The notes below the pieces were generated by a model, which was not told the origin of the DNA, ran no database searches, and saw nothing but the letters and a program-made list of their open reading frames with translations. A stretch of DNA of 64,000 nucleotides from Hericium rajendrae (taxonomy: Eukaryota; Basidiomycota; Agaricomycetes; Russulales; Hericiaceae), in contig CM065883.1 in the NCBI GenBank assembly GCA_033439255.1, positions 1,798,001 to 1,862,000 on the forward strand, in the 5' to 3' direction. The translations under genes and the position numbers were made by a program. Shown piece after piece: positions 1 to 64,000 of the stretch; within the stretch, counting starts at the first letter, position 1, and every line of letters begins with the position of its first letter.

Positions 1-66
1 AGCGGATGATGGGAATCAAAAACTCAGCATTCCCCAGCCGGAACGACGAGAAACCGCAAGACTCAC

Positions 67-374
67 GTTGCAGCGCCCTTCTTGAACTCCTCGAACAACG
101 CTCTAGGGACCAGCCCGCGGGCCCCGCTCGCAGGATTATGTGCTTCGTACCATGTGCCCTGCTCGTTGACCTCACGGATTACGTAGAAAAAATCGCCCTT
201 CTGAAACGAAAGCTCCTGTGGGGCCTGGGATCGATATGGGCTAGTTGCACGGATGACTTTCTGCGGGGGTATGATCGCGGCGGAAGGCTTGGATACGGGC
301 GGGAGGGGAGTAGAGATCTGGTGATGATGGGAAGTATCTTTGTTGGCGTTCAGGGACTTCCTTAGGGCCTTCAT
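67..374 (-). CDS. Bem1/Scd2-like SH3 scaffold protein, 5' exon only (partial)
   Basis: The first coding exon of a gene running off the left edge. ATG at 374 opens a protein starting MKALRKSLNANKDTS. A proline-rich stretch follows, then the start of an SH3 fold: a VIRATSPYRSQAPQELSF segment, KGDFFYVI, and a WYEAHNP / GLVP turn near the exon end. A good donor (GTGAGT) at 66-61 ends the exon, and no acceptor follows inside the window. This arrangement fits the first SH3 domain of Bem1/Scd2, the polarity scaffold that joins Cdc42, its exchange factor and PAK kinase at growth sites. The diagnostic second SH3, PX and PB1 domains would lie outside the window, so another SH3 protein cannot be excluded. 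An in-frame upstream ATG at 518 exists, but its extension looks non-coding. Confidence 0.65.
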
Positions 375-1366
375 GACTGGGAAGGAGCGACGGCAGGCAA
401 GAAAGCGTAAAAGTCGTAAGGTGGGGGATATAGAGGAAGAAGAGGTAAGCAAAGACTGAGGCAGAAAAGCAGGCCAGCCGCGGACGCTGTGACTGTCCAA
501 ACGCGAACCTGAGATCATCCTCTTCTTCCAATCCCGCCCTTTCCCACGCCCATCTCCTCATCCTTATTGTCTCCGCCTCTTCGCAGTTTCGTCGTGTGCG
601 TGTGATCCGAGACCTCATGCTGTTCATCACAATAACAACCTTGTCCTCTGAACCATCCAAGGCTTGTTTTCTGCCTTCTTCAGATGCCATAACGTATACG
701 TACACCCGACGTGTGATATGAAATCCCGACTGCTGTGACGATCGGATCGATCTCGGCGGCATCGCAACAATCGAACAAGGCCGAGTCTCACTCTGCAATG
801 CTTTCAGGATCGGTTCTGACGATGCGCTTGCTCATTCGCAGTGATGCGCAACTCCACGCACTCTTTATAGAGAAGCACCATCACCAGCTTCTTGTGTGAT
901 CTTACCCATGGGTGACTCGCACGTAGGTCCAGCTGTGGATCACGAACATTAGCGGAATTGGAACCGACGTCACTGACGTCCACACGTCGCCCGTGCTATC
1001 TATGATCACTTTGATGATTCCCAGATCCTGTCCAGCCCGGAGGCTTGTTTCGCGTCACTGGCCGTGGACCAGGTGCTGTGTTGATGTACGGATTATCAAA
1101 CCACCGTACGGAGAATACTGCCAGACACTTCTATACAGCTCGTAGTTTCGATTTCAAACATTTGATGTGACTGAGAGCGTGTAATGCACAAATGATGACG
1201 GAGGTCAGCACAGTTCCGAGACGTTGCGTTGTTGAGTGCGCACGGGTGGGAGATTGGCTTACCTCAGCAGGACGCGATTGGCCACCCCTTTGAGCGGCAA
1301 GCAAACGACTTGCACTGAATCTTCATAACCACTCGACGCCATCCTCCATATCCGTCGCTCATAGCC
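375..1366. promoter_or_regulatory. Divergent intergenic region between the Bem1-like gene and NOT3
   Basis: About 990 bp separate two divergently transcribed start codons, so this must hold both promoters. I see no gene in it. The one clear candidate site is the CRE-like palindrome listed separately at 966-980. Confidence 0.6.
966..980. promoter_or_regulatory. CRE/ATF-like bZIP palindrome
   Basis: The sequence GACGTCACTGACGTC is a perfect 7-bp inverted repeat around one central base, made of two overlapping TGACGTCA-type half sites. Such sites are bound by CREB/ATF-family bZIP factors (Atf1, Sko1 type) in fungi. It lies about 390 bp upstream of the NOT3 start and about 590 bp upstream of the Bem1-like start. 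Function is inferred from sequence only. Confidence 0.45.
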
Positions 1367-4277
1367 ATGGCGGCACGGAAGCTACAAAGTGCGCTATACA
1401 CCTCTAATGCCAGACTCTGGATGCTGAAAATAGGATTCTACCTCCACTGCAATCAGCGGAAATCGACCGAACACTAAAGAAGGTCGCGGAGGGCATCGAG
1501 CTCTTCGAGAGCATATACGACAAGATGCAGGCGTCGACAAACCAGACGCAGAAGGAGAAGCTCGAGACAGACCTCAAGACACAGATCAAGAAGCTCCAGC
1601 GCATGCGCGACCAGATCAAGACCTGGGTCGCGAGCAATGACATCAAGGACAAATCGGCGCTGCTGGAAAACCGGAGGCTCATTGAGATGGTGAGTATCCT
1701 TTCGACGTGTACACCTCCTTTTCTCTGGTGGATATGCTGCTGGGAGGGCTGGGATGCCACTGGACACGCGCGCATACGGTCCGCCGCGCTGCTTTGTCTC
1801 CCGTCGCGCTCATGCAATTTTATGTTGTCCTGTCCTATGTGTCTCTCTTTCTTTGCAATGGATCTGAATCGTTTCCTGTAACTAGCAAATGGAGAAATTC
1901 AAGGCGTGCGAGAAGGAGATGAAGACCAAAGCCTTCTCGAAAGAGGGTCTCATTCAGTCTGCAAAGCTCGATCCCGAACAACAGAGGAAGCTCGAGGCGG
2001 CAGGGTGGTTAGCAACCTGTGTCGAAGAGCTTACTTTGCAAGTGGAGACCGCAGAGGCGGAAATCGAATCATTACAAGTGGGTGGCCGGAAGAAGAGCAA
2101 AGTGGGGTCGTCGACAGCGGAGAGGCTAGAGGAGCTCGAGCGGTTGAACGAGCGCCGGAAGTGGCATATCAGTCGACTGGAGATCATGCTCCGATTATTA
2201 GACAACGGCACGCTGACTGCGGATCGGGTACTTGGGCTGAAGGAGGATGTGGATTATTTCGTTGAGAGCAATCCGGTGCGTGGCCCGACTTCATTTTCAC
2301 AGTTGTTCGAAGGTCGCTGAACGGTGGTTCAGAACGATGATTTCGAGGAGGACGAGGGGCTCTATGATGAACTCAATCTCGATGAAGAAGAGGAGAAGTT
2401 CGGTAGGCTCATTGTGGACGAGCAGGAGAGTGATTCGGACGAAGCGAGCGAAGGTGTGTGCTGTACAGGACTCTATTTGATCTACGGGTAACGCTCGACC
2501 CTTCGCCGCAGATCTTCCGCCACGAACGCCATCGAAAAAACACGACGAGGAGAGCGTTACAAGCAGTAGTAAACGGGATGAGAGCCCCATCATGAAGAAG
2601 GCAGGCGTGACATTGCAATTACGCAGTAAGTGGCGGCATGGTCCGTTCGTGCTTTGTCCTCACTCACCCGGCACGCCTTTATATAGAGCACTCATCGGCA
2701 GCAGATGGTACGCTCTATCCCCTTCTCATGTAGAATCCCAGATTCTAATCATGCGCCGCATTCGCCCAGCACCCAAACCGCCACCAAATCCAAATTTCGC
2801 GCAACAGCCTATGGCGAGCATACTGAAAGCAGGCCTTCCGACGCCGCAATCGCGGCCACCGGCACCGCAATTACCGCCAATACAGTATGCCACTGCTGCA
2901 GCAGCAGCCGTGACGCCATCGACAAGCCAAACGAGTAACGGCTCTGCGCCACCACCCTCGGCAACGACTTCGACGCAGGCACCATCGGCTGCGGCAACGT
3001 CGCCAAAGGTCTCGACGTTACCAGCATCAAGTACTTCAGCAACGCAAGACTCGACAAACGCAGGAACGTCCTCGCCCAGCCTGACGCACCTCTCAACAAC
3101 CAGCCCCATGCTCTCCTCCGCAATCTCAGCACAACAGGGCGACGACTCGTTCTCGTCGCCGGCACTGTCCGACGCGGTATCCGGCGCGCCAGGCGCATCG
3201 CCATCCTCGCCCGGACGTCAAGGTACGCGTCATGCCCGCGACCGCACGCTCGCTTACTCACACGTGCATCACCACATGCACGCAGTGGTGGAGGTGGAGT
3301 CGCCGCAGGTGCGCACGCAGTCGCCAGCAGCCAGCGGTGAGTCCCGCGCCGCCTCCGCCGCGTGCAGCGCGTGACGTGACGCCCCAGCAGGCGCTCGAGC
3401 AGGCGAACGGCGCGTGGCCCGCGCAGGGCCCGTCGAGCCTGCCGCAGCAGGTGCAGTCGGGCAGCGGCAGCAGCGCCGCGTCGCCGCTGCCGTCGGCGCA
3501 GGCGCAGGCGCAACAGCCGCAGTTCCCGCCGGGCGTGAAGGTGCCGGAGACGCAGCCGCCGCGCGCGCCGAGTGCGGGCGCGAGCGCGTTCCCGGGGAGC
3601 CTGTCGGATCTGGTCGCGTCGTTCGAGACGGTGAAGCAGAAGGGTGAGTTGCTGGGTCGGTCGGTTGTGCATGGTGCGGTGCTGATCTCGCTTTTTGTGC
3701 GTGCAGCTGCGCACCGGATGGCGAATCTCGATCAGGTGCACAAATACCTCGAGAGCGGGTACGCGAATCTGCCGCAGCCGCAGGACACGGAAAAGTACGT
3801 ATTCATTTGTTTGTTTTGTGCCGCGCGGGCGGGGCGTGCTGATGAGATGTGTGCTTGCAGGCCGAAGTACTACGTCCCGCGCAATCCGTTCCAGACGCCG
3901 TCGTACTACCCGCAGACGACGAACCCGATCCTGAGCAGCCCGGGCTTGTTCGCGCAGCTCGACGTCGAGACGCTCTTCTACGTGTTCTACTTCCTCCCGG
4001 GGACGTACCAGCAGTGCGTGGCCTCTTCCTTTCCTCGCGTTTGTGCGATGTGTCATTGACATGTGGGTGCAGGTACCTGGCGGCGAAGGAGCTGAAGCGG
4101 CAGTCGTGGCGCTTCCACGTGAAGTACCTGACGTGGTTCCAGCGGCACTCGGAGCCGCAGGCGATCACGGACGAGTACGAGCAGGGCGTGTACGTCTACT
4201 TCGACTGGGAGGGCTCGTGGTGCCAGCGGAAGAAGAGCGATTTCCGCTTCGAGTATCGATATCTGTCGGAGGACTGA
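1367..4277 (+). CDS. NOT3: CCR4-NOT complex subunit NOT3/NOT5
   Basis: Subunit of the CCR4-NOT deadenylase complex, acting in mRNA decay and transcription. The start MAARKLQ joins through a 68-bp intron (1389-1456) to [18 protein letters not shown], the conserved NOT3 N-terminal coiled coil, which continues with [19 protein letters not shown]. Exons I place: 1367-1388, 1457-1689, 1886-2275, 2333-2453, 2512-2625, 2687-2707, 2770-3222, then more to 4277. The middle is a Pro/Ala/Ser/Gln-rich linker. The C-terminal NOT box is clear: [45 protein letters not shown] and a final [15 protein letters not shown]. The join near 3223-3390 is uncertain: the first acceptor (3285) gives a frame that stops at 3374, so either a later acceptor at 3334 is used or a base is wrong. 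Long open frames on the opposite strand here are GC-bias shadows. Confidence 0.95.
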
Positions 4278-4589
4278 GCACATCGCCCCCCTCATGGACC
4301 GCGTTTTCCTTTTCCTTTTCCTTCTGAGCCCGCCACACGACCGCGCGTAGCAATAGTGCATTGATACATTCTTTATTCACGTTTCGGTTTTTCATCTTGT
4401 GTTTTTGATGTCGTGTGATGCACGGCATGTACGAAGTACGGCAGACAGCAGTCTGCGGACGCTCCTTCAATCCAAGCAATTTACCCATCACACTCACGCG
4501 GACGTCGGAGGGAGTGCGACAGCAAAAGCAGTGAATAGATGCGAGTAGGATATGCAGGCGGCCCTATGTAAGTACGTCTATGGGCGAAA

Positions 4590-5416
4590 TTACTCGAGCA
4601 CGACGACGCCGCCGAGCGCCTCGAACGTCGCCTTGATCTTGTCCGCGTCCTCCTTCGGCAGCGACTCCTTGAGCACCTTGGGCAACGACTCGACGAACTT
4701 CTTCGCCTGCGGACCAGCGCCGTGTCAGTAGGTAGCACGCAGAGAAAGGAAGGAAGGAAGGCGCGTACGTCGATGAGCGTGAGGTTCGGCACGAGGGCTT
4801 TGACCTCCTTGATGATCTTCGGCTTTGCGCCCGCGGCGAACGAGTCGAGGCGCACGTTGAAGATCGTCTTTTCCTTCGGCTTTTCCTGCGCGGGTTCACG
4901 GCGTCAGCGTGCATGCGCATGCGCATGCGCATGGGCGAATGGAACGCACCTCGACGGCCACCTCCTCTGCGGCGGGCGCAGCAGCAACCGCGGGCCCCGC
5001 TGCTGGCATCGCGATCTCCTGGATGTTCAGGCGCGTCTGTGTTCGATGTAAGGAAGTCTGGCGTGAGAAAGTGGTGCGGGCACGTACTTTGAGCAGCGTG
5101 ACGAGGTCCGCGGCCTGCAGGAGCGTCAGGCCGGAGATGTCGTCGACGATTTTACCCAGCTTCGGGTCTGTGGACACAGGCGGCGCGCCAGGTGTCGAAG
5201 AGGACGTCTCCGCGGCCGCGGTCGCGAGGCGTCTCCGGAGGGCATGGGCGGGTGCGGGTGAGAGGCTGCATGGAGTGGAGGGTGAGTAGTGCTGGCGCTG
5301 GCGGAAGGGTACGCACCGATGTGACCTGCACGCGGCGCGGAAGACGGAGGAAGAGCGGGTCTGTGGGGGTGGGTGAGTAGGTTAGAATGGAGGAGGGAGG
5401 AGGGACTGACGGCCAT
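4590..5416 (-). CDS. MRPL12: Mitochondrial large-subunit ribosomal protein bL12m (L7/L12)
   Basis: Mitochondrial L7/L12 stalk protein, which recruits translation GTPases to the mitoribosome. ATG at 5416 (MA), then exons 5360-5317, 5265-5088, 5036-4950, 4885-4769 and 4706-4590 give one continuous frame. The Arg/Ser/Ala-rich start ([17 protein letters not shown], later RRRLATAAA) is a typical mitochondrial import signal. The N-terminal dimerisation part reads [19 protein letters not shown]. After an Ala-rich hinge the globular domain has [38 protein letters not shown] and ends GGVVVLE. Length is about 180 residues, normal for the family. The 50-bp first intron leaves only two codons in exon 1. 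No frame defects are seen. The gene converges on NOT3, with 312 bp between the stop codons. Confidence 0.95.
4910..4933. repeat. Alternating purine-pyrimidine tract (GCATGC repeats) in an MRPL12 intron
   Basis: A run of GTGCATGC followed by GCATGCGCATGCGCATG alternates purine and pyrimidine almost perfectly. It lies inside the MRPL12 intron between 4886 and 4949. Such tracts are prone to Z-DNA or cruciform formation. No coding role. Confidence 0.6.
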
Positions 5417-7077
5417 TGTGTGTGCTGCTGGACTGCTTGCAAGTCGCGACTGCAAATTCGGCGACAAGAGCTGTTTGCTCTTTGTTTGGCGCCCGCTCTA
5501 GGCGCTCACCCGCGTTCACCCTCTAGACGCCGTACGCAGTCTTGGAATCGCATCTGTGCATTGAACGTCATGTTGAACTATCTGGATCTGTCTGGCGCGG
5601 CTTTGTCTCTGAGCCATCATACTGCTTGGTACGTCGTCGCGATTAAGATTTGCTTTTGAAGGTTCTTCAAGTTCAAGAGAAATGGGACCATCATAAGGTC
5701 TCCGCGCCGCAGGCCGAAAAAACAGTTCAGGTCGACCAAGTACCTGAGAGAACTGAGAGGTGCTAGGCAAGTAGTCTTATGCAGGTTGACCTTGAAGAAA
5801 GAACGATCGATCTCACCAAGACAAGTGGTCCTGGAAACGACTCTCCCCCTAACCAAGTCGACGATATCGGTGGAGGATGTTAGTGGTCAACTATGTTCCT
5901 TGCGACTCTCTGGCGACTCTCCTTCCTTGTGAACGCCCTTATTGCTGCTGCCATCGTTACTCGGGTCAGCGAGAGGGATTGAGTGGGCGTTAGCGCACTG
6001 AAGACTCGATGTATGACGCCCAAATAATAGGCATTTGCAACACGTACGCTCGAGTTTCTCGGCGTGGATAACGCGTCGATATCATCGATACCAATGCTTT
6101 CAACGATTTCCTTTGTGACACGTTCCCTTCCTCATCTTCGTCATCATGCATCATGACCTTGCAGGGGATTACTCGCCATGGCATTCGATTGTTGCCTTTA
6201 AGGGGTTGCTCTTTCGGAACTTCCAATCAAGTCAGCTTCGACGATTCATGTTTTCTCGTCGAGGAATGTTGAGGTAGCGAGCGCATCTCTGTTCTCCTAT
6301 AGCACCCTACAATGCAATCAGGCAGCTGCCGATGGACATCTCTCCTGGACCGTGATGCCGTTCCCGGCGATGATGATGAACATCATTTCGTACAAATTCC
6401 GGGTCCTTCCCAGGAGATGCAAGTCAGACCTGATGATCGCTTCAACACTGAACGTAAGTAATAGGTTTCATTCATCAGGTTCAATCCGCTAAACGTTGTA
6501 CTCGGGTCAACCTGTACCAGCTACGATTGACGAGTTCAATTGGTGACGGCTAGGGACAAGGTTCGTCGATAACGTCTCAGGGGCGTGGAATGCGCATTAC
6601 TGGGAGCTGATGAATTGACGAAAGTCTTTCTCAAATTAAGCAACGGCGTCGCTGCTCGACTGACTCCACGCTCCACGGGCAATTCTTATTCCTACGCGGT
6701 TACAGATAACATCGCCTCTACCGCACAACGGGGTCATCCTTCAACACGTATCGAATTCCATTAAAGTGTCAATGTCACCCTCACTGTTGGCCTTCGAGGC
6801 CCAATGGAACAACCAGGCATCTGACAGTTTGCATGATGATGGACATCCATGTCGATCCTTATGAGCAATGGGTCCCTGCCCAGAAGATGCAAGGCAACCC
6901 CATCGTTTTGATACTGGATGATTTTCCCCAGGATAAATCAACGTTATAGAGACCTCTTTTCCGCTTGACAGCGCTCTCATAATGCCTCGTTAACCAATCA
7001 GATTGCCCGCTTGAGCCTTTACGTTGACGTTGATTTGCTCAGAAACAAATCATAACATAAAAGAATTGCTGGGAAAA

Positions 7078-7096
7078 CCCACCCATTGTGGGTGGG
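7078..7096. repeat. Perfect short hairpin in the gene-poor region
   Basis: CCCACCCA, a TTG loop, then TGGGTGGG form an 8-bp perfect stem. It may be chance or the remains of a foldback repeat. No terminator role is expected in a eukaryote. Confidence 0.5.
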
Positions 7097-7330
7097 ATTG
7101 AGGTCGTCAGACATCCCAGGCAGGTCAGATCTTAGCTTGTGTCGACGGCGGGCTGGATACGATGCTGATCCATAGCATTGCAAAGAGCAACTCTACAAGG
7201 ACGTACAACACAAATTGAAAAAACTGATGGTATGATGGAATGATTTACGACCCTGCTCCGCCGCTCGACTAGCACCAGCTTCTCGCTCCTGCCGTTCAAA
7301 GATAGCTCTACGTCTCTGTTATTCCTGCTC

Positions 7331-7520
7331 TTCACCAGAAACAGAACGGAAATGACGCGGCACGTCAAGTTTCATTACGATCAAGGCTTCAAATAGGCAT
7401 CATCGACATCCCTCCCAGACCTGTTTCGCCTTTAAAAATACACCTTCACGAAAGTGAACGCAGAGAGAACGGAAATGACGCGGACCCGCCAAGCACCATT
7501 ACGGTCAAGGCCTCGAACAG
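7331..7520. repeat. Diverged direct duplication
   Basis: About 50 bp starting AGAACGGAAATGACGCGG and running through a GCACGTCAAGTTTCATTACGA-like segment to CAAGGCTTC occurs twice, near 7331-7385 and 7467-7520. The second copy has scattered substitutions (CGCCAAGCACCATTACGG, CAAGGCCTC). It looks like an old tandem duplication in non-coding DNA. Confidence 0.6.
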
Positions 7521-9736
7521 ATTTTACGTCTCCCCTTCACCTGTCTACATCGGGCACGCTATTCCGCCTCGTGCTTCCAGGACGCCATTTCTGGTAGCGT
7601 CGCCTCCAAAGTTGGATCATTTTCGCGATCTGCCCGCCCACCAAGCCGATACAAGCGACCCAGAAGCTAAACGCTTATGCGTGCGCAGATCGCACACACA
7701 AATGCTCCGCTTGTCACGCAGCGTCCGCCGGTGATTTGTGAGGGTCAAAGTGGCTCAGGCATGTGTACCTCTTATGTGCTCAGGGAAGCTGACATGGACG
7801 AAGGGCCCTGGTTGCGTCGGTAAAGCGACGGATCGGACCCGCAGCCAGTCTCGTAATGCCAGTGGACCAGCGCCGTGCACTTCGACTTGGAAGCGAGCAG
7901 ACATCTTGCTCGATGTTTGTGAAAGCTGACCTGCAAGGATGAATGATCGATGTGGGAGTGCGTCGTTACGCTGCTGAAACGGCTGCAGAAGCGACGTTCT
8001 GCTGCAATGGCCTGTGTACCAGACACGACCAGACGAGCCCACGCTATAAGGAGCACCTGTCTTTCTTACCCGAGGTCGGCACGGAGACCAATGCCTGCTC
8101 ACGCTCTGTCATTGCCATGATGGCCCTTCGCGTATGCCGTAAGGCGTTCTAAGCGTGTCCTGGAATGCCCAGCTTATGACGTTCTTCGCTGTTCTTCTGC
8201 CGCACGATTGCCGCTTGATGTTATGGCACGTACCTAGAACGGCCATTCGTTTATAATATCATCGGGGAAGACCATTGCGCTCTGTTAATATGGGCCCTTC
8301 TTCAGTTGAGAACCTCCGACCATCGAGCCCGCCGAGACATAGAAGGTGCAGATCAATGGGAGCCCGTGATGTGGGGCAGCTATCGGCGCTACGCACAGAT
8401 GACGGGGTGTCGAATTCCGAAATGGTGGATCGTATAATTTTTGGGAAGCTCGTTTCTGCAATCTATGGCGCGTGGCCGTCTGGGTTCCGGATCCAGGGAA
8501 GCTTCCTCTGTGTCTGATGGTCTGGACGCGATGCTTTAAGCATCTCCCTTTGTAGATGCCTGAACGGGTAGACGCTCTGAGACGCTCTCACAACGCACTC
8601 TATAATGGTTTTGAACACTCGCTTGTATTTGGCCTGTATGAGATATACGATACATCATAAAGGGAGCGACATACCGCTCACAAGGCCTCAAAGCAGATGA
8701 TCTCATTGGGAATAAGAGCCGTTTAGCCGTTCCCCACTCTCCCTGGTATTTGGAATTTGCTTTGTGGCGAATATTTCTCTCTGCAACTTTGGATCTCGAT
8801 GCCGATCGTTGGTGAGTTCATTTTTCTCTGTCATAATTTCGGTGAAGTCATGTTATTATCGGAAGTCAGTGGGCGCCCCGAGTGCGACCGACTGGGCGAC
8901 CGTGCGGCCATCAGCCCTGCCTAAGACGCGCAAAGGTCGCACGGCGTGTCTCACCATCTCCGACCTTCATCTCGCGATGGCAGATTCCCTATAGGGACCC
9001 ATTCATGCACCAGCAGCTACCGCGGAAATTTGCTGGTCCCAGTCATGGAGTGAACTGAATAGACAAGTCTTGGAGGTCGAAAATTACGCGGTGAATCCCG
9101 TAGCCCGGTGGCGTTCGTGGCGTTTCCGGTGTGCGAAAAGTGTGCCCCACAACCGAGGAAGGAATCGGTCGAGCCTCCCAAACCCTTTTTTCCGACCTTG
9201 CCAAACAGAGACCTCCCTTTACTGCCCTCTACGACCCTTTTACAGAAGCGCTCCAACTTCGCATGAGAAGGCGATGTAAGCAAATGCTTCTTCCCATGGC
9301 AACCGCCTGTAGTGGATGTCCTTATCGGCGCGGACACTGCAGAGGTGTCTCATTCGCGCTGGCATGGACGCCTGTGTGAGTCTGTAGGCGACGGGGAATT
9401 CCAGGTCAGAAATCTCGGCTTAAAAAAGTGTTATAGGGAACCCATGGCTTCTTGATGGGCCACCGCGTGCCGTTTATGTACGGGAAAGAAGGGGAATTTC
9501 TGTCAAGCGGAAGGGCGCGCACGCGATGTCGACTTTTTCGGTGCTACGAAAGGGAACCCCGTGCCTAGTCGATCTCCAATTCCCGTTGACCCGAGCCAAG
9601 GGCCGGGTTGCGCCCAAAATTTCGTCCATAATATGGGCTGGAGAGCATCCCTTCAAGAGCCGCGTTGGGGTTCCTGCTCGTCCCTTCCCTCCGTCTCATA
9701 CCGCGTAGACCCCACCCCGTGCGTCATTCGTTCACC

Positions 9737-11547
9737 ATGGCTGATGCCGCCGCCCCCATCCCCACCCTCGACGCCACGTTTGGCGCTATGTTCATCGGTG
9801 TTGTTGTTGCCGCATCGTGAGTGACTTGTGCATAGCTCCGCGGGGCAGGCGCTGATTTTGCTGGGCGCCACAAAGGCTGTATGGAGGTAAGCCTGATTGC
9901 CCAACTTGTGGGATGCGTTGGCTCAGTGCAGTGTAGTCACTTGTCTCCAGACGTGGTCGTACTATCGGGAGTACCCCAACGACGCATGGCAACTCAAAGC
10001 CTTGGTACGTGTTTCCGTTGAGAGTCTGGATGAGCGTGTTCATTATCGTTCCTTCAGGTTGGAACTGTCTGGATGCTCGACACCGTCCATCAAGCCCTCA
10101 TTACCATGTCATGTACGCCTGTCTCTATCGCGTTTGCCGCGGGTCTGACCGCGTCGCAGTGTACCAGTACTTGATCTCAAATTACTTCAACCCCGCATAT
10201 TTGAACCAAATAAACAAGTGAGCGTTTGTTTCTGCGAGTCTCAAAGAGAATGCTAAAGCCTTGTTTTGCAGGGCTATCGTTGTTGAGGTTCTATTTAATG
10301 TGAGTAGGCTCTCGTCTTCTTGCCAAATGTGGTTTTGAATTCGTTTGTTTAGGGCTTCACCGCCATTCTAGTCCAATCGTTTTCATCCTTCGGATATACC
10401 GACTGAGCAATAGGAACCTGTGGATCACTATCCCGATTGTAAGTAAGATCTCAAATTCTAGTCCATCGTTTCTCAAATTGCTCTAGTTTGTGGTTGCATT
10501 GTCGCAACTGAGTGTCATTTGCGGTAAGTACATACATACATTTCGCGCTGTCATCAAACTGACGGCCGATTTTTAGCATACAGTGCAAAAGCGCTCGAGT
10601 TGGAGCATTTCTCACAGCTTGATCAGATCAAGGTAGAGTAACTTGATTCTGCGTCTAAGACCCTAACTCACAGTGGGGTTCAGGGATTGACCGTGTCCAT
10701 CAATTCCACGACCGCCGCGACGGATATCGCCATTGCCTTTGTGCTCGTCTTGCTCCTGAACAAGTCCCGAACAGGCTTCAGGCGCTCTGATAACATCATC
10801 AACAAGCTGGTGCGAATCCGTCTGCGATGCGCCTTTTTCCGAAACGCGACTGATGAAATGCCTTCCCTAAGATGATCTTCTCCGTCAACACCGGCTTGCT
10901 TACCAGGTGAGCGCAGGCCGCACGGAATGTCAAGCAGGAATGGCTAACCAAATACGCTGCAGTATTGACGCCTTGTGCTCGCTCGCCTTCGTGAGTATCA
11001 GACATATGGAGGTCGAAGCGCCGGCTTCTAATGCCTTCTATCTGTCATAGGTGACTGCGATGCCGGACAAGTTCATCTACATCTGCTTCTTCTTCAATCT
11101 TGGACGTCGTGAGTATACGCACGGTGGACGCGCATCATGAGACTGACTGCACCCGCAGTGTACTCCAACTCGCTCATGGGCACGCTCAACGCCCGCAAGA
11201 CGCTCGCGCGCTCCACCACCTCGCACGAGGACTCCGTCTCGGGCGGCGTCGTGTTGAACACCATGTCGCGCACCGGTGCTGCGTCCATGAGCCCGATGAC
11301 GAAGGTAAGCCACTTTTCCCGCGCATGATCTTCGGGCGCGCTGATGCGTATTCTAGCAATCGCATGGGCAGAGCATTGCGATCAAAATCGACACCACGAA
11401 GGAATTTGCGCGGATCACGATTCGGTGCGTACCGCGCGCTGCGCGACCCTGATCTTGATTGACTGGCGCGTCCTCACGCAGGATTACCACAACCCGAGCG
11501 CGATCAGCGGGCGCGATGAGGAGGACATCAAGCCCGAGACGTTCTGA
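9737..11547 (+). CDS. DUF6534-family multi-pass membrane protein, copy 1
   Basis: Member of the large Agaricomycete family of about 300-residue, seven-helix membrane proteins of unknown function. ATG at 9737 starts MADAAAPIPTLDATFG, then AMFIGVVVAAS and, across short introns, LYGVTCLQTWSYYREYP. Further family marks are a helix ending DTVHQALIT, NYFNPAYLNQ, VVEVLFN, GFTAILVQSF, a basic loop RIYRLSNRN, LTVSINSTTAATDIAIAF, NKSRTGFRRSDNIINKL, NTGLLTSIDALCSLAF and FIYICFFFNLGR. It ends in a cytosolic tail with SIAIKIDTTKEF and the last exon closing IKPETF. About ten introns are needed. The frame fails once, in the T run at about 10379-10383: one more T would give the family's SFFxLRIYRLSNRN. Given similar events in essential genes nearby, I read this as sequence error more than gene death. 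The substrate or ligand is unknown. Confidence 0.85.
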
Positions 11548-12230
11548 TTTATGTTTGCGAAAAGTCCTATTGGGGTGGGACGAGCGGCGATGGCGGCGGC
11601 ATGCCGCAGGGTGTATGTGTAGACCACCCCAGATGCGCTGGCCTGGGCTGGTCGGACTGATACCATGTGGAATGGACATCGTGCCGGGGCTGTAAGTGCT
11701 AGAGGGAAGGATAAGACAAGTGTAGTTCGCATTCGCATTATACCAGCGCGCGGGGCTGCGCCGATACACGTTCATAGGTTTGTTGTATCTTTGTACATAG
11801 AGCTGAAGGGTCCTTTATACGGAGCGATGCAGGCATTGGGTGCTGCTGAGATCGTATGTACAGTATATCAAATGCAGATCATTTCCAACTACCTTAGCAG
11901 GTCGATGCAGAGCAACGATGGGTCCGCAAAAAAATGGTTTCAAATGTGATTTCAAATTACCGAATAGCATATCATAGCGAATATCGCATTCAGCGTCTCC
12001 ACATCGATGAAGTCATCGTTCATACAGTTGAAAGAAATCCTTGTCAAAACATTATGCCGCACAAGTCTCTACTACTATTATGAGCTAGTCCCCGCTGTTG
12101 ACAGCGGTAAGAAAGGTGCCGCTTACAACGCCAGTGACCGCATGCCTGAAGATCCTCGATCCTGAGGCTTGAGGCAACAAGGTTGGCGACTGCCAATCGT
12201 CTACTTAGTCTAAATCTCTTCGGGAAACCA
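11548..12230. other. Intergenic, convergent genes
   Basis: Shared 3' flank of the DUF6534 gene on the left and the membrane-protein gene on the right. No gene or strong signal seen. Confidence 0.5.
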
Positions 12231-13703
12231 TTACGCCGGAGACAGCGGCGGGCGCAGCTCCTCCGGATCCGCCTCATCCCTCGCAACGTCGATCATCATG
12301 CTCTCCAGCGGCGACGCCACCACCTCCTGCACCTTCACGACGTCACCCCCGCCGTCCTTCTCTCCAGCGCCCTCCTTCGGCTCCTTCTCGTCGCGTGTGA
12401 GCGTGCGATCGCTCTCGTTGGCCGTCTCTTGCGTCTCCTGCGCGTGGCCGCGGTCCCTAAAGTGCAGGGTTGTCAGATGCGCGGTGGTCATGAACGGCTT
12501 GATGCTCCGCAGCGCGACGCGCAGGTTGATCAGCGCGAACACGATGCCTACGCCACAGCCCAGTCAAGCACCCATAAGCAGGCCAGAACGAGAGCGCGAC
12601 TCACCGACGACGGGCACGAATACCTCCTGCATGACGTACTGCCCGTTGTTGTCGCGCACGTAAAGGATGATGAGGATGAGCACCGTGATCGAATACAGCA
12701 TCGCGCTCTCGACGACGATGCGCACAATGGGGATCAGCGGCGAGCGCGCACCGTCCGCGCGCAGGCCCGCGCCGCGCGAGAGGCGGTCCATGCGCCAGAT
12801 GCGGTACGCGATGAGCGTGGTCGTGATTGTGTTCTGCGCGAAGGCCGTCGAGGCGATGGTCGTCATCCAGGGCACGAGGGTCGGTGCGAAGATGGTGCCC
12901 TTCGCGACCTCGCTGAAGAGGTGCAGCGCGACGACGTTGGAGACTGGTGCATGGGTGGATGAGAGAGGCTTAGAAATGGGTATGTGGGGAACGGACGCAC
13001 CGATGCTGAGCATGAGGAGGATTATGGGGAGGATGACGACGATGATCCGCCCCTCCCATACGAGATAGCACCTGTAGATCTACACGCAAATGTCATCAGC
13101 CGCCCGGGAGGCCTGAGCGATGGGACTGACCAACAGCGAGTCTCCGATCCAGGTTACCACGGCATTGATTGCGTCGTGTGCGATGTTGTCCCAGCGGCCC
13201 ACTTCGCCGAAATATGTCGCTGGGCCAACCTCCGCAGCAAGCCACACATATCCCCGCAACAGCCGGTAGAGGTTGACAGCTGTACATGTCCGAGGCGAGA
13301 ATGGTAAGCAGCAGTAAATGTGAATGCTCTGGTGAAGCTGACTGACCGATGTGGGATGTTATGAGAGCAAATAGGACTAGAGTTGCAACAAAGAAAACCT
13401 TGCGACCCGACTTCAGATTGGATACGTCACTGAGATTAGGCTTTCAGAACTGACCTTGGTGGGTGTGGTCCGACTGCCCTTCTTTCGGATCACGATATAA
13501 ACCGTCTCAAAGAACAGGCTGAGATAAATGCCTGAACGAAGTCAGTTGAGTACCCAGCATGAGCAGAACGTCGCTATCAACGCACCATAGAAAAGCGTCT
13601 GTTGATTTCAGTATGACCACACGTCTTCCCTGACACGCGACGGACTCACCTCTAACCACACCGAAACAATCCCAGATACATTGAGTGGCAGCTGTCCGGA
13701 CAT
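12231..13703 (-). CDS. Multi-pass integral membrane protein, basidiomycete-type, function unknown
   Basis: ATG at 13703 begins MSGQLPLNVSGIVSVWLE. Short introns then join QTLFYG, a helix GIYLSLFFETVYIVIRKKG, VFFVATLVLFALITSHIG, VNLYRLLRGYVWLAAE, an amphipathic DNIAHDAINAVVTWIGDSL, the IYRCYLVWEG turn, VVILPIILLMLSI, ASTAFAQNTITTTLIAYRI, SAMLYSITVLILIILYV and VVGIVFALINLRVALRSI. That gives about seven helices. A hydrophilic tail rich in Glu, Asp, Arg and Thr of about 85 residues ends EELRPPLSPA. The layout and the YRCYLVWEG / LIAYRIWR motifs recur in a common Agaricomycete family of seven-helix proteins with no known role. I see no frame defect. The neighbouring DUF6534 gene is of similar size and topology but not clearly homologous. 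Confidence 0.8.
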
Positions 13704-14518
13704 TAACAGGGGCGAAAAGGCATACCAAGGCGGGCTGGTGGGGGACGCAGTTGAAGTAGTATCGTGTAGCTGGTGTGGGGATGGCTATTTCGTATGGGGA
13801 AGCGATGTCTCGCTTCTTGAGCTCGCTTACGGTCATGGATAGCGCTGAGCGCAGTTTCCTGATGGACTTAAGTTGATTGCGCTGCTTCATGTCGAAACTG
13901 TGTGTATCTTTGGAGTTGGTCGCGGGCGTCGAAAATGTCGACGATCCAGTCAGGTGGGTGCTCGATATATTGGAAGCTGATGAGCCTATGAGCCAGGCTG
14001 TGCTCAGCAATGGCCCGCGACAGCAGCGACGGGACCTGTATGCACTTCGTGAAGGAATCATTGTATGATAATATCGTCGATGTCGCTGAAACCTGATGCG
14101 AGCGGCAACTTGAATGATGGGCACTCTATTGCGGATGTTTTCAGTGCATCGTGATTCTTGTGCAGCATTGTAAGAGCTGAATGGCATTGGCTGCTGGATG
14201 GAGTAAGAATCCTGGACCATGTGCAATATAACCGGGGTTCGTGACGCTGGTGGAAGTGCTTCGCGTTTCCCGGCAAGAATAGCGCCTCATTGCACTTGTG
14301 CAGCTAACGATATTGTATTCTTGGATCAAGGCCAGATGCCCTTGGCCATGATAGATAGGGTCATAGTCAAGACACCGAAATAAGAGCTGCAGGATGCATA
14401 TGGTCGATGACAAGTCAATATGAAGAAGGAAGAGGTTGGGCAAGAACTTGACCGCGGATCTGCCGGACCGGACTGCCGGGCAACCCTTCCGTCATTCTCT
14501 CAGCCCTCCGGTCGACCA
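13704..14518. other. Divergent intergenic region
   Basis: Upstream flank of both the membrane-protein gene (minus strand) and TTI2 (plus strand). The open frames here do not resemble known proteins. No specific site recognised. Confidence 0.45.
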
Positions 14519-16174
14519 ATGGCCATCATCGACGAGGTCGAGGGCGATGTCAACGACAATGTCAAGACGACCTCTGACGCTCTCCAGACTCTCCGGATAC
14601 CTGCAGCCTACGCGCGCTACGATGCCCTCGACGCCCCAACCCTCGACGAGCTCGACGCATGGAAAGCCGCGGCGCTCTTGACCATCCGCAAACTCCACGA
14701 CGATCCGCCCACATTCCTTTCTCCCGAAGAGATCGCAGAGCCCATCTTCGCCTTGGCTTCCTTCCGCGGGGATGGCGAGTGGACGTCTGACGAGATGTCC
14801 GAACTCGCGTCGGGCATTCTCACTGCGCTCGTCCCCGAGACCCCCGCCCCCGTGCCCCTTATGGAGCGCATCCTCACGCACCATTTGAAGCCGATCTTCA
14901 GGCCGACGCCGCACCCAGAAATCAACCTTGAAACGGGGCGCAAGCTGCCGCGCCCTGCGGGCGGACCGCTCGCGAGCCAAGATGCGTACGAAGGGCAGGT
15001 ATGGAAGGCGCACCCGGGCGCAGGCAATGTCTTGCAGTGGGTCGTAGAAAATATCGAGGTAAGCAATCACACTAGGGTAACGCTAGGACACGAACACTTT
15101 AAGTCTAAATGCCTTTGGTTGTTGGGTGCAGTCCGACGCGTACGAGCGCCTGTGGTACCTCGTAGTGCCCCCTACCATGACGCTCCTCGACGACTTCGAA
15201 GCCAAGTACAAGCTGCAGGGCGTCCGCGTCGCCAACGCCCTCCTTTCCAACGCACCCCCGATCTCCTCCGCCGGACCGGTATCGCGGATCTGCTCTTCTC
15301 CGTGCGTCTCTATTCGCCCTTCCACCGAGCCAACCATAACCCTCCTCTAGTCTCTGCATCGCACACTTACGCACCTCCACTCGCCCCTTACGCCTGCGCT
15401 CATCCGTAGTGCAGTTCCGACGGCCTTGAAGCTTGTCTCCCGGACTACAGCACCGGGAAGCGAGGGGCAGTTCACGCAGCTGTGCACGCTGCTCGGGGAT
15501 GGTATCATCGGGAGCGTGTGGATGTATGGCTACCAGGATGCGGACGCCGTCGAGGCGGGCGTGGACGCGCTGCCTGACGTTGTATCAGCTCTCGGGATAG
15601 GTACCGTGCGATATCTGAAGGTATGGCAACCGTGAATCCGCTCCAGTTATCATCACTAAGACGGGTGTATCCTCCATTTACAGGCGCTCATTCCGCAGCT
15701 GACACATCCGCTGCATCCCGTGCCATTCAATGCGACACGGCCGTCGCTCCAGCTCGCGTCACTTAAGGCGCTGTTGTGCGTCATGCGCGAGTGTGCGCCG
15801 CGCGTGCCAGCTTGGAGGGGCACAATTCTGGAGGGCGCGGCGAAGTGCTGGGTCGGGCTCGTGGATGCTGGAAAGGAAGACAAGGGTGCGTTGATCTCAT
15901 TTGGTTTGGCATGAATACTAATGTTTGATGTGCAGACTCTGTGGCCTTAAAGGATCTGTTGAGGGAGGTCTGCGTCTCGCTCGCTGAATTTGCCCCGGCT
16001 GCCGTCGAGGTGAGCTATATGCTTTTCGTGCGTCGCGTTTGATGCGATCTTACTCCGGGATTGCAGGATTATAAGAAGCTATTGGCACTGGATTCGCATA
16101 TGTTTGAAGGCCTACTTGGCAAAATCACCTCGGCGCCTCAACCAGCGCCTGATGTGGAGGCCACGAAGGAATAA
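14519..16174 (+). CDS. TTI2: TTI2-like subunit of the TELO2-TTI1-TTI2 co-chaperone complex
   Basis: Helical-repeat protein of the TTT complex, which with Hsp90 matures PIKK kinases (TOR, ATM/Tel1, ATR, DNA-PK type). Exons: 14519-15058, 15132-15301, 15351-15620, 15684-15885, 15936-16009 and 16067-16174. The Tti2 core is seen in exon 2, VPPTMTLLDDFEAKYKLQG followed by RTGIADLLFSS across the next intron. Exon 3 continues TLTHLHSPLTPALIRSAVP and exon 4 has PQLTHPLHPVPFNATRPSLQ, then LASLKALLCVMRECAPRVP. The protein ends APDVEATKE, about 455 residues. One base is missing from the C run at 15255-15259: the frame must change there to read PDLLRRTGIADLL, with no intron that could do it. An in-frame ATG at 14420 would add 33 low-complexity residues. 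I prefer 14519, which opens an acidic, family-like start. Confidence 0.85.
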
Positions 16175-16881
16175 AAGATCTTAGGATCCAGCCTGGCGCT
16201 CTCGCTGGGCTGGCTTTCAGGCTGACGCTCGCGCAAAACAGTTCCCGAGGGACTGCCTGGACGTCGCGCGAGCATGTAGTCGTCGGTTGCCCAGACCGTC
16301 AGACACATGCCGAGGGCCAGTGCTGGCCGGTGAAAGCTCAAAAATGCCTCCGTTCCGTCGATCTCACTGCGGATCTGCCTCCGATCGCGTCGCGACGCGT
16401 CGGTGGCGGGCGAGGGTCAGGCAACGATTGGCACTTGCTCGCAGTCAAAACACGCGATACCTCGTTGAAAATGGTGGAACTGGTCGATGGGCGTGGGACG
16501 TCCCAGTCAATGGGGTTTCGGTGGATCTAATTGACCGGTTGGGAAACAATTATCGGATGTGAATCGATCGTTGGTGTACTATGCATTTGATGTCTCAATT
16601 GTCGATTGGTCGTTACAAAAACAAGTTAGAGATGCACCGGAATGAACGCCAGTTCTTGCGCATATCTAGACCCTGTGTTTGCTGAGTTGCTTTGGGAGTA
16701 GAGAGGAGAGTTGTTGACGGATATTTGTCGGGGGAACGTCGCCACGGGTCACGAGACCCAGGCGTGTTCGCGGCCAGAACGTGTTTCTGTCCTTGTCTCC
16801 CGCGCCTTCCCCGTCCATACCCAGGCCCTCTCGCCATCCTCGTCCTCGCCATTGCCATCGTTGCCGGCCGCAGCGTCCACG
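16175..16881. other. Intergenic, tandem genes TTI2 and CDC14
   Basis: TTI2 3' flank and CDC14 promoter. The last 150 bp are pyrimidine-rich (CGTCCTCGCCATTGCC-like), common upstream of fungal start codons. No gene seen. Confidence 0.45.
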
Positions 16882-19172
16882 ATGGCTTCTAAGTGCGAGC
16901 CGTTGTGCCACTTTGACGAAAGGTAGGTGTCCAGGCTGTCATCAACCCCCGATCACGTTCGACGGGGTACAAGGGCACTGACGTCTATCATTCTTCCAGG
17001 CTCTACTTCACCACCTTCCCCCATCCCCGCCGCGCCAGGAAAGCCTGAATGATCTCCCGGATCAGCCAGCACCCCGTATCCGTGGCGCGCCCCGCGGCGG
17101 GCCCTCCGTGTCCCCCGACGATGAAGCCAAGTATTACTACTTCACCATCGACGACCAGCTCGTCTACATGTCCTTCTTCCAGGACTGGGGTCCTCTCAAC
17201 ATCGCCATGGTGTACAAAGCCTGCATTTACATCCATTCTCTGCTCGGGGTGCGTCATCGCGTCGCGCATCGCATCTACCATTCATCACTCACGTGCGCGC
17301 TTCCGCGTCCTAGGACGAGGAGCTCTCGCAGTACCGTCTCGTGCTCTACACATCGGATGACCCGAAGCGCAAGGCGAACGCCGCGTTGCTCATGGCGCTC
17401 TACTCGGTGCGTGCGCATCCGATCGTTCGATACGTTCTGATCTCATCTGGACGCCTTAGCTCATCGTCCTGCAGCATGCGCCGTGGGAGGCGTTCCAGCC
17501 GATCGCAGAGCTCGAGTTCGTGCCGTTCCGCGACGCGGGGCGCGGGCGCTCCGACTTCCACCTGAGCATCCAGGACTGTCTCTGGGGCATGTTCAAGGCG
17601 ATGCAGAATGGGCTTTGCGATCTGAATGAGTTCGACGTGAACGAGTATGAGTTCTACGAGAAGGTCGAAAACGGGGACTGGAACTGGATAACGCCGCATT
17701 TTATTGCGTTTGCGTCGCCCGTCGATCCGGTGTGGCTCCGCGGGCAGAAGGAGAAGAAGGAGCAGGAGGCGGGGGCAAAGGCGGAGCTCGCGGTGGCGTC
17801 CTCACCTGTGAGACCGAGTGCGGGCAAGTCGTTAGCGCTCGAGCGGAAACTTCCGACGCCCTACAAGAACTGTTTGGAGTACTTCGAACAGAAGGGCATC
17901 AAGATCGTCGTGCGGCTCAATAACGAGCTGTACGACCGGAATACATTCTTGGAACACGGTATCAACCATCTAGAGCTCTATTTCGACGACGGCACGAACC
18001 CGACAGACGAGATCGTGCGTCGCTTTATTGATGTGTCCGACGAGGTGATTCAGGCGGGGGGTGTTGTCGCTGTTCACGTGGGTCCCCGAGTACAGTTTGT
18101 TCCATGCTTTGTGCTAATCTGACCGCCACATCAGTGTAAAGCCGGTCTCGGCCGCACTGGGACTCTTATCGGCGCCTATCTCGTGTGGAAGTACGGCTTC
18201 ACTGCGAGCGAGGCTATCGCATTTATGCGCATTGTCCGACCTGGATGTGTTGTCGGTCCACAGCAGCAGTTTATGTACTGCAAGCAGCAAGAATGGTTAA
18301 AGTGGTCAGCAGTCGACGAGATGCGCAAAAATCAGGCCTTGACATCAACTGCTCCTGCGGTTCACCACCATCGTTGCGCCCGCAACTCCGCCGGCGGAGA
18401 CCGACGAGGAAACGGAAAATGTCCCCATGGACACGGACATCGTCGTTGCTGCGAACGCTCGCCCGTTGACGTCGACGCCGCCGCCCATGAACATCCCGCC
18501 AGTCACCCCCAGCAAACACGTCGCTGCGGCTACAGCAAAGGCCAAAGGTGTTGCACCACCCGGCCAGCCGCGCAAGACGCCAAACGGGAAGCGCGTCGCC
18601 GCCGACTCGTCAGACGAAGAAGACGAGCAGGACGACACGCTCCTGCGCTCGGCCAGGCGCCGCCTGTTCGCAAGACCCGCACCCTCAGCACGCGGGCGAC
18701 GACAGGCATCGCGCGCGTGACCGCGTCCGAGCAGCGTCCGATGCGCGTGACGCGCAGCACTGCCGCCGCACGCAAGCCCGGCACCGCGCTCAGCTCCGTG
18801 TCGAGCAAGGCGAACGGGCAGCAGGCGCCACCGAACAAGATCCCGCGCCTCGCCCACGGGAGCACCGCGCGCGGGGCCGCGTCGAAGCTGCCCGCGCCGC
18901 CGTTGCGCCGGACGCAGCGCCCGCCGTCCCCGACGCCGTCGCGTCTCCCGCAGCTCGTGCCCCCGCGGCGCGCGCATACCGGCTCAGTGAGCACGATTCC
19001 GGCGGCGACGCTCAAGATGGCGCAGGCCGCGGCGGCGGGGTCGACTGCGTGGATGAAGAATGGCGAGAGCGCGGTGGTGAAGCCCGGGAACAGCAGCAAA
19101 GGCGAGCGGCCGGGCTTGCGGAGCGTCAGAAGACGGCGGAGCAGCTTCAGTTCGGCGGATGTGGTGGCGTGA
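16882..19172 (+). CDS. CDC14: CDC14 dual-specificity phosphatase
   Basis: Phosphatase that reverses CDK phosphorylation at mitotic exit and cytokinesis. Exons: 16882-16922, 17000-17248, 17314-17406, 17460-18077 and 18135-19172. Start MASKCEPLCHFDER, then LYFTTFP, the family's opening strand. The N-terminal pseudo-phosphatase domain shows YYFTIDDQLVYMSFFQDWG, PLNIAMVYKACIYIH and LYTSDDPKRKANAALLMAL. The catalytic domain has VVRLNNELYDRNTFLEHGI and the P-loop HCKAGLGRTG, with the nucleophile Cys and Arg intact and split by the last intron. MRIVRPGCVVGPQQQFM follows. The tail is long, basic and Ser/Thr/Pro-rich (PVTPSKHVAAATAK, RMTRSTAA-like), as in other CDC14s. The frame must change near 17018-17022 (C run), near 18363, and near 18661-18665. 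The conserved catalytic region between is intact, so error is likelier than loss. Confidence 0.93.
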
Positions 19173-19689
19173 GCGGGTGGTTTTGATTGCATATAGAAGA
19201 GGTGATTGTGATTGTCTTGATATGTCGATATTGTCGTTCTCTGCCGCATCTTGCTTTTGTCTCCGCATTTCTATGTTTGTCTTTTCTCCCCTCGTCGCTC
19301 TCCGCATCTCTTGCATACCCTCATGCATGGCACCCTTCCCACTCCATTACCCTGTCCCGGTCCCGGTCCCCTCATTCCCGCCATCTTTTCCATCTATGTC
19401 AGTATCTACATATCCATTCTCTTTATCGCATACAAGCACGGGTCTGAGTCCTTGCCCGTCCCTATCGCGCTCTCATTCCTGCTCTGGGACTTCGCCTGTA
19501 CCCTTATCATCACTGCATCGAGCGAGCTCGTATAACTGTACAGTGTTGTATAAATATATACCGTATTTCCCCAGTATGTTCTCATGATGTCGAGGGATTG
19601 TGCATTGCGGGTGCAAGGGCTTTCCCTGCTTGTAACTGTAAGTCCTCTACCCTCGGATGACACTAGGGTCGCGACATATGTCGGTCAGC
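19173..19689. other. CDC14 3' flank, pyrimidine-rich
   Basis: TC-rich tract (for example CCCGGTCCCGGTCCCCTC near 19353) followed by AT-rich TATAAATATATA near 19550, fitting 3' UTR and polyadenylation sequence. No gene. Confidence 0.4.
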
Positions 19690-20200
19690 CAGTGACTTGG
19701 ATTCCACAGCTTAGTCTGGAACGCAGGCTGTTGCCTTCATCAGTTGCAACAATTGGAGAGACCAGTATGGACGATAGCAGGCTGTCGCAGGGCAACAATT
19801 GAACTGTCCAGACTTGTAAAATCAGGGTCGTCAGCATTCACTGGATAGCAGTACGTTGGATTCCTCAGCCCATTCTGACTTGTAGACTGTTGCAAGGCGA
19901 CAACTAGAAATATAGTGATATGAATGACAGTACCTTTTGGGGGGTATACAGATCTGCGCATCTGCTGTCTCTTTTCGGGTCACAGGATGTCGCCCGCGAC
20001 AACTCCATGGAGCATCAGCCTGCTTCTCCTCCACGCCAAAAGGCAACCTGCGACTCGAAAGAAGCAGCAAGTGTCCAAATCAGTTGTCGCCGGGCGACAA
20101 TCTGCGAGCCGAAAGGGTATTGGCATCTAACTATATCAATAACCCCAGTTGTTGTATTGCAACAGTCTATGATACTCATTGGCCAGATGTCGTGTTGATC
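19690..20200. repeat. Cluster of imperfect inverted and direct repeats (foldback/MITE-like)
   Basis: The arm at 19861-19940 and the arm at 20108-20190 are imperfect reverse complements over about 80 bp: both contain TTGCAACAGTCTA (one as its reverse complement) and CCRAAAGGRTAYTG. A third partial copy (TTGGATTCCACAGC through CAGGCTGTTGCC) lies at about 19697-19750 in direct orientation. A GTTGTCGCC/GGCGACAAC motif recurs six times, twice as perfect palindromes (19988-20001 and 20084-20100). No transposase frame is present. It resembles a decayed non-autonomous foldback element; the family is unknown. Confidence 0.55.
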
Positions 20201-20444
20201 AAGTGTCGATGCCGGGAAGATCGACGTATGGAAAGGGCAGCGAGAACCTAGTTTCTGCTGTCACAGCGCTCATGAGGCGTCTCTGCTTGACGCGTAATTG
20301 GAAACCTTTTTGATCCAGCCGGATTGCACGATGACGGTGGAGCTTCCAAGTCCTTGGCAAGCCGGATGTTCGAGCAGCGATTGCTATCGCTTCATCGAAT
20401 TCTTTAAGAAAAAGCAGAACACTATACACAGATTTCTAGCTTCT

Positions 20445-21734
20445 TTACGCACTCGCGCCCTTTGCCGAGTACTTATGCACACACTCGAAGAACCACTTCA
20501 GGTCCTCCGGGTCCACGCCCGGCGTGATCCCATGCCCCAGATTCGCAATCCACGCCTTTGGCGCGCTCGCAAGATCGCCCTTAAACGCGAGACACATCCG
20601 GCGCACCTCGCGCTCGATAGCCTCGCGCCCTGCGTAGAGCACATTCGGGTCGAGGTTGCCCTGCAGGGCGACGCGCCCGCTAGTAGCTGCACGCGCATCC
20701 GCAGGCTCGACGCACCAGTCGAGGCCAAGCACGTCGTACCCCGCGCCTGCGCTCGCTGCGAGCGACTGGTTCGCGCCCTTGGCGAAGAGCGTGAGTGGGA
20801 CGGCGGGCAGGCCGGCGGCGGCGAGGCGCGCGCGGACCTGGGTTGTGATGTGGGTGAGTGTGGGGATGGAGAATGTTTTGTAGTCGTGTGGGGAGAGCTC
20901 CCCGGCCCAGGAGTCGAAGATCTGCAGAAGCTGGCGTGGTGGGGTGCCATGTCAGCATGGGCGAAGGATGGGCGAGGGTAAAGATGGGAAGGGAAGGAGA
21001 CCCACCTGTGCGCCGGCCTTGACCTGCCCCACGAGGTAGTCCACGCAGACGTTCGCGATGCGCAAAAGTAGTGCTTGCGACTCCTTGGGGTACTTGAACA
21101 GCCATGTCTTCGCTTTCTGGAACGTCTTGCTGCCGCCACCCTCGATCATGTACGCGAAGAGCGTCCACGGCGCGCCACTGAACCCGATGAGCGGTACCGC
21201 GCCATCGAGCGCGTGTCGCGTCTGCGTGAGCGCGCGGAAGACGTATCCGAGCTCCGCATCGACGTCGACGGTGGCGTGCAGCTTTGCTATGTCCGCAGGT
21301 GTATTGAGGGGGTCCGGGAAGAAGGGCCCGGGGTTCATGAGGACCTCCATGCCCATCGCCTGCGGCACGACGAGGATATCGCTGAAGATGATCGCGGCGT
21401 CGAGCAGGCCGGCGTAGCGCCGCACGGGCTGGAGGGTGATCTCGGTCGCAAGGTCCGGGTGCGGCAGATCTCAAAGAATTCATGGTCTTTGCGCAACTCG
21501 CGAAATTCTGGGTGCGGGTGTAGATATCAGTTTCGACATTATATTTGCGTAGTAGATGATGCACACCTGGGAGGTAGCGACCGGCCTGCCTCATCACCCA
21601 GACGGGTGCTCGCTCCGTCTCCTCACCTGTACATTGAGTCCGTCAACATTGTCTATGGTAGTAGAGATCAACTGACCTCTTGCTGCCCGCAACAACAGAT
21701 CATTCTTCAATGGTGGGAAGTCCTTAGCTGCCAT
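20445..21734 (-). CDS. HEM12: Uroporphyrinogen decarboxylase
   Basis: Converts uroporphyrinogen III to coproporphyrinogen III in cytosolic haem synthesis. ATG at 21734 gives [20 protein letters not shown], the usual start, with a donor at 21676. Exon 2 has [19 protein letters not shown], the conserved substrate-binding [10 protein letters not shown] motif. Then come [91 protein letters not shown] and, near the end, [11 protein letters not shown] and [19 protein letters not shown]. It stops after KGASA at 20445. Total is about 365 residues, as expected. One base is missing from the G run at 21457-21459 (CCC on the coding strand): [14 protein letters not shown] is interrupted there. The enzyme is essential, so this is almost certainly a sequence error. 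Confidence 0.95.
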
Positions 21735-22495
21735 GATGTCGCGTCCGGATCTCAAGTCCACGACGCGATGCGGAGATGATCGTTGGATTCAAGACGCTAT
21801 GGACAAGATTTTCTGGTTGTAGCTTCCGCTTTAATTTTGCTTTCTGAGAGCATAAGATGACACTTACAATTCTGCGGTCGTTGTGGGGTGCGAAAGGCAA
21901 GAAGAGTTATTGAGTAACCCATCTCTGAATCCGACATTCGTGTTTTTGCCTGCACGCGATGCGCGTCGTGAGATCGACGGACGAAGCCGGTTATCTTATC
22001 AGATAACATTGTCGTCATCCTCTCCTCCCACCAGTCGGGTCAAGCGTGAAGCAAATCGTTCTCACAATTTGGCGGCAAGTACTGAACTCGGTCTTGCGTG
22101 TACGCCGGCCAGTGATGCCCCAAGACAGCGACTGAATCTCAAAAGTTCGTAGTGGTAACAAGTTCACTAGTGTGTGATCCAAAATCTGACTAGTACTCAC
22201 ACTGGGACACTATCTGCTAATGGGACTGATCCATGAACAATTGGGCCTTAGGCCCTCAAAATTCATTGCGAAAGATGCAGTCGTGATCAGCGGAAAAGAC
22301 ATACGAGCTAGTCAAGGATGACTCTAGGTCTTAGTAGTTATCATCCTGCCTAAGCGGTAATGAAGAAGTCATCGGAGGATTCTACGGAAATGAACGTGGA
22401 AACGGCGGGTCACGCGTGAGTGCGTGTTTACCCAAATTATGTTACAGCGAACGAAAAGTGCCACGTCTCATTCACACCGGTGGGACGCCGGATGC
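21735..22495. other. Intergenic between HEM12 and the P450
   Basis: HEM12 upstream flank and P450 downstream flank. No gene or confident motif seen. Confidence 0.45.
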
Positions 22496-24668
22496 CTAGT
22501 CCTCTCCCACAAAGCTCACCGAGTTGATGAGCTGCTCGGCCTTCGCGGAACGAGGCTTGATTTGGCACTCGAACGGCTTGGGGTGGCTGGAGAACGGCGG
22601 ATTAAGCCTCGATAATCCCATGAATGGAGCGAAAGCGCCGTACCTGATGGTGCCGCTCGTGTACTCCTTCAGTGGCTCGACCACCTTGCCGTTCACGACC
22701 TTCTTCGAGATGTCGAAGACCGCCAGCGCCATCGCGCATGAGATGAAGATCGATGCATCTGCGAGGTTGAGGCCTGCGCAGCCATGGAGTGAGCACGGAT
22801 ATTTTGAGAAGAGCCGCGGCAGAAGTAGGCGTCATCGCTCACCAGGACAGATCCTGCGGATATGTGCGTCAGCGCCTGGTCCCGGGTCGTCGACAGATGA
22901 ACTCACCGGCGCCCAAATCCGAAGGTCATCGTGTGGGGATCGCGTTCTGGTTCCTTGCCCTCTGCGGCAATGAAGCGGTCGGGATTAAAGTCCATCGGGT
23001 TCTTATAAGTTTGTTCATCGTGCAGAAATTTCCTGTACAGCACCAAACAAGGCTTAATTCAGGCGCATCTCGCACCGTGGGGTACAGTACACACCAGATG
23101 TTCGCCACTACAATGGAACCCTTCGGAATAAAGAGTCCATCCTGGATGTCGTCTTCCATGAGACGATGAGGGACCCCTGTCGGTAGCACACACGTCAATA
23201 AATAGCCCATGGGTGCGTGTGGACGCAAAGTGACGATTGGAGGCAGGAGCGCACGCACCGAGCGGCGTTACCGGGTTCCAGCGCAGAACTTCCTTGACGA
23301 GGGCGTCGACGTAGGGCAGGCGTCCACGGTCGTGGAACGTGGGTAGGCGCTCGGTCCCAATGACGGAGTCAAGTTCCGCCTGCGCCTTCCGCTGCGCCTC
23401 GGGGTGAAGTGTCATGGCCAGAAAGAAGGAATAGATGGCCGACACGGTCTGAATAGAGTGAGCATGTGCAGAATCGGGCATGGGGCATGAAGCGTACTGT
23501 GTCAGCTCCGCCTGCGAAATACGGTCAGTAAGGGGAGCCCCTGCATATGCGATATACACGTACCAGAATACAGTGATGCTGCTGCCCATTTGACGTTGAA
23601 CTCTTGCTCTGGCGTCAGCTCACCATCCAAATGCATCGACGTGAACGAGGGAACAGCCATCCCAGCAGCCTGAGACAGGTATCGTCAGGCACGGATCCAA
23701 AGGTCTGAAAAAGTAGTCTAATACCATCTGTTTCTTAACGAAGTCATGAGGCGCGTCTGCCATCCTCGCCAGATCCGCAGCCCACTCCTTCGCCGTCTGT
23801 TTCCAGCCAGTTCCTGGCACCCAATCGGGCACGTACTGCACTAAACCCAAGAAGTCAACCGTTAATAACGGGAGACGGAAGGCATCAGAATGAAATCAAC
23901 GAACGGGTAGGCAGTACGTCTACCAGGAAGGCGCCTGGCTCCGTCGCTTTGGAGAACTCGTCAGTTGCAGTATCTGCATTGAGGATCAAGGGGTCATTGT
24001 GCTCCTGGATTGTGTATCCATGCGATATTTGGAGGATGATTGCTCCGGCCGTCCTGTGACAATGTCAGCTAATGGCTCAAGAGATTCAGTCGAGCAACGT
24101 ACTTGCGGATGTGGTCGGAAACATCGTCGGGTTTCTGAAGGATGCGCCGCAGGAAACGATGGGTCTCGAGTTCCTCAATGGGATGGAAGTTTTTCCATAC
24201 TCGTGCGGCTACCGATAAGTCGATGCAGCATGCGACGGTAGTCTCGGAACCGATCGCCGTAGGGTGTCAAAGCGAGGGTGTTTTCCCAGCCGATGATTTT
24301 GCTGCCCATCATGAGGACGGGCCGGTCGGAGTAGATGGAGCTTTTCTTGTCCAGCATCTCCATCGCGGTATCCAGAATTCAGGATGATCATGGGCTGGCC
24401 CAGGAGATTGAGGTGGACGATGTTACCTGATAATCCGTTGAATGAACAATATATGGGTTGAAATCTACACCGCACGTACCATATTCATCGGCCCACTTGG
24501 CGAAGGTAAGCCATTCTTGCGACTTGGGCATATCAAGGACATTCCCAATGACGGGGAGCCCCTTCGGACCCGGCGGGTAGGGTCCTGCAGTTCGCGAGAG
24601 AGAATACGATTCACGAGAAAAAGACCGAAGACTGCGAGACCGACGTCCAACTTAGTAATGGACGGCAT
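22496..24668 (-). CDS. Cytochrome P450 monooxygenase, copy 1
   Basis: Membrane-anchored fungal P450. ATG at 24668 gives a hydrophobic anchor ([17 protein letters not shown]), then [17 protein letters not shown]. Other marks: [20 protein letters not shown], the C-helix region [17 protein letters not shown], the K-helix ExxR in [15 protein letters not shown], the PDRF-type motif in [13 protein letters not shown], and the haem loop [19 protein letters not shown] with its Cys. The ICPG part sits on an 11-nt exon (22843-22853). It ends [19 protein letters not shown]. Nearest relatives are basidiomycete families annotated as O-methylsterigmatocystin oxidoreductase-like. Frame changes are needed at 24575-24577, near 24372 and at 24190-24194. 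The I-helix threonine motif (AGxDT type) is not clean around 23460-23530. It may be a real decaying gene, or carry the same errors as its neighbours. It is similar to the P450 at 35.8 kb. Confidence 0.85.
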
Positions 24669-25647
24669 GATGGAAAGGTATAAGGGGAAGGCGCAAGGAG
24701 GGGCGCTGCGGGTTAAAGGAATGACTAAAGGCAACGAAGAACTTTGGACGACCGGGCGCATCCCTGAGCACACAGTTATATACGAAATGCAAGCATAACA
24801 ATGGAATAATCAGGCGATCATCGCGCACCAAAGCCCGAGTTTGCACCTGCCTCATTGAATGCGAGGAGCGGGCATCGTAAGGAGTAAAAGTGCCAGCCCG
24901 GCCTGTATCGCCAGCCGAAATCGACAGAACGGGTAGATCAGTTTGGTAGGAAGAGGCTGTTGACGCTGGCGCGTGAATGAGGCGACGATTATCTCCTCGG
25001 AGGCCGGTGCGTGGTGATAACCAGGGGAGGTTAGCAGCAAGAAGGCGAACCAAACCAGGTACACAAGAACTGATCAACCATCGGTTGGTCAGAGTGTCGG
25101 TCCTATCAAGCGGCGGCTGAATGGGCCTCGGGCAGCTTTGTTTCGACCGACCGCCTGGTTCTCGGCAGGGAGTAAGTAATGCAGATGATCCTATGGGTGC
25201 GCTTCTGCAACTCTTCACATGAAAAAAGGAAGATCATCAATGGGATACAGGAATGCGTAAGAAACCAGTCCAGCTTCCGGGTAAAAAGAAGGGTGAGGAG
25301 CACATGGACTTGGCCCAACCGCAAGTCGCAGTCATGCGCACCGATGCAAGTGAGTGACTGTGAGCAGGTGGGCGTCAAGCTGGCCGCGGGAGACGTTTTC
25401 CTCTTAGAATCATCGTCATCTTCGCATTTCACCGGTTTTCGTCGAGTTTTCACATCCTAAATACATGGATCTTTTGAAGCGTTCTAAGTTGGTATGGACC
25501 TTGCGGAAGGTTTCTTTCGTTTCTGTGATAAATGAGTTCATGGGGGGAAAATACATTTGCAGCAAATCAGCCGCGGAGATCGGACATGCAGATCACAATA
25601 TCCGTTGTTGATGCGTGTTTACTCCATCCTCGAGTTCTCTTACAACC
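24669..25647. other. Divergent intergenic region between P450 and NSA2
   Basis: Promoter region for both flanking genes. Short open frames show no recognisable domain. No gene seen. Confidence 0.45.
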
Positions 25648-26692
25648 ATGGTGAGCACTCTAGCCGGCTTTAAAGTTTGCATTTTCTGACATTTTGTGTT
25701 CGTTCTACAGCCGCAGGTTTGAATTATTCTTCTAACTGTTCCATTAGGTCTCATCATGTCACTAGAACGAGTACATCGAGGAGCACATCAAGCGCCATGG
25801 GCGGCGGTTAGACTATCTCGAGAAGAAGTGCGCCTGGACATTCGTTTTACCCTGATCTTTGGTCTCATTGTTTCACAGGCGGAAACGCGAAGCTCGATCG
25901 GTCCACAAGCAGTCTGCCGTTGCGCAAAAAGCATTTGGTATCAAGGCGAAGCTCCTCCACGCTAAGCGGCATGGCGAGAAAGTGCAGCTCAAGAAGACGC
26001 TCAAGGCCCACGACGAGCGGAACATCAAGCAGGCCGATGCCACCACTTCAGAGGGCGCGCTCCCGACGTATCTCCTTGATCGTGAAGGGCAGAAGGATGC
26101 GAAGATGCTGTCGACTGCGATCAAGCAGAAGCGGAAGGACAAGGCGGCGAAGTTTGCCGTGCCGCTCCCGCGTGTGCGAGGTATCGCGGAGGACGAGGCC
26201 TTCAAGGTGCTGAAGACGGGAAAGAGCAAGAGCAAGTCTTGGAAGCGGATGGTAACGAAGGCGACATTTGTCGGAGAGGGCTTCACGCGGAAACCCGTAA
26301 AAATGGAACGCTTCGTCCGGCCGATGGCGCTGCGGTACAAGAAGGCGAATGTCACGCATCGTGCGTCATTCCATATCATCCTTTTGATATCTCACGAGCC
26401 AGTCTCCATTAGCGGACCTCAAAGCGACCTTCCAGTTACCAATCCTCGGCGTCAAGAAGAATCCACAATCGCCGATGTACACGCAACTGGGCGTCTTAAC
26501 GAAGGGAACGGTGATTGAAGTCAATGTGTCTGAACTTGGAATGGTAACAGCGGGAGGGAAGGTCGTGTTTGGGAAGTACGCTCAAGTGACGAATAATCCA
26601 GAGAATGATGGCTGCATCAATGCTGTTCTTCGTGAGGTCACTTGCCGCCTCGCATTTTCTCCCCATCTGACTTTGTCTTCGCAGTCGTGTGA
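25648..26692 (+). CDS. NSA2: Ribosome biogenesis protein NSA2 (TINP1)
   Basis: Nucleolar factor for 27S pre-rRNA processing and 60S maturation. The spliced product is continuous and very conserved: [152 protein letters not shown] and a final NAVLLV. Exons: 25648-25650 (only ATG), 25711-25716 (6 nt, CCGCAG, coding PQ), 25766-25827, 25879-26360, 26413-26631 and 26685-26692 (last 8 nt with stop). The two tiny 5' exons are required to build the conserved MPQN start. All junctions keep phase, and there is no frame defect. About 260 residues, as in yeast. Confidence 0.96.
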
Positions 26693-27230
26693 TTTTATCA
26701 TGCTGCAGCCATGTAGCATCTACAAAAGTATTGTCTTCATGTGTACTATGTATACGTATCCCCAAGGGGAAATCATAGTGCGGCGTTGGGCATCATTAAC
26801 TATGCGACGTTAGATGGTGACGGCCGCCGCAATGACGGGATGATTCAATGGTGCCGTGAACCAAAAACTTCCTCGACATGTTGGTTGCGCCATGGGGACT
26901 CATTTCCGCATCTACCGTGCGATCGTCCCGTAAGAAGGGGACATTGTTGGGCGTCATCATTGCCACTCCACGCTGCATGCTGTTACAGCATTGGTCTGAC
27001 CTGGTTAATCGTCTTCCAAAGGTCTCAGGATGTCATATCCGCTCCCCAGAAACAGCTTAGGACCCTGTCCCTCGAGCGTCAGGGACGCTAGGCTCTCTGC
27101 ATTGAAGTCACAAGTCTAAATACAAATGCATCACAAACCAGAACAGCCTCAGACGCCGATCGTGAAGGTTCTGTCTCCAAGAAAATATCAATTCCAATGG
27201 GACTTTTCTAGCGTGAGGTTCGGGAGTATC
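26693..27230. other. Intergenic, convergent NSA2 and DUF6534
   Basis: Shared 3' flank. No gene or notable signal seen. Confidence 0.45.
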
Positions 27231-29323
27231 CTACAGCGCATGCTCATTACGTTTCGCGTCCATGGTCGACTGCCAGACTCGTGAGTGCCAAGTACAAGGA
27301 AAGACCAACAGGGCGCACGCACGTCGTAATCTGAGTTCAGCTCCTGGGTGGTATCTATCTTAATCGAGATGTTGCCAGGAGTCTGCACGGCCGTCAGAAA
27401 GGGTTATTCGGATAGAAGAGTTACGGACCTTATTGGCCTCGAACACATTGGTACGCTGCATCGGGATGCCCTGGCCCGAGATGGTCTCGCTGTTAATGGC
27501 ATTGCCGCTCGAACTTTGCCGGAGGGACCGGCGGGCGTTCAGTGTTGCGAGCAACGAGTTCGAATACACTGCGGAGAGGGGGCGCGTGAGAATAGTGGTA
27601 TCGATGCAGAGAAGCGGGCTTACGTCGTCCAAGTGTGAAGAAGAAACAGATGTAGATGAAGGTGTTGGGTGAGCCGGCGATCTGGATCGGAAGCTCAGCG
27701 GGGCGCTTCCGAAAATATGTGGTTACGTACCGACGCGAGAGAGCAAACGGCATCCAGACTCGTGAGGAGACCCGTGTTCACTGTGAACATAATCTATACA
27801 AAGGAAATGTGAGCGGAGGTGCTTGTGATACGCGCTAAACAAGCTACCAATTTATTGATCATGCTGTCAGACCTAAGCAATTATTAGTGGATATTGCAGG
27901 ACAAAGTTCAGACGACTCACGACCGGAAACCAGTTCGGGATTTATGGAGCATGCTGCAGAGGGCGATGGCAATGGCGACGTCGCTAGCGGCCGTCATCGC
28001 ATTAACAGCCATGGAAATCGCCTGCAGAGCGCTGCTTTAGCGTCTTCCTTGTATGATGGACGCGAAATACGTACCTTCAACGTCCCAAGTTGCGCAAACG
28101 TGCTCATCTGGATACTGAAACGAATGCCATTTGGTTTCAACATCTAAATTATTCGGGTAAACTCACCCTTTAATGAAATATACTGCAGAAAATCAGGGTC
28201 AGCGACGGCTCGTTCGTAACTATTGAATTGAGTTTTTCTCACCCAAAGTGACAACTGGCGATGCAGAGCTGTTATGTTAATAGAAGATCAGGACAGAGTC
28301 GTCTGGCACGTACAGAACTGCCCGAGTACGAGGGCGTACTATCGAGCGCGGAAGTCAACATGGCAGGGAGAGACAGAATGAAGCGGTGTGCTTACAACAG
28401 CGCCAGTAATGAAGATGTTCTTGTTGCTCACTAAAGGTTGTGAGGAGATGTTCTTCCACAAATTAGCTCGACTCACATTTGTAGATTCGGACGGCAAAAA
28501 AGCTAAAAACAGCATGGATAACATGGTTGTCGCTTCCAGAAGCAACGGAGATTCAATAACATACCTTTGGACGAGGAACGCAGTGAAGCTCTGGGGAGAA
28601 AGCTGGTAAACGAGTGCTGCTCGAGAAACAGAATATAACTTACGTTAAACAGGACTTCGACCTACGAGGCCAAGTGAGCAATGATGCCCAGCGAGATAAA
28701 ACGAGGGCAGGAACGTACGACAAGGCTCCTGCATAAGACCGCTAGCATGAATAACCACTCCTGTGACCACAATAATGTCCACCCACCAAACTAAGTCTCC
28801 CAAAATCACGGGATTGGCAAAATTCGTGATCACATACGTGTACACTGACGGCCAGGTAAGGCTAGCGGAGTCTTTCTGAGGCTTGGAACTCACTGGTATG
28901 CGAAATGAGAATTTGGTGTACGGAGTCGGTGAACCATACTGCGGCGACCTGATGAGAGTTGAGGATAACTTACAAGGATCCAAGATCGGTCACTCACCAA
29001 ACCTCGTATATGTAGCGGATCGGTTGGGTATTCACGAAAATAATGCCAAGTTTGCAGACAAGAAACTGTCCAATAGTCGGTCAATAAACGCAGGGCTGGA
29101 GAATGGATAGGAACTTACTTCCATACAACCTAAACGAGTTATGAGCAGGAAGTCAATATTGGTGACTTGACTTCGAGCTGAACTTACGTTGCGCTGATGA
29201 CAACACCAATGAACATGGCTCCCATCCTGCCAATCGGTTACCATTCAGTTCCATTTCGGATCAGAGAATGATTCTCACTTACGTCGAGTCAAGAGACGGA
29301 ATCGCCGCAGCTGAGTTTGCCAT
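27231..29323 (-). CDS. DUF6534-family multi-pass membrane protein, copy 2
   Basis: ATG at 29323 starts MANSAAAIPSLDST, then MGAMFIGVVISAT, LYG, ISCLQTWHYFREYPTDPLHI and VYTYVITNFANPVILGDLVW. These align by eye with copy 1 and with the family pattern. Later parts are VEVLFN, SFTAFLVQ, SFFAVRIYK, SNKNIFITGAV, MAVNAMTAASDVAIAIALCS, MLHKSRTGFR, SMINKL, MFTVNTGLLTSLDAVCSLAS, AGSPNTFIYICFFFTLGR, VYSNSLLATLNARRSLRQ and a tail TPGNISIKIDTTQELNSDYD. About twelve short introns. I place the stop at 27231 by splicing the last exon (STMDAKRNEHAL); reading through instead would end at 27188. It shares architecture with the gene at 9.7 kb but is clearly diverged, so it is not a recent duplicate. No frame defect is evident. 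Function unknown. Confidence 0.85.
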
Positions 29324-30963
29324 GTTTGTAAGTGACAACAGACAACAGGAGGAGAAGAAGAAGAAATGGACGAAAGAAAGCCTGGGTGAACGAAGGCCAA
29401 AGGTTTTCCTTTAGTCGGGAGAACCTGACGACGGCCTTCAGGTTATATCTGTCTCTATACATTCATCCGTGACCTCATCAATCGAATAGCGATTCGCAAG
29501 ATTTCAATCGGAAGAACGGAGGCCCGTGCCTCGTTTCTAGGCGAGGACGCATCCACGAAAACGAAGCCGCGCTCGCGCTCGACAGAAAACTTGACCCTTT
29601 CACGATTCACGAGGATTACGATGGGATTCATGTCAAAAGCGCAGTTCTGGTCAGCAAGGACGAGAACCGGTCAGGCATGATGGTGCCAGTGCTAGCACTT
29701 GATGTCGATGGGAGCTCGAGCGGGCTTCTGCGAAATGGAAATCCAAGTTGCTTGATGGGCAGGTCGGCTAGGCGGCAAGCGCGGCAGACACGATCAAACA
29801 GCGTCAAGCTGACGGCTACCGGCGCAAGGATGAGTCGAGTTAGTAAGTGGTCTTGCGGCCGCCAGCGTGTTGCAAGGCTTCGTTTGGCGCTCTAGTTGAC
29901 GCCTGCGGCGCTAGACGAATACAAAGCGGCGTTATGGTTATGGGGGGTTGAAGTTAAGCTGAAGCAATTAGAGAATCCTCGCGTCGCGATCGGCGATACA
30001 ACGTGACGTACTTTTAAATTTTGCAATAGGCAACCAGGGCAAGAATATTGATGGTTCGCACAAGCGGATGACGAGTCAGTTGAAATCGTCGGTCATCTCC
30101 AATACGCGAAAAAGTTAAAGTGGTCACGCCTGGGATCCACGGATATTCGTGTCTTCAAATAGCATATGTTTCATCTACAATCAAACTATATAGCGTTGGC
30201 TAGGCTCTAGACTGAAGTAGTAATGTGTGAACACGGAGAGAATATTGTTGCTGTTGCCAACATGAGAAAATTTGCCTCCGTTCCTCGCAGATCTTTCTTA
30301 TCTTGTCTTCTTGGCTAATTTCAGTCTAGAAATATTCGACATCATCTCGACAACTTGGCATCGGCTGACCACGATGGTACGATGTGGGGAAAGTTCGCTT
30401 GTGCTCCTGAGGAAGATGACAGTCGATCTTCCCGTACGAACCGCCAGATCGCTGAGCGCACCTCTTGGGACCGCAGATTCGTAACCCGAGGCATGATCGG
30501 GTATACATATACGTGTTGAGGAAAGGAAAGAAGGAAGTGAGAGGCGATTCAAGCGAAGCCGCGCGGCAGTGGGAGGCGAGCGCCCCGCGCCCAGCCGAAT
30601 TCGAATTTTGCACATGCGGTCAACATGCGGTATGTACCGGGGGTGGCCCATGCGACCCACACTTACCTCTAAAAAAGCAGGAGACATCAGGCCGGCATGG
30701 AGCTGAAGAACTCTAAGAAGGACGAAGGTTGTCGCCGAAAAAGAAAAAATCATACAGCTCCTGGTCTCCGTAAAATACTTGTACAGGGCGAAATAACGAA
30801 CGTCGCCATGTATGGCATGTTAATGTATAAGATGTGTCCATATGAATAGTAAGTGATCAATCCTACTGCTAAATTCGCACTCATGGTTTAAATTGAAAGA
30901 CGTGGCTACCCGTGACCCATGCCATCGGATGCGTATGCTCGACTACGCCCCAGACGTGATAGG
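29324..30963. other. 1.6 kb without a recognised gene
   Basis: Lies between the DUF6534 gene start and the 3' end of the hydrolase gene. A minus-strand frame at 30667-30753 opens MIFSFSATTFVLLRVLQL and meets a good donor (GTAAGT). Nothing downstream could be assembled into a known protein. It may be a small hypothetical gene or chance. Confidence 0.35.
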
Positions 30964-32496
30964 CTAATGCATGGCGACATAGTCCTCGTACGCGCGCTGG
31001 AGCATGAGCACGAACGATTGGCCCTTCGGGCTGTATTCACCGGCATTACTGAGCGCACTCCACTTCACGGGGTTGACGGTATTGTGTAGCCAGCCTTCCC
31101 AATCAAGATTCACATGTATGTAGTCGAACGCTTTTTTGCGCTGCCAGCGTGTGCATGATCACCAGTGAGAATGATGTAGCGATAGGTGGTCGCCGCCATG
31201 AGTGCAGTGCCGGACGTCTCCGGGAATGTATCGTGTTGGTCAATATAGTTATGGAGGGCGCCGTCCGAGTCCTGACAGCCAAAAGGATGACTAAATCAGC
31301 AACTATGAAGGGTGTCAGAAGAATAGTAAGCTAACCTGGTGTTTCCATGCACCATCAAGAATTTCTTTAATCCAGATTCTCAGATCATCTTGCTCGCTCT
31401 TCATTTTGTCGTTGGCATGGGAATGACAGATTGTTTGCAAGACTCGCATCATGCCGGCGGCAGCCCAGGCATTGCCTATGACGGGCACGTAGGCATCATA
31501 TCCTAGATGAGTGATTTCACGCACGCACCAGTCGACCAGTGATTTCGATCCTCGTAGCTACCCAGAGCAATATGCCTCCAGAGGCTGGCATCCTCATCAA
31601 AGAGACCTGCACGATATGCGCGGCACTGGTTGTACGCCTCCTGCATCAGGTCCTCTCCAGCATAATGGCCATCCAATGCACCGAAATAGGCGAGGAAAGG
31701 AGGGACCATGAACACGTTGTCGGACCTGTGAAATCATTGCAGACGTCAACAAGCATCTCGCAGTAGCAGACGGGGCACGTGCCAGAGTTGTGCGTCAGGC
31801 TCATCGTTCGTCCATTCCCGATGCGATATTGCACCTGTGGCAGGACCGTCTTTGACGCGTGGCACGTCGTTGAGTAGGTGATCGCGCTGGCTCATTGCGG
31901 CGTCGATGTACCTTGATCGTCTTCTCTCGATGCGCGGGCGTAGTGATAAAGCAAGACCGCAACACCGATGCCTACAATGCACACCATTAGCGGAGAACAT
32001 GCTCAGCATAGATAAATCAGAATCGACGTACTGGCCGGATCACCGGCGGCTCCATCCCTCATTAGTGTAGGTGAATCCGCTGATTTATTCTGGATGGTCC
32101 TACAAGACGTATGCGATCGTGAGTCAGACTACGTTGGGCTCATGGAGGTGTTATAAATTATTTACATTTCTGCGATCCTGAACACGTCAAGCGCCCCTCC
32201 GAAAGTAGGAGGACTAGAAGGCGGGATCGATTTATTGCCGAAGACCGATATGGATGGCGAAAAGAGCTCGAGCTCAGCTTCAGCGAGCGTACCCAACTCC
32301 CAACTATAAAGGACGATTCAGGACTTTCAATAAACTAGGCAATGCATGTCACACACCTTCTCAGCGCAATCTTCACCGCGTTCTGTGCAACAAGTTCGAT
32401 CTGGCTCGGAACGAAACGAAACTTCGCTCTACCTTCCTGAAAGCCAAATGAGACGAGACAGCTGAATGTAAATGTCAGTAGATACCGCACCATCAT
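30964..32496 (-). CDS. Secreted GH105/GH88-like six-hairpin glycosidase
   Basis: Resembles unsaturated rhamnogalacturonyl/glucuronyl hydrolases, which cleave the unsaturated sugar from pectin- or glycosaminoglycan-lyase products. ATG at 32496 (MMVRYLLTFTFSCLVSFG) is a clear secretion signal, ending near EGRA. Then ELVAQNAVKIALRS, ELFSPSISVFGNKSIPP, GIGVAVLLYHYARAS, RYIDAAMSQRDHLLNDVPR, AISHREWTNDEPDAQLW, DNVFMVPPFLAYFGAL, LMQEAYNQCRAYRAGLFDED, LWRHIALGSYEDRNHWSTG, GNAWAAAGMMRVLQTI and EYSPKGQSFVLMLQRAYEDY. The HWSTG and GNAWAAAGM segments form part of the (alpha/alpha)6 barrel active-site face in the family. One base appears missing at 31911-31914: ASREDDQ and RYIDAAM are in different frames. 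The exact substrate is not predictable. Confidence 0.8.
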
Positions 32497-32514
32497 CAAG
32501 CAGTGGGAAAACTA

Positions 32515-32535
32515 AAAGAAAGAAAGAAAGAATAG
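32515..32535. repeat. AAAG microsatellite upstream of the hydrolase gene
   Basis: About four units of AAAG (AAAAGAAAGAAAGAAAGAAT) just upstream of the hydrolase start codon. On the coding strand it is a CTTT tract in the presumed 5' leader. Confidence 0.7.
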
Positions 32536-33143
32536 ACTGTGCGAGGTACCTGCGGCCGTAACGCTGGACGACGTTGACTGGGCCGATTGAGAGAATGGGA
32601 TGGAACAACGATGGAGACGCACCTGTGTGTCATGGATGGATGTTTAATGATCTATGTATTCCAGAGCACAGGGAATATCAGAAACGATCTGACATTTGAA
32701 CAAGGTCTGGCTAATAAGAAGGCCGAACGGATGCATAGCTATTGTAAGAAGATATGCCCATATTGCTGTTATTCGACGCGCGTGAACCAGAGGGCTGTAA
32801 GTGACAACGCGCAGTATTTCAGGTTGGATAGGAAGATAAATCGTCCAATGAGTTGAGTGACTGTCAGGATATACGTTGCTCAGGTGTTCGAACCAGAGGA
32901 GACGAAGTCGGAACCCGGAACCACAGAAAGATGACACGGAGGCAAATGATCTAGATCTGGCGCTTATCTGATTCAAGAAATCTAATCTTATCATAAACAC
33001 TGTGAAGCGCCCAACGAGAATGTTGCAACCGAATCTCATCCTCGATTCTGAAAATACTGAAAAAGCTCATGCACCTCCTGAATTTAAACAAGACCTTGCA
33101 TTGAGACCGGATGCCGCCCGCTCAACGTCAACGCCCACCGTCC
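32536..33143. other. Intergenic, tandem minus-strand genes
   Basis: Hydrolase promoter and oxygenase 3' flank. No gene recognised. Confidence 0.45.
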
Positions 33144-34663
33144 CTAATAATTGGCCATCAATCGCTCCAGAACATATTGCTTCGCCTATGTTGAAACTGT
33201 TGGTTTAGCATGGAAGTCAATATGATGATAAGGCTTACCGAGATGGGCTCGTATTTCTGCGGTCTATCTTCCGAGAAAGTCCCTGGAACGGACTCCACCA
33301 CCTTGGAATAGTCCTGTCGTTCCGATTTTGTAGATGTGACTCTAGATGCCAGCAGAAAAAAACATACCGGAGAGCAGAACTACAATCGATGGCATAAATG
33401 ATGGGCAGACAGATGATGGATGCGCAACGCACATAAGGAATCGAGTATCTTTCCGGTGTCATACCCTGTGCAGTTGTCATGCCTGGTGGAGCACGAACAC
33501 GGTGTATCGTGCTTCGTATAAGGTCATTTGACCCTTCAACAAGGCGTGGATGAGCCGGACTATGAGGTTCCTACGATTTGAATACGTACAGCGCATCAAA
33601 AAGTCACCAGCATTGACAATGACGGCGCCTTCAATAACGGGAGCGGCCTCCAATGGAAAGACGCATTGGGAGTGCAAGATGATTGGCAGGCACAGTGCAC
33701 TCACTCGAAACACCCCAGGTTCGTTCGGATCTTCCACTTCCAGGCCGCCAACTTCATCTTGGAAGAGCAAAGTAATGCTCCCGAAGTCGGAATGCGCACC
33801 AATACGGACGACCTCGTCTCGCTGTAGGGACTCGACAGGCACGCTATGGCAAGCACCGATTGAAAATTGAAGTTCGTCCATCTTGGCGTCTCACGGACCT
33901 TGGGTAGTGCAAAAGGCGTAATTGATTGTCGTGGGCTTGATGGTACTGGACAAAGAACTCCTCGTCCAGGTGCAATCCGAGGGCGAGGGCCTTCAGGACG
34001 GTGAACTTGAGCTCGTCCATTGTCTGAGCAAGCGCTGACAGTTAGCACATCATATATTTTGCCCGCTCTGCGTCATACCCAATAGAAGTCCAAACAGGCT
34101 TCCTTGAAACCGGGTAGCACGCCCTCGGGTAGCCATATGTTTGGCATGTCTTCAGAGTCCTCCCGGCCAACTTCGAAGCTCTCTTTCACGTCAGGGGCTT
34201 TCGCCCTGTTCGCCGCAAGGTCGTCCTTATCAAAGACCTGATGGACGACCTTCTCCATGCCAAGTGCGGAATATCCTGCTCATGCGATAAAATCAAAAGA
34301 GAATTCGATTTCAGCAGATCGGAAATGTGAAGCGATTCACGTCAAACCTCGATGATGTGCGCCCGAAGGCGGATGCGGAGCTAGGCTTTTGTCTCAATCG
34401 GAGAGCCAAAAAACCGCCTAGACTGTATGAGAGTAGTATGCAACAGTGTTCAGGTGATATGATGTGACCATGCAACATACCCACGAGAACATCTCGCTGA
34501 TCTTCTCCTGAGGCAGTCCATGGTTCATGAGGTACACAAATCCTATAGATTTGAACGACTCCAGCATAGCGTCGGCGACCTCCTCCTTCTTGGTCCCATC
34601 CAGGAATGGCGCAAAATCGATGACAGAGATTGCGCCACTTTTATTGAGCTTGACGTTCGACAT
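33144..34663 (-). CDS. 2-oxoglutarate/Fe(II)-dependent oxygenase, isopenicillin N synthase-like
   Basis: Soluble non-haem iron oxygenase of the DIOX_N plus 2OG-FeII_Oxy type (gibberellin/flavonol/IPNS-like). ATG at 34663 starts MSNVKLNKSGAISVIDFAPF, with the N-terminal motif FKSIGFVYLMNHGLPQEKI. Then NIWLPEGVLPGFKEACLDFY, TMDELKFTVLKALALGLHLD, EFFVQYHQAHDNQLRLLHYP, and the core EVVRIGAHSDFGSITLLFQD with the HxD iron ligands. GGLEVEDPNEPGVF and VIVNAGDFLMRW follow, and the distal ligand is in IHRVRAPPGM. The end is GTFSEDRPQKYEPIS, then AKQYVLERLMANY. About six or seven introns. The substrate is unknown; in fungi such enzymes occur both in secondary-metabolite clusters and alone. The junction after PERYSIPY (about 33425) is unclear. 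Otherwise the frame is intact. Confidence 0.85.
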
Positions 34664-35834
34664 GGCACGTTCGAAGTTCAAGATGTTCTGTAGGCTGGAG
34701 GTGAAGGTTAGAAGCGGTAAAGGTGAAAGAAAGGTATTGCAAAATTGAAAGGCATACGTCGTTCCTAAGTCTACGTGATATCTGTAGGTTTCAGAAATGT
34801 CCCTACTATTTCTGCAGCTGCATTGCCCAGGCCGCTCACGAGCCCCACGCGTTACTGCGGCTTCGTGGCTAAAACATGACAAGTTTGGCAGGTACTTGAC
34901 GCTGACATCAACACGGAAGGACAAGATTATCAAACCTTCACCAATCGGGGAAAGTAGAGAGTTAAAACATTAGCCGTCAGGAGAACGGACGGACCTACGT
35001 AGCAGCTGATCAACACCCTCAGACCGAGCAGAGGTGCATCAGGTCCTTGCTCGGAGAGCAAGCACAGCCGACTCATAATAGTGTCAGGCACATCTGCAAA
35101 TGTAAACATTGGACTTTTATAGTAAAAATTTCCTTTTTTGAGGATAGCCAAATATAACGTATGTCATTCCGATTACTCACCTTCCGATTACTCACCTTCC
35201 CGCTCTACATGGCTCGCTAACTCCCACCATTATTATCGACAGCGACAGTAACTCTCTCATCGTCGACATACATAACGGCATGAATTGCAAAAACAAAAAA
35301 GAACGAAAATGCAAAACTCAACCTCCCAAAAAACTGCTGCGTCATCTTTACTTGTACCATTACCTCCTCTCTCTTGTACTTGTACCGCTTAGACTATCCT
35401 CTCTCTCTACTATGTACAACTACTATCGTACGAAACACCATGCTATGCTACTGTATCTCGTGACGTGAGAAAATCCATGCACTTCAGACGGCCAAAGTCT
35501 CCGAGCAAGTTTAGTCGCCAACGGCGACCCTTCGAGTAATGCAGCAAATCCCGAATTGAAGATCGCTTTCGTGAGATCTTGAACACGACATGCATCCAAC
35601 TTGGGAACAATGAAATGATAAGATGCAAACGCTTAATCTCGGCAGCGCAGCGAAACCATTGTACTTCCCTCTCGGCCATATACGAGTTAGATCATTGGCA
35701 GAATTTACAGACCTATCACCCTTTCTCGTCTTCAACAGAGCCAGAATAAACATACCAATACATCCCGATGTGATAGTACAAAGATGCGAAGTGGTGAGTA
35801 CTGGAGGCAATCAAACAACATTCCTCAAGACAAT
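34664..35834. other. Intergenic, oxygenase upstream flank
   Basis: Promoter of the oxygenase gene and 3' flank of the P450. It holds the tandem 15-bp repeat at 35169-35198. AT-rich CT tracts lie at 35330-35420. No gene recognised. Confidence 0.4.
35169..35198. repeat. Two tandem 15-bp units containing a splice-donor-like sequence
   Basis: CCGATTACTCACCTT occurs twice back to back. Read on the minus strand each unit is AAGGTGAGTAATCGG, a strong splice-donor sequence. It sits 500 bp upstream of the minus-strand oxygenase start, and a CCTACAG acceptor-like site lies close to that start. So this could be a duplicated donor of a 5' UTR intron. Confidence 0.55.
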
Positions 35835-37992
35835 TCATGCTTTCGTCGACCCAGGGCTGTCAGTGGACGTGATGAGAGACACAGCTTGAGCACTCCTGGG
35901 TTCAATCGTGAACTTGAAAGGCTTTGGATGGCTGCATATGTATCGCATGAGCTAGATTATGCTTCGCTTTGAAATAACAGTCATACCTAATGCCACTGCA
36001 GTATTCAACTTCAGGTTCCACCACATAACCGTTCTCGATGGCTTTGGAGATATTGTATGTTGCCAAGATCATGGCAATGGCAGTGAACAAGGAGACGTCG
36101 GCGAGCAAGATACCGGGACAGATCCTAATGCACGCATAAAGACCTTAGAGTAAAGTGGACGTTACACAGAAGACATACCGTCTTCCTACTCCAAAAGCAG
36201 CAATGTGGGGATCAGGTTCAGGTTCGCTGCCATCTGTTGGGAGGAATCGCTCTGGTCTGAACTCCGTCGGTTCCTTATATGACACGGGATCGTGCAGCAT
36301 TTGCCTGAAATTGGGACATCAGAAACGAACTTATTTTCCAACATGAGAGTCGACGAACCATAGATTCACGATGATTCCAGTGCCCTTCGGAATGAAGTAA
36401 CCATCATGAAAGTCGTCTGTCCTTACGGCATGGGGAATACCTAGACCATTCATGAATATCTCATACCCGAGTTACAAAGACGCGCAGACCTACTAATTGG
36501 AGAGATGGGTTGCCATCGCAATATCTCTTTGAGTATCGCGTCGACGTAGAGCAAACGGTCCCTGTCGTTGAAGGTTGGTAGTCTGGAGCTTCCAACTACT
36601 GTGTCGATCTCGGCTTGAGCTTTCTTTTGGATGTCTGGGAACAACGTCATGGCCAGGATAAAGGAGCATATCCCTGCGACTGTCTAACACGTGGAAGGAT
36701 AAGATTCAGTTCAGATTTATCACAACTTTGCCTTCGTATACCAACCGTATCGGATCCACCTTGAATGAGTAGCGAGATCAGCACTCAGAAAAACAAACAA
36801 ATAGCCGACTCCCGAGACATACCTCCGTACAGTCCTACTGCAGTATATTTAATGTCATGTTCACGTTGCCTTGTTAGAGCCTCATCGCTAGATAGATACA
36901 CCGAAGTGAACGAAGGAGTAATAGGTCCTTTGGCCTAGACAACACCGTGAACACAGAGCCTACGAGAAAAGGGCTGCCATTGACCCACCATCTTTTCCTT
37001 GGTCATGGCATAGCCCGTATCCGCAAACTTTCGAAAGTCCCGTGCCATCCGCTTTGCAGTTCTCTTCCATGATGCGCCAGGGAACCATTCGGGGACATAG
37101 ATCACTGTTGATAGTGCAGCTCTTCAGTAGGGCCGAAGGTAAAAGTACGAATACGCTTACATGCAGGTATGAAGTCGACGAGGAAGTTGCCTGGAACCGC
37201 GACACGCCCGAAGTCCTCCATGGCCTGACTTACCACTTTAATCAGTTCATCATCCTTATCCTTCACTTCGTACCCATAAGTGAGCATGAGGATCTGGGCT
37301 CCTATAGCACTGTGAATGAAATGGTGAGTTATATCCGTTTGCTGATATGACTGGCGGCTCACGTTCGAATGTGGTCGAACGTATGCTCAGGTTCTTTCAA
37401 TATGCGCCGTAGCATTCGTACGGTCTCCGTGTTGACCAGTGGATGCCATTGCTCGACTGTTGCACGCGTTCCCATGACCTGGTGGAATAACTTCCGGTAC
37501 CGGTTACTCTGGTCGCCGTACTGGGTGAGTCCAAGAGATTCCTCCCAACCCACAAGCTGACCGCCCATGGGCAAGACCGGCCGATCGGAGTAGATGCTTG
37601 CTTTCTTCTCTAACATATCCTTCGCCGCTTTCAAGGAGTTGATCACGAGTAAAGGACTACCCATGACGTTCACATAGACAAGATCGCCTAGGCAAGACCG
37701 TCAATAACATATGAGATAGGTCTTGAAGACTACACGCACCCCATCGTCTACCCCACTCAGAGTAGGTCAACCATTGTCGCTCGTTAGGGATGTCGAGGAC
37801 ATTTCCTATCACAGGAAGGCCTCTTGGCCCAGGGGGAAGAGGACCACGGCGGCGGCGGACGAGCAGCCTGCCAACAACGAAAATAGCGGCGAGAGCGAGA
37901 GCGACGTGAAACCGATACAGCCATCGCGGCGTGGGCGTTGTCAAGTTGGTTTGAGGAGGACAATGGAGTAACTCTAGTGATAGGGACGGCAT
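35835..37992 (-). CDS. Cytochrome P450 monooxygenase, copy 2
   Basis: Membrane-anchored P450. ATG at 37992 (MPSLSLELL) leads to an anchor FHVALALAAIFVVGRLLV, a basic RRRR stop and [18 protein letters not shown]. In order: [88 protein letters not shown], the I-helix GGSDTTVAGICSFILAMTL, ExxR in LKEILRWQPISPI, FIPKGTGIIVNLW, the PERF motif in PTEFRPERFLPTDG, and the haem loop AAFGVGRRICPGILLADVS. It ends HPKPFKFTIEPRSAQAV and stops at 35835. About eleven introns. The frame is intact throughout, unlike the related copy at 22.5-24.7 kb. Both share exon layout, strand and C-terminal motif, which suggests an old duplication. Substrate unknown. An in-frame ATG at 38043 would add 17 residues. Confidence 0.93.
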
Positions 37993-39178
37993 AAGGGTGC
38001 TTATAAGGGAACTTCTTGAAGCCTTGATGATTTCATCCATCACTTCCGAGTCCGTCTTGCTTCCGAACTTCGGCCTGGTTGTGGTGTCGCGCCCGTACTA
38101 GCCAAGTCGATGCCTATAGGTAACATGACCAGAACATTCATGTTACAACCTAGACGTCGTGTAGATGCCTTGTAAGGATGGGCGCCGAAGATTCTGGTTT
38201 GTCAACTGGTAGGGCACAGCAGTGTTTGTCAAGACGAGACGCGTTCTGTCATGACACTTCATGCATCATGGAGATGTCAAACCCAAATTATGATGGCGTC
38301 TTGTGCCAGGCCCAGTGCCAGTTGCTGGGTTTGCGGGATGGGGACACATAAGCCTCCACGTACGTGAGGGGCGCATCACAAGGGGGGACTGTGTCCAAAG
38401 GAAGCTGAGCCCAGCTGAGCCCATCAGATGTATGTCCTGATTTGTCGAGATTAGAGAGACCGGGCTAACCAGGGCAGACCTCAAGGCTATGATATCTGAA
38501 GCGCCGGTATGGAAGATGCGTGAAACAAGCTGCATGAATGCCGATCATAAAGAGTTTTAGTCGGTCGCCACTAAGCCTCCGTCAGTACGTTGCAAAATCG
38601 GCGTGGCAACATTCTAATACGCACCGAGCTACACGCTATTCCCTGTGAAAGAAGTCACGGAAAACAGTTTCAAGATCTAGAGAACGATCCCCATTCTTGA
38701 TGAGAGAGTTTTTTGAAAACAGAAGCGCAGTACTGGGCAATGGGGGTCATCATGGACATCATCAAGAGCTGCTAGCCTTGAGGTCACAAAAATTGAAAGG
38801 CGTACATTCGAGCTGCCTCATTGGGTAACTAGGTTCATTCGGGCAAGACACGCTGATATGCATACGTTCCTTCGTCGTTTTACCATCAGTCTGAGAGAGT
38901 GCATTGAACATGGAGCAGTGCGGTTCCAGTACTCGAGAAGTCATCATATCTACTTGTAATCGCCTACGATTCACTATTTCTACCGGCAGGCACGATTATA
39001 GACTCGTGATGAGGCTCCTGGTCATTATTCATACCAGGATCAGTCTGCGTATCCACAAATGAGATATGGATTGAAGGAATTTATTGTCGTGCAATTGGAT
39101 TCGTACAACAGAATGACGTGTGATGGGAAATGGCGTGTACAGATGCGAGATGGTGAGAGACATGTTCCATGATACAAG
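37993..39178. other. Intergenic between P450 copy 2 and eIF5B
   Basis: P450 upstream flank and eIF5B downstream flank. A small direct repeat (GCTGAGCCCA twice) lies near 38404-38423. No gene recognised. Confidence 0.45.
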
Positions 39179-42100
39179 TTACTGGATGTTGAGGCGCTGA
39201 AGGATAATTAATCAGTAAGTTCAGCAATCATCGCTTTCATGGAAGGACATACAGGCTTCAAAGCCTTGATCAGCAGCCATTCGTCGGTGCTCACGTCGGC
39301 TTTGAATGATTCCTATTGATAAACGTCAGAATAAGTTCGCTCGGGTGAAGCTGTATATTTACTTTGAGAACGTCGATGCTCTGCCTGGTGATATGACTGT
39401 AAATCTCGTCCTTTTCGTCGAAATGTCGTCCGAACATCTTCGCTGACTGGTAAACTGCATGTTCGATCTTGACTGCGACACCTCCACCAGCTTGTGATTT
39501 CTTCACAACCTGCGATAACTTGTTTTAGCCGCTGACTCCAGACGGTGGACGAGAAAAGATACATACGTCCTGAGCTTTGTGGTTAATTTCCAATGAGGTA
39601 CTGAGCACAGTGTCGTGGTCAGAATCGGGGAACATCACATATAGGCGAATACGTACATCTTCCCGAGGTCGATGATATCTTTTGCACCCGTGGCAGCATC
39701 CACCTTCACAACACACAATGGTGTTCCCACACGCAAGGTGCCATCAAGAATATCCACACCAAGGATGATGGGGTCTCGTTTACAGAAGCAGGCGATGATC
39801 TTCAAGCGACACGGCCAGACAGCACTGGGTGCGGCGTCTCTTCTCCTGGCTTCAACAATCTCCGCATTGTACGCAGTGAAAGCGTCAAATAAGTGGTAGA
39901 TGATGTCAGCTATAGTGATTTCAATCAGCTCTCCATTCAGATACCGGGCACAGAACGAACGCACCTTTGAAAAGCCGGACACCCATTTCTTCTGCCATTC
40001 GCTCTGCATCCCTGTCCACGGTGACATCGAAGCAAAGGATGCAGGCCAATTCGCGTGCCTTCTCCAACATAGTTGCAGCGCGCATAACATCCTTCTTGTG
40101 CACAGGCCCGATGTTGATGCCGGACACAGGGATCTTGCTGACTTTCAGGAAGTCGAGCAGCGCCTCGAGGGAACCGAGTGTACTGGCTTGCACGCAGACA
40201 CCGCGTCCGGATTTGTCAATGGAATTAAGCAGCGAGGTAAGGTCGGACATGACTTCTTCCCGTAGGTCGTCCTCATCGTCGTCTGGTCCGACAACGAGGA
40301 GCCGCGAGCCAGCAATAGCTTTTTCCAGATCTGGGGCAACGATCTTGACACCAAGCGCAGCCTTGACCTCCTTGTGATGGACATATGTCGACTAGAATAC
40401 ATAATGAGCGGCTAACCGGCTTCGTGAGGACAATTCAAACGCACCTTAATACGAAGTTCCCGCAGGGGCTGAGGCGTCAACAACGCCCGGATCTGCGTAA
40501 CAATTGGGCCATTGAGACCGCAGACTACGATCTTGTCTCCTTCGTGCAAGATACCGTTCGACAGGACAACATCAATCGTGGTACCGAGACCTTCGATGAC
40601 CTTGACTTCGAGAACCGTGCACTCAAGCTCGGAGAGGTACATGAGTCGGTCGCTCATACGCTGTTGCGTCAAGTTGACCAGGAGCATGATCATGTCAGGG
40701 ACGCCCTCTCCGGTTATGGCAGATGTAGGAACGAGAGAAACGTTGCGTGCGAAGTTCTTGTTCTCGTAGTAGAGAACGGCGTTCAGACCCTGTTCGGCAA
40801 ATGCGACAATAGTCTTTTGACACGATCTTCGAATTCCCGCTGAACAGTTTTGCTCTGCTTGGCAAGGGACTCCCGGAACGCGTTGTCTGGCGTCGGGTCC
40901 CACCCATAGATACGATCGATCTGATGATGTTTTGGTGAGGACATGAACACTTTCAAAACCAGCATAACATACTTTGTTCAAAGCGACGATGAATGGTGTC
41001 TTGCGATCCCTCAGCAGTCGGAGCGACTCCAAAGTTTGTGGCTCAAGACCGTGCTAGATATTCCGTTAGACACTGCAGTAGGCGTTTCCAGATAGACAAC
41101 TCACCATGATATCCACGACGAGAATTGCGATGTTACATAGTGAACTTCCACGCGATCGCAAGTTGGTGAAGGACTCGTGTCCAGGGGTATCGATGACGAG
41201 CAGTCCGGGAATTTTGTACTCTTGTTTGCCATCCTACACAACGAGTAAAGCGAACAGTCGGAAGGGATATAGAAGCAATACACACCTTGTTCAATACAGC
41301 CGTCTTCGTCTTGATGGCGTCCGAAGGGAAATAGGTCGCACCGATTTGTTGCGTGATACCACCAGCTTCACCTTCTTGAACATTGGTTTGTCGGATCTGT
41401 AAAATACATCAGATCACTTGCAAATGAGGACATATCGAGTTCTACGAACCTTGTCCAACAACTTCGTCTTACCCGTGTCGACGTGTCCCAGGATACAGCA
41501 AATCGGACTACGAAGGTTGTCCTTGCTCTGCGCAGCGAGTGCCGCCTCACGGGCCTTCGCCTTTCTCGCGGCAGCCTCTGCCTTGCGTTGGGCAGTCAGC
41601 TTCTCTGCCTTCGTCATACCATCAGAATCCGGCTCGGACTCTAACTCGCTGGCTTCTTCTGACTCCTCTTCCGACTCTTCTTCTGACTCCTCTTCCTCAC
41701 TTTCTAATTCCTGTGGCTTGGCAGCTTTGCCCGCTGCAGGTTTGCCATTGATAGCTTTGGTTGTGGGTACTGCTTTGGCTGCAGGTGCTGCTTTCGCTGC
41801 AGGTTGGGCCTTGCCACTGACTAGAGATAAAAAGTAACGATAAGCGGATGCCCAGTGCGAAGAATAAGATTCGTACCTCTAGCGGGCGTCACCTTTGCAG
41901 GTTCAGGTTTCAAGGGCTTCGCCTCCTCTTGCTCGACGTCACTAGGCTCATCCCACGAGTCTTTGACGTGTGCGGCTGGCTTCTCAGGCTCTTCTTCGCT
42001 TGAAATATCCCAATCACTTTTCACACCCTCCGATGGTTCTGCTGCCTTCGCTTCCACCTTCAGCTTCTCGATTTCTGGCGCAAGCTCTTTCGGCGGTGAT

Positions 42101-43644
42101 GGCTCAGGAGTCTGGGGCTTTGACTCGAGCGCAGGAGATGCGCTCTTCGCGCCTTTCTTGCGACTGCCGTAGGTCGGACGTTTCGCAGGAGCTGACGTTT
42201 GTTGCAGACCCTCGATCGTCACTCCGGACGCGAGAAGCGCTTGCCTGCGGAGTTCAGCTGCCCGCTGCTCTTCCTTCTGCTTTTTCGTGAGGAGTCGCCC
42301 TTCTTTCTTGGCCAATTCACGTTTGGCCTATGCAGATTGTTAGGTCACATCGCAGAGGTAGAGATAGAGACCAAAGCATACCTTCTCTTTCTCTTTCTTT
42401 CTCTGCTTCTCTTCTTCCCTCTTCCGCTCCTCCTCTTCCGCTCTCCGCTCTTCCTCCTCAATTCTTTTCCTCTCTTCTTCTTCCCTTCGCCTCTCTTCCT
42501 CCTCGATACGCTTCCTCTCCTCCATCAAAGCCTTCAACGCACTGATACCTGCGCCTGCCTTCTTTTTTGGTGCAAGGGTTGGTTCTTCTTCCTTTTTGGC
42601 CTTCTTTTTCTTCTTTTTCTTCTTCAAATCTCCTTCGCCTCCACCCTCCCCTCATCTCCTTCCTCCTCTTCGTTTTCTGCCGGAGGGGCAGCAGTAGGCT
42701 CAGCAGGCGCTTCAGATGCATCCAGAGCTTTCTTAGCGGCAGCCTGCGCTTTTTTTCGTGCCTTTTGAATGTTAGAGCATGAGTCAAGATAGTCTCGAAT
42801 CGACAAGGTTGAGACTCGCCTTCTCTTTCTCCTTCTTCAGTCGTTCCTTTTCTTTCTTAGAAAGAATTTTGGGCCCGCCCTCCTCATCCGCACCTTCAGC
42901 CGCATTTTCATTCGTTTCCTCGTTCTGGGGTGGAGCAATCTCTTCCTTCGATTCTGCGGCCACCGGTTCGGGTGCAGGAGCTGAGTGAATGAAAGAGAAT
43001 GAATAGACAGCATCAAGATGGTATTACAAATTGTATACTCACATGCCAGCTCATCATCTTCGTCTGCTTGCGCCTTGCCTTTCTTTCCCTTGCCCTTCTT
43101 TCCCTTCTTCCCCTTCTCTTTCACCGGTCCCCACTCTTCGTCTGCCAAATCCTCCGGCGTCATTTCAACGCCTTTTCCAGGCGTGGAGATGTCGCCCTTA
43201 GCGGCAGCAGCTTCACCGTCCGATCCCTCCCCAGGCGGTGGGCCGTTTGCGAAAGAAACATCATTATCACCCTTCTTCACTTTCTTCTTGTCCTTCTTCT
43301 GCGATGCCTTCAAAGTGGACTAAAAGGATGATTAGTTGAATTTAGCGTGAAGATATGCAGTCTCGTACCATAAGGCCACCAAAGTCCTCTTCCTCCTCTG
43401 GTGCGGCATCGCCGCCATCCATGCCACCTAGGGCGACAAAGCCTGAAACGCCAGTTCCCTTCGAGTTAAAATCAGGCTCATCATCTGCAGGTGCCGATAC
43501 GTTGTTGTTCGCAATCGATTCGCCCGCTTGTGCCCTGCGAAATTAAGGTTACTAACATGCGAATTGCCCTGAGACTTGCAAAGCGCACCAGAAATCGTCA
43601 TCATCCTGTTTTTTGCCCTTCTTGCCTTTATTTTTGGGAGCCAT
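39179..43644 (-). CDS. FUN12: Translation initiation factor eIF5B
   Basis: GTPase that promotes 60S subunit joining and positions initiator tRNA, the eukaryotic IF2. ATG at 43644 starts [18 protein letters not shown]. The N-terminal third is charged and disordered: [20 protein letters not shown], a [14 protein letters not shown] run near 42600, long Glu/Arg/Lys coils ([16 protein letters not shown]), and acidic/Ser stretches. The G domain is intact: G1 [18 protein letters not shown]2 [13 protein letters not shown]3 [20 protein letters not shown]4 FIVALNKIDRIYGW. Domain II shows [19 protein letters not shown]; domains III-IV show [16 protein letters not shown] and [20 protein letters not shown]. 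It ends [20 protein letters not shown] plus RLNIQ. Frame changes are needed at 40815-40818 ([12 protein letters not shown]) and 42648-42651 ([11 protein letters not shown]). Both sit in four-base runs one short of the expected length, so error is likely. Start is 323 bp from divergent ARL2. Confidence 0.96.
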
Positions 43645-43967
43645 CGTTCACTCTAGAGAGTTGGCCAACGAGTAAAGAGGTAAAGATGAGAGCTAAAGCC
43701 AAGAGCTAGCAAACGGCTGGATGTAAGTACGTAGTCAGCGATCCACTTTCGCAGATCACAACTTTCGCGCATCATCGAAGACCCCGGAACTCCTAGATCT
43801 ACTTCCACTTTTGGTTCTTTACATAAGCATGGTAAGCCGGGGTGTCCGAGGGCAATCGCTATCCAATCGGCCCTCGAGTTGGAAGTTTGGAACTGGGACG
43901 GCAGAAGTTCCTCGCCATTTTGTCAACGTGCAACGTTCTCGGAGAGATCCCATTTTCGCTCAGCACT
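43645..43967. promoter_or_regulatory. Compact bidirectional promoter of eIF5B and ARL2
   Basis: Only 323 bp separate the divergent start codons of two housekeeping genes, so regulatory sequence is probably shared. No specific motif assigned. Confidence 0.6.
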
Positions 43968-44860
43968 ATGGGTCTCTTGACTATTATCAGGAAGACCAGA
44001 CAGAAAGAGAGAGAGATGCGCCTCCTGTTTCTGTAAGATTGCTTGCGTTGTGTTCCTGTTCATTCCAGGCACTTACTGGATTGCTGTAGCGGACTAGATA
44101 ATGCTGGCAAGACCACCATAGTCAAAAAGTTGAGCGGCGAAGACATCATGAGCGTCAGCCCGACATTGGGCTTCAACATCAAGACTTTCATTCATGGCAG
44201 GTGAGTCCCTACCGCCCATCCTCTGTCATATCGATCATCATATGTCGCATGCTCAGTTATACGCTCAACATATGTTCGTATGTTTTTACCACGTTTCAAA
44301 GTTCAGAGTCTGATTGACCCGCAGGGGACGTGGGTGGTCAGCGAACACTGCGACCCTACTGGAGAAACTATTTCGAGCAAACCGATGCGATAGTCTGGGT
44401 CGTAGACTCGGGCGACAGATCGCGCATGAATGACTGTAAAGAAGAGCTTCACAGCCTTTTGCTGGAAGATGTACGTGTGATCTGATTTTCCATGCGATCC
44501 ATTCGTATCTGAACCCTGGAGCTTGTAGAGGCTCACTGGGGCTTCACTTCTTGTCCTCGCGAACAAACAGGACATCCAGGGATCGATGACAGATCGAGAA
44601 ATCGAAGAGGTATGCATTTTATTGATTGTTGAAGTATATGCTGCTCACCGAGTATTCTGCTGAAGGCCCTGGACTTACCATCAATCAAATCTCACGAATG
44701 GAAAATATGGCTGTGCAGTGCAGTCACTGGAGACAATCTCCGTGAAGGTCTGAATTGGGTAGTGACCAACGTCGCGAGCAGAATCTACTACAGCACGACC
44801 CTTCCGAGTGCGTCTGAAGGCCCCACCCAAGTCGACACTGCCAAAGTACTTGTCCAGTGA
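43968..44860 (+). CDS. ARL2: ARF-like small GTPase ARL2 (Alp41/Cin4)
   Basis: Small GTPase regulating tubulin-cofactor D and microtubule assembly. ATG at 43968 gives [20 protein letters not shown], the ARL2 N-terminal amphipathic helix with Gly2. Then [19 protein letters not shown] (P-loop), [14 protein letters not shown] (switch I Thr), [20 protein letters not shown] (switch II, DVGGQ; the WD pair is completed across an intron), [35 protein letters not shown] (NKQD), [20 protein letters not shown] (SAxTG) and an end AKVLVQ. Introns follow 44032 and three or four later points; one donor reads GTTCGT. The tail after [11 protein letters not shown] is longer than in yeast. No frame defect. ARL2 rather than ARF is supported by the MRLL start and the Asp-containing [16 protein letters not shown]. 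Confidence 0.94.
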
Positions 44861-46882
44861 ACATTTACACAATCATTCGATGTAGATGTGGGCTAGATCA
44901 CGGCATAGACCGCCATCGAATTCTATTCACGTATTGGCGCAGGTAAGCAGGGTTCTGTGGCCTTGCGGGTACCGTGGGCTTGCGCCCTTTTCATTGACAC
45001 GTGGAGATTGTTTCTCTCAGGCTCGAATTCGGTCCTATCAAGTACCGGTTACTTCTAGTTCCATGACAAGTAAAATCTTTGAATGGCCCTTGAACGCCGC
45101 TAAAACCACGATTCGAGAAGGCGGATTACAGTAGGCTGTGTTCTGTTGCATCGTCAAATCAGTAGTGCCTCGGGACGGATGGATATCCTACTCCGTGTAT
45201 TTTGCCGTTGTGCCAGCATTATTTGCGTTCTGTGCTTGTTTCCAGATGATCTTCCGCTAAGTATCCTTTGATTAGCTTTCGATATAGTATCCGACTCATC
45301 ATCCTTGAAAACAGTGTTCCGAGACTTCACCATCGTGAACTCATTCCTGCCCATCGACGCCTCGGTCGCGTGGAAAATTATGTATGTATTCGCATGCTGA
45401 TGTCAAGAAATATGCGTTTTGGCTATCAACTTCAGAACCATTCCGGGCCGAATTCCCTGCAACAAGTGTAGTTGGTCCCCACCGGTATTCCATTGTGCAT
45501 TTCTATGATGCAAAAGCCATGAGTTAAAGCATGACTACATGACAATCTCGCGTCACTCCATGGTAGGACATCCATCGGACATAGGTATGCTTCGGCGTAG
45601 CCTAGCCCAGATGTCGCTCCGGTACATGAACCGGCAAGCTTCTTCCTTCCTCATGACTCCGCACCCTCACAAAATACCGTCTTATCCTGCCTTCTTTGTC
45701 TGTGCACGGCATCGGGGACAATGAACGGTCTGGAGAAACCTCACCTGTCCGACACGTCCCGTCGGTCTGGCCAGTTGATTGGGACGCCACGCGAAACTAG
45801 CTTTGTGCCTAGTGCTCGGCAGTCTCCTATTACGCCCGAGATTCGTTGAGCAGATGTACCAGAAGAGGGACTTTTTGCTTTGAAAGGAAGCCTCTCGATT
45901 CTCCAGAACCCAGATCTTCAGGATCTGTGAGAGCATCGTGCGGCGCAATGCCTCTCCGGCGGGGCACGGGCGTTCTCTTTACTTCGGGAAGCTTATATCC
46001 TCTATCAGTTTGCGTGCGAGCATTGTGCTGGTCGCTTCGACCCTGCAATATCAGTCCATCGGACACAGTGAAGTCATGGTACGTATCTAGTATGCAGGTA
46101 GGTTCATCATATCGATGCTCAAGTCCATGGCTATTGCCGAAATGTTCTACAGACCATGCGGTGAGCACCAATGTCTGCGAACTTTGTTGCTATTAATTAT
46201 CTTCGGCCTTGGGGTCTTCAACGCACCGGTGCCAATAAGCGGATCGGGTTTTCACGACGGACCACTTTCATGATTCGGGCCGGCCCACATTAAAGCGCCG
46301 GAAATACCTGGGTTGTCCTCCGTTTGGTTGAAACTGGTCGACTTTGCCTAGCCGACGTCACAACGCGCGGTGCTCACTTCGGCAGAAATACAGGGGCTGA
46401 CCGCAGTGTACAGTATCCGCCCGATGGTACGCGGTTGGCGAGATGAGGCAAGAAGATGCCCTGTTCATCATGCATCCTGGACGGTAACAGACCCTTCGAC
46501 ACGTGTGTGAACATTCATTTTAAGTCTATCGACAATTTGACTTCAAGAAGCAGAAGTATCGATGCCGTGCATCGTCTGAAAAGTGGTGTCGCTTCCTCTA
46601 TCACGGCAGATGCCTGAATCGTCCTGAACGGCGTTGGGCGGCTGCCGTCTCGCCCTTCGACAGCGCCATCGCGCGCTGCACATATGGTTGATCTCCTCGA
46701 GGTCCTGCGCCCGCCGCCGCGCGTTCACGCATAAGAACGCAGATATAATTAAAAAGTAAGTCCGCATGAGACGATACGACGTGACGTGTAAAGATAGAAA
46801 ATCCAACATCTGACACTAACGTGGCCTGCGTGTGGTCATACGAGTATCGCCGTGTTTCGCTGCCTGTGAGACCGCTATATGT
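44861..46882. other. 2 kb intergenic, convergent ARL2 and CFA synthase
   Basis: Several short open frames on both strands, none with a recognisable domain. No repeats noticed. It may contain dead sequence. Confidence 0.45.
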
Positions 46883-48990
46883 TTACACCATGTGAAGAGA
46901 GAAAGGAAGCAAGTTATCTGATAAGGTACGAGTATTCCACGGCGAGGCCTTAATCACAGGAGGCGGGCATATCGCGCTGTTAATGAGGACATGAATATGT
47001 TTAGGCACATCGATGGGGATTGAACGGCGCGGACAACACACCTCACGAATGAAAGTCAGCATGTGACAAGTAATGTACCCTTTCGCAAAACCCGCGCCAG
47101 CGTAAGCGAACAGATAGCGCCACTTCCTCTTGAAGGACTCGTAGGCCGCCTTGTCCGTCATCAGGTCCGGAAAATCTTTGGCGAGTAATGAGGGGTCCAA
47201 GTTGGCCTCGAGCCGACGATCCCACTCGCGAAGCGTGCGGGGATAGTCTGTCACCCAGAAAAACAGGCGGTGAAGGGTAGTTAAAAGCATGAAGAAGCTG
47301 TTTACTTACGGGCGGAGTGATTCTCCACACCATCGAGCGTAAAGCGCCTTTGTGAAGCGTCATGAGCTGCGGTGATTAAGACAGTAGCAGACGGAAGGCA
47401 TGAGTTCGGCCACATGTACTTCCTCATGAAGTCCTGAGCCCTAGAGATTCCCGTCAGTCTTTTTTCGAATCTCTATAAAAACCGTACTCAACTGGTATCC
47501 TGAATATCTTGATTCAGGGAATGTCGACGAGCTGACGACGACGGTGGCATCTTTCGGTTTCAAAGCCCAATCAACGACGCGGAAGTATGTGTCGTAGTAC
47601 TGATAAAAAAAGAATGAATAGAATCAGGTGTAGAAACTCATTGACCACCGACCTTGGAGCCGACATGCTGGGAACACATGTCAAGACGGACTTCACACGT
47701 TTGGCAGAAGATTACTCACCTCAAGCATCTCGATACTGATGAAAGCGTCAAACGCCTTTTCGAAGTGTGCCGGAAGTTCGCGGTAATCCATCAAGTGCAC
47801 TCGAACTTGGTGTTGTAAGCCAGCTTGCACTATGCGTTCATCCGCAAGCTTCTTTTGCTCTACAGACAATGTTAACGTGTCCACTTCACAGCCATATGAG
47901 CGTGCGGCCTGTCGTGCGAAATAACAGTAACAGACGTTCATCAGAAGGGCTGCGACCGTCATCGAATACAAGCACACCTCTATGGCAAGACTGCCCCATC
48001 CTGAGCCAAATTCCAGGATGCGTGAGCCTGGCCGGACCCGGGCCTTCTGCAGGACATGATGAATTTTGCGAAGCTGGGCGGATTCCAACGCATGCGTCGC
48101 TTGATTCGGAGGAAGCAGAAGGTCGCCGCGAACGCCTCCTTCTTCTTCGCCCCACAAAGCGCACGAGTACATCATGTCTTTGCTTAGGAATGCCTTTTAA
48201 ATGGGATCAACAAGGGACCACTTAGACGCGGTTTACGGTATGATGAAGGTACCGTACCTTGAACAGCTCGTTCGACTGGTCATAACTGGCAATAGCATTG
48301 AGTCGTGCGTTGGCACGCGTTTGCCCGAACAGCGCATTCCATACGCCGGATAGTGCCGAGGAAACGCGCACGAAAGACGAGTCCAAATTGGACATGGTGG
48401 ACTCGTTGTCTAGCCATAGCTGCGGTGACGCTAATAAATATAACCCAACTTGAAGGTTCATCACGGCTCACTTTCATGATGTCCTTGAGGTCCTCTGTCT
48501 GCACATCTCCCACCATATACGCTTCACTGACTGCATGAGGAGACAGTGCGTTCGTTAAACAAAGACTTGGCAAAGCATGAAGGAAAGAAACGTACACCCA
48601 AGATCGCCATGCCTATCCCACGGAGAGCATCAGCGGTGTGAAGAGTATGGGTAGAGAATGTACCAACAATAGGACTTGAGTCCAGAAGTTGTCGTTGGTG
48701 ACTTTGATGTGGGCCCTGCGCATTCCGTCTTGGGCCGTTCCGCAGCGATAAACGCCGCGGTTGTCTTCTACTTCCAGGCATCCTTGACGGATGGACTGAC
48801 TTAAAGTCCTTAGGATAGAGTTCCGTGCTGAAAATTCAGTTAACTAACAGAAATTACGATGCATAATCGATAACAAACCAAAAGCCGCAAATGACGAACG
48901 GCGATCAGGTAGGACGGCCGCAAAGCTCGATGTTACTGCGCGGAGAGACACAGAAGGGGTTGGATGCATGAAGGTGGTCGGTTGATCCAT
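46883..48990 (-). CDS. Cyclopropane-fatty-acyl-phospholipid synthase-like SAM methyltransferase
   Basis: Belongs to the CFAS/mycolic-acid methyltransferase family, which transfers a methylene or methyl group from SAM to unsaturated acyl chains. ATG at 48990 (MDQPTTFMHPTPSVSLRAVT) leads via an intron to ARNSILRTLSQSIRQGCLEV. Then SEAYMVGDVQTEDLKDIMK, LWLDNESTMSNLD, SNELFKAFLSKDMMYSCALW, the SAM motif SRILEFGSGWGSLAIE, LTLSVEQKKLADERIVQAG, HLMDYRELPAHFEKAFDAF, ISIEMLEHVG, YFRVVDWALKPKD, and the C-terminal LREWDRRLEANLD and WRYLFAYAGAGFAKGYI. It ends FIREASPWNTRTLSD-LLPFSLHMV if the last intron is spliced. The short exon carrying GMAIL (about 48600-48620) does not keep phase cleanly, perhaps another one-base error. 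The desaturase at 50.9 kb, divergently arranged, makes the kind of cis double bond these enzymes act on. Confidence 0.85.
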
Positions 48991-50920
48991 TGCGAGGTGA
49001 GTGCGGAGTGCAGACGAAGGGCACAAGCCGAGAAAAGAAGGATGAAGCACACCTCTCTTTAAAAGAAACGACCAACACGCAGCTGATGGCCTTTCTGGGT
49101 AGCAAGTTCACGAGGTGCGACATGGCAAGATATCGGGAACGGGACGCAGATATCTGGTCCGGAATTTTGGCAAGCCTCATTGCGTGGACGCAATTGGTGT
49201 TACAGCAGAAAGGTACCCACTTGCTTCCACACGCTGCCTGTATACCTGCAACCGGAAACACCGCAATGCTGAGAAATGAGATTCGAACGCACCGTTGAGC
49301 CATTCATCGTTCTCACGGCCAGGAGGCATGTGCCGACCATGAGGTATGCTAAGCACCTGGAGCCGCTGCATTGCATAGATCACTTCGGCACATCTGGAGC
49401 AACGAGTTCTTCGAACGACTAATGCTTACCCCTCAGAAAACGTAACAGGACGGGCCGTCCAAGTGAAAAATATGTCCGACTAGAGCTTGATGCGAAGAAA
49501 AGAGTCCAAGGCATGCAGAGAATGAAAGAGCTATAGAAAGAATAATAGCGTTGCAGTCGTGGCGTAAGAACATAGAACCATCGCTTGTGGACCGGGCCGT
49601 CCCAAGCTTGACATCAAACTCATCCTGTTGGGATCAGGAAGATCCAGTGAACGACTGTTACACTCATCAACTCGCATGGAGGACAAGCTTCACATGCAGA
49701 GGCATCCGGAGTACGTTGGAAAAGTCAGTATCCGAGCATGTAGCTCTCCAGGGTTCATAGCCAGACCACTTGGTACATCTCCACTTGCAGCACAGAGCAC
49801 TGACATGTGCGACCTATAAAATCATTTGACTTGATGTCGGAGTACCAGAATCAACCTTGGTTCACTCAGCATATCACTGAGAAAGGATCCTGGGCATAAG
49901 AGCTGACATACCGTCTTATGGAAATGATGACCCTGCTCGATTTGAAACCGAAGAGAAGGATATGGCATCAGATGAGAATTTACCAGAAAGAGAAGAATAC
50001 TGCCTCCGGATGTTGCGAGCTTATCTGAAATTTCCATGCTGGCGAGAGCGGGTTTCTTTCTAGGTGAAGGTGAGATGAAGGAGAAATTTAGCGCCCCGTG
50101 GCATCGCCATGGTCAACGTAACAAATCTGAGATCGAGTTGGCCGTCCTACAGCTCGGTGTTGACCGAAGCCTTTTTCTCCAAATCTGCCTATATTGGTGC
50201 AAATATCGATTGGATCCGGCAACAGGAATAATCATGCTGCTACGATTTCACGTTTCCCACTGCTGTCTGCAAACACTTCAACTTTCATCACCAAGGGACG
50301 AACACTATGTATACTTCGGTTCGAATCCCTCGATTTCTCTGCCCGATCCATTTTCTGCTCTTCTATTCAGCCGGGTATGTTGTGAACTTCTCTCCCGTGC
50401 CTATGCGCGGTTACGCCTTGCACTCATCGTCCTCGCAAGTGAGCCTACTGAGCCTACTTGTCTCATATATATGGGATCTTTCAAGTATACATTGCACCGA
50501 ATAGTGCGTAGGAAATAGCAGGACATCGAATCGCTCACTTTTGAATCAATGGCGCTGTTTCTCACAGTGCCCCGGCATTTTTGGCTTGTGAACTTCTGGA
50601 ACTTTTCTTACCAGCACAGAAGAGCCGAACTTTTGTCGCCGGATATACGGTATCGCAGGGTACGAGTGCCGCTGGAGTGTCTGAGGACATGTGGTTTATT
50701 CGTGGCTGCTTTGGTCTGTCCTCCTCATGCATCATGCCTGCCGATGCTCGGCCGTGCGAAGATCTGGTTGTGCAAGGTGTAGGCAACTTCAGCCTGGTAT
50801 GCTCTCTAGATTTATACCGCAGCTTCCGTCATGCAGCTGGTCTTCCGTACTCCCCCCGACTCAATTCATTTATTTCCAGACTTGCAGAGCTTGCTCTAGC
50901 TTGCTCCGCCTAACTTCATT
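48991..50920. other. 1.9 kb divergent intergenic region between CFA synthase and desaturase
   Basis: Upstream flanks of two lipid-modifying genes. No gene recognised. A small direct repeat (GAGCCTACT twice) lies at about 50442-50459. A GGTTCGAATCC string at 50318-50328 is not part of a tRNA. Confidence 0.45.
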
Positions 50921-52755
50921 ATGACGATGGAAGCCTCTGATCAAAGTCCCGGTCTTCGACACGAATCACTTCGAACTCGAAGTTCCCTCGCGGGTCGTCC
51001 CTCGGAGTCCTCGCTTGAGCTCTCTTTTGGTGACCAAGTCGACCGACACGGTCAAGATGCGCAGCTTCTTGGGAATCCTTTGAGGCAACTGCTTCAACGG
51101 ATTCGCTGGTTCAATCTAGCCGTCGTTACTCTATTGCCGCTTCTCGCGATCTACGGTGCCTGCACCACCAGGTTCCAACACTACACTTCTCTCTTCAGCG
51201 TGTGGTGTTACTTCCTTAATATGCTTGGTACGTGATGTAGTTAATCGTAGTTCTTCTATCCCAACAAAACCACGTTATCAGGGGTCACTGCTGGTGGGCT
51301 TTCTGACTGCTTAGCCAGGAGCTTCTCATCTCTGACTTAACGCAGGCTATCACCGATTGTGGTCTCACCGCTCGTACAATGCCGCGAAGCCTCTTCAGTT
51401 ATTCTTGGCTGTGGCAGGCGGAGGTGCAATGCAAGGTTCCATCCAATGGTGGGCTCGTGGCCACAGATCACACCATCGGTGAGCATCTCGAAGTTGGTTT
51501 CATGCAGATCATTGAGGCCTTCGAGATTAGATATACAGACACAGATCTTGACCCGTATAGTGCCCATGTCGGCTTCTGGCACACGCACGTAGGCTGGATG
51601 CTAGTGAAACCAAAAATAAAGCCTGGCACGGCCGATGTCAGCGACCTCAAGCGAAATCCCGTCGTGGCGTGGCAGCACCGCTGGTACTTCTACATCGCAT
51701 TTATATTCGGCCTCATCATCCCGATGTGTATCCCGGGCTATTTCTGGGGCGACTGGCGCGGCGGTTTCTTTATTGCCGGATGCATGAGACTCACCTTCGT
51801 CCACCACGTCAGTTTCTATTCTCCATAGCTTATTGTTTTGACTTCTCACTCCTTTCTTTCTCACCCCTCAGTCCGTCTTTAGCGTTAATTCAGTTGCCCA
51901 TTGGCTTGGAGACACGACGTTCGATGATAGACTTTCTCCTCGGGACCACTTCGTGACAGCCCTTCTTACGCTCGGTGAAGGCTATCACAATTTCCACCAT
52001 CAGTTCCCGGTGGATTACCGAAACGCCGTGAAATGGTACCAGTATGATCCCACGAAGTGGTTCATTGCCTTGTGCTCTGTCCTGGGGTTAGCGTCGCATC
52101 TCAGGGTTTTTCCTGACAGTGAGGTCCGGATGGGGCAGCTGACAATGCAGCTCAAGCAGCTTAAGAAAGAGCAAGATCAACTGAAGAAGCCTCTGGATCC
52201 AAGGGAGCTACCCGTGATTGACTGGAATGAATGTGCGTCTTTCTGTCAAGTTATGAAGGTCTCCCACAGTTGACATAGAGTGTCATTACTCAGTTCAGAG
52301 ACAATCACAATCGCGTCATCTGATCCTGATATCGGGTTTTATCCACGATGTCTCGGCTTTCACAGATGATCATCCAGGAGGGAGGGGTTTGATTACGTCG
52401 CACCGGGGCAAGGACGCCACGACTGCTTTCTTTGGCGGTGTATACGATCATTCCAACGCGGCACACAACGTAAGTTTTTACGAGGACATCGAAATGACGA
52501 GTAGCCGCAATGCTTACATTCTTTCTCTTTCGTCAGCTCCTTGCAGGGATGCGAATCGGCGTTTTGCAGGGCGGCTTGGAGCATATTTCCCAGGCTGCAA
52601 TCCCCCCATGGAGGAGGTTGGAGATCGTCGATCATACCTCGTTTGACGCGAATGGGGCAGATGCACAGGCCTCTTTCACCATTTCAACATTCAGTCGGTT
52701 CAGCCCGAAAGTTGCCTATTATCTAGGGCGGGAGAAGTCTCCCGAAAATTCGTAA
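50921..52755 (+). CDS. OLE1: Acyl-CoA delta-9 desaturase with C-terminal cytochrome b5 domain (Ole1)
   Basis: ER enzyme that makes oleoyl/palmitoleoyl-CoA. ATG at 50921 ([20 protein letters not shown]); an N-terminal cytosolic part leads to [18 protein letters not shown]. Di-iron histidine boxes are present in order: [28 protein letters not shown] (split by an intron with acceptor ATTAG) and [11 protein letters not shown]. Others: [30 protein letters not shown]. The cytochrome b5 tail has [20 protein letters not shown] with the haem-binding HPGG, and a second haem histidine likely in [10 protein letters not shown]. It ends [12 protein letters not shown]. About 510 residues, as in other Ole1 proteins. 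Around six introns, no frame defect. Transcribed away from the CFA-synthase-like gene. Confidence 0.95.
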
Positions 52756-53233
52756 AGGTGCATTTGCAATGTTGAGCTGTGTTTATTCGCTTTCAAGGAT
52801 CTTGCCCGTACGGTCACCACTTTATTTACAGCAGCCTTTCTTACGAATGTTCCCATGCTCTGTGTTTATCTCTCGCTCTCATTAAGTTATACTAGCGAAT
52901 TCGAGGCCTTGAAGGTCATTTTTTGTATTCTTACCTGCTCGAGCTAGCTAACTCAAATGTTCGATGCGCATGTCGTGACAAATTCTGCAATTCGTTATTT
53001 CGAATGAAAACTGACGCATTATGTATGGCAGGGGTCGTAAAGTCATGAGTGAACATATGGATCGGCAAAAGTACATATGGTATGAGATCTAGAAGATATA
53101 AATGAGCGAATACGAGGGTATAAATGAAAACAAATCTCTCCTGGTATAAGTACGGTATGCGACGACACGAACGACACGACAGCGATGCAAAAGCCCAAGA
53201 GATAGATTATATGCATGTCAATGAGATAATTGA
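52756..53233. other. Intergenic, convergent OLE1 and kinesin
   Basis: Shared 3' flank, AT-rich. No gene seen. Confidence 0.45.
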
Positions 53234-56200
53234 TCACGGTAAGGTACGTGTAGGATCCAGTTTAGATGTCCATGAGTGCAATTCCTTGAGACTGGGGGCA
53301 GCTAGAGCGTGAGAGTTGGACGCCGTGAAGAGCGTGAAAGTAAATGGTTTCTATGGGAGACATGAGCTCAATTCGGGTATGAGATAATCGCGGAACATAC
53401 CCCAAGTAGCGTCTCCATATCGGGATTACTTTCCACATTCACTCCAGTCAAGCTGATCACGCTTACTTCCTCCAGTTCGTTAGAATGTTTGTAGACGTGC
53501 AAATAGGGTCTGACAGCAAATCAGATTTTGTTCGACATTGACAACGAATCGCACACTTACCTTCGCAGAACGAACCATCGCCGTTCCCATATATCCTGGT
53601 TTGCATCCAAGAGGATTGAAAGATGTCCTTTCTTGGTTGGCACATCACTGTGGCATCGATACGATCAGGAAATCAGCATTTGACTTGAAAAATCTTTAAG
53701 CGCACCTTCTCGGAACGAGTTTAGTACTGAGATGAGCTGAAGGACTCCGCAAACTCCTTATCGTCTCTTCCACCAGATCGGACTGGTTCACCGGCTTCAC
53801 TAGGTTCCTGGCTGAGAATGATCTGAGACGGAGGGTGAGTACGTACATAACGTGACGGAAAAATGTGATTCATACCTCGCCACGATGGCCGAACCTCTTT
53901 TGCCATAGCTCAAGAGACTTTTGAAGTACTTCTTCGGAGCCCCATACCATTGCATTGGCCTGAGGCATCTGACTGCCGTTAGGAGAGGCTGCCAGGATGA
54001 CACGGATGGCCTGGACGTCTGATGCCCTCCGCTCCATCGTAACCAATTTCGAATGGTCTTCCACGATGGAAAGCCCGCGCGGCTTCCAGGAACCCAATGC
54101 CTCTTCGCCCCGTACATATTTCTCCGAAGTATCTAGCCGCCATAGATCCTTGGGCGAGCGCGTCAACGGCGGCGACAGCCGCACATGGAACACATTGCTC
54201 GTCTTGTTCAGAATCCGCGTTGAGCTGAGCATCGCCAGGATGCGTGACGGCGGCCGCGCGTCGCGTGTCTGCATGGTCACCGCCATATCCATGGAGAATT
54301 GCACAGGGTCGCTGCAGCTTTCAACCGCAACAGACCATGTGACCTGCAGAAGGACACGCTGAGCCGCTGGAGTGACGCGATTCAGGAGCAACGAGTTGTG
54401 CACACTCGAGTCCCACAGCGCTTCGGCGGAGAGGAAGCCAGACCCATCTGGCCTGAACTCGTTCGTCTGATTCTGTTGCAGTGCGAGCATCACAAGGGGC
54501 TTTGAGGAGGATTCATGCACGCGACCCTTGCCGTCCAGGAGGCGAACGTTACCCACACGCACCCGGACCATCTCAGTCCAAGGTAGCTGACGTCCTGAGT
54601 TTGAGGTAAGCGTTAACACCAAGCGCCGCTGCAGGCCTTGATGCAGGCTGAATGCGCCTGGATCCAGGTTGCCCTGGGAGATAACGGGAACGGGGATGTA
54701 CTGTCCATCTGGACCCAGTTCGCGAATCTGTAGCCAAGGCCACGACGTCGTGCGACTGTTCCATGACGAAATCTGTTTCTGACCGGCGCATCGGCTGTGG
54801 AATCGTTGATTTTGTGTGATCCGACGCAGGCGTTCCAGATCGTGTAGGGAAGTATGCTTTATGTTCGCGCAATTCGTCCCAGTGCTCCATCCGCTCCAGG
54901 TACTGAGGCCGCAGCGAAGCGAAAAACTCTATTGGTGCATATCCTTGACGCATGTGGGTCAAGACTTTTGAAGTCGCGACTATCGAGAAGCTACGTCTGA
55001 ACTTAAGCTCAGATGGCGACCCAGATTCAAGATCCAGAGCTGTTGAATGGAAGATCTCTTCCGCCTTGAGGCTGGATCCGACGAACGAAGACAAGCGAAC
55101 CTGTAGATGGATAGCAGAGAAATCGTGGCCAGACAAACCCTTGACTGAGTCAACTGTCAGGAAGAAGCTAACCTTGCTGCCAGGCTGTAAAGCGTTGGGG
55201 GCAGGAGATGATGAACGCGTAGATGTGGCCGAACTGTTGGTGTGCTTATGAGACAACACTACATTCACCAACTTGATGTCCACGCGGCACGAGCCAATTG
55301 CCTCAGCGGTATATCTGCAAAAGATGGGCGCTGTGGACGTCGAAGACAGACGGCGGGAGAGAGGCGCAAGGGAGACCATTGCGTTGCCTATGAACGAGAA
55401 GTCGGGAGGTGGAGAATTGTAAAATGGTTCCTCGGAGGAAAAGTGCTGTGAATACAACGGACGGTCTATGAACGTAGTCAGATTGCGCATGCGTTGCACT
55501 TGTTGCTGCAACCGATCCAAAGACCAAACATAGATGGCATTATGTCGCTTGTCCAGAACCTTTACAGCCACGGAGGGTTGGGTAGCAGAAGCAAGGACCG
55601 GATCTGCGACATCGCCAAATTCGTCGAGACCAGCAATGGTGTTAATAGACGACGAAGGAGCCGCCAAAGAGCCGCCGGAAGCGACAGTAAAGTTGTAGGT
55701 GGCGTCTTTCCCCAACTCCTTGCTATCCCCATCATCAGTATCCAAGGTAAGTTAAGATCCTCAAAGAAGACACACCTTATCACATTAGCCTCCTTGATAA
55801 GCACGGCGTTCGACAATACAATTTCTGCCATAGAGAATGAACGATGTGTCCTCCACTTATCCAGCACCTTCTTGATCAGCCGCAGCTGTCTCGCCGAGTA
55901 GATCACGGGCTCAAACGCTTCCATGTCGAGCTCGGTCTCGCCACGAGAGCGCGCATCCAACAGTCGCTTCATCTGCATCTGCACGAGTTTCAGCTGGTGC
56001 TGCATATGGTCTTTTTCCTCCTTCAGGTCCTCCGCCTCTGTAGACTCTGAGATCGCCTGCAGCCGCGATTCGAATTCATTCCGCTGCGATTCTAACTGAT
56101 TCTGGACATCTTTCAGTCCCTCCACATCTGGGCTGCCATGGCTCGGCATCGCGTCGACACTCGTATCGTCCGTCAACGCATCACTTGAGAAGGGACGGCC

Positions 56201-59200
56201 AGACTCGCTCCAGACGTCGTCAGCCTGGCTGAGACTGCTTTCAGGTCGCGACTTGGAATTGTGGTCGCGTCTCGTTTTGACCATCGTGATCCGCTCGTAC
56301 AAGCTTGTTGAGATCCTCGTCGGGTAAACTGTCGAGCGCAGGATCCAGCCCGAGACGCGCGAGTGCTGCTTCGCGTTTCGCGTACGTCCAGTCGACATCG
56401 GCCATCTCGGCAGACGAGGCAGTGGGCGAATGCGGCCGGGTTCCTTCACCTCCCCCTTCCAAGTCAGCTGCAGAGATGCTTGTCTGCAGACTTGATTTCA
56501 GCGTTGCACGGTCACGCTGCTTTCGCACTTCTTCGGGGTTGTTAAACCTAAAGACATGGTGCTCGCCTAAACGTTGCCGGGGTGAGAACATGCTGCGCTG
56601 AGGGCCGGAAATTCTGCCTACTCACCAAGAATGATCCGGAAACCAGACCGCAGTTTGTACGTCTAGAAGCAGAACATCAGCAGCATGTTTCCCATCGCCA
56701 TCGCACAACGTACCTGTCCGGGCGAAATTTGTTTGCCGTTCAAGAACTGCAGGCGAAATCAGAAGTCGACTTCCACACGGACGAGCCCAGTCGGAAACTC
56801 ACGGTGACACCATCCTGCATGGCATGCAACGTCACCTTCCCCTCCGTATTCTCAAAGTAGCAGTGCTCTTCCAGGATATTATCACCACTGAGCCTGATCT
56901 GGATCGGTTTATGCTATCCATCCGGCCGACCTGCAACCTGTTATCAAAATTGTTTCCCAGGCACAAGGTGAAGGGGCCCCTTACAGTTGTGCGTCCGGTT
57001 CTCAGCTGATATATGAGGCACTCGCTCATGAGAGGATCTGACAGAATGCGAGGTCAGATTCTCATTCAGGTGTCATATAGTTGACAACGTAAGTCACCTT
57101 CATTCTGGATTGAACGGAAGTCGGGTCACAGTTATTCCGACTGACAACATTGAGGATCAATGTTACTTACCAAATTGACCAAGTGGGGCATCTGCCGTAC
57201 ACTTGTCAGTACAGCTGCACTCAATGCGAATCCCCAAAGAAACGCACCTTCTTCGGGGTATGCACGCCGACATTATTCTTCTCGACTGTGATACCGAGCT
57301 CCTCAAGCGCCTTCTCGCGCTCTTTTGCACCTCCTGCGTGCGCTGGAGCTTCTCCTCCCATGTCTCGTTCAGGCTCTCCATCAGCTTCTCGCTCGTCTGA
57401 AGCTGCTCCTGCAGCTCTGCTTTCGTGACCGTCTTGATCGTGCCGTCTTTTGCTTGGTACGTGACCTTCTGCTTCTCTGGTGGGATCTTAGGATCAAAGA
57501 CCTCTTCACCATTGCTACCTCCTGAGACACGGGCTGCAAGGACCCGAGAACATCATCGATCAGTATCCCAGCATACATGGAAAAACGAGACTGGGATGAA
57601 GCAAGACGCGCACCCCTCAGCATCTCGAGCTCCTCCTTCAGCTCTCTCACTAGTTTCGCGTTCGGATCCTCATTGACCACCGCCTTGTTCTTGATCTTCT
57701 TCGCTTGATCGGCGTACCGCAGTGTACTCAGCGTTTCTTCGTAGTCTGCCGGAGAGATTGCAGCAATCATGGCGGTCTTCGAATTACCACCGAGCGAGTC
57801 TTTCAGCAGCCAGGTCAAAACCTGCAGCCCTGGTGAGCAGGAGGCATGGCTGCAACAACAAAAAACGCACAGAATCACGATATGGCACGAACTCCTCCGC
57901 TTTCTTCTTCCCGCCCTTCTTAGGTGCCTCGACGCTGGATGCGGCAGCGAGCGCCGAGATGACCTTCCCGAGTGTCGTGAGCGACTTGTTGATGTTCGCA
58001 CCTTCCTTCAGCCGCTGGCCTGTCGCGCCCGTTGAATTGGCTCTCTCCGAGCCGGCCAAGTCGACCAGGCTGATTCGCGAGACCTTCTCTGTGTCGAGGT
58101 TCGTGTCATTGTCGTGCCGCTTCATCGTTAGGATCAGGGTGAACACCGCATGCGAACGCGAGGATCTGTTCCGATTTGATCTGAGCATGCCATCGTAGAG
58201 TGTGCGGCGCACGTACGTTTCGTTCATGTTGGTCGCGGCGACCGTACGCGCCTTGTTACCTTCGTCCATGAGCGTCATCATCTCGTCGTAGCCGTTCACA
58301 ACCAGCTTCGAGAGGTCCTCAACGTACGGCCCGAGACTTGGGTGTTCGCGCACGCGCAGGTTGCCTGTGTTCTTCGGATTGAGCAGGTCGCGGACCTTCT
58401 CGTTGTATATCTGCACGTGCACGTGCTCATCAGCGCAAATCGGGAGCGGGCTCGTTCGGGACGCACCTCTATGTAAGGACACTTCTACTGTGAAACTGAG
58501 GTTGGGGTCTGCGGCTTTCTTCGATTCGACGCGTACGAATAGCTCGGAACACGTCTGCGGGATGATACCCTTGTCGGGTCCGTCTGGACGCGGTGCGGCG
58601 CGTCAGCGTAGGGCTGCGGACATGTGATAGACACTCACATCCCATCATACTGTGATATACATGCATGTTAGCTCCATTAAACGAGTAGAAAGCGCGTGAA
58701 CATGCCTGTATGACTTTCCCGATCCTGGGGGCCACAACGCGCTTTAGTACGGATTCACATGCAGGGACCTGCGCAACGCACCAGTCTGCCCATCTGCGTT
58801 ACACGCGGTATGCCATCAGATTAAAACATTCTGGAAAAAGAGCACACTCACAGGCCAAGATACACGCATTAAACCCCGAGAAACCGTGGTCGAGCAGCTC
58901 CTTGCCCAGATCATCGAATAAAGTTTGTTGGGAGCAGTAGCCGGGCTCGTCGCGGGGGCCGGCGGACCAGTAACTCTTGTCGAAGCTGAAGGCCATGGTC
59001 TTGCGCTCAGTTGCGCGTGCCTTCTCCTGCGAGGAGCCGGCCTCCGGCGGGTCGAGGAAGGTCGAGTTGCCCTGCATACGGATGAGCGGCTTTGCGCCGC
59101 GCGCGAGCTCTGTAGTGCAGACAGATATGAGCGCATCGTTTTGGATAGAAGCGAGAATGAAGATGTACCGCGCGAGTTGAGCGGTCGACATCGCACGACG

Positions 59201-59232
59201 ACTTTGATGTTTCCATCGCCGTGTTCGGCCAT
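53234..59232 (-). CDS. Kinesin-3 motor, UNC-104/KIF1A type
   Basis: Plus-end microtubule motor for early endosomes and vesicles. ATG at 59232 ([20 protein letters not shown]). Motor domain: [17 protein letters not shown]-loop YGQTGSGKSY on tiny exons, [98 protein letters not shown], then the neck [19 protein letters not shown]. Next a coiled segment, an FHA domain ([38 protein letters not shown]), a KIF1B-type region ([20 protein letters not shown]), a DUF3694 segment ([18 protein letters not shown]), and a C-terminal PH domain ([51 protein letters not shown]). Ends KLDPTRTLP at 53234. Frame changes are needed at 58475-58476 (VSYIE), 57323-57326 (VQKEREKAL), 56908-56910 (IKPIQI) and 54736-54737 (VAWLQI). 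About 1,550 residues, normal for the family. Confidence 0.95.
58639..58792 (-). other. Kinesin P-loop encoded on three micro-exons with one GC-AG intron
   Basis: Exons of 12 nt (58792-58781), 19 nt (58723-58705) and 11 nt (58649-58639) together encode YGQTGSGKSYSMMG. The donor after the 19-nt exon reads CAG|GCATGT, so that intron is GC-AG. Only this splicing keeps the conserved motif in frame. Confidence 0.75.
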
Positions 59233-59952
59233 AATTTACGTCCGTCTTGTCCTGTTCCTGTCGCTCTAGCTTCGTCAGACCAATTCAGGTATCAGATGTG
59301 CAGCACAATGGACAGAAGATGAGGAAAAGAAGTGAGAAATGTCGTGTCCGGCGCGAGCAGAGAGTGGCAGTCGAGAACAAGATTGCAGTCGCGGGCATCA
59401 AGCGCTTAGCGGGCGTGGTTGCTGCAGTGCGACTGCTGTTGCCTTTTTGGGCGCTCGCTTCGTACGAAACGGCAACAAAATTGTTCGGAGTCAATTCTCT
59501 GCACAACTCTTTGGTAGAGCCAGAAGGCCGACAAGATCATGAAAATCGGTTATAGCTACCGGAGTGTATGTGTGAGTCCCAGACAGAATATTTCAGCTGT
59601 ATCTGACAATATTCCTAGAATTCTTTGAGGAGAAACACGTGCTCCCAGTCAAGTCGATATGTCGAAATCAAAGTTGGTAAAGACAGCGCTGCAGCTTGGC
59701 TCAAGCTTGGCTGCACTGTTCATGAAATACCAGATTGTATTATCAATGATGACTATCCCCAGCCTAAGCCCGTGGAACTGTGCTGATGAGCGGTGGACAG
59801 TATTTCGTTATTCCTCATTCTTTATTCCCAGACGTAAGGCCTAATCACCGAGCGGATCGAGATCAAAAACACCATCGTACACAGAAATGGGTAACCAATT
59901 CGACATAATAGAACGTATTTGCAGACCAAATAATCTGGCAGTTGGAGCGCTT
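59233..59952. other. Kinesin upstream flank
   Basis: Promoter region of the minus-strand kinesin gene. No gene recognised. Confidence 0.45.
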
Positions 59953-60167
59953 CCCCCAGGTCGTCTTTTTTTTTTTTTTTTTTTTTTTTTTTGAATCCAT
60001 ATTGCTATTCGACGCTGAGGCGTCATGCAGCATTACATCCGTGTGGCCCCCAAAAACTAAGCTACCGTCCGTCCGTAAACGTTGAGTGGCCCAGATGTTG
60101 AGGGTCGTAAATCTTGTTGTAAGCTGTCGAGGTCTTGATCTGCGTCACATAAGCCCCCAGGTCGTCT
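59953..60167 (-). pseudogene. 5'-truncated retrocopy of a cellular mRNA with poly(A) and 14-bp target-site duplication
   Basis: CCCCCAGGTCGTCT occurs at 59953-59966 and exactly again at 60154-60167, flanking about 187 bp. Read on the minus strand, the insert opens with 29 codons of unbroken frame (YVTQIKTSTAYNKIYDPQHL then GHSTFTDGR) with GC-biased third positions like local genes. A TAG (60064-60062), about 69 nt resembling a 3' UTR and an uninterrupted run of about 27 A (59992-59966) follow. Truncation at the 5' end, a 3' poly(A) and a perfect target-site duplication are the three marks of target-primed reverse transcription. The source protein is not recognised. It could instead be the 3' end of a LINE, but the peptide does not look like reverse transcriptase or RNase H. 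Perfect flanks and a pure A tract imply a recent event. Confidence 0.8.
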
Positions 60168-61096
60168 AGATCATTTGAGCTGCAAACATGTTCTATTGAC
60201 ATGGAGATTATATGACAGGTTCGCTTCGTGAAATGAGCAGGGTGAAGTCGGCCATATTAATGTCAACTTCATTCTGCATTCATCATTACTTTCGCCCTTC
60301 GTTCGCAGTCTGTTCTAAGTTTTACAGCCTGCATGCTGGTATTTTGCTGCAAGTAGTTCTTGAGTTTATTGGTCCTCTCACTCGAGGATGCAGTACGCAC
60401 CGTTCGCGCCGATGGTGCGTTTTGCTCCCTACACATCATATCCGGTCATATCACCCTTGTCGGTGACTGCATCCTCGTGCTTGGTTCGTTCTGATAATTG
60501 CCTCGTTAATTGCTGACGGTATCACACATCTATCTCAATCTATGATGCAGCCTTGCAGCGGGCCATAGTCTCTTGTGCTAGTGCGGCACCGCGCTCCACC
60601 ACGACAGACATGCTTGTCCCCTACTGTACCTCTCAGATCTCAGTCAAGGTAGGCGCAGGCTTTGAATGTTATCACGTTCGCGCCTTTGCCTGTGGGAGAC
60701 CTCAATTTGGAGGGCGAATGCCGATCCTTTCTTTTGCTTGCCTACCTCTGGCCTCCTATCGGACATAGCAATTACCTGATCTTTAATGTCACTTCAAGTA
60801 TGTTCGCCTGCTCGGCCCTTCGTCTTCTCCATCAAGCTGAAGACCCATGCTGAGGCGGAAAGATAGATAGTCTGACGGTTTCTGTGCCTGCTTGTCGAAG
60901 AAGAAGCGAGGAACCAGTTACTTCCGCGTGAGCATCCGGCTGTCGTTCGTATGAGGTCAACAACAGAGAATAGAGTAGATTATGCTATGAATACACGATA
61001 CTTTTGCTACAAGCAGATCCAAGCGAATCAATAAGTCAGCTTGCGGGTATACTGCAAACACGACAACGGAACATCTCCATTCGAACCTTGCCACGA
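60168..61096. other. Intergenic, retrocopy to IMP3 3' end
   Basis: No gene recognised. Several short frames on the plus strand show no known domain. Confidence 0.4.
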
Positions 61097-61910
61097 TCAC
61101 AGAAGATCGAAATCGTCGAGCTGTAACCAACGCGTCAATATGATGGACAGAAGACGCATGGAGATAGTGCACCTCGTCGTTGTATCTCATGACCGTTCTC
61201 TTCAGCTTCGATGTATCGACCCACGTAACGAAGTCTTCCATATTCCTGCACAGCATGTTAATTGATGTCCGAGGAATGTACGAAAGAAGCGGCTTACCGA
61301 TTCACGAGAAACGCAGGATCTGTGACAGTATCGGGTCCAACGCGAACATGACCTTGTTCGATGAATTTCACTGCCTAAAAACCGCATGAGGACTGCGTCG
61401 GGTGGGCAACGCTGATGCACTCACTGCGCTGACGGTCTCGGCCATCTTGGAAGTGACCATGACGACGGCAAGCCGTCTGCGACAGAAGGCAGCCACGGTG
61501 AGCTTGTTCTCGACGTCGCTCATCTTTGCCTGAGAGTTGAGAACGCCCATGTCATAGAGTTTGGACAAAATTTGTCCTTCCATGCGCGATCGGAATGGGT
61601 CTTGGGCGGGGAGGACGCTGAGACGGTGGGCGAGAGATCTTAGGGACCCACAGAGCTTGTTGTACCTGCGACGACCATATATATGGCGGACCAGATACGA
61701 AAATAGAGAACGAACTTTGTATAGTCTTCGCGGTCCTGGATGTGATACCGACGCATGACTTTAATTTCGCGCAAATTGGCATCTTGCTTCCACTGTGCGG
61801 GCGGTTGAGTGCGCTGGGTGTGGAGGTGCAAGACAATAGGAGATACGTACGTTAAGAAAGTCGACCTTTTTGAGGAGTTTCTGCTCGTGATGCTTGAGCT
61901 GGCGAACCAT
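61097..61910 (-). CDS. IMP3: U3 snoRNP protein IMP3
   Basis: Component of the small-subunit processome with an S4-like RNA-binding fold; it helps pair U3 snoRNA with pre-18S rRNA. ATG at 61910 gives MVRQLKHHEQKLLKKVDFLN. Introns then join WKQDANLREIKVMRRYHIQD, REDYTKYNKLCGSLRSLAHR, LSVLPAQDPFRSRMEGQILS, KLYDMGVLNSQAKMSDVENK, LTVAAFCRRRLAVVMVTSKM, VKFIEQGHVRVGPDTVTDPA, FLVNR, NMEDFVTWVDTSKLKRTVMR and YNDELDDFDLL. About 185 residues, normal. An in-frame upstream extension reaching 62108 is acidic and Gly-rich and is probably not translated, since the family starts at MVRQLK. No frame defect. Start lies 377 bp from the divergent plus-strand gene. Confidence 0.95.
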
Positions 61911-62287
61911 TTGTGTGTTTTGTAGGAAGGGAAGAGGAGAGACGGTGGATTGTTGCGCGCCAACAAGCGTGCGAACGGATCCACTCGAAGAGACTCGAGC
62001 AGGTTTGTCTGGCGCCTCGCCTCCTCCGCCGCCCATCCCGCCGCCCCCTCCTTCCTCAACGTCGTCCTCGACGTCCTCGGCACCCATCATATCCTCGTAT
62101 TTGTACATCTACTCCCTTCTAAAGCCCCTGTGACCGAAGCCAATCAGCTTCAAAGCCGGCTTGCCCATATCCGTCGACCCCAAGTCGCGCTGTCTCTGTC
62201 CCTGTATTGCATGTGCAAAATCCGGACATCCTCACATCCTGCCCTGCATCTCACATCTCCCGTTACTTTTCCTGCTTCTCTCCTCAG
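61911..62287. promoter_or_regulatory. Divergent promoter between IMP3 and the Q/P/M-rich gene
   Basis: 377 bp between divergent starts. The right gene's ATG is directly preceded by TCTCCTCAG, a good acceptor. So there may be a 5' UTR intron or an upstream coding exon here. Confidence 0.5.
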
Positions 62288-64000
62288 ATGAATGGTCGGC
62301 CAGACATGATGCGACCCCCAGGCATGCCACATCTCCCGCAAAACGTCCTCGCAATGAACCAGATGAACCAGTCCTTCCTTCCGCCCCAACAAGCACCTGG
62401 TCAACCGCCTCAAGGCCAGCAGCCCCACATGGCCGGGCTCATGCACAACTCCAACAGCATGAACCCAAACATGGGCTTCATTCCGGGCCCGCAGTCCGCC
62501 AATCCCGGCTCCAATCCCCACCCGACTCAGATGACCCAATTGCAGTTCCAGCAGAACCAGCAACGGCGACAGATGCTACTGCAGCAGTCGCAACATGCCC
62601 AAGGCATTAATCCTCAGGGAGCTGGGGGGCCTTCTGCACCCCATCTCAATGGCATCGGGCAAGCACCAGGCTTTCCCGGATCCATGATGCCCGGCCAGCA
62701 GCCAAATATGCGGCGAACCGTGTCGCAGCCGCATACTGGTGGACCTCCGGGTGGACCAATGGGCGGAGGAGGAGGTATGCATCCCGGCGGTCAAGGAATG
62801 AGTGTCGGTCTCGGGATGAGCATTCCAGGAGGTATGCCAGGAGCGATTCGACAACAACCACCTCCGATGGGTGCCATGCGTCCGGGACCACCGAACCAGC
62901 AACCACCAATGCCAGGCCATCCATCCATGGCAATAAACCGTCAAGGACAGGTGCAAGGTATGCCGAACATGGCGCAGAACATGGGCCGCGCCTCATCCGC
63001 ACAGGCCGGGATGATGGGCAATATGAACCCACAACACTCGCATGCCCAGCAGCATTCAGGCGGGATGCCCCCGCATGGATTCCCGAACGCCATATCTCAC
63101 CAGCCATCTCCCATGAGCTCCTCTCCGCGTCCGAACAATCTTTCGCAGGCCCTAACACCACAATCGGCGCAGGTCGACCACCCACGCATGACCCCCGACA
63201 ACCCGATGTACATGAGCTTCCCCACCCAACCGTTCCCTCCAAACATGCCCAGCTCAGGAAACATGCCGCATCCTTCCAACCGAATACCAGGCGGAGGCGG
63301 CCCGCCATCAGGCCAGTTCAGCTTTGGATCTTCATCCACACCCCCAGCGCGCATCATGATGGTCCGCAAAGCTTGGGCCCAAGTGGCCGACCTCCTAGTG
63401 CAGGCGTGCCGCCTGGTGGTCCTCCTGATTCGCTTCATCGCGGCCCCGCTCCCTTTATCACTCCCGCACAACAACTTGCACATATGCAGCCCGGTAGCGG
63501 GCCAAGCGACCCCTATACATCTCAGTTCGGCGGGATGGCGCCACCACCATCTGGCGCCATGCATCCTGGGCAACAACAACAACAGCCGCCTCGTCCCCGT
63601 TCCCAGCAACGACACACCGCGACACCCCACCTCTCCCCTCAACACTCACAGGAGCAGCTGAACGGCCATCTCGCCCGCCCACCATCTCAGCCCCAAGCGC
63701 AGCAGCAGCAACACCAGCCGCGCCCACTATCGCAGCAGTCGGGCGCGTCACGCACGCCCCATGGCGCGCATCAGACCCTCCCGCGCGATGCCATGCTCTT
63801 CCAGGGCCGCCCTGCTAGTATAGTGGGGCCTCCGCCTCCACAGCCGCCGCACCAGGGCCCCCCGCCGCCTCAGATGCACGGCTCACCGTCTGCGGGAATG
63901 GGTCCTGGACCTAGTCACGGTCAGGTTCCGATGGGCGTGGGCCCCACGTCGCACCCGTTGATGCCGCCGCAAGCCATGGGCACGCCGCCGGATAGTGGTC
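62288..64000 (+). CDS. Gln/Pro/Met/Gly-rich low-complexity protein, partial (possible transcription or chromatin cofactor)
   Basis: ATG at 62288 starts MNGRPDMMRPPGMPHLPQNV and the frame stays open with extreme Q/P/G/M bias: LQFQQNQQRRQMLLQQSQ, many GMPG/PPGGPMGGGG runs, NPQHSHAQQHSGGMPPHGFP, later SQPQAQQQQHQPRPLSQQSG and PPPPQPPHQGPPPPQMHGSP. It runs off the right edge. Such composition is typical of SWI1/ARID1-type chromatin subunits, Mediator tail subunits and other coactivators. No folded domain lies within the window, so the identity is open. The frame must change in the C run at 63341-63345 (SSTPP then SAHHDGPQSLGPSG), like the other one-base events. The biased composition continues smoothly on the new frame. 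Confidence 0.7.

Follow-up and report, generated by a model that had tools for sequence, protein, structure and literature searches.

An element built like the one reported here, LINE-Tad-like-RtPc5, has been described in Paracoccidioides (PMC4427930). As presented there, RtPc5 and the present LINE are alike in having two ORFs in different frames and a poly(A) tail, with an ORF1 without known similarity and an ORF2 that carries an endonuclease, a reverse transcriptase (RT) and an RNase H. Compared by description, RtPc5 measures 5905 bp (PMC4427930) against 7206 bp for L050, a copy that includes a nested stretch of about 429 bp. Truncated LINE insertions have been caught arising in another mushroom, Marasmius oreades; its MarorLINE-6 (Inkcap) and MarorLINE-7 (Tad1) are basidiomycete LINEs which, like the present family, leave insertions that extend to varying lengths on the 5' side, but the Marasmius oreades insertions are new mutations, whereas ours are read from one assembly (PMC9674265). 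The stringent-type elements ZfL2-1 and ZfL2-2 resemble the present LINE in that their RNA carries a 3' stem-loop (PMC4176376); ours differs in being followed by poly(A), and the function we ascribe to it is putative. Elements are on record in other basidiomycetes as well: Tad and Deceiver in Laccaria bicolor (PMC3411680), and Tad1 in Ganoderma (PMC8955403).

The locus lies in a 64-kb window (the whole stretch of DNA that was analysed) and consists of 187 bases between perfect 14-bp repeats, with a pure T run at the left end. The preliminary description had reported the perfect duplication, the T run and a 29-codon minus-strand frame followed by a stop, and all of these are present at the positions below.

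59953..59966, no strand: target-site duplication, left copy (3' side of the element)
59967..59992, minus strand: poly(A) tail of the element (26 T on the plus strand; 27 with the duplication's shared last T)
59993..60153, minus strand: LINE 3' UTR, 161 bp, 5'-truncated (element sense minus)
60003..60032, minus strand: 3'-terminal stem-loop of the LINE RNA, from covariation in 17 distinct rows (inner helix 60011-60024; outer helix TGCT/AGCA; 10 bases short of the poly(A))
60065..60151, minus strand: 29-codon open frame of the preliminary description, stop at 60062-60064, taken as a chance frame within the 3' UTR
60154..60167, no strand: target-site duplication, right copy (5' side of the element)

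In the 64-kb window the repeat CCCCCAGGTCGTCT has exactly two occurrences, starting at 59953 and 60154, and the sole T run of 15 or more is the one at 59966-59992, 27 long. Because the last base of the left repeat is also the first T of the run, the tail is 26-27 long. By simple arithmetic, two fixed junctions would agree perfectly over 14 bp by chance with a probability of about 4e-9. The insert has a minus-strand frame on either side, one holding a ribosomal S4 N-terminal domain (61371-61760) and the other a kinesin motor (57787-58602). The insert is about 720 bp before the presumed start of the kinesin, which we place near 59232 on the basis of a motif; the frame at that start had no Pfam match.

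We conclude that the insert is almost certainly a 'dead on arrival' copy, severely truncated at its 5' end, of a resident non-LTR retrotransposon (LINE) of the APE type with a Tad-like layout. What we observed for this reading is membership in a dispersed family, a common 3' end, differing 5' ends, the duplications, the coding capacity of the longer copies and one empty site of a sister insertion. By analogy with the biochemistry of known LINEs, a LINE RNA ending in the stem-loop and poly(A) would have been brought to a nicked chromosomal site by the ORF2 protein; reverse transcription would have started at the poly(A) and copied 161 bases of 3' UTR before halting, and the 14-bp duplication would have formed as the staggered nick was repaired.

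The genome searched was one assembly of 46.8 Mb in 19 contigs. A DNA search with the insert returned at least 12 rows from at least 11 distinct places, including the window, at 72-100% identity. When we searched the genome with a 35-base pattern from the 3' end, allowing up to three mismatches, it was found at 20 places (reversed control, 0), and at every one of the 20 a tail of poly(A) or A-rich sequence came after it; the 3' part of 59993..60153 is common to the window and 19 other places. Since three of these copies (L057, L058 and L059) lie inside one larger repeat that is 97.4-99.9% identical over 3-4 kb, the number of independent insertions is at most 18. Target-site duplications of 11-15 bp flank ten of them, nine found by script and one (L010, 11 bp) read by eye. 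Exact matches of 10-11 bases may arise by chance in long flanks, and 10-bp candidates at L057 and L058 were left out, being chance-like and located in copies of the L059 insertion. For the other eight of the 18 (L049, L051, L053, L054, L060, L062, L063 and L064) the search found no duplication; at L062 to L064 it covered only about 400 bp of upstream sequence.

The ten insertions with a duplication have ten distinct 5' ends; measured back from the end of the pattern, the nearest lies at about 43 bp and the farthest at about 7.2 kb. A common 3' end combined with ten differing 5' ends indicates 5' truncation of one long RNA and not a SINE. The preliminary description had proposed that a SINE family, recognizable as one unit at many loci with a common 5' end, would speak against its own reading of the insert as a processed retrocopy; what we found instead is many loci with a common 3' end and differing 5' ends, a pattern that excludes a retrocopy and indicates truncated LINE copies. 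A SINE having the same 3' tail as the LINE, and moved by it, would also be short and poly(A)-tailed with a LINE 3' end, and LINE/SINE pairs have been reported for fungal Tad1-type LINEs (PMC4176376, PMC5135761, PMC3747384). Within the window copy's own subgroup, however, four of the five members have differing 5' ends set by duplications, while the fifth (L051) continues into ORF2 remains. No tRNA was found in the window or in nine loci (ARAGORN, bacterial code), nor any Rfam match up to E 1 in 59401-60700, although both results add little. We rejected a SINE because the ten 5' ends differ where a common one would be expected, and we give it very little probability.

Two of the copies, L062 and L064, have mainly the last 45-60 bp in common with the LINE. 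They may be cases of extreme truncation or tail-sharing elements; a tRNA scan of the two found none.

Longer copies reveal what lies upstream of the shared 3' end. In these, an RNase H-like frame is found upstream of the same 3' UTR, and L050 is an apparently full-length copy. Its ORF1 frame (1811-3895) encodes 695 aa with one CCHC motif and had no Pfam match. The ORF2 frame (3877-6429) holds an endonuclease, Exo_endo_phos_2 (PF14529, 7e-9, residues 121-254), N-terminal to a reverse transcriptase, RVT_1 (PF00078, 1.4e-15, residues 539-794); the RT matched nine PDB sequences, R2 and LINE-1 ORF2 among them. An RNase H (PF00075, 1.5e-8, 35.3 bits, above the Pfam cut-off) follows at 6750-8135, parted from ORF2 by the nested stretch of about 429 bp (6323-6751), and after it comes a C-terminal cysteine-histidine motif. 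Beside the copy on C8, a 302-aa frame has an RNase H match of 25.6 bits, just below the Pfam cut-off of 25.8; the decayed ORF2 remains at L051 include a 122-aa remnant for which Pfam gave no match. The window copy, being truncated, lacks the RT domain. Across the family we find a reverse transcriptase, an N-terminal apurinic-like endonuclease, poly(A), variable duplications and 5' truncation, and an ORF1 followed by an ORF2 with endonuclease, RT and RNase H is the layout of Tad1. Other RNase H-bearing clades have the same ORF1/ORF2 layout. We call the family Tad-like by layout, not by RT phylogeny, and claim no membership in the Tad1 clade.

The nested stretch of about 429 bp is itself repeated, being roughly 98-99.8% identical at several places (L050, L054, L057 and L061; about 99% for the L050 stretch against those elsewhere), and in L054 it bounds both ends of a longer LTR-type element. 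It is probably an LTR with recent activity.

An empty site exists for one sister insertion. The element of L050 (G000 C7) spans 1681-8886, or 7206 bp, between the two copies of a 13-bp duplication, ATAGCCCCAGGTC. The sequence to either side of it aligns with an LTR-type repeat in L049 (C8, minus strand, 1001 and 7679) that is without the LINE and has ATAGCCCCAGGTC once per repeat; 307 of 313 bases are identical on one flank and 85-86 of 90 on the other. The L049 LTR sequence is an empty site for the apparently full-length sister insertion L050.

The preliminary description had seen in the insert a cellular mRNA copied by the machinery of a LINE, and the poly(A), the perfect 14-bp duplication and the short open frame with its stop would all suit such a copy. 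The minus-strand frame of 29 residues ends GHSTFTDGR, followed by TAG. In the other copies its end is not kept: read in the register of GHSTF, the frame extends 8 to 31 residues beyond this anchor, differing by copy, and indels of 1 and 4 bases, which are not multiples of three, cross it. (The anchor is present in 16 of the 20 rows compared and missing in L052, L056, L062 and L064.) Similar letters can be read in other copies because the DNA around GHSTF is conserved. The tail peptide had been suggested as a probe for an intron-bearing parent gene; a search with 30 residues reached three places in the genome, namely the window and two repeat copies, L009 (E 1.9e-5) and L051 (E 0.10), and neither DNA nor peptide searches of the organism's own genome yielded a parent gene, only copies of the repeat. 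To judge from these sequences, the 29-codon frame is best taken as a chance frame in the 3' UTR and not as the tail of a gene. We rejected a cellular-mRNA retrocopy because the insert belongs to a repeat family, that family is continuous upstream with the ORF2 frames of a LINE, the end of the frame is not maintained and no parent was found; it strikes us as highly improbable. Thus, LINE-type reverse transcription, the poly(A) and the duplication stand as first described, while the template was the 3' end of a LINE and not a cellular mRNA. The insert is an ordinary truncated LINE copy, and such events are already known. Its reassignment removes a false example of mRNA retrocopying in a basidiomycete-type genome and illustrates that a truncated LINE tail can mimic one.

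The 3' end of the family contains a stem-loop. We measured covariation in 18 rows (17 distinct), omitting L057 and L058 as the same as L059; related copies in this set are not independent. In the five-pair helix, 97.6% of cells are paired and 13 cells are changed on both sides, and the covariation score is 0.449; each of these measures was reached by 0 of 500 shuffles, and in a slide control the best slid version scored 0.224. Two further measures showed no excess, the number of pairs with a both-sides change being reached by 310 of 500 shuffles and that of further pair types by 500 of 500, so that the evidence for the stem-loop comes from the first three measures together with the slide control. 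RNAalifold added an outer helix, giving 10 pairs, four of them with both-sides changes. Folded alone, the window copy was not better than shuffles (z -1.15; 27 of 200 equal or better).

Stringent LINEs bind the 3' loop through ORF2, while L1 needs poly(A) only and makes processed pseudogenes (PMC4176376), and stem-loops have been mentioned in print for fungal LINE/SINE pairs of the Tad1 type (PMC5135761). By comparison with these known LINEs, recognition by ORF2 of its own RNA is a putative role for the stem-loop. A tentative proposal, which we consider possible though rather unlikely, is that ORF2 of this family requires the covarying 3' stem-loop even though the RNA also has a poly(A) tail. 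If true, the LINE would be of the stringent type, copying its own RNA and producing few retrocopies of host mRNA or none; provided that retrocopies really are rare in compact fungal genomes, this could be part of the reason why they are seldom noted there. The family, which has a covarying hairpin and an empty site that survives in an LTR, is well suited to the question of whether fungal poly(A) LINEs recognise structure or poly(A) alone.

A second hairpin is predicted in the upstream part of the 3' UTR (L050, L054, L009 and others). With both-sides changes in 2 of 17 predicted pairs and a covariation term of -0.2 among eight rows, it is weakly supported.

The nearest relatives of the window copy are L009 (86.7%, 137/158) and L012 (93.7%, 89/95); we found no close parent. 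In a tree of 20 rows under a preset HKY+G model, in which L062 and L064 are poorly aligned and have branches above 1, the window copy groups with L009, L010, L012 and L051 (support 98), and its private branch measures 0.084 substitutions per site. Had all 0.084 accumulated after insertion, the chance of zero changes in the 28 duplication and 27 tail bases would be about 0.01, or 0.095 for the duplications alone. That duplication and tail are both without a change suggests an insertion younger than this branch, an argument weakened by the fact that slippage can renew poly(A). A recent insertion in the window is plausible.

Among the matches listed, none of the family's three strongest for endonuclease and RT is intact: the nested stretch divides the C7 copy (L050), one stop lies within the C8 match, and the C2 match breaks off at residue 706 and resumes about 12 kb on. 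No uninterrupted family copy or competent source was seen among these matches; because the searches list best candidates, this does not prove that one is absent. More distant LINEs (29-38% identical) have frames of more than 1000 residues without stops.

Some copies of the LINE have an excess of C-to-T or G-to-A changes at CpG, as expected from CpG methylation and deamination or from a RIP-like process. Using L009, L050 and L061 as stand-ins for the ancestors of L051, L053 and L057, respectively, we counted such changes at 11 of 28, 11 of 26 and 16 of 28 CpG sites, compared with 1 of 29, 2 of 40 and 3 of 26 CpA sites; L057 also has them at 8 of 20 CpC sites. Between the window copy and L009 there are 21 changes, of which five are C-to-T or G-to-A and seven are the reverse.
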